A DNA stretch of 31,686 bases from a virus, in IMG/VR virus record IMGVR_UViG_3300037293_000256, positions 1-31,686 of that record. The stretch is one strand, 5' to 3'. Positions 1 through 31,686 of the stretch are shown here, in pieces. The translations under genes were made by a program, and so were the position numbers. The notes under the pieces are model-generated. The model was not told where the DNA came from, did no database searches, and was given only the letters and a program-made list of their open reading frames with translations. Position 1 is the stretch's first letter, and the number at the start of each line of letters is the position of its first letter.

Positions 1-217
1 CCCGGCTTGCCACCGCGGCCTTGTTGTTCTTGGACAGCTGGTCTTCGTAATAGGCCAGCGCCCCACGGATCACGCCCACCAGCGTGTATTCTCCGCGCGT
101 CGCCCGATCCATGTAGCCGGATTTGACGAGCCCTTGGACCCAGCGTTCCGACCGGCCCAACAGGGCTGCGGCTTGTGCCACAGTAATGGTCTGGCCGCGG
201 GGTCTGCCATCCGACAT
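1..217 (-). CDS. Terminase small subunit-like (Nu1-type) HTH protein, partial
   Basis: The gene reads leftward from an ATG at 217 and runs off the left edge, so only its N-terminal 72 residues are visible. After a short basic start (MSDGRPRGQ) comes a MerR/Nu1-like winged helix: T-V-A-Q-A-A-A-L-L-G-R-S, then R-W-V-Q-G-L-V-K-S-G. That layout matches the DNA-binding domain of phage terminase small subunits of the lambda Nu1 type, which recognise the packaging site and recruit the large subunit. The visible C-terminal part (GALAYYEDQLSK) also resembles Nu1-type small subunits. It lies 3 bases downstream of the small membrane gene at 221-433, so the two are probably co-transcribed. The large terminase would be expected just beyond the left edge. 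A generic excisionase-type HTH protein cannot be excluded. Confidence 0.6.
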   Translation of the reverse strand, partial: MSDGRPRGQTITVAQAAALLGRSERWVQGLVKSGYMDRATRGEYTLVGVIRGALAYYEDQLSKNNKAAVASR

Positions 218-220
218 CAG

Positions 221-433
221 TCACAGCCTCCAGTGGTCGAAAAGACGGCGCAGAAAGTACGAGCGGATCAGCGACACGGCTGTGAACGCGAGGCCTAGGC
301 CAAGGTTTTGGGCCACGCCGACCTTCAGGCCGTAGATCGGAAACACCGCAAATTGCGTGGCCACCGCCAGCACATAACCCACCACTGTGTTGGTCACGGC
401 CTCGATCACGGACCCGCGTTTTGATTGCGCCAT
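221..433 (-). CDS. Small two-helix membrane protein, DUF7220-like (copy A)
   Basis: A 70-residue protein that starts at the ATG at 433, preceded by a GAGGG ribosome-binding site. It has two hydrophobic segments, about residues 12-34 and 40-58, with an R-S-Y-F-L-R-R positively charged C-terminal end, so it should sit in the inner membrane. It resembles the family I know as DUF7220, common near phage genes in Rhodobacterales. Its function is not known. A second copy lies at 2771-2983, and by eye 34 of 70 aligned positions are identical. The shared landmarks are S-x-I-E-A-V, V-G-Y, A-V-A-T-Q and L-R-R-L-F. The small size, the position beside the terminase-like gene and the basic tail would fit a holin-like or membrane-modulating role, but that is speculation. 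Confidence 0.7.
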   Translation of the reverse strand: MAQSKRGSVIEAVTNTVVGYVLAVATQFAVFPIYGLKVGVAQNLGLGLAFTAVSLIRSYFLRRLFDHWRL

Positions 434-535
434 GTGTCCCTCATAAAGCCATGTAATTGCTACGATTATACTGGATATCTCGCCCAAGTAGAGCGAGTCT
501 GACTGCATCAACCGACGCACCCGAGGAGCCCGCAG
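434..535. promoter_or_regulatory. Divergent intergenic region with a minus-strand -10 box
   Basis: This 102-base gap separates the leftward membrane gene from the rightward small-gene cluster. The minus strand carries a perfect TATAAT at 470-465, about 30 bases upstream of the ATG at 433. The plus strand has TATACT at 467-472, overlapping it. I see no convincing -35 box for either. A small dyad (CTCGC at 480-484, GCGAG at 493-497) lies downstream on the plus side. The overlapping -10 boxes suggest that the two directions compete for polymerase. Confidence 0.3.
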
Positions 536-718
536 ATGACCATCGCAGAACGCTATAACACCGAGGCCAAACGCCTCCTGCCGCACATGGCAGCCGACCT
601 CGCGGTCGACCCAAAGATCACCACCGCGAACGAGATCGACGACATCGTGTTTCGCCGCAGCGAATACCTCGGCGGGATGGCCTGCGCGATCCTCGCCCTG
701 ATCGAACAGCAAACCTGA
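536..718 (+). CDS. Small hypothetical protein (left cluster, gene 1)
   Basis: A 60-residue protein with no motif I recognise. It opens the rightward cluster, with GAGGAG upstream of the ATG at 536. The composition is soluble and mixed, with a short hydrophobic end (ACAILALIEQQT). The next gene follows after 11 bases, so both are probably on one transcript. Its claim to be real rests on the ribosome-binding site, the regular spacing to its neighbours and the lack of a better competing frame. Small genes of this kind are common in the accessory arms of alphaproteobacterial prophages. Confidence 0.55.
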   Translation: MTIAERYNTEAKRLLPHMAADLAVDPKITTANEIDDIVFRRSEYLGGMACAILALIEQQT

Positions 719-729
719 AAGGCCACACC

Positions 730-948
730 ATGACCGCCACCACAACCATCCGCATCGACCACGCCGCCTTGCCCGACCAGTTCGACCGCTCCCGCCCGGA
801 CGCCGTGGCAGAGGCCATTGAGGCCGCGCTGCGCGAGGACGGCATTGCCGCCGCAGCCTCGGACGTGATCTCGCATCTGAAGATCGAACTGCCCACTAGC
901 CAGCTCGCGGCGGCCTGTGCCACGCTGGCTGATTTGCAGCTGATCTGA
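730..948 (+). CDS. Small hypothetical protein (left cluster, gene 2)
   Basis: A 72-residue, alanine-rich acidic protein. It starts at the ATG at 730 after AAAGG and ends 12 bases before the next gene. Most of it is predicted helical from its A/E/L-rich composition (residues 25-70). No catalytic motif, zinc site or membrane segment is visible. It lies in the middle of a run of four short rightward genes, which is the main support for it being translated. Function unknown. Confidence 0.55.
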   Translation: MTATTTIRIDHAALPDQFDRSRPDAVAEAIEAALREDGIAAAASDVISHLKIELPTSQLAAACATLADLQLI

Positions 949-960
949 CGGAGGACGACC

Positions 961-1245
961 ATGAGCACCCGCGCACAGATCGCCATCCAGATCGGGCCCG
1001 AAGAATGGGCCCATGTCTATTGCCACTATGACGGTTACCCATCGCACATGCTGCCCGCGCTGGCGCGCTGGACGCCCGAGGACATCCTCGCCGCCAAAGA
1101 AATTCGGCAAGTCCGCGCGGACGCCCTCGATTGTTTCGATCCGCCCCGCGCGCCGCAAATCCTGCCACATCCAACCTGCGAGCTGTGCCACCTTTATGTC
1201 TGGCAGGACGGTGGCTGGGTGGACGCGACCGCCCGCTCCGAATGA
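961..1245 (+). CDS. Small phage-associated protein with CHYDGYP motif
   Basis: A 94-residue protein starting at the ATG at 961, preceded by GGAGGA. The N-terminal S-T-R-A-Q-I-A followed by V-Y-C-H-Y-D-G-Y-P at about residues 19-27 matches a family of short, phage-encoded proteins that I know only by this CH(Y/W)DGYP signature. Their function is not established. A second part contains C-x2-C (CELCHLYVW, near residue 72), and together with the earlier Cys and His residues it could bind a metal ion; this is inference. It is the third gene of the rightward small-gene cluster, 12 bases after its neighbour. Confidence 0.65.
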   Translation: MSTRAQIAIQIGPEEWAHVYCHYDGYPSHMLPALARWTPEDILAAKEIRQVRADALDCFDPPRAPQILPHPTCELCHLYVWQDGGWVDATARSE

Positions 1246-1266
1246 TCAGAAAGCAATATTATGGCT

Positions 1267-1288
1267 CTGATTATGCTACGTTAATCAG
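1267..1288. promoter_or_regulatory. Perfect dyad, candidate operator
   Basis: CTGATTA (1267-1273) and TAATCAG (1282-1288) are perfect inverted arms around an 8-base spacer, in the only AT-rich stretch between the genes ending at 1245 and starting at 1347. The 22-bp size and roughly 15-bp centre-to-centre spacing suit a dimeric HTH repressor. A TATGCT -10-like box lies inside the dyad (1272-1277), so binding would block a promoter for the 1347 gene. No regulator has been tied to it. Confidence 0.35.
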
Positions 1289-1346
1289 CTCCAAAGAGCG
1301 AATGTGGTGACAGGAAAACCACGCAACTCACCACGGAGGCACCACC

Positions 1347-1616
1347 ATGACCCGCCTGAACCCGATCACTACGCCCCGCCACCAGCTGCGCGCTGAGAAA
1401 GCGCGACGCAACCGCGAAGCCGCCTTGAACGCCTTCCTCGGCAAGAAGGCCGAGATCGACGAAATGCTCGCCCGCCTGCAGGCGCTCAGCGCGGGCCACT
1501 TCAACAGCCATCCCGACGAGATCAACTGGGGCGACGTCGGCACCCTCGAGCATTATGCCAGCCTCTTGAAGCGCATCACCGACAGCGCCTTCTGCGAAGG
1601 CGAACACGCAGAATAG
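1347..1616 (+). CDS. Small hypothetical helical protein (left cluster, gene 4)
   Basis: An 89-residue protein with a strong ribosome-binding site (GGAGG, 8 bases before the ATG). The N-terminal half is basic and helical (residues 10-45, rich in R, K, A, E), and the C-terminal part is acidic. It contains no recognisable catalytic motif. Proteins of similar length and layout occur in Rhodobacterales prophages, but I cannot give a family name. It lies 101 bases after the gene ending at 1245 and has its own probable promoter and operator dyad at 1267-1288, so it may start a second transcript that continues into the DUF3489 gene. Confidence 0.6.
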   Translation: MTRLNPITTPRHQLRAEKARRNREAALNAFLGKKAEIDEMLARLQALSAGHFNSHPDEINWGDVGTLEHYASLLKRITDSAFCEGEHAE

Positions 1617-1640
1617 CCCGCAGGCTCGGCAAAGCGCACA

Positions 1641-1658
1641 GCCCGCCAACTGGCGGGC
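1641..1658 (+). other. Intergenic hairpin
   Basis: GCCCGCCA (1641-1648) and TGGCGGGC (1651-1658) are perfect arms around AC, giving a stable GC-rich hairpin in the RNA between the genes ending at 1616 and starting at 1712. There is no U-run after it, so it is more likely a stabiliser or weak attenuator than an intrinsic terminator. Confidence 0.4.
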
Positions 1659-1711
1659 TTCACCCGGTAGCAGGCGACGCACCCTGCGTTGGCCAAACAC
1701 CGGAGACCATC

Positions 1712-2221
1712 ATGACCCAACTATCCGACACCCAGACGATCATCCTGTCGCGCGCCGCCCAAAACGAGGACCGCATTGCCCTGCCACTGCCCGACAGCCT
1801 GCGCGGCGGAGCCGCCGCCAAGGTGGTCGGCGCGATGCTCGCCAAAGGCTTCCTCGAAGAGGTCGAAGCCGACATGCGCAAAGGCGAGTCCGTCTGGCGC
1901 GAGACCGGCGACGGCCACGGCGTCACGCTGGTCGCCACAAAAGCTGGACTCACCGCCATCGGCATCGGGGCCGAGGACGCGGCGGCAGCGCCCAAGACGC
2001 GCAAACCGCGCGCAGGCACCAAGCAGGCGACCCTGATCGCCATGCTGTCCCGCCCACAGGGTGCCACCATTGATGAGATCGTGGCAGAAACCCAGTGGCT
2101 GGGTCACACAATACGAGGTGCCATGTCCGGCGCGCTGAAGAAAAAGCTGGGCCTGACCATCACCTCCGCAAAAGAGGATCCGCGTGGACGGGTGTATCGA
2201 ATTGAACACACCAATATGTGA
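1712..2221 (+). CDS. DUF3489 family protein
   Basis: A 169-residue protein starting at the ATG at 1712 (CGGAGA upstream). The last 70 residues carry the DUF3489 signature: K-Q-A-T-L-I-A-M-L, then G-A-T-I-D-E-I-V, H-T-I-R-G-A, G-A-L-K-K-K-L-G-L and G-R-V-Y-R-I. This looks like a winged-helix DNA-binding fold. The N-terminal half (residues 1-90) looks like a second winged-helix-like segment (SDTQTIILSRAA...). In alphaproteobacteria this family typically sits beside DUF2924 and a serine recombinase. Here those partners lie about 18 kb away (20373-22129). A regulatory or recombination-accessory role is likely but unproven. It ends the rightward cluster and is followed by a clear terminator. Confidence 0.85.
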   Translation: MTQLSDTQTIILSRAAQNEDRIALPLPDSLRGGAAAKVVGAMLAKGFLEEVEADMRKGESVWRETGDGHGVTLVATKAGLTAIGIGAEDAAAAPKTRKPRAGTKQATLIAMLSRPQGATIDEIVAETQWLGHTIRGAMSGALKKKLGLTITSAKEDPRGRVYRIEHTNM

Positions 2222-2293
2222 CTTCCCGGTGACACCCCACCCTTCAAGCTCTCGGTTTCTTGCAGAATCCTGTGGCATGCAAATAGTGGAACC

Positions 2294-2319
2294 TGAGGTT
2301 TCGCCTGTATGAAACCTCA
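2294..2319. repeat. Inverted repeat downstream of DUF3489
   Basis: TGAGGTTTC (2294-2302) and GAAACCTCA (2311-2319) are perfect 9-bp arms around an 8-base spacer. The dyad lies in the 3' untranslated stretch between the DUF3489 stop codon and the intrinsic terminator. It could be an RNA stem or a protein-binding site. Confidence 0.4.
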
Positions 2320-2365
2320 ACTGCTCGAAGTGGTGCTGCCTGCGCCGCTTCACCCGCCTTAGACT

Positions 2366-2397
2366 GGGCCAGCCTCGCGCTGGCCCTTTTTTTATTT
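2366..2397 (+). terminator. Intrinsic terminator of the rightward cluster
   Basis: GGGCCAGC (2366-2373), loop CTCGC, GCTGGCCC (2379-2386), then seven T residues (2387-2393) and an AT-rich tail. This is a textbook Rho-independent terminator for plus-strand transcription and marks the end of the 536-2221 cluster. Its T-run overlaps the stop codon of the converging gene at 2392-2745. Confidence 0.9.
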
Positions 2398-2745
2398 GCT
2401 CGAATTCAGCGCTGCAGTGATCTGGGCGCGCGTCAGCCCAAACTGCCGTGACAACGCCGCTGGCTTCACACCTGCTTGAATGGATGAACGGATCAGGCTG
2501 ATTTGTGATCTGGTGAGTTTTGATAATATCGGATCCACTTTTGTCTTGGTCGGCGCTACGTTCTTCGGCTTGGGGCCAGTCAATCCACGGTTCTGCATCT
2601 CCACCTCGACCGCCTCTGCTAAGCGCAGGATGTCTGGCTCCGGCAAATGCCGCAACGAAGCCGCAAGATTTTGCGGCAACAACGTACGCGGTGCATCAGG
2701 CCCATCAGAACCGAGCACAGCCTCTTTTTTGTTTTGGCGTGTCAT
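2392..2745 (-). CDS. Hypothetical protein with C-terminal HTH
   Basis: A 117-residue protein. The last 45 residues form a helix-turn-helix of the homeodomain-like/Hin type: L-T-R-S-Q-I-S-L-I-R-S-S-I-Q-A-G, then A-A-L-S-R-Q-F-G-L-T-R-A-Q-I. This predicts DNA binding. The N-terminal half is polar and proline-rich with no clear domain, although H-L-P-E-P-D-I-L-R-L-A suggests one helix. It converges on the DUF3489 transcript and ends in that gene's terminator. On the minus strand it is the last gene after the methyltransferase and membrane-protein pair, 25 bases from the membrane gene. Possible roles are a small phage regulator or a terminase-associated protein; I cannot choose between them. Confidence 0.6.
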   Translation of the reverse strand: MTRQNKKEAVLGSDGPDAPRTLLPQNLAASLRHLPEPDILRLAEAVEVEMQNRGLTGPKPKNVAPTKTKVDPILSKLTRSQISLIRSSIQAGVKPAALSRQFGLTRAQITAALNSSK

Positions 2746-2770
2746 ACATCACAGTATTGATTGCCCGTTC

Positions 2771-2983
2771 TCATTTGCCAAGCCACTCAAACAACCGCCG
2801 CAGCAGATATCCCCTTGCCAAAGACACCCCAACAAACGCTAATCCAATCGCCAGATGCTCATCCAGCGTGGCCTCTATTTCAAACCAGGAAAACACAACG
2901 ATCTGCGTGGCTACCGCGACACCGTAGCCGACGATCACATTGGCGACGGCTTCGATAAGTGACATGGCGCGCGACTGCTTCAT
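2771..2983 (-). CDS. Small two-helix membrane protein, DUF7220-like (copy B)
   Basis: A 70-residue paralogue of the protein at 221-433. It has the same length and the same two hydrophobic segments, and keeps S-x-I-E-A-V-x-N, V-G-Y, A-V-A-T-Q and L-R-R-L-F. The loop between the segments differs most (residues 31-44) and is more acidic here. Its ATG overlaps the stop codon of the methyltransferase gene (ATGA, 2983-2980), so its translation is probably coupled to that enzyme. Inner-membrane location is predicted; function is unknown. Two diverged copies 2 kb apart suggest either an old duplication or a required pair. Confidence 0.7.
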   Translation of the reverse strand: MKQSRAMSLIEAVANVIVGYGVAVATQIVVFSWFEIEATLDEHLAIGLAFVGVSLARGYLLRRLFEWLGK

Positions 2984-4266
2984 GCTTCGTTGCGCTCAAC
3001 CTTGAGGTCTGCGAAGGCCCTCCCATCGCCCTCAAGTACGGGCGTCTCGCCGGTGAACTGCTGCCACCGCTCCACCGCCACATCGACGTAAGCCGGGTTC
3101 AGCTCGATACCGAAGCAGACACGTCCAGACATCTCGGCAGCAATCAGCGTGGTCCCGGATCCCATGAAGGGCTCGTAAACCGCCTGCCCGGGGCTCGAGT
3201 TGTTCTCGATCGGCCGGCGCATGCATTCGACCGGTTTCTGGGTCCCGTGAACCGTCTTGGCATCCTGATCCTTGCTGGGGATTTGCCACAGCGTCGTCTG
3301 CTTGCGATCACCCGCCCAGTGACCCTTGCCGGTCTTTTTGACAGCGTACCAGGCCGGTTCATGCTGCCAGTGGTAATCGCCCCGGCTGAGCACCAGCCGT
3401 TCCTTGGCCCAGATGATCTGGGAGCGGATCGTGAACCCCGCCGCCTCAAGGCTTTCCGCGACGGTCGCTGCGTGCAGCGCGCCATGCCAGACATAGGCCA
3501 CGTCACCCGGAAACAGCGCCCAGGCCTCGCGCCAATCGGCCCGATCATCGTTTAGCACCTTGCCGGTACGCTTGGTTTTGGCCGCACCCACCTGGTTGCG
3601 CCAGCTCGGGTCGTACTCAACGCCGTAGGGTGGATCTGTGCACATCAGCAGTGGCTTCACACCGTTCAGCACTTTCTCCACATCCGTCGCCACAGTGCTG
3701 TCACCGCAGAGCAGCCGGTGCTTGCCGAGGATCCAGACATCGCCGGGCCTCGTCACCGGGTCCTCTGGAACCTCCGGCACGTCGTCAGGGTCCGTCAGAC
3801 CGCCCGTGGTGTCGATCAGCGCATCGGGCAGGATCTCTGCCAGGTCCTCGGCGCTGAAGCCGATGAGCGACATATCCTCGATGCCGAAATCCTCGCGCAG
3901 CTCCCCGATCTCGATGCGCAGCATCTCCGGGTCCCATTCCGCGATTTCCGCCAGCCGGTTGTCGGCCAGCGTGTAAAGCCGCCGGTCCTCTTCGGACCAA
4001 CCGCGCGCTACCATTACCGGGACCTCCGCCAACCCCAGCTGCGCCGCCGCCATCAACCGGCCGTGGCCCGCAATGATTGTGCCATCCTCACCCACCAGCA
4101 TCGGGATGGTGAAGCCGAACCGCTCCATCGACGCCGCGATCTGATCGATCTGTTCCGGCGGGTGCTGGCGCGCGTTTTTGGCGTATGGCGCAAGATCGGC
4201 CACCTGCCACATCTCGACCTGCGCCGCAGGCCAGGCCTGCGGGTTGATTTTGGATTGTGCTGTCAT
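2980..4266 (-). CDS. ParB-domain / DNA methyltransferase fusion
   Basis: A 428-residue protein combining an N-terminal ParB/sulfiredoxin-like domain (residues about 18-115, with G-H-G-R-L-M-A-A at 67-74) and a C-terminal DNA methyltransferase. Motif IV is D-P-P-Y at 211-214 and comes before the S-adenosylmethionine site F-M-G-S-G-T-T at 367-373, the order of beta-class amino-methyltransferases. D-P-P-Y favours adenine-N6 over cytosine-N4. This fusion is widespread in alphaproteobacterial prophages. Methylation of phage DNA, to resist host restriction or time packaging, is the usual proposal. An upstream in-frame start at 4356 would add 30 basic residues from the repeat region. I prefer the ATG at 4266 because the ParB homology starts there. 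It overlaps the membrane gene at 2983. Confidence 0.88.
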   Translation of the reverse strand: MTAQSKINPQAWPAAQVEMWQVADLAPYAKNARQHPPEQIDQIAASMERFGFTIPMLVGEDGTIIAGHGRLMAAAQLGLAEVPVMVARGWSEEDRRLYTLADNRLAEIAEWDPEMLRIEIGELREDFGIEDMSLIGFSAEDLAEILPDALIDTTGGLTDPDDVPEVPEDPVTRPGDVWILGKHRLLCGDSTVATDVEKVLNGVKPLLMCTDPPYGVEYDPSWRNQVGAAKTKRTGKVLNDDRADWREAWALFPGDVAYVWHGALHAATVAESLEAAGFTIRSQIIWAKERLVLSRGDYHWQHEPAWYAVKKTGKGHWAGDRKQTTLWQIPSKDQDAKTVHGTQKPVECMRRPIENNSSPGQAVYEPFMGSGTTLIAAEMSGRVCFGIELNPAYVDVAVERWQQFTGETPVLEGDGRAFADLKVERNEA

Positions 4267-4735
4267 CGGGATCCTGCCGGGCACGGGCCTACGCCCCCGC
4301 CGAAACGAAACGAACCGCAGGGGGTCATTTCGTTTCGCGAAGGGACGAAAGCCCATGTTTTATTGGGGTTTGGCGCGGTTTGAGGAGCCTCAAACTGCAC
4401 GAAACGAAGTGGGTTTAGGGGGGTGTCATTTCGCCAATTCGGGACCTAAACCCCTGATTTCATTGAGGGCGACCCCCTCTGAAACGAAGCGAAATGGGTT
4501 TTTGAAAGAATAAAAAACGCTCAAATCCTGCGAGGCGGCGGCCCCGCGTAACACAGCGCGTCAGAAGGGACCCAAGGGCCCCCTGTCGGTTTGTGCGGTG
4601 GCCTCTCAGCACGCTGATTTGGCCCTTGCAAGTGTTCTATCAAAGTCGCGAATCGCTGTCCAAGAAAAATATGTCCCGCTGTTCTTTTTTCTGTTTGCCA
4701 TTGAAACTGTTACCTTTTCTTGTCCCACACGCTGG
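4267..4735. promoter_or_regulatory. Repeat-rich non-coding region upstream of the methyltransferase
   Basis: There is no credible gene in these 469 bases. They hold five GAAACGAA/TTCGTTTC octamers (4302, 4307, 4401, 4481 direct; 4329 inverted) and GTCATTTCG at 4324 and 4425, with its inverted core CGAAATG at 4490. There is also a perfect dyad GTTTGAGG-AG-CCTCAAAC (4378-4395) and a long stem GGGTTTAGG (4411-4419) with CCTAAACCC (4445-4453). An AT-rich patch at 4498-4525 could hold a promoter. The density of repeats suggests a multi-site operator or a packaging/partition site rather than an ordinary leader. No protein has been linked to it. Confidence 0.5.
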
Positions 4736-5269
4736 TCAGGCGTCCAGAAGACGCGCGATCTGTCGTGTGGCTTCGGCCAGCACGTCGGGTTGTGCTGCCT
4801 CGAACGCGTCGCGTGTGGCGTCCTGAAGCATCTCTTTCGGGATCGCTGGCCCGAACATCTTCTTGATCGGCAGGCGCGCCCTGCCCTCGCGCACGAAGGC
4901 GTTGCCCGCAAGCGAGCCCACGAGGAAAGCGCTGTCGAAGCGCTGCCAGCGTCCCCAGGGCTTGGCCCGCACACCGTAGGCGAACTGCCGTGGGCTGAAA
5001 TGTGACAGTCCCAGATAGTCGCCACGGGCTTCGATGGTGTAGGTCAGGTTCGAGAAGCTCGAGCGGATGGCCCGCGTCTCGCGATTGATCAGCGCTGCCT
5101 TCGCGCCTGTTTGTTGACGAAGGGCACGGCGCACTTGGGTGCGGACCTTGTTGCCCTCGCTGTTCAGCGCGCGGTTGAAGGCGCGTGTGGCTGCTTGTTC
5201 ACCGACGCGCTGGACCGCTGCTTCGAAATGCACGCGGGTCTGATCAAGGTCGCGGATGATGACGTTCAC
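4736..5269 (-). CDS. Phage minor tail protein Z (GpZ-like)
   Basis: A 177-residue protein starting at a GTG at 5269. It matches the prophage minor tail protein Z family. The N-terminal helix region contains A-x-x-R-A-L-N-x-x-G-x-K-V-R-T-Q-V-R-R-A-L, followed by a beta-rich middle and the diagnostic C-terminal block R-E-G-R-A-R-L-P-I-K-K-M-F-G-P-A-I-P-K-E-M. In lambda-like phages gpZ acts at the head-tail joining end of the tail. It is the only virion-structure gene visible. It sits among replication and modification genes, transcribed in the same direction, 148 bases after DUF6362 and 469 bases before the methyltransferase. That isolation is unusual: tail genes normally form a late block. Confidence 0.82.
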   Translation of the reverse strand: MNVIIRDLDQTRVHFEAAVQRVGEQAATRAFNRALNSEGNKVRTQVRRALRQQTGAKAALINRETRAIRSSFSNLTYTIEARGDYLGLSHFSPRQFAYGVRAKPWGRWQRFDSAFLVGSLAGNAFVREGRARLPIKKMFGPAIPKEMLQDATRDAFEAAQPDVLAEATRQIARLLDA

Positions 5270-5388
5270 GGACCCTGCCTCCCACGCACACGACTTCGAG
5301 TATATCGTTTATTTAGCCTACTGGACCGGATCTGTCTCGACTTGCGATGTCTCATTGAAAAGTGTCCCGCTGGCACGCAAGGGGTTGA

Positions 5389-5415
5389 CAGGGCCATGGA
5401 TTCACCACGGCCCTG
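5389..5415. repeat. Long inverted repeat after DUF6362
   Basis: CAGGGCC-a-TGG (5389-5399) pairs with CCA-c-GGCCCTG (5405-5415) around ATTCA, giving an 11-bp stem with one mismatch. It lies 6 bases past the stop codon of the DUF6362 gene on the minus strand. It could terminate the replication operon or protect its 3' end, but it lacks a U-tract. The rest of the 5270-5421 gap shows only a minus-strand TATACT box (about 5304) that might serve the tail gene. Confidence 0.4.
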
Positions 5416-5421
5416 CCTGCC

Positions 5422-5847
5422 TCACGCGGTCCGCTCAATCACAAACGCCATAGACCGTTTGCGCGGCACCGCCCTGCCATTCAGCCGCCAGACAATCACG
5501 GCAAGCCCATACTCAAACCGGCGGTTTGCCGTGGCCCGGCTGATGCCATGGTGCCAGGTGATCCACTTCCATGCCTTGCGGTTGGCCCGCGCCCAGAGGA
5601 TCTGACCGATGTCCTTGTCGACCCACCGCAGCCAAAGCATCGCCTCATCGGCCTGGGTGATCATCCGTGGCGACGGAAGAGGTCGCCGCATCTTCGGCTC
5701 CTGTTCGACTTGGTCGGCAAAGTCATGCACGTATTCGGGCCAGGCGCTGACATAGCCCTGTGGGCGTACCGGCGGCAGGCTGCACATGACGTCCGCCGCG
5801 AGATCCAGCCGATCGGCCACCATGGCGCGGGTCCAGTCATCGGCCAT
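5422..5847 (-). CDS. DUF6362 family protein
   Basis: A 141-residue protein with the features I associate with DUF6362: W-T-R-A-M-V-x-x-R-L at the start, L-P-P-V-R-x-Q-G-Y, W-P-E-Y-V-x-D-F, P-S-P-x-x-I-T-x-x-D-E-A-x-x-W-L-R-W, and a C-terminal helix-turn-helix (G-I-S-R-A-T-A-N-R-R-F-E-Y-G-L). The HTH predicts DNA binding. The family is common at the end of replication modules in Rhodobacterales prophages, and I know of no proven function. Its start codon (ATG at 5847) lies inside the end of the preceding gene (11-base overlap), so the two are likely translated together. Confidence 0.85.
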   Translation of the reverse strand: MADDWTRAMVADRLDLAADVMCSLPPVRPQGYVSAWPEYVHDFADQVEQEPKMRRPLPSPRMITQADEAMLWLRWVDKDIGQILWARANRKAWKWITWHHGISRATANRRFEYGLAVIVWRLNGRAVPRKRSMAFVIERTA

Positions 5848-6046
5848 TGCGCACCTCCCGCACCGCGGGCAGCTTGCCGTACAGCTTTTCGCCGAGCTGA
5901 CGGACCAGTTCGCGCTCTGGCCAGGTCAGCCGGTGATCATCGAGCGAGACCGCCAGCATGTGCTGTTCCTGCCAGCCATCGCGCTTGACCTGTTCGGGAT
6001 CACGGCGATGGCCGCCGTAACCCTTTGGGGTGAACCGCATGCTCAT
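5837..6046 (-). CDS. Small basic hypothetical protein
   Basis: A 69-residue basic protein linking the RuvC-like gene to DUF6362. Its ATG shares one base with the upstream stop codon (TGATG at 6048-6044), and its end overlaps the DUF6362 start by 11 bases. It begins with a loop rich in G, R and K (M-S-M-R-F-T-P-K-G-Y-G-G-H-R-R-D) and continues into a helical part (L-T-W-P-E-R-E-L-V-R-Q-L-G-E-K-L). No known domain is visible. The close coupling on both sides supports its expression. Its basic charge would suit nucleic-acid binding, which is inference. Confidence 0.65.
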   Translation of the reverse strand: MSMRFTPKGYGGHRRDPEQVKRDGWQEQHMLAVSLDDHRLTWPERELVRQLGEKLYGKLPAVREVRNGR

Positions 6047-6585
6047 CAGCCCAACCCTCCCTGCGTCTCGATGGCCCAGAGCAGGATCGCGATGGCATCG
6101 GCCTCGTTGTCATCGACCGGGCTGAACCCGCGCTTGCGGGCGGCGTCAATCATCGCTTGTTTGTTCGCGTTGCCTTGGCCCGTCAGGAATTTCTTGATGG
6201 TGCCAACCGGGACTCCTTGGTACGGCACGCCGCGCAACTCGCCCCAGCTGGTCAGAACAGCCAGCAGACCCCCAAAAACATGGGCTGCGTCGGTGCCTGC
6301 GTGGCGGCGCACTTCTTCGAAATAGATCGCCTCGATCGGCCCTGACAGACGGTCGATCTCGGTCAGCCAGTTGGTAAAGCGCAGATAGCGCATGCCGCCG
6401 CCGTCATATCGGCTTGGCTTGAAGCTGACGGTGCCGCTGGTGATCAGGCCGTCAAAGCCGCGGATGGCCCAGCCGGTTGTGGTGCCGAGGTCAAGCGCGA
6501 GGATCGTGCGTGGGCCCTGTGCAGGCGGCATGGGCGTTTTCGGGGTTGCGCCGAGATTGGCGTCGGCGAGAGTCGTATCAGCCAT
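6046..6585 (-). CDS. RuvC-like Holliday junction resolvase
   Basis: A 179-residue RNase-H-fold nuclease. The expected acidic residues are in place: D32 in L-A-L-D-L-G-T-T-T-G, E90/E91 in Y-F-E-E-V, and D158/D159 and D163 in V-D-D-N-E-A-D-A. G-Q-G-N-A-N-K-Q-A-M (137-146) is also typical of RuvC-type proteins. Such enzymes cut four-way junctions left by phage replication and recombination using two metal ions. The start is placed at the ATG at 6585, which has AAGAGGAG 6-13 bases upstream. A longer frame reaching 6717 would add a low-complexity leader with no ribosome-binding site. It follows the primase gene after 107 bases. Confidence 0.85.
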   Translation of the reverse strand: MADTTLADANLGATPKTPMPPAQGPRTILALDLGTTTGWAIRGFDGLITSGTVSFKPSRYDGGGMRYLRFTNWLTEIDRLSGPIEAIYFEEVRRHAGTDAAHVFGGLLAVLTSWGELRGVPYQGVPVGTIKKFLTGQGNANKQAMIDAARKRGFSPVDDNEADAIAILLWAIETQGGLG

Positions 6586-6692
6586 GAGTGGTCTCCTCTT
6601 CTGGTTGGCTGCTCGGGTGGAAGACGACGGCGGTTGATGCTTGGCGGTACCGGCCGCCGTCGTCGGATGGATGGATTGGTGGCGAGGGTGGC

Positions 6693-9638
6693 TCATGGGT
6701 CGAGCTCCTTGAGCCAATTGGGCTTGGGGGAACCCTGTGAACCTTGATTTCGAGGTTCACACCGAGGTTCACACTCACATGCCTCTGATATCGTTGACGT
6801 TTGTGAACCTTGTGAACCTTGTGAACCTATTCCGGGCCCATCCCTATCGTGCGCGTGCGCACGTGCCCGCGTATGTGAAGGGGTGGAAAAAGGTTCACAA
6901 GGTTCACAAGGTTCACATTTGCCAGCAGGATCAGTGGGTTGGAAGTGTGAACCTCGGTTTTGAAGGTTCACACCACCCCCCAAAGGTTCACACTCCTTTT
7001 CGCCCTCAGGTTGATCTGACGAATTCTGCGTCTCTTTGAACAGTTCAAGTTTCCACTTTGCAGCCCTCCGATACGTTCCCGCTGACCGCAGCCGGACGCT
7101 CGCGTGGCCGACATTGAAGATGCGATCACGCATCTTTGTGAGCGACATTCCAAACGCCGTTTTCTGAGCGCGCTCGGTATGACCAGATATTGGCGGCCCC
7201 GGATCGCAGAACGTGGCGACATCGAAGAGATCTGCGGAGGCCACTTCCGCGGTCCCAAACCGATCCCACCAGGCGGCAATGAAGGCACTCCATCCTGCGC
7301 CTTCGCTGTCAGAGGCCGCCATCATGTCCTCGAGGTTGGTCAGAAACCCGGGAATGCCAGCCGTCGCCAGCACGCCCCCAATCACCTGCGCCCAGTTCTC
7401 GTAGGAGCCGATGGTCTTTGTGGCACGCGGCTTGCCAGCGGCAATCCACGCCTGGCAGAGCGTCAGGCAGGCCGCCACGATGCGTGCGCGATTGGCGCGG
7501 ATCCAGACCATAAGATCTGGGTGGCGGAAGCCGCCGCGCTGCCATGGACGTTCAACATTGGCATCGAGCCGGATGCGCACAAGGCGGCGGGCCATCTCGT
7601 TGGAGAACTCGGGGTTGTTGCCGGTCGCGATCCAGAGGCAGCGGATTGGCAGACGGGTCATTTCCGAGACCCCAAGCACGCGGTCCTCCCAGAAGGGCGC
7701 GGTCAGCGCGGCCGCGACGGCCGAGCTGTCGAGCTTGGCACGCAAGTTGTCGATCAGGATCATCGAGGGGATCTGGCGCAGCTTGGCGGTGACGCGCTTG
7801 CGCCATTCCTCGTCATCGCGCCCCTCGGTCATGACGCTGGCCCCAGTGCCGGTCAGGATGGTGGCCACGGCATCAACCATCAGCGTCGCGCCGGTGCCTG
7901 GTGTGGGCTTCTCGATCAGGTGCAGCGGCGTCGGACCATCTACCATGCCGCGCAGAAAGCCGAGCAGCAGCAGGGCGACAACATGGGCGCGTTCTGCCTC
8001 GCCGGTGAATGGGAAGTCCCCAAACAGGTCTTCGCAGATCAATTCGCGCGCAGCGGTAATTTCAGCCTCACTGGGCCGTTTTGGGATATCCGGCACGGTA
8101 AAGCCTGGTGCGGGCACATAGAGCAGCCGCGCGTCCGGGTGATAGCCCGGCATGGTGATCAGCGTGCCACTGCGGCCAAAGACTGGCGTGTTGACGATGC
8201 CTGTGAGCACCGGCAGAGCTGGGTCGGGCGTGGCCAGCACGGATTTGACCGTGGCAACCGGCGGCGGCGCTGGCAGCAATTCTCCCTTGGCGTTTTCGCG
8301 CACCCACCGGGCGAGGCGTGCCAGCATGTGGCGCAGGCGTTCCTCGTTCAGCATTGTAGCGACAGGGCGGCCTTCGTCGTCCGGCACCACCCATGTGGGC
8401 TGGCCCGCAAAGCGATAAACCCAAGGCTTGCGGTTCGAGGCCATGATGACGCTCCAGACCTGCGCAACCGCGCGGCCAAGGTCGCCCTCATCGGCGCGCA
8501 GGACGGGGATCTCGTTGCCAGTGCCCTGGTAGTTCAGAGGCCGGTGCTGACCAATTTGCAGCACGGCATCGGCATCGACTTCTTGCTCGGTTGCCTCGAT
8601 CAAACGCGCCACGGCCGACGAACCGGCCTGCAGCAACATGTCGTTAAAGTCCTCGCCCTCCTCGGGCGGTAGCGCGATGGCGACGTCTCGGCCTTGTGCA
8701 CGAAGCCTGCGAGCGCTGGCCTCAGCGGCACGCAATCCCGCACCGGATGCATCGTGATCGGCCAAGATCAGCACGCGCTGCCCGGCCGGGGGTAGTTCCA
8801 CCTGCTCAAGCCCGGAGGTGGAGAGCGTCGCCCAGACCGGCAGGTCGGGACAGGCCGTCATGACCGCGAGACCGGTTTCGATGCCTTCGCAAAGCGCAAC
8901 CCGCCCATCTTTGCCAATCGGCGCAAGGCGCACGGCCCCGCCTGCGATCCGACCCAGCATCATCTTGGGCTTGGCGATCGGGGCCTTGCGCACCTCGTTC
9001 GCGTCCTGAACGAGGTAAGTACGGTGCAACCCGATCACATCACCGCTGCGATCGCGCACCTGGCCAAGAAGCGCGGCAAAGCCGGTCTTGGTTTCCCAAT
9101 GGGTCAGATCGTTATGAAACAGCAGATCGCTGTCCGTGGGCAATGCCAAGCCACGCCCTTGCAGATATTGCGCCGCAGGCGTCTGCGCGATCGGCACAGC
9201 GCGGGACAGGATATGGGCGATATCCTGCGCTGCGTCCCGTTTTGGCGCTGGTTTGGACAAGGGCGCTTGCCGCGCTGGCGCCCCCGGTAGAATGCCAGCC
9301 ATGTCTGCTGCCTCGATGATCAGGTCACGCCCGGTCAGCCCAGTGGCGGCCTCAATGGCGCTGATCGGCCCGCCGCCTTCATTGCCGTCGAAGTCGATCC
9401 AGTCCCCGGCATGCGGCCCGCGCAGGGTGATGACGCAGGAGCCGGTATTGCGCGGTGCATCACCGCGGATATTGGCCAGTCGCCATTCATCACCAACACG
9501 CTTGCCGTTTGGAAACAGACGCGGCACCCAATGCTCGGCCGTCTCACGCAGGCGTTGGACGATCAGGTCCAGATCATAGCGATCGGCTTGCGGCCGCGAC
9601 GGCATCGCGTCGTTGAAATCAATCACGGTGGCAGTCAT
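6693..9638 (-). CDS. Toprim primase-helicase (phage replication protein)
   Basis: A 981-residue replication protein. Residues about 20-110 resemble a primase zinc-binding region that has lost its cysteines. A DUF7146-like part and a Toprim domain follow, with E251 (C-E-G-I-E-T-G-L), D294/D296 (A-D-H-D-A-S-G) and G-E-D-F-N-D at 328-333. Residues 540-700 form an AAA+/helicase-like domain: a P-loop-like E-K-P-T-P-G-T-G-A-T-L (576-586) lacking the usual lysine, a Walker B-like I-L-I-D (about 630) and an A-T-G-N-N sensor (about 672). It should make primers and possibly unwind DNA at the phage origin. The last 90 residues are low-complexity (C-E-P and G-S-Q repeats) and are encoded by the GGTTCAC array. 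The start is at 9638, with GAAGGAGG upstream. Confidence 0.88.
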   Translation of the reverse strand: MTATVIDFNDAMPSRPQADRYDLDLIVQRLRETAEHWVPRLFPNGKRVGDEWRLANIRGDAPRNTGSCVITLRGPHAGDWIDFDGNEGGGPISAIEAATGLTGRDLIIEAADMAGILPGAPARQAPLSKPAPKRDAAQDIAHILSRAVPIAQTPAAQYLQGRGLALPTDSDLLFHNDLTHWETKTGFAALLGQVRDRSGDVIGLHRTYLVQDANEVRKAPIAKPKMMLGRIAGGAVRLAPIGKDGRVALCEGIETGLAVMTACPDLPVWATLSTSGLEQVELPPAGQRVLILADHDASGAGLRAAEASARRLRAQGRDVAIALPPEEGEDFNDMLLQAGSSAVARLIEATEQEVDADAVLQIGQHRPLNYQGTGNEIPVLRADEGDLGRAVAQVWSVIMASNRKPWVYRFAGQPTWVVPDDEGRPVATMLNEERLRHMLARLARWVRENAKGELLPAPPPVATVKSVLATPDPALPVLTGIVNTPVFGRSGTLITMPGYHPDARLLYVPAPGFTVPDIPKRPSEAEITAARELICEDLFGDFPFTGEAERAHVVALLLLGFLRGMVDGPTPLHLIEKPTPGTGATLMVDAVATILTGTGASVMTEGRDDEEWRKRVTAKLRQIPSMILIDNLRAKLDSSAVAAALTAPFWEDRVLGVSEMTRLPIRCLWIATGNNPEFSNEMARRLVRIRLDANVERPWQRGGFRHPDLMVWIRANRARIVAACLTLCQAWIAAGKPRATKTIGSYENWAQVIGGVLATAGIPGFLTNLEDMMAASDSEGAGWSAFIAAWWDRFGTAEVASADLFDVATFCDPGPPISGHTERAQKTAFGMSLTKMRDRIFNVGHASVRLRSAGTYRRAAKWKLELFKETQNSSDQPEGEKECEPLGGGVNLQNRGSHFQPTDPAGKCEPCEPCEPFSTPSHTRARAHAHDRDGPGIGSQGSQGSQTSTISEACECEPRCEPRNQGSQGSPKPNWLKELDP
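6737..6991. repeat. GGTTCAC/GTGAACC iteron array, candidate replication origin
   Basis: Twelve copies of one heptamer lie in 255 bases inside the 3' end of the primase gene. GTGAACC starts at 6737, 6803, 6812, 6821 and 6947. GGTTCAC starts at 6754, 6766, 6892, 6901, 6910, 6965 and 6985. Three exact TGTGAACCT 9-mers in tandem (6802-6828) face three exact AGGTTCACA 9-mers (6891-6917), making a perfect 27-bp inverted repeat around a 62-base spacer. The spacer holds GTGCGCAC and GCACGTGC palindromes. Iterons inside or beside a replication gene are typical of phage and plasmid origins. The GTGAAC core also resembles the type I iteron bound by the P4 alpha primase, as I recall it. Confidence 0.7.
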
Positions 9639-9650
9639 GCGTGGCCTCCT

Positions 9651-10937
9651 TCAGGCAAGGATCAGGAGGCCGCGCTCGGCCCGGGTGATGGCTGTGTAGA
9701 GCCACTGGTTGCGCTCCTCGGCAGAGCGACCGAAGCCGTCATCCACAATGATGACCGTGGGGTACTGGCTGCCCTGAGCTTTGTGGCAGGTGATGGCGTA
9801 TCCCCAGCTGCTTTCGATCAGACCACGGCGCGTTGCCCATTCATGGCGATTGCGGTTCGGGTCGAAGAGGACGTGATCATCGTATTCACCGCGCCAAAAA
9901 TCCTGCTCACCGGCGATCGCAACACCGTCTTCGGTCTGGATCTCGGCGCGGAATGCCCGCGGATTATGCGGATGCGGTCGCACTGCGCTGAGCGTCAGGA
10001 ACATGCCGTTGATCAGCCCGAGATCGTGGCGGTTGCGCAGACAGATGATCTTTTCGCCAGCGCCCGTAGGGTAGTCAGAGGCAAACCCGGCGGCCTGTTT
10101 CATGGCCATGTTGAGCCGTCGGCGCATGGCATTGGTGCTGCAAATCACCTGCCCACTGCGCAGCAGCTGCGCAGGTGTCACGTCATGGCGGGACATTTTC
10201 CAGACATTTTCATCGAAGGACCCAAACGGAATGGGCTCGCCACGGCGAGCCAGGGTCGCCAGCCTCAGAATTGGGCTATCCGCAGCCTGGCGGTGGATTT
10301 CCGTCAGCATCACGTCTGGCTCACCTTTGACGAAGAACCCCTCATCCTTGACAGGTGGCAATTGCCCCGGATCGCCCAACACGAGGATGGGCTTGCCAAA
10401 GGCCAGAAGGTCCTCGGCCATCTGCTTGCCAACCATCGACACCTCGTCGAGCACAAGAAGATCAGCATCGCGCAGGTCAGATTGCGGGTTCAGCACGAAT
10501 TGCGGCTCGTGGATGTGGTCGAGCCGGAGTTTCAGCTGCGCAATCTGCGCCTGGGCAAAGCCGCGCTCAGCCGCTCCCATACGCGGCAGGTCCCGCTCGA
10601 GCGCCGCCAGATCCTCAGTCACCCGTGCGATTTCCTCGGGCGAGGCTTCGGAATTGCGATAGATCAGACTGTGAATGGTCTGTGCCGGTGTGCCCTTGCG
10701 CGTCATCACCAGGACCGCCTTGCCGGTGAAGGCAGCAAAGAGCACGCCACCCAGACCACCCGGCGTCATGGGCTCGAGACCAAGCGCCTGCATGGCCAGG
10801 TTCGTGATCGTGGTTTTTCCCGTCCCTGCGAACCCGAAAACGCGCAGGGTCTGCTGCTGGTGACGGCGGTTCAGATACCAGTCCCTGATGACCGCTATGG
10901 CCTTCGCTTGCGCCTCTGAGACAACAATGCTCATCAT
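9651..10937 (-). CDS. RecD/Dda-like SF1B DNA helicase
   Basis: A 428-residue helicase. Walker A is G-F-A-G-T-G-K-T-T at 35-43. Walker B is L-V-L-D-E-V-S-M, motif III is G-D-P-G-Q-L-P-P-V, and the UvrD_C_2-type end contains Y-A-I-T-C-H-K-A-Q-G-S-Q and L-Y-T-A-I-T-R-A-E-R. This is the layout of short phage helicases of the RecD2/Dda group, which move 5' to 3' on single-stranded DNA and help replication start or recombination. The start is the ATG at 10937 (or the next ATG at 10934). Both follow GGAGGT, and the first overlaps the preceding stop codon as ATGA. The neighbouring nuclease gene upstream suggests the two act together like a minimal RecBCD/AddAB pair; that is inference. Confidence 0.92.
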   Translation of the reverse strand: MMSIVVSEAQAKAIAVIRDWYLNRRHQQQTLRVFGFAGTGKTTITNLAMQALGLEPMTPGGLGGVLFAAFTGKAVLVMTRKGTPAQTIHSLIYRNSEASPEEIARVTEDLAALERDLPRMGAAERGFAQAQIAQLKLRLDHIHEPQFVLNPQSDLRDADLLVLDEVSMVGKQMAEDLLAFGKPILVLGDPGQLPPVKDEGFFVKGEPDVMLTEIHRQAADSPILRLATLARRGEPIPFGSFDENVWKMSRHDVTPAQLLRSGQVICSTNAMRRRLNMAMKQAAGFASDYPTGAGEKIICLRNRHDLGLINGMFLTLSAVRPHPHNPRAFRAEIQTEDGVAIAGEQDFWRGEYDDHVLFDPNRNRHEWATRRGLIESSWGYAITCHKAQGSQYPTVIIVDDGFGRSAEERNQWLYTAITRAERGLLILA

Positions 10938-11704
10938 CGCACCTCCGACCAGCAGCGCGCGCTGAAAGGGCAGAAGCGGCAAAGGTAGAAATCGGCATGG
11001 GCGGCGACGCGGGGCAGAAGATCGCCTGCATCCGCGGCGCGCAGTACGTCCACCGCCTTGTCTGAGAGCGCCTGTGCAGCGGCCGCGTCAAAGGGCACAT
11101 GCTCGTGGTAAAGCTCGCAGGTGTCCTTGTTCAGCGCGGTGAACAGCGCGGCTTCAAGCTCCATATAGGCCATGTAAATCTGCATCTGCGCGAAATAGAC
11201 CGGCTTCGACGCCCGCACGCCCTTCTTGGCCGTGTCGTTCCAACTCGACGCCTTCAGCGCCTTGTGCTCCCAGAGCACCGGCCAGGGAATTTCAAGGTTG
11301 GGGCCGCCAACGATGACGCCATCGACATGACCACGGATGCGGCCACCTGCAGTCTCGAAGCCGAACTGGCCACCGCCGCGCTTTTCAGTACGCAGATCAA
11401 ACCCCGCCGCACGCAGCCAGCGGATGGCGAGATCCTCGAACACGTGACCGGCCTCGAAGATGCGCAGGGTGCGGCCTTCAAACTCTTTCCCCGGATCCAC
11501 CGGCGTCTTGGTGAATTCATAGACGAGCCGGCGCGCACAGGGTTCGCCAATGCGGCTGGCACCAAGATAGTCGCGCGGCCGCTCGTGGACGCGTTCAGCA
11601 ACAAGGGCGCTATCGATATGAACGTTGATCCGCGCCCCGAGGGGCTGCGGGTCCATGGCCGCACGTCCGTAGACGCAGCTGGATTTATGGTTCAGGTCAA
11701 GCAT
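10934..11704 (-). CDS. Cas4/RecB-like PD-(D/E)XK nuclease with cysteine cluster
   Basis: A 256-residue exonuclease-type protein. The active-site series is G-H-V-D at 125-128, then E146-H-K148 (W-E-H-K-A), followed by Q-M-Q-I-Y at 173-177. Four cysteines are placed as in iron-sulfur nucleases of the Cas4/AddB type: C56 near the N-terminus (G-E-P-C) and C242, C245 and C251 at the C-terminus. A 4Fe-4S cluster is therefore likely. The enzyme should resect DNA ends to feed the Sak4-like annealing protein upstream in the operon. The start is set at 11704 because GGAG lies 7 bases upstream; the ATG at 11710 is too close to it. It overlaps the helicase gene by four bases. Confidence 0.88.
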   Translation of the reverse strand: MLDLNHKSSCVYGRAAMDPQPLGARINVHIDSALVAERVHERPRDYLGASRIGEPCARRLVYEFTKTPVDPGKEFEGRTLRIFEAGHVFEDLAIRWLRAAGFDLRTEKRGGGQFGFETAGGRIRGHVDGVIVGGPNLEIPWPVLWEHKALKASSWNDTAKKGVRASKPVYFAQMQIYMAYMELEAALFTALNKDTCELYHEHVPFDAAAAQALSDKAVDVLRAADAGDLLPRVAAHADFYLCRFCPFSARCWSEVR

Positions 11705-11716
11705 ACTCATCTCCGA

Positions 11717-12085
11717 TCAAAAGGGGATATCGCCAGCGTCGGACTGACGGCGCATGGAGGCCTGAAAGCCGTCCACACAGGCTTCGATCAGCCCATCGAT
11801 GTCCTCAGCCGGGCGGTCAAAAAACGCGTCCATCAGGCCAAGGTCTGTCAATGCGTCCGCTAAGGCGCGGCGCGTCTCACGGATCGCGCGGGTTTCCATG
11901 TCGGTCTTGTCGATCATTCCAAAATTCCTCCGAGCGATGGCGCTGCCCACCGTGAGGCAGGCCATCGAACAAAATCGGTGATGGGGATGGCGGTCCCATC
12001 GCAGCAGATGACAGTAGCCGAAGCCCCTGGCTTCCCTGCCGCAGAGCGCGCAGGGAACACGGCGGGCGAGGTCGACGCGGCTCAC
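11717..12085 (-). CDS. Zinc-finger hypothetical protein (DUF6511-like?)
   Basis: A 122-residue protein starting at a GTG at 12085 that overlaps the previous stop codon (GTGA). Residues about 10-45 carry a four-cysteine zinc-binding pattern: C-A-L-C-G-R-E-A-R-G-F-G-Y-C, then R-F-C-S-M-A-C. The remainder is helical and acidic, ending in D-I-P-F. The C-x2-C-G-R-E-x-x-G-F-G opening recalls DUF6511 proteins of Rhodobacterales phages, but I am unsure of the family name. A longer frame running to 12301 reads through the coding region of the neighbouring gene and is rejected. Likely roles are DNA or protein binding within the recombination module. Confidence 0.7.
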   Translation of the reverse strand: MSRVDLARRVPCALCGREARGFGYCHLLRWDRHPHHRFCSMACLTVGSAIARRNFGMIDKTDMETRAIRETRRALADALTDLGLMDAFFDRPAEDIDGLIEACVDGFQASMRRQSDAGDIPF

Positions 12086-12315
12086 CCCATGAGCAGGTCG
12101 TCCAGCTTTTCCCGGTCCGCTGGATCGGGTCCTTGCGTCCGCCGCTGCGAGGCCAGCACGATGAAGCGGCTGATCGCGTTTGACGCCATGCATTCGAGAT
12201 CCTTTCGCGTGAGGGTGGCGATGGGGCGGTCGAGCCGCCCCCGCGCTTCCAGCCAACGCCCCATTGCGAGGGCCGCTTGCGTGGTGACATGCGTCTGCCA
12301 TTCATCCGGGCTCAT
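12082..12315 (-). CDS. Small hypothetical protein of the recombination operon
   Basis: A 77-residue protein overlapping its neighbours by four bases at each end (ATGA with the gene ending at 12312, GTGA with the gene starting at 12085). Such double coupling is strong evidence that it is translated. It is predicted to be mostly helical (residues 5-25 and 38-60, with W-Q-T-H-V-T-T-Q-A-A-L-A-M-G-R-W) and has no known motif. Its place between the ssDNA-binding candidate and the zinc-finger protein suggests an accessory role in replication or recombination. Confidence 0.7.
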   Translation of the reverse strand: MSPDEWQTHVTTQAALAMGRWLEARGRLDRPIATLTRKDLECMASNAISRFIVLASQRRTQGPDPADREKLDDLLMG

Positions 12316-13040
12316 GGATTCAGCCAGGCTGGGCCACCAGCGGGTTTGGCGGCGTCAGCAGGTGGCGCAGGCTGAGCACTGGGTTGGGCTGCGGGTGCCG
12401 ACCATGCTGGCGTCGCGGGCGTACCGGCGGGCTGCGATTGCCCCCAGGCAGGTGCCGCTGACACAGGCGCAGCTGCTGCCGGGCGTGGGCGGTTCGACGG
12501 CTGCGCCGGGACCACCTCGCCTGCCATGACCTTTTGCCATTCCGGCGCGGTGGGCAGGATCACATGGTCGAGCTTGTTGGCGTCCTTGTAGGCTGGGTTC
12601 CGGTTTGGCTCGACCTGGATCTTCGCGACAAAGGTGATGCCGTCGAGATCGGCGAGGCCCCGTAGCATGCGCTTGGCCTTCGCAGCCTCGCTCATGTCCT
12701 CGGGGTTCAGCCCAAGCGCGCTGTCGATCATCGACCGGAAGGCCGATTTGGAGATTTTCCACCCGATCGACTGGCCCTGCTCATCGAGCTTGCCGCCCTG
12801 AACGGTGAAGTTCTGCCAGAACTTGCGCCGGGCAAACGGGCCCTCGGCCACGGTGAACTCGGCATCCACCATCAGTACATCACTGCCAGGTTGGTTCGAG
12901 GCCTTCAGCAGACCGCGATCCACCTCGCTCATGCCGTCGGTGCCGCCCTTGCGGATGGACATGGTCACCTTGGCGAAAGTGCCGTCAGGGATCAGATCGC
13001 CGGATTGCTGCGGCGCGACGTCGTTCATATCGAAGGTCAT
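12312..13040 (-). CDS. Probable phage ssDNA-binding protein (DUF669-like)
   Basis: A 242-residue protein. Residues 1-165 look like a beta-rich OB-fold-type domain (F-A-K-V-T-M-S-I-R-K-G-G, W-Q-N-F-T-V-Q-G-G, G-I-T-F-V-A-K-I-Q-V-E). Residues 170-235 are a flexible P/A/Q-rich linker, and the chain ends in a short conserved-looking tip, G-G-P-A-W-L-N-P. A folded domain, a disordered linker and a short binding tip is the plan of single-stranded DNA-binding proteins, though the tip here is hydrophobic, not acidic. Phages with Sak4 annealing proteins often encode such a partner next door, and that gene is 5 bases upstream here. The assignment is therefore from layout and context; a DUF669-type label is also possible. 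Confidence 0.6.
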   Translation of the reverse strand: MTFDMNDVAPQQSGDLIPDGTFAKVTMSIRKGGTDGMSEVDRGLLKASNQPGSDVLMVDAEFTVAEGPFARRKFWQNFTVQGGKLDEQGQSIGWKISKSAFRSMIDSALGLNPEDMSEAAKAKRMLRGLADLDGITFVAKIQVEPNRNPAYKDANKLDHVILPTAPEWQKVMAGEVVPAQPSNRPRPAAAAPVSAAPAWGQSQPAGTPATPAWSAPAAQPSAQPAPPADAAKPAGGPAWLNP

Positions 13041-13045
13041 GGAGA

Positions 13046-13894
13046 TTATCCTTTCTGGGTCTGGTTGATCTTGGTGAGAAGCGCGCCGAGATCGGCGGAC
13101 TCAGTCATGTCGAGGCGACCTGAGCGGTCCTTGGCGGGCAGGCCCCAGGGATTGCCAGAACGACACACCAGGCGGCGCACCTCCCCCTTGTCGGGGTCGT
13201 GGCGCCATGTGATGGCGCCGTCCGGGCCGGTTTCCGGGCTGAAGAGGCCGAGCGTCATCACCTGATCAACGATGCCGGGCAGTTCTCGTGCCACCTTGCC
13301 GCCTTCCATCTGCGGCTGGAATGTCACCCGGTTCATGTCGTCGACGACCTTCTCGAGGATGCCGACAAAGATGACGGTGCGCCCCGGCGCATGCTGAAGA
13401 TGCTTCAGCAGGCCGATCACCTCGCGCGCCAGAAGCCCGTAGGCGCCGCGGGTGTCCGGCTTGCCGGTGCGTTCCGACAGCGCCTCGGGCCGGGTCTTGG
13501 CCCAGGCCATAGCCTGTCGCGTCAGATCGGTGATGCTGTCGACAAACACGATGCTCTTTGCATCAAGGCGGGCGGCCAACTCGGGATGCTGCCCGCGCAA
13601 ATGGTTATAATGGGCCTCCGAGAAATGCTCATCGGGCTGCGCGGCAGGGTTCGCACCGCCAATCAGGCACGCAATATCCACGGCATCAGCGAAGCGGCGG
13701 ATCGGCAGGCTATCACCGCGCCAATTTTGGACGGATTTGAGGCCCGCTTCAAAGTCGAGACAGACGGTCCTGTCCTCGGGCATGGTGATCAGCAATGTTG
13801 TTTTGCCGCCACCGCTTTGCCCGAAGATCGCAAGAGTCGTTTTGCCCTGGGCCTCGGCGAGACGTTCATCGGCAGAAAGAATGCGAAGGTTCAT
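13046..13894 (-). CDS. Sak4-like RecA-fold ATPase (AAA_24), DNA annealing
   Basis: A 282-residue ATPase with Walker A G-Q-S-G-G-G-K-T-T at 25-33 and Walker B S-I-V-F-V-D at 114-119, on a single RecA-type core. D-F-E-A-G (47-51) and the length fit the AAA_24/Sak4 group, phage single-strand annealing proteins that work with an SSB. It should pair complementary strands during recombination-dependent phage replication. Neighbours support this: an SSB-like gene directly downstream, and a nuclease, a helicase and a RuvC-like resolvase further along the operon. Its ATG overlaps the preceding stop codon (ATGA at 13894-13891). Use of a RadA- or DnaB-like function instead is less likely, given the lack of extra domains. 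Confidence 0.85.
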   Translation of the reverse strand: MNLRILSADERLAEAQGKTTLAIFGQSGGGKTTLLITMPEDRTVCLDFEAGLKSVQNWRGDSLPIRRFADAVDIACLIGGANPAAQPDEHFSEAHYNHLRGQHPELAARLDAKSIVFVDSITDLTRQAMAWAKTRPEALSERTGKPDTRGAYGLLAREVIGLLKHLQHAPGRTVIFVGILEKVVDDMNRVTFQPQMEGGKVARELPGIVDQVMTLGLFSPETGPDGAITWRHDPDKGEVRRLVCRSGNPWGLPAKDRSGRLDMTESADLGALLTKINQTQKG

Positions 13895-14388
13895 GACAGC
13901 ACCTCGCCGTCTGAATGGGCCACGCCATTTTGCGTCAGGATCGCATCAAGACACGTCCCGAAGCTCCAGTCCGGATTGTCCGCCCAGAACTGGTCTGCCT
14001 GTCGAAGCGCGTTGCGCCATTCGCGCAATGCACGCTGGTCGTTGGCGATCTGTACCTGTCGGATTTCGATGGCGCGCTGAAACTGCGTACGCGACAATCT
14101 TCGCGTGGCCACCAGTGTGGTGCCTTCAATATCCATCGCGACCGCAGCAGGTAATTGAAACGGCAATTGCGCCTGTTCCGGGCCAATCGACTTTTCGGCC
14201 TTGATCTTCAGCGCGCGAGCACGGCCGTCAATCCGGGCAACGACACCTTCAATTCCAGCGATGTATTGGCCATCAGCATCTATATCATCCCATCGCGCTG
14301 TGGCGGCGGCGCGCTTGTTGATTGCGCCGCCAGCAATCACATCGCCGACGATCTCTGCGACGACATCAGTGAGCCGCTTTTGTCCCAT
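13891..14388 (-). CDS. Hypothetical protein upstream of Sak4
   Basis: A 165-residue protein starting at the ATG at 14388, where AGGAGGT stands 6 bases upstream. The first third is alanine- and isoleucine-rich (V-V-A-E-I-V-G-D-V-I-A-G-G-A-I-N-K-R-A-A-A). The middle is mixed, and the C-terminal part is charged and helical (residues 105-140). A longer frame to 14751 reads antisense-like sequence inside the next gene and has no ribosome-binding site, so it is rejected. The gene begins inside the last 23 bases of its upstream neighbour and overlaps the Sak4-like gene, so all three are probably co-translated. I do not recognise the family. Confidence 0.65.
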   Translation of the reverse strand: MGQKRLTDVVAEIVGDVIAGGAINKRAAATARWDDIDADGQYIAGIEGVVARIDGRARALKIKAEKSIGPEQAQLPFQLPAAVAMDIEGTTLVATRRLSRTQFQRAIEIRQVQIANDQRALREWRNALRQADQFWADNPDWSFGTCLDAILTQNGVAHSDGEVLS

Positions 14389-15199
14389 TTTGGACCTCCT
14401 GTTCGTAAAGGGTGCTGAAACTGGTGAGCCAGGCTGCCGCGCGCCGGATCGGCGCGGTGTCCACAGCATGGCGCGAGGCGGGGGGGACGCGGCGAACCGC
14501 CTCGGGTGGTGCAGGTTGCTCCTCAATGCGCTCGATGATTTCCATGATGCGCTCGTGGATGGCGCGATCTTCAGGCGTGCCAAACACTGCACGTTGCTCT
14601 TGGGTGAGGTGCGGTGTCTTTTCGGATTCCAGCTGGCGCACGCTGTGTTCTGTACGCTTGAGCCGGTCAATTGACCGTTGGAGCTTGTTCTCGGCAGCGC
14701 GGCGCAACACAGCCCTGTTTGGCTCACGCCCCGCGGCGATTGCCTCATCAAGGGTGCGGCGGATCAATCCAGGTTCCGCGGCCTCGGCATCGCGAAGCAG
14801 ACGGGCTTCGTGAACCTCTTTTCGCGTCAGGCCCAAGTCAGAAACAGTCGGAGCAAGGTTCTCGCCAGAAACCTTGCTCGAGCGGTCACCCCCGTGCCTC
14901 TGGATGTCACCACGCAGTTGAGCGGCGTCGTATTCATCGGCAAGCCGGTGTTTGGCCTTGGACTCGATTTCCAGCGCATGTGCCTGCGCCCGATGCGCTG
15001 CACTGATAAGGGCATCATGTGCATCCTTGGCCCGCCGCAGACGAGCCGCACGTTTTGCAACGTCGTATGCAATGCCCGCCATCTCGCGCGCATCAAGAAT
15101 TTCGGCCGAACTGCGAGCATCCGCGAGACTCTGTGCGGCACGATCAACAAGGCCACGCAGGTCCTTAAGGTCGGTCACAGCAACGACAGAACTCGTCAT
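14366..15199 (-). CDS. Helical HTH-type protein (ParB/KorB-like)
   Basis: A 277-residue protein. Residues 15-95 are strongly helical and rich in A, R, E and K, probably a coiled coil. After a polar linker (G-G-D-R-S-S-K), residues 113-170 form a helix-turn-helix region: V-S-D-L-G-L-T-R-K-E-V-H-E-A-R-L-L-R-D, then R-R-T-L-D-E-A-I-A-A-G-R-E-P. This recalls the HTH core of ParB/KorB proteins. The C-terminal third has another charged helix and a P/V-rich stretch. I know similar proteins from alphaproteobacterial prophages without a proven function; control of the operon or of replication is likely. It begins with ATGA overlap and ends inside the next gene. Confidence 0.68.
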   Translation of the reverse strand: MTSSVVAVTDLKDLRGLVDRAAQSLADARSSAEILDAREMAGIAYDVAKRAARLRRAKDAHDALISAAHRAQAHALEIESKAKHRLADEYDAAQLRGDIQRHGGDRSSKVSGENLAPTVSDLGLTRKEVHEARLLRDAEAAEPGLIRRTLDEAIAAGREPNRAVLRRAAENKLQRSIDRLKRTEHSVRQLESEKTPHLTQEQRAVFGTPEDRAIHERIMEIIERIEEQPAPPEAVRRVPPASRHAVDTAPIRRAAAWLTSFSTLYEQEVQNGTKAAH

Positions 15200-15729
15200 T
15201 GATCACCCCCTTGCGCGAGGATCTCGACTTTCAGCGTGCCGGTCCGCACGGTGCGTGCGGGCTCGAAACCCTCCCGAATGGCATCAGGCCAGGCCGTGTA
15301 TTTCCGCTCCGGTACCTTTATGGTGATGTCGACATACTGAGCGGGATCATCCTCGGCGGCGCGGATGCGCGCGACCATCGCGGTGAGTTTGTCCTGATCC
15401 CAGTCCACCCGCTTCGGAAGATCGGCGACAACGGTGAAATCACCATCATCGAAGCGGGCCGTGCCAGTGTCCTTGCCTGCGGCCTGGCGTTCCTCGGCGG
15501 CACGAGTGGCGTAGCGGACGGCCAGTCCAGCATCGAAGCGGGTCTTGGCGGCTTTGTCGCGCTTCAGACGTTCGTCGATTTCGCGCTGCAGGATCGCCAG
15601 CAACTCGACCGGTAGCGCCGCGATGTCGGCTGCGCCGAGGGACGGCAGATCATCCGTCGTGGGGGTGTTCTCGGGGAATGGCATGAAAGGGTCTCCGTGA
15701 TCGGTGAAGAAGGACTGGAAGGCGGGCAT
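15196..15729 (-). CDS. Hypothetical protein
   Basis: A 177-residue acidic protein. Helices rich in E, R and A (residues 40-85) are followed by a beta-like segment (F-T-V-V-A-D-L-P-K-R-V-D-W) and a C-terminal part containing I-T-I-K-V-P-E-R-K-Y-T-A-W-P. No catalytic motif is evident. The start is chosen at the ATG at 15729 because AGGAGG lies 7 bases upstream. A GTG three bases earlier (15732) would create a GTGA overlap and is an alternative. It ends in an ATGA overlap with the gene at 15199. The name of the family is unknown to me. It could be a host-nuclease inhibitor or a regulator, but nothing visible decides. Confidence 0.62.
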   Translation of the reverse strand: MPAFQSFFTDHGDPFMPFPENTPTTDDLPSLGAADIAALPVELLAILQREIDERLKRDKAAKTRFDAGLAVRYATRAAEERQAAGKDTGTARFDDGDFTVVADLPKRVDWDQDKLTAMVARIRAAEDDPAQYVDITIKVPERKYTAWPDAIREGFEPARTVRTGTLKVEILAQGGDQ

Positions 15730-16082
15730 CACGCGGCCTCCTGTTCGGCGAGCAGCAGCTCGGACAGCGAGACGGCAGCAGCTTTGGGTTTGGGCCGGGC
15801 GACGGCGATGTAGGCGAACTGATCCGGGCCCACACGCTCCTGGACGAGATGCACGAGACCCTGCTCGGCGGCCCAGAAGGCCCGCGATCCAAGCTTGCTC
15901 AATTCGGTGCGCTCGTTAGCCGCCAAATTGGAAATCGACGGGACGATATCGCAGGCCAGAAAGCCGCGATGGTATTCCAGGCGGTCGCCGGCCACGGCCT
16001 GCGCCACCCAGGCGCAGAACTCGATCTCGGACAGCAGTCGGCTGGCGCGGACCGTGATGAAGGGTGTGGTTCCTATGAACAT
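15729..16082 (-). CDS. Hypothetical protein
   Basis: A 117-residue protein starting at the ATG at 16082, with AGGAGGAG just upstream. It opens with a beta/helix mix (F-I-G-T-T-P-F-I-T-V-R-A-S-R-L-L) and contains E-F-C-A-W-V-A-Q-A-V, then A-F-W-A-A-E-Q-G-L-V-H-L-V-Q and Y-I-A-V-A-R-P-K, the last suggesting a strand. The composition is soluble. Its stop codon is shared with the start region of the next gene. No family is recognised. The strong ribosome-binding site predicts high translation relative to the neighbours. Confidence 0.62.
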   Translation of the reverse strand: MFIGTTPFITVRASRLLSEIEFCAWVAQAVAGDRLEYHRGFLACDIVPSISNLAANERTELSKLGSRAFWAAEQGLVHLVQERVGPDQFAYIAVARPKPKAAAVSLSELLLAEQEAA

Positions 16083-16100
16083 GATCTCCTCCTGTTTCCT

Positions 16101-16361
16101 CTACTCAGTCCGCCGCGACATCGTCCCAAGCGGGACCGATGCCGCTTCGACGTCCTTGATTGAGGCGTTGTGCAGGTCGTCCGGCTGGCCCGCGTCGGCG
16201 TCGGCGTAGACCGCAACGAGAGGCGTCCCATCCTGGTGGGAACCGGCATTCTCGATGCGGTAGGCACGCTGGTTCTTCAGGATTTCCGGCAACTCCCAGC
16301 GGCGGTAGAGGCCGGGGACGCGCTTGAGGTCTGCGGACAAGAGGTCGGCTTTGCTGATCAT
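16101..16361 (-). CDS. Small hypothetical protein
   Basis: An 86-residue polar protein starting at the ATG at 16361, with only a weak purine-rich stretch upstream. The N-terminal part (K-A-D-L-L-S-A-D-L-K-R-V-P-G-L-Y-R-R) is helical and basic. The rest is loop-rich with L-V-A-V-Y-A-D-A-D-A and no clear motif. It follows the sigma-like gene after a strong intergenic hairpin (16389-16425) and precedes the next gene by 18 bases. I accept it because the frame is uninterrupted and positioned like its neighbours, but the evidence is modest. Confidence 0.5.
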   Translation of the reverse strand: MISKADLLSADLKRVPGLYRRWELPEILKNQRAYRIENAGSHQDGTPLVAVYADADAGQPDDLHNASIKDVEAASVPLGTMSRRTE

Positions 16362-16388
16362 GCTGGTCGACTTTCGGTTTGAGTTGGG

Positions 16389-16425
16389 CGCGCGGTGGCG
16401 TCTGAATGGGAAAAGCCACCGCGCC
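16389..16425 (-). other. Strong intergenic hairpin after the sigma-like gene
   Basis: GGCGCGGTGGC (16389-16399) and GCCACCGCGCC (16415-16425) are perfect 11-bp arms around a 15-base loop. It lies between the sigma-like gene (stop codon at 16446) and the small gene starting at 16361. There is no U-run after it on the minus strand, so it may be an attenuator, an RNA-processing stem or a binding site for the small regulators nearby. Confidence 0.5.
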
Positions 16426-16445
16426 GCAGGAATTGGGACATCCGA

Positions 16446-17168
16446 TCAGCAGATTTCTTGCAGGGCGTCGCGCAGACGCCGGGTCGCCCGCTGATAGCGT
16501 TTGCGCGTCGCCGCCTCAGACAGCCCCAATTCGGTCGCGACCTCGGCCTGGGAGAAACCGTCGATGGCCACGCGGATCACCAGATCAGCATCCGTTCCGA
16601 TGATGCGGTTGAGGTCGCCATGAAGCAGCGCGGGGCTGGCAGTGGCCTGCGACACTCCCCCGTCAATCGGGATATCGTCGGGATCGATATCGCTGCGAAG
16701 GCTCTGCTGCCTGTCCTCACGCTGACGCGTTCTGATCAGGTCCCGCTCGATGTTCCGCAGGATGGTTGCCGCGATCCAGTTGACCCGCCGCAGATCCAGA
16801 CCCCGAATGGCCTCGGAAACCCGTGCGAGGATTTCTGAAGCAACATCGTCGCCGGTGCCGATCCTGCGCCAGATCGATCTGCGCCGAACGGCATCCAGCC
16901 CCGGCCAGAGAGCCAGCAGCATCAGCGTCAGCGCACAATCGGAGGCCTCGCCACCAGACTGTGCGGCCCCGACCAGTGCGGCCAGAAATCGGTTTTTCTC
17001 GTCTGGCGCACGGCAACCGGCGTGCAGCGTATCCAGCAAAGCGGCCGGATCAACGAAATGCGCGAGCGGCTCGCTGCTGCACCGAAGCGCATCGAAGTTG
17101 TGTTGAAAACCGAGTGTTGAAGAAGAAAACATGAGGTGATCACGGATCTCGTGCCACGCGATGGACAT
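16446..17168 (-). CDS. Sigma-70-like RNA polymerase sigma factor / regulator
   Basis: A 240-residue protein whose last 60 residues form a sigma region 4 HTH: V-A-I-D-G-F-S-Q-A-E-V-A-T-E-L-G-L-S-E-A-A-T-R and K-R-Y-Q-R-A. A region-2-like helix (W-I-A-A-T-I-L-R-N-I-E-R-D-L-I-R) precedes it at about 130-150, joined by an acidic linker. The N-terminal 100 residues are helical and unlike standard sigma factors. A phage-encoded sigma-like activator of later genes is the simplest reading; a non-sigma HTH regulator is possible. The ATG at 17168 directly abuts a strong hairpin and lacks a Shine-Dalgarno sequence, so the in-frame ATG at 17132 may be the true start. Confidence 0.75.
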   Translation of the reverse strand: MSIAWHEIRDHLMFSSSTLGFQHNFDALRCSSEPLAHFVDPAALLDTLHAGCRAPDEKNRFLAALVGAAQSGGEASDCALTLMLLALWPGLDAVRRRSIWRRIGTGDDVASEILARVSEAIRGLDLRRVNWIAATILRNIERDLIRTRQREDRQQSLRSDIDPDDIPIDGGVSQATASPALLHGDLNRIIGTDADLVIRVAIDGFSQAEVATELGLSEAATRKRYQRATRRLRDALQEIC

Positions 17169-17197
17169 TGGACGCCTGCCTTGCGGCCAGGCGTCCA
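17169..17197 (-). other. Hairpin abutting the sigma-like start codon
   Basis: TGGACGCCTG (17169-17178) and CAGGCGTCCA (17188-17197) are perfect 10-bp arms with a 9-base loop. On the minus-strand mRNA the stem ends exactly at the ATG at 17168 and occupies the place of the ribosome-binding site. It would strongly reduce initiation there unless opened by a factor, or else mark a downstream true start. A second short stem (GCGCGC, TAAG loop, 17261-17276) overlaps the stop codon of the preceding zinc-ribbon gene. Confidence 0.55.
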
Positions 17198-17267
17198 GCG
17201 CCTTCTCAAAGCCAGGTCAGGACGTCGTGCGTCTCTGCGATTTCAGGGAAATGGTGAGATGCGCGCC

Positions 17268-17513
17268 TTAGCGCGCGGGTGATGTCGCCTGGTTCAGCGT
17301 CCCGCAGCCGCGGCAGGTGGCCACGACCGGAAAGCCCACGAAATACTCGTGGCCCCGCGCAAAACGCAGATGCATGCGGCCGTCCCGGCAGACGCCGAGC
17401 AGCTTGTCACAGCGCATACAGCGCCATTCGGGGCTCAAAGGGGTGGGTTTCGTCTTGGCGCCACTGGTCCAGTTCGTCTGGGCTGGCTGGCGAGAAGTGT
17501 CGGGAGTCGGCAT
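17268..17513 (-). CDS. Com-like zinc-ribbon regulator
   Basis: An 81-residue protein. After a disordered T/P/Q-rich leader (residues 1-28), W-R-C-M-R-C-D-K-L-L and C-R-G-C-G-T-L-N form a two-knuckle zinc ribbon. This C-x2-C-x-K-L-L ... C-x2-C-x-x-L-N pattern is that of the Mu Com family, where Com binds mRNA and opens a stem that hides the start of the mom modification gene. Here the insert between the knuckles is longer than in Mu Com (about 35 residues). A role as an RNA or DNA-binding regulator is likely. It heads the long minus-strand operon, just upstream of the sigma-like gene. Its own ribosome-binding site lies in a hairpin (17518-17541). Confidence 0.72.
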   Translation of the reverse strand: MPTPDTSRQPAQTNWTSGAKTKPTPLSPEWRCMRCDKLLGVCRDGRMHLRFARGHEYFVGFPVVATCRGCGTLNQATSPAR

Positions 17514-17517
17514 GGAA

Positions 17518-17541
17518 GTGCTCCTCTTTGCTGTGGAGCAC
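17518..17541 (-). promoter_or_regulatory. Hairpin covering the ribosome-binding site of the Com-like gene
   Basis: GTGCTCC (17518-17524) pairs with GGAGCAC (17535-17541) around a 10-base loop. On the minus-strand mRNA the 3' arm includes the GGAG Shine-Dalgarno sequence, 4 bases before the ATG at 17513. Folding would hide the ribosome-binding site, which suggests translational control, possibly by the gene's own zinc-ribbon product. Confidence 0.5.
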
Positions 17542-17604
17542 TCCTATTGGACGCAAGAATCGGAGTTCGTCAGACCTCGGAACGGAGCCGGATCGGAGTT
17601 GATC

Positions 17605-19779
17605 TCAGATCGCGATCTCCCACCACTTACGTTTCGGAGATCGGACAAAGTCTGCCTTGAGCTTTTTCCAAAGCACAGACCCAAAAATGTTGGACAATGA
17701 TTGGTCCTCAATGCCTGCAATAAGATCTGCCGTTACGATTGGTGCGGGACCATTATTGTGGGCGTCCACAAGCCGCTGAACGACGAGCAGCCTCTGTTCA
17801 CCCGATATGTCGATGGATCCCTTTCCCGGTACAAAAAGCGTTCCGGAATTTTCGCCAGTGCGTTCAAGCTGCACGGTCAGCCCGCCTCGCGCGAGAGATT
17901 GGTCGCGTCGAAAGATGGCCTTGAGCTTGTCCGCAACCAAGGTGATTTCCGGTTCGTCGGCTTCCATGTGATCGGCAAGAGGCGTCAAGACATTCGCAGC
18001 AAGGCACGCCCCCGCCGCGTTTCCAGCCTGAAGCACCAGCCCAATCCCAAGGCTGCTGCGTGCCCTTAGCTCTCCGTCGACCAACGCTCGGACTTTTTCC
18101 TGGTCCAGACTGCGAGCCAGGTAGATCGGGACGTCCCGGTTGTCGATCTCGAGCGTGCCAAGATACAGCAGGTGTTTACTCAATTCCTCGATCGCAGGCG
18201 CATCCAGCGTATCTGCCAATCGGGCGCGAAGATGCTCCTCGACCCAGCCATCACGCACACGATAGATTCTATAGCGATCCGGACTGCCACCACTGGGAGT
18301 AACATGGCCCTCTGCAACTTTGAGATCGACCTTGTCCGGTTGTGCAACGACTTCGGCCGCAACTGGGCCAATTCCGTCTTCGTCATCGATCAGGTCGTCG
18401 CCTTCCCAGCCCGCGGGCACAAGGAAACCCAATTCTGTCAGAAGAGCCGGATCGATTCCGCGATCCAGCAGCCATGCGCCTGCGATCCTGTCGGCGCCGA
18501 TGTCCCAGATGGAGAGCAGCGCAGGCATGATGGTCATGCCTTCAGCAGCACTCGGGGCGCGCCCCTCTTGCAAGATGTTCCAATGACGAAGCAATTTATG
18601 GCCGAGCACGCGCTCGAAATGATCGTCCACGCTGAGGAGGCTGCTCGTGTTTCGGTCGGTCAAAGTGAAGTTGAGTGTTTTCTCAGTGGCCGCGCCTGCA
18701 CGGCGATACCTGACTGCAATCTCGACGAAGCGGATCGCGACAGCGCGAGAGAAAATTCGGTCCAGACCGGGCTGAGCGCCGATAATTGCCGATATGTCCT
18801 GATTGATGGTCGTTGACAGCGACAGGCGGTTTGCCAAACTGACAACGCTGATCTCTGCACGGATCACCTGAGCGCGCAGGATTACCGCATCGTCCAGTTC
18901 GGGCGGATTCAGATCAAAACCCGACAGGAATTGCGAGATGTCGTACGCCTGAAAATCGACCGGCTGGTTCGAATACGTCTGATCCAAAGCCGTCTCAATG
19001 AACCGCTCGGCAATGGTGTGGCGCAGGGTTCTCGTACCGGCCCGAACATGAACTCGACCTGTCGAAGGTGTGTAGACGATCATCGCTTCCCCCGGCGGTC
19101 GGAAATAGATGCGGGATCGATTGCCGGAATCATCAATCTCTCGAACGCTGGTCGGAGGGTCTGGGTGAAATAGCAGATACATCTCGGCCGCCGGTTCGTC
19201 CCCATCCTCCGGAATATCGAACCGGTCAATGCTATAACCGTCACCTCGATCCAGCTCGGTGTTCAGCTGGGAAAGCAGCGCATCGAGTATTTCACTGCCC
19301 GCGTCGGGACCACCATCCGTCGACGGATCGGCCATAAACGTCTGATAGTGCTTGTCATAGCGACGATACATGCGCAGGTGCAGACTGTTTTCGGCCGCTT
19401 CGAACAGGGTCTGTTCACGGGTGAAGGCCCAAAGGCTGCGCGCAAGCTGATCCCGCTGGTCCATGAGTTCACGGGAGCGCTCCGGCTCGAGCTTTGCCCT
19501 GGCCAATCCTTCGAGCACGAATTGACCCCGGTCAGCGATGAGGGTGACAATTCGCGCGGCCTCCGCTTCTAGTGGCCCCAAGCGGTCCTTGTTTTCTTGA
19601 TGCAGCATAGTGGTAGCGGAAGCCGGGCCTTCCGAGTCATCGGGCTCGAACTGGTAGTTCTTCAGCCAATCCAGCCTTTCGAACGACCTGCTCCGAAAAA
19701 ACGCCGATAGCAATGACGGCTCTGCGTCATTGAGCAGTCGAGAAAGGTTCGGGCAGGTCTTGGCTGGGGCACGTACCAT
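17605..19779 (-). CDS. Large uncharacterised protein (724 residues)
   Basis: A 724-residue soluble, acidic protein I cannot assign to a family. It starts at the ATG at 19779, with GGAG 7 bases upstream. Residues 60-130 are helical and charged, perhaps a coiled coil (E-A-E-A-A-R-I-V, E-P-E-R-S-R-E-L-M-D-Q-R). The middle (200-420) mixes strands and helices, with F-H-P-D-P-P near 205 and R-I-Y-F-R-P-P-G-E. The C-terminal 80 residues look like a winged helix ending in F-V-R-S-P-K-R-K-W-W-E-I. No Walker motif, nuclease motif or membrane segment is visible. It is the first gene on this strand upstream of the phage operon and stands divergently from the recombinase cassette, so it may be island cargo rather than phage core. 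Confidence 0.85.
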   Translation of the reverse strand: MVRAPAKTCPNLSRLLNDAEPSLLSAFFRSRSFERLDWLKNYQFEPDDSEGPASATTMLHQENKDRLGPLEAEAARIVTLIADRGQFVLEGLARAKLEPERSRELMDQRDQLARSLWAFTREQTLFEAAENSLHLRMYRRYDKHYQTFMADPSTDGGPDAGSEILDALLSQLNTELDRGDGYSIDRFDIPEDGDEPAAEMYLLFHPDPPTSVREIDDSGNRSRIYFRPPGEAMIVYTPSTGRVHVRAGTRTLRHTIAERFIETALDQTYSNQPVDFQAYDISQFLSGFDLNPPELDDAVILRAQVIRAEISVVSLANRLSLSTTINQDISAIIGAQPGLDRIFSRAVAIRFVEIAVRYRRAGAATEKTLNFTLTDRNTSSLLSVDDHFERVLGHKLLRHWNILQEGRAPSAAEGMTIMPALLSIWDIGADRIAGAWLLDRGIDPALLTELGFLVPAGWEGDDLIDDEDGIGPVAAEVVAQPDKVDLKVAEGHVTPSGGSPDRYRIYRVRDGWVEEHLRARLADTLDAPAIEELSKHLLYLGTLEIDNRDVPIYLARSLDQEKVRALVDGELRARSSLGIGLVLQAGNAAGACLAANVLTPLADHMEADEPEITLVADKLKAIFRRDQSLARGGLTVQLERTGENSGTLFVPGKGSIDISGEQRLLVVQRLVDAHNNGPAPIVTADLIAGIEDQSLSNIFGSVLWKKLKADFVRSPKRKWWEIAI

Positions 19780-20178
19780 ATAAGTCTCCGAAAACGCTTA
19801 TTTAATCTGCAGTCTACAAACTTGGTGTCATATTCGGAATTTGAAATTGCGATGACCCGATCGGCAATTGGAAACGGGACAGATGCATTTCCGAACGGGC
19901 CGTGCTGCTCGGGTAAGGTCAACGCGCGCCTCTTCAATCAACGCCAGGATATTGGGACCGATCGGAATTGCTTTGCGCGCCATGACATCACCTCAACGAA
20001 TGTTTGCTCTCTACCTGATTCAACCTCCGATAATCGCTGACGAAACTTTCTTCCGCAAGGGCCGATGTTCTCCACTTGTTCGCTTCCGTCGGCAACCTTG
20101 GAGCGCGGCATGTCCCACCCAAGGCTTCGCGGTGGCTTTTGATTGGTAATGACACCACTAATCAGGGCTGCCCGAGAC
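19780..20178. other. Divergent intergenic region between cargo and recombinase cassette
   Basis: About 400 bases separate the leftward 724-residue gene from the rightward recombinase cassette. The only coding candidate is a 51-residue minus-strand frame (19828-19983, listed separately). No strong promoter, terminator or direct repeat stands out. This stretch would have to hold both divergent promoters, and it is a reasonable place to look for an attachment or resolution site of the serine recombinase, though I cannot define one. Confidence 0.3.
19828..19983 (-). CDS. Possible short or truncated XRE-like regulator
   Basis: A 51-residue frame with a good ribosome-binding site (GAGGT, 7 bases before the ATG at 19983). 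The opening M-A-R-K-A-I-P-I-G-P-N-I-L-A-L-I-E-E-A-R resembles the N-terminus of XRE-type repressors. The rest, with three cysteines and a basic end, does not continue as an HTH. This fits the remnant of a frameshifted regulator, a leader peptide or chance. It is 48 bases upstream of the 724-residue gene, in the same direction. Confidence 0.3.
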   Translation of the reverse strand: MARKAIPIGPNILALIEEARVDLTRAARPVRKCICPVSNCRSGHRNFKFRI

Positions 20179-20376
20179 ATGAAGCGACCTAACCCGTTCC
20201 CGCCCGACCAGATGACACCCGCAGAACGCCGCGCCGAGCTATGCGGTTTGCTGGCGCTCGGGTTGGTTCGGTTGCGGGATGGAAGGGAAGTATCTGACGA
20301 AACTGGAGAACGTTCCCTACACTCTTCCGCCGACCAGAGCGCTCATGCAACTCCAACTCACCGGAGAACCACATGA
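20179..20376 (+). CDS. Small protein heading the recombinase cassette
   Basis: A 65-residue protein starting at the ATG at 20179. P-P-D-Q-M-T-P-A-E-R-R-A-E-L-C-G-L-L-A-L-G-L is a conserved-looking helix that I have seen in small genes next to DUF2924 and serine recombinases in alphaproteobacteria. The second half is polar and ends in T-H-R-R-T-T. Its stop codon overlaps the DUF2924 start (ATGA at 20373-20376). The M-T-P-A-E-R-R-A-E-L helix suggests protein or DNA contact; no function is proven. A longer frame from 20143 adds 12 residues without support. Confidence 0.7.
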   Translation: MKRPNPFPPDQMTPAERRAELCGLLALGLVRLRDGREVSDETGERSLHSSADQSAHATPTHRRTT

Positions 20377-20825
20377 CCAAACCTGATCACATCCCCGCGC
20401 GCCTGGCTGCGCTGAAGACCACCTCGACGCCAGATCTGAAGCTGCAATGGCGCGAATTGTTCGACAGCGAGCCGCCGCCGTTCAATCGCCGGTATCTCGA
20501 AAGCCGCCTAGCCTACCGCATTCAGGAACTGACCTACGGCGGGCTGAAACCCGCAACAGTGAAGCGGCTGGAAGCCCTCGGCGAACAGCTGGACGGCGGC
20601 GACCGCAAAAAGAGCCGCATCCGTGCCGATCTTACACCCATCTTGGGCACGCGACTGATCCGCGAGTGGCAGGGAACGGAACATCTTATCACAGTCACAG
20701 CTGATGGCTTCGACTGGCAAGGGCGCCCCTACAAGTCGCTGTCGGCCATCGCCCGTGCCATCACTGGCACAAGGTGGAACGGCTGGGTGTTCTTCGGACT
20801 GAAAAACCACAGGAGGGGCGTATGA
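20373..20825 (+). CDS. DUF2924 family protein
   Basis: A 150-residue protein with the full DUF2924 pattern: L-K-L-Q-W-R-E-L-F near residue 25, P-P-x-F-N-R-R-Y-L-E-S-R-L-A-Y-R-I-Q-E-L-x-Y-G-G-L (35-60), G-T-R-L-I-R-E-W-Q-G and the C-terminal block L-S-A-I-A-R-A-I-T-G-T-R-W-N-G-W-x-F-F-G-L. The family is regularly encoded directly before a large serine recombinase and is thought to assist it. How is not known. The C-terminal end resembles a small DNA-binding domain found in site-specific recombination and homing proteins. It overlaps both neighbours by four bases. Confidence 0.92.
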   Translation: MTKPDHIPARLAALKTTSTPDLKLQWRELFDSEPPPFNRRYLESRLAYRIQELTYGGLKPATVKRLEALGEQLDGGDRKKSRIRADLTPILGTRLIREWQGTEHLITVTADGFDWQGRPYKSLSAIARAITGTRWNGWVFFGLKNHRRGV

Positions 20826-22129
20826 CTGAGAAGATCATCCGCAAGCTGCGCTGCGCCGTCTACACCCGGAAATCCTCTGAGGAAGGGCTGGAGCAGGAGT
20901 TCAACTCGCTCCACGCCCAACGTGAGTCCTGCGAGGCCTACATCGCCAGCCAGCGCTCCGAGGGCTGGGTGCTGGTCCGCGATCAATACGACGATGGCGG
21001 TGTTTCGGGCGGCACGCTGGAACGCCCCGGTCTCAAGCGGCTGCTGGAGGATATCGAAGATGGGCTGGTCGACGTCGTCGTGGTCTACAAGATCGATCGA
21101 CTATCCCGTTCGCTGATGGATTTCTCGAAACTGGTCGAGGTGTTCGACCGCAACGACGTCACCTTCGTCTCCGTCACTCAGTCGTTCAATACTACCACAT
21201 CCATGGGGCGGCTGACGCTGAATATCCTGCTGTCCTTCGCACAGTTCGAGCGCGAAGTTACAGGAGAACGGATCAGGGACAAGATCGCCGCCTCGCGCCG
21301 AAAGGGCATGTGGATGGGCGGCGTGCCACCTCTGGGCTATCAGGTGAAGGACCGCAAACTGATCATCAAGGACGCCGATGCCACCAACGTACGCTGGGTT
21401 TTCGCCCGCTTCATCGAGATCGGTTCAGCCACAGAACTGGCGCGGGAACTGGACGCACGGGGCGTCACCACCGCGCGCGGTCATAGCATCGACAAGAAGT
21501 TCATCTACCGGATGCTGAACAACCGGGTCTACATTGGCGAGGCTGTTCACAAGGGGACGAGCTATCCCGGCGAGCACGCCGGCATCATCGACAGGGATGT
21601 CTGGGACAAGGTCCACGCCATCTTGACCGAAAGCCCCCGCAAGCGCGCCGCACGCACCCGTGCCGATACGCCCGCACTGCTCAAGGGGCTGCTGTATGGC
21701 CCAGACGGAGCGGCCTTCTCGCCGACCCACACGCGCAAGGGCGGCAAGCTCTACCGATACTATGTCAGCCAGTCGGTGCTGAAGCATGGTGCCGGGTCAT
21801 GCCCGGTTGGCCGGGTTCCAGCGGGCGAAATCGAAACCGCCGTCATCGACCAGCTCCGCGCCGTATTCCGCCAACCCGAAATTGTAGCGGGCACTTGGAA
21901 AGCGGCACGCGCACAGGACGGCGAGATCACAGAGGCCGATGCCCGTGACGCGTTGACCCGACTCGATCCGCTCTGGGACGAACTCTTTCCCGCCGAGCAG
22001 GCGCGCATCGTGGCGCTACTGGTCGAGCGGATCGACATCGGCACTGACGGCCTCGATGTTCGCCTGCGCATGGACGGGCTGACCGGGCTCGCGCGCGAAA
22101 TGATGGCTGATCTTGGAACGGCGGCATGA
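20822..22129 (+). CDS. Large serine recombinase (resolvase family)
   Basis: A 435-residue recombinase. The resolvase domain covers residues 9-155: Y-T-R-K-S-S with the probable catalytic Ser18, then Y-D-D-G-G-V-S-G-G, D-V-V-V-V-Y-K-I-D-R-L-S-R-S and F-A-Q-F-E-R-E-V-T-G-E-R-I. The recombinase domain (about 165-280) includes G-Y-Q-V-K-D and R-M-L-N-N-R-V-Y-I-G-E-A. The zinc-ribbon-like part near 310-345 (Y-Y-V-S, one Cys visible) is degenerate, and there is no long C-terminal coiled coil. Such enzymes integrate, excise or invert DNA by cutting both strands through a 5'-phosphoserine link. The start at 20822 is chosen because of the ATGA overlap with DUF2924; a start at 20774 is rejected. Confidence 0.95.
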   Translation: MTEKIIRKLRCAVYTRKSSEEGLEQEFNSLHAQRESCEAYIASQRSEGWVLVRDQYDDGGVSGGTLERPGLKRLLEDIEDGLVDVVVVYKIDRLSRSLMDFSKLVEVFDRNDVTFVSVTQSFNTTTSMGRLTLNILLSFAQFEREVTGERIRDKIAASRRKGMWMGGVPPLGYQVKDRKLIIKDADATNVRWVFARFIEIGSATELARELDARGVTTARGHSIDKKFIYRMLNNRVYIGEAVHKGTSYPGEHAGIIDRDVWDKVHAILTESPRKRAARTRADTPALLKGLLYGPDGAAFSPTHTRKGGKLYRYYVSQSVLKHGAGSCPVGRVPAGEIETAVIDQLRAVFRQPEIVAGTWKAARAQDGEITEADARDALTRLDPLWDELFPAEQARIVALLVERIDIGTDGLDVRLRMDGLTGLAREMMADLGTAA

Positions 22130-22521
22130 CCCGCGCGAAGCCAGTCCCAGAAACGGTGACGGTGCACATCCCGTTCCACATCGTGAAGCGCGGCGGCCGC
22201 AAGGAGATGCAGCTGCCGGAAGGAGCATCCAGTCAGCGCAGGATGGACAACACTTTAGTCAAGGCGCTGGCGCGGGGGTTTCGGTGGAAGCGGATGCTCG
22301 AGTCCGGCGAGTTCACGACCATCGCCGAGCTGGCCGCACGCGAGGGGATCACTCCGACTTACCTGGCCCGCGTGCTCCGGCTCACGTTGTTGGCGCCTGA
22401 ATTGGTCGAAGTCATCCTCGATGGGCGACAGCCAGACGTTATAACAATGTCTGCAGCGATGAAGCCTTTTTCGTACGCGTGGGACGCGCAGCAGGTGGAC
22501 TGGCGAGTTTCGATTGTTTGA
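22126..22521 (+). CDS. Recombinase-linked HTH protein
   Basis: A 131-residue protein starting at the ATG at 22126, overlapping the recombinase stop codon (ATGA). Residues 58-95 form a helix-turn-helix: F-T-T-I-A-E-L-A-A-R-E-G-I-T-P-T-Y-L-A-R-V-L-R-L, preceded by V-K-A-L-A-R-G-F-R-W-K-R. The end D-G-R-Q-P resembles the C-termini of alphaproteobacterial recombinase-associated proteins. The cassette order (small protein, DUF2924, recombinase, HTH protein) is one I recognise from alphaproteobacteria, and this gene is its last member. It probably regulates the cassette or assists recombination. The last 30 residues are unlike the usual ending, perhaps altered at the element edge. Confidence 0.8.
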   Translation: MTRAKPVPETVTVHIPFHIVKRGGRKEMQLPEGASSQRRMDNTLVKALARGFRWKRMLESGEFTTIAELAAREGITPTYLARVLRLTLLAPELVEVILDGRQPDVITMSAAMKPFSYAWDAQQVDWRVSIV

Positions 22522-22680
22522 ACTCGACAGATAGCTTTGACAGGTAAATTTTCCTCTGATCGTTGTTGGCGCACGGCTCCAAGGTCCCCAAAGTCAATCT
22601 AAACCAATAAAATCAATGGTGATCATCGAAGTTATGCGCGATAAACCGGCGATTGAAGATAATGGAAGGTCGATCCCGGA

Positions 22681-24861
22681 ATGAATTTGCAGGCCCACGA
22701 TCAGCTGAAGTCACACATCTGGGAAATCGCGAACCGGCTTCGCGGACCATACCGCCCGCCGCAATACCGGCTGGTCATGCTGCCAATCGTCGTCCTGCGC
22801 CGGCTGGACTGTGTGCTCGAGCCAACGAAGGACGCTGTCCTCAAGCAGTACGACAAGCTCACTGCGCAGGACATGCCCGAGAGCGCCATGGAACGCCTTC
22901 TGGGCCGGGCGGCGGATCCCGATCGCAAGCACCCGCTTTACAACACCAGCCCCTTCACGTTTAGGCGGCTGCTTGGCGACGCCGAGAACATCGCGCCAAA
23001 CCTTGTCGCCTACATCAACGGCTTCTCGCCAACCGCGCGCAGCATCTTCGAGCGGTTCAAGTTCACCGACCAGATCGAGAAGCTCGACGCCAGCAACCGG
23101 CTGTTCACCATCGTGAAAGCGATGGCTGACGTCGATTTGCACCCTGACCGCATCGACAACCTGCAGATGGGCTACCTATTCGAGCACCTGGTAATGCGCT
23201 TCAATGAACAGGCCAATGAGGAGGCCGGGGACCACTTCACCCCGCGCGAGGTCATCCGGCTGATGGCGAACCTGATCTACACCGGCGAGCAAGACGTTTA
23301 TACGCCGGGAATTTTTCGGACGATCTACGATCCTGCCTGCGGTACGGGAGGGATGCTGTCCGAGTCCGAAAAGTTCATCCTCGGCCAGAACGACAGCGCC
23401 AATCTCGCGCTCTTCGGGCAGGAATACAACGACGAGTCCTGGGCGATCTGCTGCTCGGACATGCTCATCAAGGACGAGGATACGAGCAGCATCGTTCTCG
23501 GCGACACGCTGGGCGACGGCAAGACGCGTGACGGGTTCGAGGGGGACCGCTTCCACTACCTGTTGGCGAACCCGCCCTTCGGCGTAGAGTGGAAGGACCA
23601 GAAATCTGTCGTGGAGACCGAGCACAAGCTGCACGGCTTCTCCGGTCGCTTCGGTGCCGGTTTGCCAGCGATCAACGATGGCTCATTCTTGTTCCTCCAG
23701 CACATGATGTCGAAGATGCACGCCGCGCCTGACGACGGCGGCGAAGGCTCGAAGATCGCGATTGTGTTCAACGGCTCGCCGCTCTTCTCCGGCGATGCCG
23801 GATCAGGGCCGTCGAATATCCGCCGCTGGATTATCGAGAACGACTTACTCGACGCCATTGTCGCGCTCCCGGACCAACTGTTCTACAACACCGGGATATT
23901 CACCTACGTCTGGCTGGTCACAAACCGAAAGCCGCCTGAGCGGCGTGGTCAGGTGCAGTTGATCGACGGCACCCGGTTTTTTGAACGGATGAAGAAGAGC
24001 CTTAACAACAAGCGCAACGAAATCACCGAAGACCAGATCCGCCACCTCACCCGGATCTACGGCGAATATCGCGATGGCGAGACGGCCGAGGTCGTTGTCG
24101 ATCACAAGTCAGGCCAGACAGAGACCCGCACCGTCTCGCGCATCTTCGAGAACCGCGAGTTCGGTTTTCTCAAGGTGACGGTGGAGCGACCGTTGCGAAT
24201 GAATTTCGAGGCAACGGCGGAACGCATTGCCGGGCTGGACGACCAGACCGCATTCGCCAACCTGGCAACTTCGAAGAAGCGCAAGGACGAAGCCGCCGCG
24301 GCGCGCGAGATCGCGGGCGGTCGTAAGCTGCAGGAGGCGATCCGTACCGCGATCTCAACGCTCGGGGGCAAGGGGCGCTACATGGACCGCACCGCGTTCG
24401 AAGTCGACTTGACGGCCGCCGTCAAGCGCGCCGGAGTGAAGGTCGCTGCGCCGATCAAGAAGGCAATCTTCACCGCCTTGGGTGAGCGCGACTCAGATGC
24501 CGAGACTTGCCGCGATGGCAAGGGGCGGCCCGAGCCGGATGCCGAGTTGCGCGACACCGAGAACATCCCGCTGCCGGACGGGACTACGCTGCCGCTGCCC
24601 ATGCAGTTCGGCCCGGACAAGCCCAATGGCCAATTGGTGGCGACGTTTCGCGGCACAATCGACACTTACATCGCTGCTGAGGTACTGCCGCATGTGCCAG
24701 ATGCTTGGGTCGACTATGACAAGACCAAGATCGGCTACGAGATCCCAATCAACCGGCACTTCTATGTCTACAAACCGCCACGTGCGCTCGAAAAAATCGA
24801 AGCGGACATAAACGCGCTGGAGGGCGAGATCGCCGGACTGCTGGAGGGGTTGATTGCATGA
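22681..24861 (+). CDS. hsdM: Type I restriction-modification methyltransferase subunit
   Basis: A 726-residue HsdM. An N-terminal helical domain (residues 1-170) is followed by the methyltransferase core. The S-adenosylmethionine site is D-P-A-C-G-T-G-G at 217-224 and the adenine-N6 motif is N-P-P-F at 297-300. G-D-H-F-T-P-R-E-V-I-R-L (183-194) and F-Y-N-T-G-I-F-T-Y-V-W-L are also family landmarks. With HsdS it methylates adenine in both halves of a split target. It is longer than classical HsdM (EcoKI is about 530 residues) through a C-terminal extension. It begins the operon after a 159-base gap with no strong ribosome-binding site and overlaps hsdS by four bases (ATGA). Confidence 0.96.
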   Translation: MNLQAHDQLKSHIWEIANRLRGPYRPPQYRLVMLPIVVLRRLDCVLEPTKDAVLKQYDKLTAQDMPESAMERLLGRAADPDRKHPLYNTSPFTFRRLLGDAENIAPNLVAYINGFSPTARSIFERFKFTDQIEKLDASNRLFTIVKAMADVDLHPDRIDNLQMGYLFEHLVMRFNEQANEEAGDHFTPREVIRLMANLIYTGEQDVYTPGIFRTIYDPACGTGGMLSESEKFILGQNDSANLALFGQEYNDESWAICCSDMLIKDEDTSSIVLGDTLGDGKTRDGFEGDRFHYLLANPPFGVEWKDQKSVVETEHKLHGFSGRFGAGLPAINDGSFLFLQHMMSKMHAAPDDGGEGSKIAIVFNGSPLFSGDAGSGPSNIRRWIIENDLLDAIVALPDQLFYNTGIFTYVWLVTNRKPPERRGQVQLIDGTRFFERMKKSLNNKRNEITEDQIRHLTRIYGEYRDGETAEVVVDHKSGQTETRTVSRIFENREFGFLKVTVERPLRMNFEATAERIAGLDDQTAFANLATSKKRKDEAAAAREIAGGRKLQEAIRTAISTLGGKGRYMDRTAFEVDLTAAVKRAGVKVAAPIKKAIFTALGERDSDAETCRDGKGRPEPDAELRDTENIPLPDGTTLPLPMQFGPDKPNGQLVATFRGTIDTYIAAEVLPHVPDAWVDYDKTKIGYEIPINRHFYVYKPPRALEKIEADINALEGEIAGLLEGLIA

Positions 24862-26192
24862 CAGCCGTGCCAGAAAAAGTGCGGCAGGCATACAACCAGC
24901 TTCCTTCTGGATGGCGTTTGGAAAAGCTCAAATTCTTTGCCGACGTCCGGAACAGTAATGTCGACAAGACAATCGCCGATGACGAAGAACCCGTTCAACT
25001 CTGCAATTACACGGATGTGTACTACAATGACCGGATCACCCGTGATCTGGAGTTCATGCGAGGGTCGGCGACCGAAACGGAAATCGAGAAGTTCCAACTC
25101 AAACGCAATCAGGTAATTATCACCAAAGACAGCGAGGGATGGGACGACATCGGCATTCCCGCGCTTGTCACCGAAGACATGCCGGATGTGCTCTGCGGCT
25201 ATCACCTGTCGGTTTTCGAGCCGGGAGCCGATCTGGACGGCGCGTTCCTCGCTTGGCTCTGCCGATCCGAGCCGTTGAACGATCAATTCAAGTTGGGCGC
25301 AAACGGGGTGACGCGGTACGGGCTCGGCCAATACCCGATGAAGAACGCCTTCGCAGCGCTCCCGCCCCTCGAAACCCAGCGGCGGATTGCAGAGTTTCTG
25401 GATGAAAAGACGGCGCGGATCGACGGACTGATCGCCAAGAAGCGTGCGCTTCTTGAGCGGCTGGCCGAAAAGCGCCAGGCCCTCATCACCCGCGCCGTCA
25501 CCAAGGGCCTCGACCCCGCCGCCCCGATGAAGCCCTCTGGCATCGACTGGCTGGGCGACGTGCCGGCGCATTGGGAGGTTCAGCGGCTCCGCTTCTCAGT
25601 TGAGAAGATCGAACAGGGGTGGTCCCCGCAATGCGAAAACCGTCCGGCACAACCTGGGGAATGGGGTGTGTTAAAGGTTGGCTGCGTAAACGGCGAGTAT
25701 TACGACGAAGCAGAAAACAAAGTGCTCCCGTCCGAGCTTGATCCGGTTGAGAAATACGAAGTAATTGAAGGCGATATTCTCATCAGCCGAGCTAATACAA
25801 AAGAACTGTTGGGTAGTGCTGCGCTGGTCGAGACTACCCAAGGCAAAATAATTTTTAGCGATAAGCTGTATCGCATCACTCTAAGCAAGAATTTTGATCC
25901 GAAATACATGATCGGTGTCCTCAGGTCGCCCTTATCGCGATTCCAGTATGAGCAGGACGCCACAGGTACCAGCGGCTCGATGCAGAACATCGGTCAGGAC
26001 ACAATCAAGAATCTGGTTCACCCTCTCCCACCCTATGATGAACAGATTCATATTGGCGAAAGGCTTTCCGCGATACATGCAGATGAGACCGCTCTCCGAG
26101 ATCGAATATCGTCGTCGCTTTCTAGGATGGATGAATACCGAGCCGCGCTCGTCACAGCCGCCGTAACCGGTAAGATTGCTGATCTTCAATGA
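24858..26192 (+). CDS. hsdS: Type I restriction-modification specificity subunit
   Basis: A 444-residue HsdS that sets the target sequence. Two variable target-recognition domains (residues about 15-165 and 240-405) are joined by a conserved helical spacer (172-245: F-L-D-E-K-T-A-R-I-D-G-L-I, R-L-A-E-K-R-Q-A-L-I-T-R-A-V-T-K-G, then G-I-D-W-L-G-D-V-P). The second half repeats W-L-G-D-V-P-x-H-W-E-V, which shows the usual internal duplication. The second recognition domain (about 25600-26030) looks less GC-rich than its surroundings, as expected for a swapped domain. It overlaps hsdM before it and the small gene after it by four bases each. Confidence 0.96.
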   Translation: MTAVPEKVRQAYNQLPSGWRLEKLKFFADVRNSNVDKTIADDEEPVQLCNYTDVYYNDRITRDLEFMRGSATETEIEKFQLKRNQVIITKDSEGWDDIGIPALVTEDMPDVLCGYHLSVFEPGADLDGAFLAWLCRSEPLNDQFKLGANGVTRYGLGQYPMKNAFAALPPLETQRRIAEFLDEKTARIDGLIAKKRALLERLAEKRQALITRAVTKGLDPAAPMKPSGIDWLGDVPAHWEVQRLRFSVEKIEQGWSPQCENRPAQPGEWGVLKVGCVNGEYYDEAENKVLPSELDPVEKYEVIEGDILISRANTKELLGSAALVETTQGKIIFSDKLYRITLSKNFDPKYMIGVLRSPLSRFQYEQDATGTSGSMQNIGQDTIKNLVHPLPPYDEQIHIGERLSAIHADETALRDRISSSLSRMDEYRAALVTAAVTGKIADLQ

Positions 26193-26800
26193 CTCTGGCG
26201 GCTAGCACCTATTTCGAGCATCTGAAGGCGTATGTGAATAGCGACTACGTCATGCACGACGGCGCTGGCGGCAGGGTGCTGCTGACGGAGAAGTATTTTC
26301 GCCCCGAAGACGTGAAGCCACAGACACGCAAGGTCGAACTGCTCTTGCCCGGTGCTGGAATGGCCTTCAAGTTGGACCATGACGACTTCGAGACGTCAAA
26401 GAAAAAGAGCAAGCCGCGGTTGTTCCATTTCCTCGACGACACGGCAAAGCCGTGGTCCAAGCGCTGTGATTTTGTGATCTTCTACGTCAATGGCCGCGCA
26501 TTTCACGCCGACTGTATCGAGTTCAAGTCAAAGAGCCTTACGGCGGAAAAGTTCGTCCCGCAACTCAAGGCAGGAATGTGCTGGGTAACCAGCATGAAAC
26601 GCACAATCGATCACTATACAGGCGACAACCGAAAGATCCGACTGCGCAAATTTGTGTTCGCCGAGAACGAAAACCCCGGCGCATATCTCGATCCCAATCG
26701 ACAATTCATTGCCGATCCATCCATTCGATACTACCACTTTGACGAGGTGAATGGTCAGCCCTTGGCGGACCTGCAAAACACTTCGTTGCAGGAGATTTAA
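26189..26800 (+). CDS. Operon-embedded protein with ExK nuclease-like motif
   Basis: A 203-residue protein placed between hsdS and hsdR. It starts at the ATG overlapping the hsdS stop codon and ends 3 bases before hsdR. Residues 90-115 read C-D-F-V-I-F-Y-V-N-G-R-A and C-I-E-F-K-S-K. A D94 followed by E111-F-K113 is the layout of a PD-(D/E)XK nuclease core, with a basic helix after it (Q-L-K-A-G, 125-129). No standard type I operon needs such a gene. It could be an extra nuclease, a specificity or anti-restriction partner, or an inactive fold with structural use. No family name is known to me, and enzymatic activity is unproven. Confidence 0.75.
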   Translation: MTLAASTYFEHLKAYVNSDYVMHDGAGGRVLLTEKYFRPEDVKPQTRKVELLLPGAGMAFKLDHDDFETSKKKSKPRLFHFLDDTAKPWSKRCDFVIFYVNGRAFHADCIEFKSKSLTAEKFVPQLKAGMCWVTSMKRTIDHYTGDNRKIRLRKFVFAENENPGAYLDPNRQFIADPSIRYYHFDEVNGQPLADLQNTSLQEI

Positions 26801-26803
26801 GTC

Positions 26804-29800
26804 ATGTCCGGCCACACCGAGCGAGATTTTGAGACCGCAATTGAGGCTGGACTCATTGGCGCAGGCGGCTATGAGGTTCGCGCGCCCGGTGACTATGACG
26901 AGGCGCTGGCGCTCTTCCCCGATGACGTGACGGGCTTTCTGAGGGACAGCCAGCCGACCCGCTGGGGTCAGCTGGAGGCATTGCTTGGCCCTAAGACAGA
27001 GGCGACTGTCCTCGACAGCCTCGCCAAGGAGCTCGACGTCAAGGGCACGCTCCACGTCCTGCGCCACGGCTTCAAATGCTATGGCAAGACCTTCCGGATG
27101 GCGTTCTTCCGCCCCAACTCCGGCATGAACCCCGAGGCCGCTGCGCTCCATGCCAGAAACCGGCTGACAATCACGCGGCAGGTGGCCTTCACCTCGGTCC
27201 TGAAACGAGCGGACGGCAAGAACCGGCGCTGCATCATCGACGTGACGCTCAGCCTGAACGGTTTGCCCGTGACCACGGTAGAGCTCAAGAACCCGATGAC
27301 CGGCCAGCGCGCGGCCGACGCCATCAAGCAATACACGGAGGAGCGCGACGAACGCGATCTGTTGTTTGCCTTCAAGAAGCGCGCGCTCGTACATTTTGCG
27401 GTGGACCCGGACGAGGTGTGGATGACGACGCGCCTGAAAGGCCGCGAGACGGTCTTTCTTCCGTTTAATCGCGGCCACGACCACGGGGCGGGCAATCCCC
27501 CCGTCGCAGGGAACTGGAAGACGCATTTCCTGTGGGACGAGGTACTGCAGGCTGACAGCCTGATAGATATCCTGCAACGCTTCATGCACCTCGAGGTCAA
27601 GGAAAGGCAGGTCAAGACTGACAAGGGCGTGCGAACGATCCGCAAGGAGGCGATGATCTTCCCGCGCTTTCACCAGCTCGACGCGGTGCGAAAACTCATC
27701 GCCCATGCAGGGGAGCACGGGTCGGGCCGGAATTATCTGATCCAGCATTCCGCGGGGTCCGGAAAGTCGAATTCCATCGCCTGGCTGGCCCATCGCCTCG
27801 CCAGTCTGCATGACGCCAATGACGAGAAGGTTTTTCACTCTGTCGTCGTCGTCACCGACCGGCGCGTGCTCGACCAGCAATTGCAGAACACGATCTACCA
27901 GTTCGAGCACAAGACCGGCGTGGTCGAGAAGATCGAAGAGAACACCCAGCAACTGGCCCGCGCCCTGTCGGCCGGTACGCCCATCGTCATCACCACGATC
28001 CAGAAGTTCCCATTCATCGCGCAGGCGCTCTCCACACTGGAGAGCAAGGGCACGGGGGTGAAAATCGACACGGCGGGCAAGCGGTTCGCGGTGATCGTGG
28101 ACGAGGCGCATTCCTCGCAGAGCGGCGAGACTGCCATGGCGCTCAAGGGAATGCTGAACAAGGACGGAATCGAGTCGGCGGTCGCGGCGCAACTGTCAGA
28201 GGAAGAAGACGACGATCTATCCGAGGATGCCAAGGCGGCGATGCTGCGCGATTCCCTGAAGCGGGCGCGGCAGCCGAACCTCAGCTTTTTCGCCTTCACT
28301 GCGACGCCGAAGTTCAAGACCAAGACGCTGTTCGACGAGCCGGGACCCTCTGGCACGTCGCCGTTCCACGAGTACACCATGCGGCAAGCCATCGAAGAAG
28401 GCTTCATCATGGACGTGCTGCAGAACTACACGACCTACAAGCGCTTCTTCGGCCTCATCAAGCAGGTCGAGAACGACCCTGAGGTGCCGCGCAAGAAGGC
28501 GGCGAAGGCATTGGCGAGGTATCTGGAACTGCACCCGGTCAACATCGACCAGGTCGTATCCGTCATCGTCGAGCATTTCCGGCTTTACGTCATGCACGAG
28601 CTTGGCGGTCGCGCAAAAGCGATGGTCGTCACCGGCTCGAGGCTGGCGGCCGTCAAATACAAGCTGGCCTTCGACCGTTATATCAAGGCGCAGGGCTATG
28701 ACGGCATCCGCTCGCTCGTCGCTTTCTCAGGCACAGTCGAAGACCCGGATGACCCGGGTTCGTCTTATACCGAAGTGTCGATGAATGATGGGCTTGCCGA
28801 AAGCGAACTGCCCGAGACATTCGAGCGGGACGATTACAGAGTGCTGCTGGTTGCTGAGAAGTACCAGACCGGGTTCGACCAACCTCTCTTGCAAACGATG
28901 TACGTCGTGAAGCGACTGGCTGGGGTGCAGGCGGTGCAGACCCTGTCGCGACTCAATCGGATGACCCCGGGTAAGGCGCGCACCTTCGTGCTCGATTTTG
29001 CCAACGAGGAGGACGACATATACAAGGCGTTCAAGCCTTACTACGAGGCCACGCCGATCGGCGAGAACGCCGATCCACACCGCCTGTCCGAGTTGCAGCA
29101 CAAGCTCCTGGAATGGGCAATCTTCGCGCCCGATGACGTGAACGCCTTTGCCGAGGTCTGGTACCGGCGCAAACGCGATCATTCTGCCACCGACCACCGC
29201 GTGATGAATTCCGTTTTGGATAGCGTCGTGCAAAGGTTTTTGGACAAGGAAGAACCGGAGCAGGAGGAGTTCCGGGGGCAACTCACGGCGTACCGGAACC
29301 TCTACGCGTTCCTCTCCCAGATCATCCCCTATCAGGACAGCGATCTGGAAAAGCTCTATGCCTTCGTTCGCAATCTGATCTCGAAGTTGCCTCCGCCCGG
29401 CGACGGCCATGCCTTCGCTCTGGACGACGAGATCGCGCTGCGGTTCTTCCGGCTACAGCAAATGACCGAAGGATCGATCAATCTATCCAATGGCGAGACG
29501 GACCCGCTGAAGGGTCCGACCGACGTGGGGACGGCCCGTGCGCCGGACGAGGACGTGGCCCTCTCCAGCCTGGTCGAGAAGCTGAACGAGCGCTTTGGTA
29601 CCGACTTCACGGAAGCCGACCAACTCTTCTTTGACCAGATCCGCGTCAGCGCTGAGCAGGATGACAAGATCGTGGAGGCCGCGCGGGCGAACAACTTAAC
29701 CAACTTCTCATCCTATCTTGAACGGATGCTCGACGAGCTGTTCATCGACCGCATGGAGGGCAACGAGGAAATCTTCTCTCGTGTGATGACGGACAAACAG

Positions 29801-29875
29801 TTTCGCGCAGCAGCGCACGAGCATCTCGCCAATGAAATCTTCCGCCACGTCCAGAAGCGTAATCCCGTTGAATAG
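26804..29875 (+). CDS. hsdR: Type I restriction endonuclease subunit
   Basis: A 1023-residue HsdR. The N-terminal nuclease domain has I-I-D-V at 144-147 and V-E-L-K at 159-162 (D146, E160, K162). The motor follows with Walker A H-S-A-G-S-G-K-S at 315-322, D-E-A-H at 433-436 and F-F-A-F-T-A-T-P at 495-502. The later part contains Y-Q-T-G-F-D-Q-P-L and L-S-R-L-N-R-M. The complex translocates DNA using ATP and cuts at a distance from unmethylated targets. It starts at the ATG at 26804 (AGGAG upstream), 3 bases after its neighbour, and is in frame throughout. It therefore appears intact. Confidence 0.97.
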   Translation: MSGHTERDFETAIEAGLIGAGGYEVRAPGDYDEALALFPDDVTGFLRDSQPTRWGQLEALLGPKTEATVLDSLAKELDVKGTLHVLRHGFKCYGKTFRMAFFRPNSGMNPEAAALHARNRLTITRQVAFTSVLKRADGKNRRCIIDVTLSLNGLPVTTVELKNPMTGQRAADAIKQYTEERDERDLLFAFKKRALVHFAVDPDEVWMTTRLKGRETVFLPFNRGHDHGAGNPPVAGNWKTHFLWDEVLQADSLIDILQRFMHLEVKERQVKTDKGVRTIRKEAMIFPRFHQLDAVRKLIAHAGEHGSGRNYLIQHSAGSGKSNSIAWLAHRLASLHDANDEKVFHSVVVVTDRRVLDQQLQNTIYQFEHKTGVVEKIEENTQQLARALSAGTPIVITTIQKFPFIAQALSTLESKGTGVKIDTAGKRFAVIVDEAHSSQSGETAMALKGMLNKDGIESAVAAQLSEEEDDDLSEDAKAAMLRDSLKRARQPNLSFFAFTATPKFKTKTLFDEPGPSGTSPFHEYTMRQAIEEGFIMDVLQNYTTYKRFFGLIKQVENDPEVPRKKAAKALARYLELHPVNIDQVVSVIVEHFRLYVMHELGGRAKAMVVTGSRLAAVKYKLAFDRYIKAQGYDGIRSLVAFSGTVEDPDDPGSSYTEVSMNDGLAESELPETFERDDYRVLLVAEKYQTGFDQPLLQTMYVVKRLAGVQAVQTLSRLNRMTPGKARTFVLDFANEEDDIYKAFKPYYEATPIGENADPHRLSELQHKLLEWAIFAPDDVNAFAEVWYRRKRDHSATDHRVMNSVLDSVVQRFLDKEEPEQEEFRGQLTAYRNLYAFLSQIIPYQDSDLEKLYAFVRNLISKLPPPGDGHAFALDDEIALRFFRLQQMTEGSINLSNGETDPLKGPTDVGTARAPDEDVALSSLVEKLNERFGTDFTEADQLFFDQIRVSAEQDDKIVEAARANNLTNFSSYLERMLDELFIDRMEGNEEIFSRVMTDKQFRAAAHEHLANEIFRHVQKRNPVE

Positions 29876-30245
29876 TCCGCTGTGGAGGTTTTGGAGTTTT
29901 GGATTACAGTCCCGTTCGCACGGCAAAGCGTTGCCACAAATTTCAAGCTTTGCTGCTTCCAAAAGTATGTTTTCTTTCAAGCTCTTGGCGCTGTGAACTG
30001 GATTGTGCGCAGTTCACAGCTTCGGAGAATATCGGCACTGAGAGAACGCTTACGCGTCTCCTCGCGCCTAGGGCGGTGCTTAGCCCACCATGCATAACCC
30101 TCGAAAACAACGGGAAAATCCGGCCTCGGCCGGGGCGGGAGAAACGTTTCTCAAGGGCAAGTGGCGGAGGGAACGCGACTAGCTCCCAACTCTCTCTCGT
30201 GCCAGCGTCGGTTAGTGGCGGTTCGTGCGTACCTCTTCGGCACAT
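29876..30245. other. Palindrome-rich intergenic region after hsdR
   Basis: No believable gene is seen in 370 bases. Three strong inverted repeats stand out. GCTGTGAACTG (29990-30000) pairs with CAGTTCACAGC (30010-30020), 11 bp around a 9-base spacer. CCGGCC-TC-GGCCGG is at 30120-30133. The perfect 14-bp palindrome GAGAAACGTTTCTC is at 30139-30152. The first could end hsdR transcription, though no U-run follows. The others could be operators, or an edge of the island. No tRNA could be fitted here. Confidence 0.5.
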
Positions 30246-30809
30246 TCAGATGAGATTTTCGTATCGACGAAAAAAGTCCGCAGTGTGTAGCAGCCCTTGG
30301 CTTTCAAGTTTCAGCACCAGCGCACTGACACTGTACTTGGGATCGCGCAACCTGGCGCGCATCTCCCGCATCGCTTCAATTGCCACGACGTGATCAAGAT
30401 CCACGGCGTTCGAAATGAACACGTCGGCCGACATGACTTCTATAGACCAGAGGTCGAGCACGTCTTGAGGAAAATCTGAAAGGTTGTCCGTCACCAAGGT
30501 TTCGCATCTGGCCCAGATCGCCGCCTGAAGAACATGCTCGTCATTAGGGTCTGGCAACATCCCCGTAACATTGATGTCTGCCCCAAGCGGAACTGTTGCT
30601 TCCGGAAAAGCCTTCTCAATGGCTGCGCGTTGGCGTGCGGTATTCGATGTGCCTTTCGAGATCGTGGCGATGGATTTCTCGGTTTCATCGAGTATGCGAT
30701 CAGACCAACGCGGCCGAAACAGGCCTGCCTCTGCAAGGCTGAGGATGATGTTTCTCTTGAGCGCCCCGCCCAGAACACAAGCATCAATCAATGCGGAGTA
30801 GCGGTTCAT
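30246..30809 (-). CDS. PIN-domain toxin (VapC-like ribonuclease)
   Basis: A 187-residue protein with the acidic set of PIN ribonucleases: D9 in L-I-D-A-C-V-L, E42 in I-L-D-E-T-E, D in P-D-P-N-D-E-H-V (near 89) and D in V-T-D-N-L-S-D-F-P. It should cleave RNA when its partner is lost. The gene directly follows a HTH-type antitoxin. The start is set at the ATG at 30809. A TTG at 30818 overlaps the antitoxin stop codon and would add three residues; neither has a strong ribosome-binding site. The length exceeds minimal VapC toxins (about 130 residues) through a helical C-terminal part. It resembles COG1569-type PIN proteins. Confidence 0.82.
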   Translation of the reverse strand: MNRYSALIDACVLGGALKRNIILSLAEAGLFRPRWSDRILDETEKSIATISKGTSNTARQRAAIEKAFPEATVPLGADINVTGMLPDPNDEHVLQAAIWARCETLVTDNLSDFPQDVLDLWSIEVMSADVFISNAVDLDHVVAIEAMREMRARLRDPKYSVSALVLKLESQGLLHTADFFRRYENLI

Positions 30810-30814
30810 GGCGC

Positions 30815-31279
30815 TCAAACCAGGTCATCCTCGACGTCCATAGCTGCAAGTTCGGCGAGAGCCTCTGATCGATCCTGATCGCGTTGGGTTTTATAGGCGA
30901 ACAAGTCTTCGGCGCGAATGCGTCGGTGCCGCCCTACTTTGACAAATGGGATATCCCCTTTTTCGAGGACCTTGATAAGATAAGGCCGTGAAACGTTCAG
31001 CAGGTCAGCGGCCTCTTGCGTAGTGAGTTCGGCTTCAACCGGCATCATTCGGAACCCACGACCGCTGGAGATCAGGCGCAGGATATCCAGCAGCGTGTCA
31101 GTAAGCGACGGCATGAGAGTGATGGCACGCGTCTCACCATCATTGAACGCAAGGGCCAAGCTTACAGGTTCGCCTTCCTTTACCTGAGCCGCAATGATCG
31201 AGCGTAGCTGCTCCGCATTCTGGATCTCAACTTTTGTTGGAAGCCGGTTTGCGAACCGGTCTTTTTCTAATGCCGTCAT
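30815..31279 (-). CDS. Excisionase-type HTH antitoxin
   Basis: A 154-residue protein. Residues 82-132 hold an excisionase/MerR-like winged helix: L-T-T-Q-E-A-A-D-L-L-N-V-S-R-P-Y-L-I-K-V-L, F-V-K-V-G-R-H-R-R-I and D-L-F-A-Y. The acidic end (M-D-V-E-D-D-L-V) is suited to binding a toxin. The N-terminal 80 residues are a separate alpha/beta part. The start at 31279 follows GGAGGG; a longer frame to 31327 is not supported. Its position before the PIN gene makes it the likely antitoxin and self-repressor. A dyad TCGAA-TTA-TTCGA at 31350-31362 upstream is a weak operator candidate. Confidence 0.8.
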   Translation of the reverse strand: MTALEKDRFANRLPTKVEIQNAEQLRSIIAAQVKEGEPVSLALAFNDGETRAITLMPSLTDTLLDILRLISSGRGFRMMPVEAELTTQEAADLLNVSRPYLIKVLEKGDIPFVKVGRHRRIRAEDLFAYKTQRDQDRSEALAELAAMDVEDDLV

Positions 31280-31374
31280 GTGACCCTCCATCTGCACCGG
31301 AACAACCGGGCACTGTCTTCTTGCCACGCCATCGAAGCAGACGCAACGGTCGAATTATTCGAAACAACTTGTCT

Positions 31375-31683
31375 CTACCTCTTCGGCGACACATCCTTCA
31401 TCGCCGCCTGCAGGAGCAGCGCCACGTTCTCAGCGGTGAACTTGTAGCCCTTACTGTCCGGCACGCGCGTGGCCGAAACCGGATACTTTGGTCGTCGCGG
31501 ATCGATGCCCGCAACACGGAATCGCTCTCGCCCCGTTGAAAACTCCCGCCCAAAGTCATCGGGTGATAAGCCGTATTCTTCGGCAAGCACCTCGAAGAGC
31601 ATCCGATCTGGGTCCAGCGTCGAGCCGTCCGGCAGCGGGATGGACACGCGTAAGCCGAACTCGAAGTTCCAGCGCAGATCCAT
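31375..31683 (-). CDS. Hypothetical protein at the right edge
   Basis: A 102-residue stretch reading leftward from a possible ATG at 31683. The frame is still open at the window edge, so the true start may lie further right. It contains V-S-I-P-L-P-D-G-S-T-L and F-E-V-L-A-E-E-Y-G-L-S-P-D-D-F-G, then F-T-A-E-N-V-A-L-L-L-Q-A-A and a basic end. No family is recognised. It lies 95 bases upstream of the antitoxin in the same direction, so it may share its transcript. Confidence 0.55.
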   Translation of the reverse strand: MDLRWNFEFGLRVSIPLPDGSTLDPDRMLFEVLAEEYGLSPDDFGREFSTGRERFRVAGIDPRRPKYPVSATRVPDSKGYKFTAENVALLLQAAMKDVSPKR

Positions 31684-31686
31684 GGT

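Follow-up and report, generated by a model that had tools for sequence, protein, structure and literature searches.

An iteron array of changing sequence inside a phage primase-helicase gene is a candidate replication origin

Iteron-reading initiators and the window locus

Initiator–iteron pairs are usually known from a few plasmids, and an AT-rich unwinding element is a common feature of iteron origins. In phage lambda the iterons lie inside the initiator gene (O protein, ori); lambda O and PLE RepA are different initiators, without a fused primase-helicase. In PLE RepA the DNA-binding domain covaries with the origin, and repeated swaps have occurred among the few variants compared (PMC8263062). 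The self-loading helicases SaPI Rep and SCCmec Cch2 each use their C-terminal domain to recognise iterons that immediately follow their own gene (PMC7581432). Directly 3′ of the RepA gene of the Streptomyces plasmid pWTY27 lies an array of GTGGGAAC/GTTCCCAC repeats that includes a long inverted repeat and is bound by RepA: binding was shown in vitro, the loop between the repeats was unprotected, deletion of the 300-bp array region abolished replication, and returning that region rescued it (PMC3583192). P4 alpha combines a Toprim primase, an SF3 helicase and a C-terminal winged helix in one chain and binds origin repeats; in pRN1, a stem-loop of about 100 bp just 3′ of the ORF904 gene is the origin, its shape being kept and its sequence not (PMC4234260).

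The window analysed here, the whole of a complete IMG/VR virus record (31,686 bases), carries an iteron array within the gene of a primase-helicase. The family of this protein shows the traits of SaPI Rep, pWTY27 RepA and Cch2, namely an SF3/D5-like helicase, a C-terminal domain of the winged-helix type and iterons immediately after it; unlike the 3′-of-gene arrays of those three, the window array lies inside the open reading frame. The comparison with P4 alpha drawn in the preliminary description is a fair analogy, but SaPI Rep, Cch2 and pWTY27 RepA are closer, because their iterons lie directly 3′ of the initiator gene. As modelled, the window primase resembles P4 alpha in joining Toprim_3, a helicase fold and a winged helix in one chain, and it differs in that the array is within the gene and the helicase region has no Pfam match. 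SaPI Rep and Cch2 differ in that their origin is intergenic and they have no Toprim primase fusion, and a residue–base code is not described for them in PMC7581432. pWTY27 RepA has a homologous helicase/winged-helix region (31.6% identity; tblastn 1e-55), and in the pWTY27 sequence the repeat arms face each other across a spacer; its array lies outside the gene, its primase is a separate protein (RepB), its unit is GTTCCCAC, and diversification of the unit is not described. pRN1 ORF904 shares the SF3 helicase and C-terminal winged helix with the window protein, but has an archaeo-eukaryotic primase domain, no iterons and an origin outside the gene.

Repeats also follow the homologous gene, outside it, in another Streptomyces plasmid, a Methanosarcinales virus and a Methylobacterium plasmid. 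The arrays directly 3′ of these distant homologues (L307, 4210–4540; L308, 4521–4870; L309, 4414–4600) are absent from the gene tables of their records and are probably origins. No description of the origin of the window's phage family was found in the open-licence papers searched. The kind of initiator is known (self-loading, with iterons adjoining its gene); what sets this family apart as a variant is the in-frame embedding, the scale of unit turnover, the residue–base correspondence and the alternating core.

The array and the protein that contains it

The array (6736–6992) falls within the final 100 codons of the primase open reading frame (981 aa; 6693–9638, minus strand). All twelve GGTTCAC/GTGAACC heptamers that had been reported between 6737 and 6991 were found again by a sequence scan, starting at 6737 (−), 6754 (+), 6766 (+), 6803 (−), 6812 (−), 6821 (−), 6892 (+), 6901 (+), 6910 (+), 6947 (−), 6965 (+) and 6985 (+); the window holds 17 such heptamers, against a mean of 3.68 and a maximum of 9 in shuffles. 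The full repeat unit is 9 bp long (AGGTTCACA), and 12 of 12 copies are exact. Read along the coding strand with TGTGAACCT as the forward unit, the layout is two forward units, one reversed, three forward, 62 bp, three reversed, two forward and one reversed. Numbered in that order, iterons 1 (6984–6992, plus), 2 (6964–6972, plus) and 3 (6946–6954, minus) precede the three tandem units 4–6 (6891–6917, plus), the opposite arm is formed by iterons 7–9 (6802–6828, minus), and iterons 10 (6765–6773, plus), 11 (6753–6761, plus) and 12 (6736–6744, minus) complete the array. The perfect 27-bp inverted repeat of the preliminary description is likewise present: 6802–6828 is fully complementary to 6891–6917, with 62 bases between them. 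A longer imperfect inverted repeat spans 6761–6958, and the array segment is predicted to fold much more stably than its shuffles (z −10.5 as DNA and −11.1 as RNA).

The central spacer (6829–6890, 62 bp) has the edges TTTTCC/GGAAT on the coding strand and contains an alternating purine–pyrimidine tract, CGTGCGCGTGCGCACGTGC (6848–6866). The spacers of homologous loci have TTTTCC/GGAAA-like edges between the inner triplets, and their longest alternating runs average 24.9 nt, compared with 6.2 nt in shuffles; the tract of the homologues is usually longer than that of the window. The mid-array alternating tract is conserved between the window and the homologous spacers, and it has Z-DNA potential. 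An AT-rich stretch beside or between the iterons was looked for and none was found, the spacer being GC-rich. It is possible that the strands open at the spacer by Z-DNA formation, by cruciform extrusion or by helicase-driven melting.

The protein consists of a DUF7146 and Toprim_3 primase half, a D5/SF3-like helicase, a C-terminal winged helix and a repeat-bearing tail. The Toprim_3 match is at 9e-21, the DUF7146 domain is also detected, and the protein matches PHROG primase families. A Pfam search of the helicase region (residues 375–751; 7386–8516, minus strand) gave no match; the region was assigned from an AF2 model of residues 375–866, which resembles the MPXV E5, NrS-1, D5, PriRep1 and SaPI5 helicases (Foldseek E 1e-5 to 1e-4). 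The winged-helix domain (residues ~770–866; 7041–7331, minus strand), which the model and the covariation described below mark as the putative iteron-binding domain, is modelled with a helix at 822–835 and strands at 840–843, 846–856 and 859–865, the helix–helix–hairpin part having a pLDDT of about 90. When this domain alone was submitted to Foldseek, no single match was significant (best E 0.79), and many of the matches were winged helices. The predicted recognition helix is formed by residues 822–835 (7134–7175, minus strand) and the wing, a beta hairpin, by residues 846–865 (7044–7103, minus strand).

The helicase P-loop, EKPTPGTGAT (residues 576–588; 7875–7913, minus strand), has an alanine in place of the usual Walker A lysine, and an earlier lysine is conserved without exception in the 45 sequences aligned. 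The GTGA(S/T) P-loop also occurs in one roseophage and one archaeal virus; a normal GK is present in pWTY27 and in two further plasmid homologues.

Fixed geometry, changing units and covarying residues

IMG/VR and GTDB genomes supplied the homologues (phages and prophages, mostly of Rhodobacterales and other Alphaproteobacteria), which, after removal of duplicates, amounted to 132 distinct loci with a complete 3′ end. An array lies at the equivalent place in 131 of them; in eight of these 131 the geometric fit was weak or short, and the unit consensus was assigned by repeat counting. Most loci can be fitted with the window's 12-site geometry unchanged, with spacer distances of 65 or 71; the fit is less exact in distant members. 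The search for conserved heptamers in homologous primase genes that the preliminary description proposed thus recovered the geometry, but not GGTTCAC itself: units follow the pattern A-N2-N3-N4-(T/C)-C-(A/C)-C, with 29 consensus 8-mers, a few of them containing ambiguous letters. All copies within a locus share one unit and change together, although some arrays are mixed (e.g. L046 and L088). Because all copies follow the unit of the locus, the encoded tail differs completely between unit types (CEP/GSQ, GGP/GPP, GEP/GSP, CEV/SHS and others). The tail is in frame in most loci; in four (L155, L071, L042 and L026) the open reading frame is cut short inside the array by a stop or frameshift, and the remaining units continue downstream with unchanged geometry. 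Among the homologues the array is kept and the tail changed, the reverse of the pattern that would have spoken against an origin, a tail kept after loss of the DNA repeats. The earlier view that the tail is a by-product of constraint on the DNA is borne out by tails that vary or end at stops where the array persists.

About 60 unit changes map onto a tree of primase residues 1–780, and these sequences indicate that specificity has been switched many times; loci L094 (unit AGGTTCACA) and L053 (unit AGGTTCCCC), for instance, have near-identical cores and different units. We compared the closest pairs of loci whose units differ at a single position with about equally distant pairs that share a unit; the p-values are uncorrected for 866 columns, and the pairs are disjoint and not fully independent. 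Residue 857 differs in 28 of 29 pairs that differ at unit position 7 and in 7 of 59 same-unit pairs (p 2e-15); residue 859 in 14/14 pairs for position 5 versus 3/57 (p 3e-12); residue 823 in 23/24 pairs for position 4 versus 12/59 (p 9e-11); residue 827 in 19/24 pairs for position 3 versus 7/58 (p 8e-9); and residue 831 in 22/23 pairs for position 2 versus 22/60 (p 5e-7). Residue 858, beside 857 at the hairpin turn of the AF2 model, also covaries with position 7. Residues 823, 827 and 831 lie in the modelled helix 822–835, and their spacing would place them on one helix face against three neighbouring bases, as expected for a recognition helix.

A first mutual-information screen of 11 proteins of the replication module pointed at the C terminus of the primase. 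When the pair test was extended to about 2,500–3,300 columns of these 11 proteins in 94 loci, the top column was always in the primase winged helix: it was the residue named above for positions 3, 4, 5 and 7, and at position 2 residue 824 came out marginally ahead of 831. On the tree of residues 1–780, base and residue changes largely share branches (combined changes 41, 29, 26, 19 and 30 versus residue changes 40, 24, 26, 19 and 29 for positions 2, 3, 4, 5 and 7).

When relatives less than 12% distant were excluded, the base was predicted from one residue in 107/115 loci at position 2, 109/123 at position 3 (the least exact), 118/119 at position 4, 114/123 at position 5 and 121/122 at position 7. 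All five bases were predicted correctly in 90 of 110 loci, as against 29 when the nearest remaining relative was copied. The correspondence is as follows: at residue 857, H goes with C, and R or Q with A; at 859, A goes with T, T with C, and S with either T or C; at 823, R or K goes with T, and Q, N or H with C; at 827, T goes with G, and V, I or A with C or A; and at 831, M or I goes with G, K mostly with C (sometimes T or A), and R with T. Because the unit and the reading residues change together, which residue reads which base would be largely deducible from such comparisons. We also applied the code to pWTY27 RepA, which does not follow it, but an alignment at about 31% identity is too uncertain for a fair test.

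Identity of the arms and tail outside the units is 0.58–0.83 in different-unit pairs and 0.89–0.97 in same-unit pairs with a comparable core distance, which suggests that switching proceeds by exchange of a segment carrying the domain and the arms more than by single-base drift; point-by-point change in place, as the usual mode, is disfavoured by this strong divergence. In the pairs L094/L053 and L019/L017 the spacer is almost identical between unit types and the flanking arms are strongly different. On this comparison, near-identical spacers are explained neither by simple block exchange nor by a simple recombination history. We considered incompatibility as a driver of switching and found no support for it: both assemblies that contain two elements (Jannaschia seosinensis, L094/L096, and the MAG loci L108/L127) carry one shared unit, identical within each assembly. 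Possible drivers of repeated switching are competition between phages, parasites, and host or phage nucleases, and these are now testable.

The origin reading and its alternatives

We consider it highly probable (roughly 0.9) that the array is the replication origin of the element and is bound by the primase-helicase whose gene contains it. The preliminary description had proposed origin-type iterons bound by the primase in which they lie, and the array, its geometry, the concerted change of units, the covariation, the persistence of the array past broken reading frames and the turn in GC skew at the array all argue for this proposal, as do the published experiments on the homologous pWTY27 RepA and the downstream iterons of SaPI Rep and Cch2. 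The GC-rich spacer, the lack of an individually significant structural match for the winged-helix model, the looser reading of position 3, the double meaning of S at 859 and the departure of pWTY27 RepA from the code speak against it. Coding-strand GC skew is higher after the array than before it in 41 of 41 longer loci, and, of 23 non-redundant loci, 19 have their detrended skew minimum no more than 1.5 kb from the array; the skew is supporting evidence only, because the loci are related, the array's own composition contributes and the signal is small.

We propose that the C-terminal winged helix would bind the twelve 9-bp units, its recognition helix reading unit positions 2–4 and its wing positions 5 and 7. 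A helicase ring would sit on each of the two mirror-image triplets, the pair opposed across the central spacer, and this spacer would be melted or extruded and primed in place by the primase-helicase itself. As the putative origin occupies the last codons of the initiator gene, right after the DNA-binding domain, key and lock would be inherited and exchanged together.

The covariation points to recognition and not to its consequence; the array might therefore be an operator or copy-number control site for the primase winged helix, with replication starting elsewhere. P4 has a separate control site for its alpha protein. We regard this explanation as unlikely: the array lies where the gene ends, a long way from its promoter, the GC skew turns there, and the corresponding region of pWTY27 is required for replication. 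A P4-type second repeat region (crr) away from ori was not seen with exact AGGTTCACA units in the 49-kb record of L030, which is possibly incomplete, because all exact units of that record sit in one array.

It is very unlikely that the inverted repeats work at the mRNA level, through a 3′ hairpin that stabilises or regulates the transcript. The folding in mRNA that the preliminary description had raised is indeed predicted to be very stable (the RNA z given above), but a function there is not favoured, since a stem needs only pairing arms and leaves unexplained both the same unit in the outer copies and the unit bases that track winged-helix residues. An Rfam search of the array gave no credible match, the sole listed match being below its gathering score. 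Equally improbable is a reader of the array elsewhere in the replication module: when kinship is not controlled for, columns of Sak4 and SSB are correlated with unit position 2, but under the matched-pair comparison no column outside the primase does better than p 8e-4 at any unit position, compared with 1e-4 to 1e-14 for the primase residues. That the repetitive peptide is the functional element and the DNA repeats merely follow is the least credible explanation, for although the tail is in frame in most loci, the units differ in reading frame and occur in both orientations, unit types have wholly different peptides while the DNA spacing stays, and stops or frameshifts delete the tail and leave the array.

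Beyond the origin reading itself, we suggest, at about even odds, that origin specificity in this family is continually diversified: the winged helix and the embedded origin would form a lock-and-key cassette, switched dozens of times, with a largely readable one-residue-per-base code and a conserved alternating, potentially Z-forming initiation core that replaces the AT-rich element. About 130 natural variants with about 29 unit types and a near-fixed geometry offer residue-level evidence of how a winged helix would read an origin, with a specificity predictable from sequence in most loci. The origin reading would also locate the origin in a large group of alphaproteobacterial prophages and make the array a clear case of a DNA-level function overwritten on a protein tail.

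Elsewhere in the window, a DNA methylase with a ParB-like N-terminal domain is encoded at 2980–4356 (minus strand), and a protein with a sigma-70 region 4 match is encoded upstream of the replication module (16446–17168, minus strand). The segment 20373–31327 carries genes for a DUF2924 protein, a serine recombinase and type I restriction-modification, together with a PIN_3/HTH_17 pair that resembles a toxin–antitoxin module.
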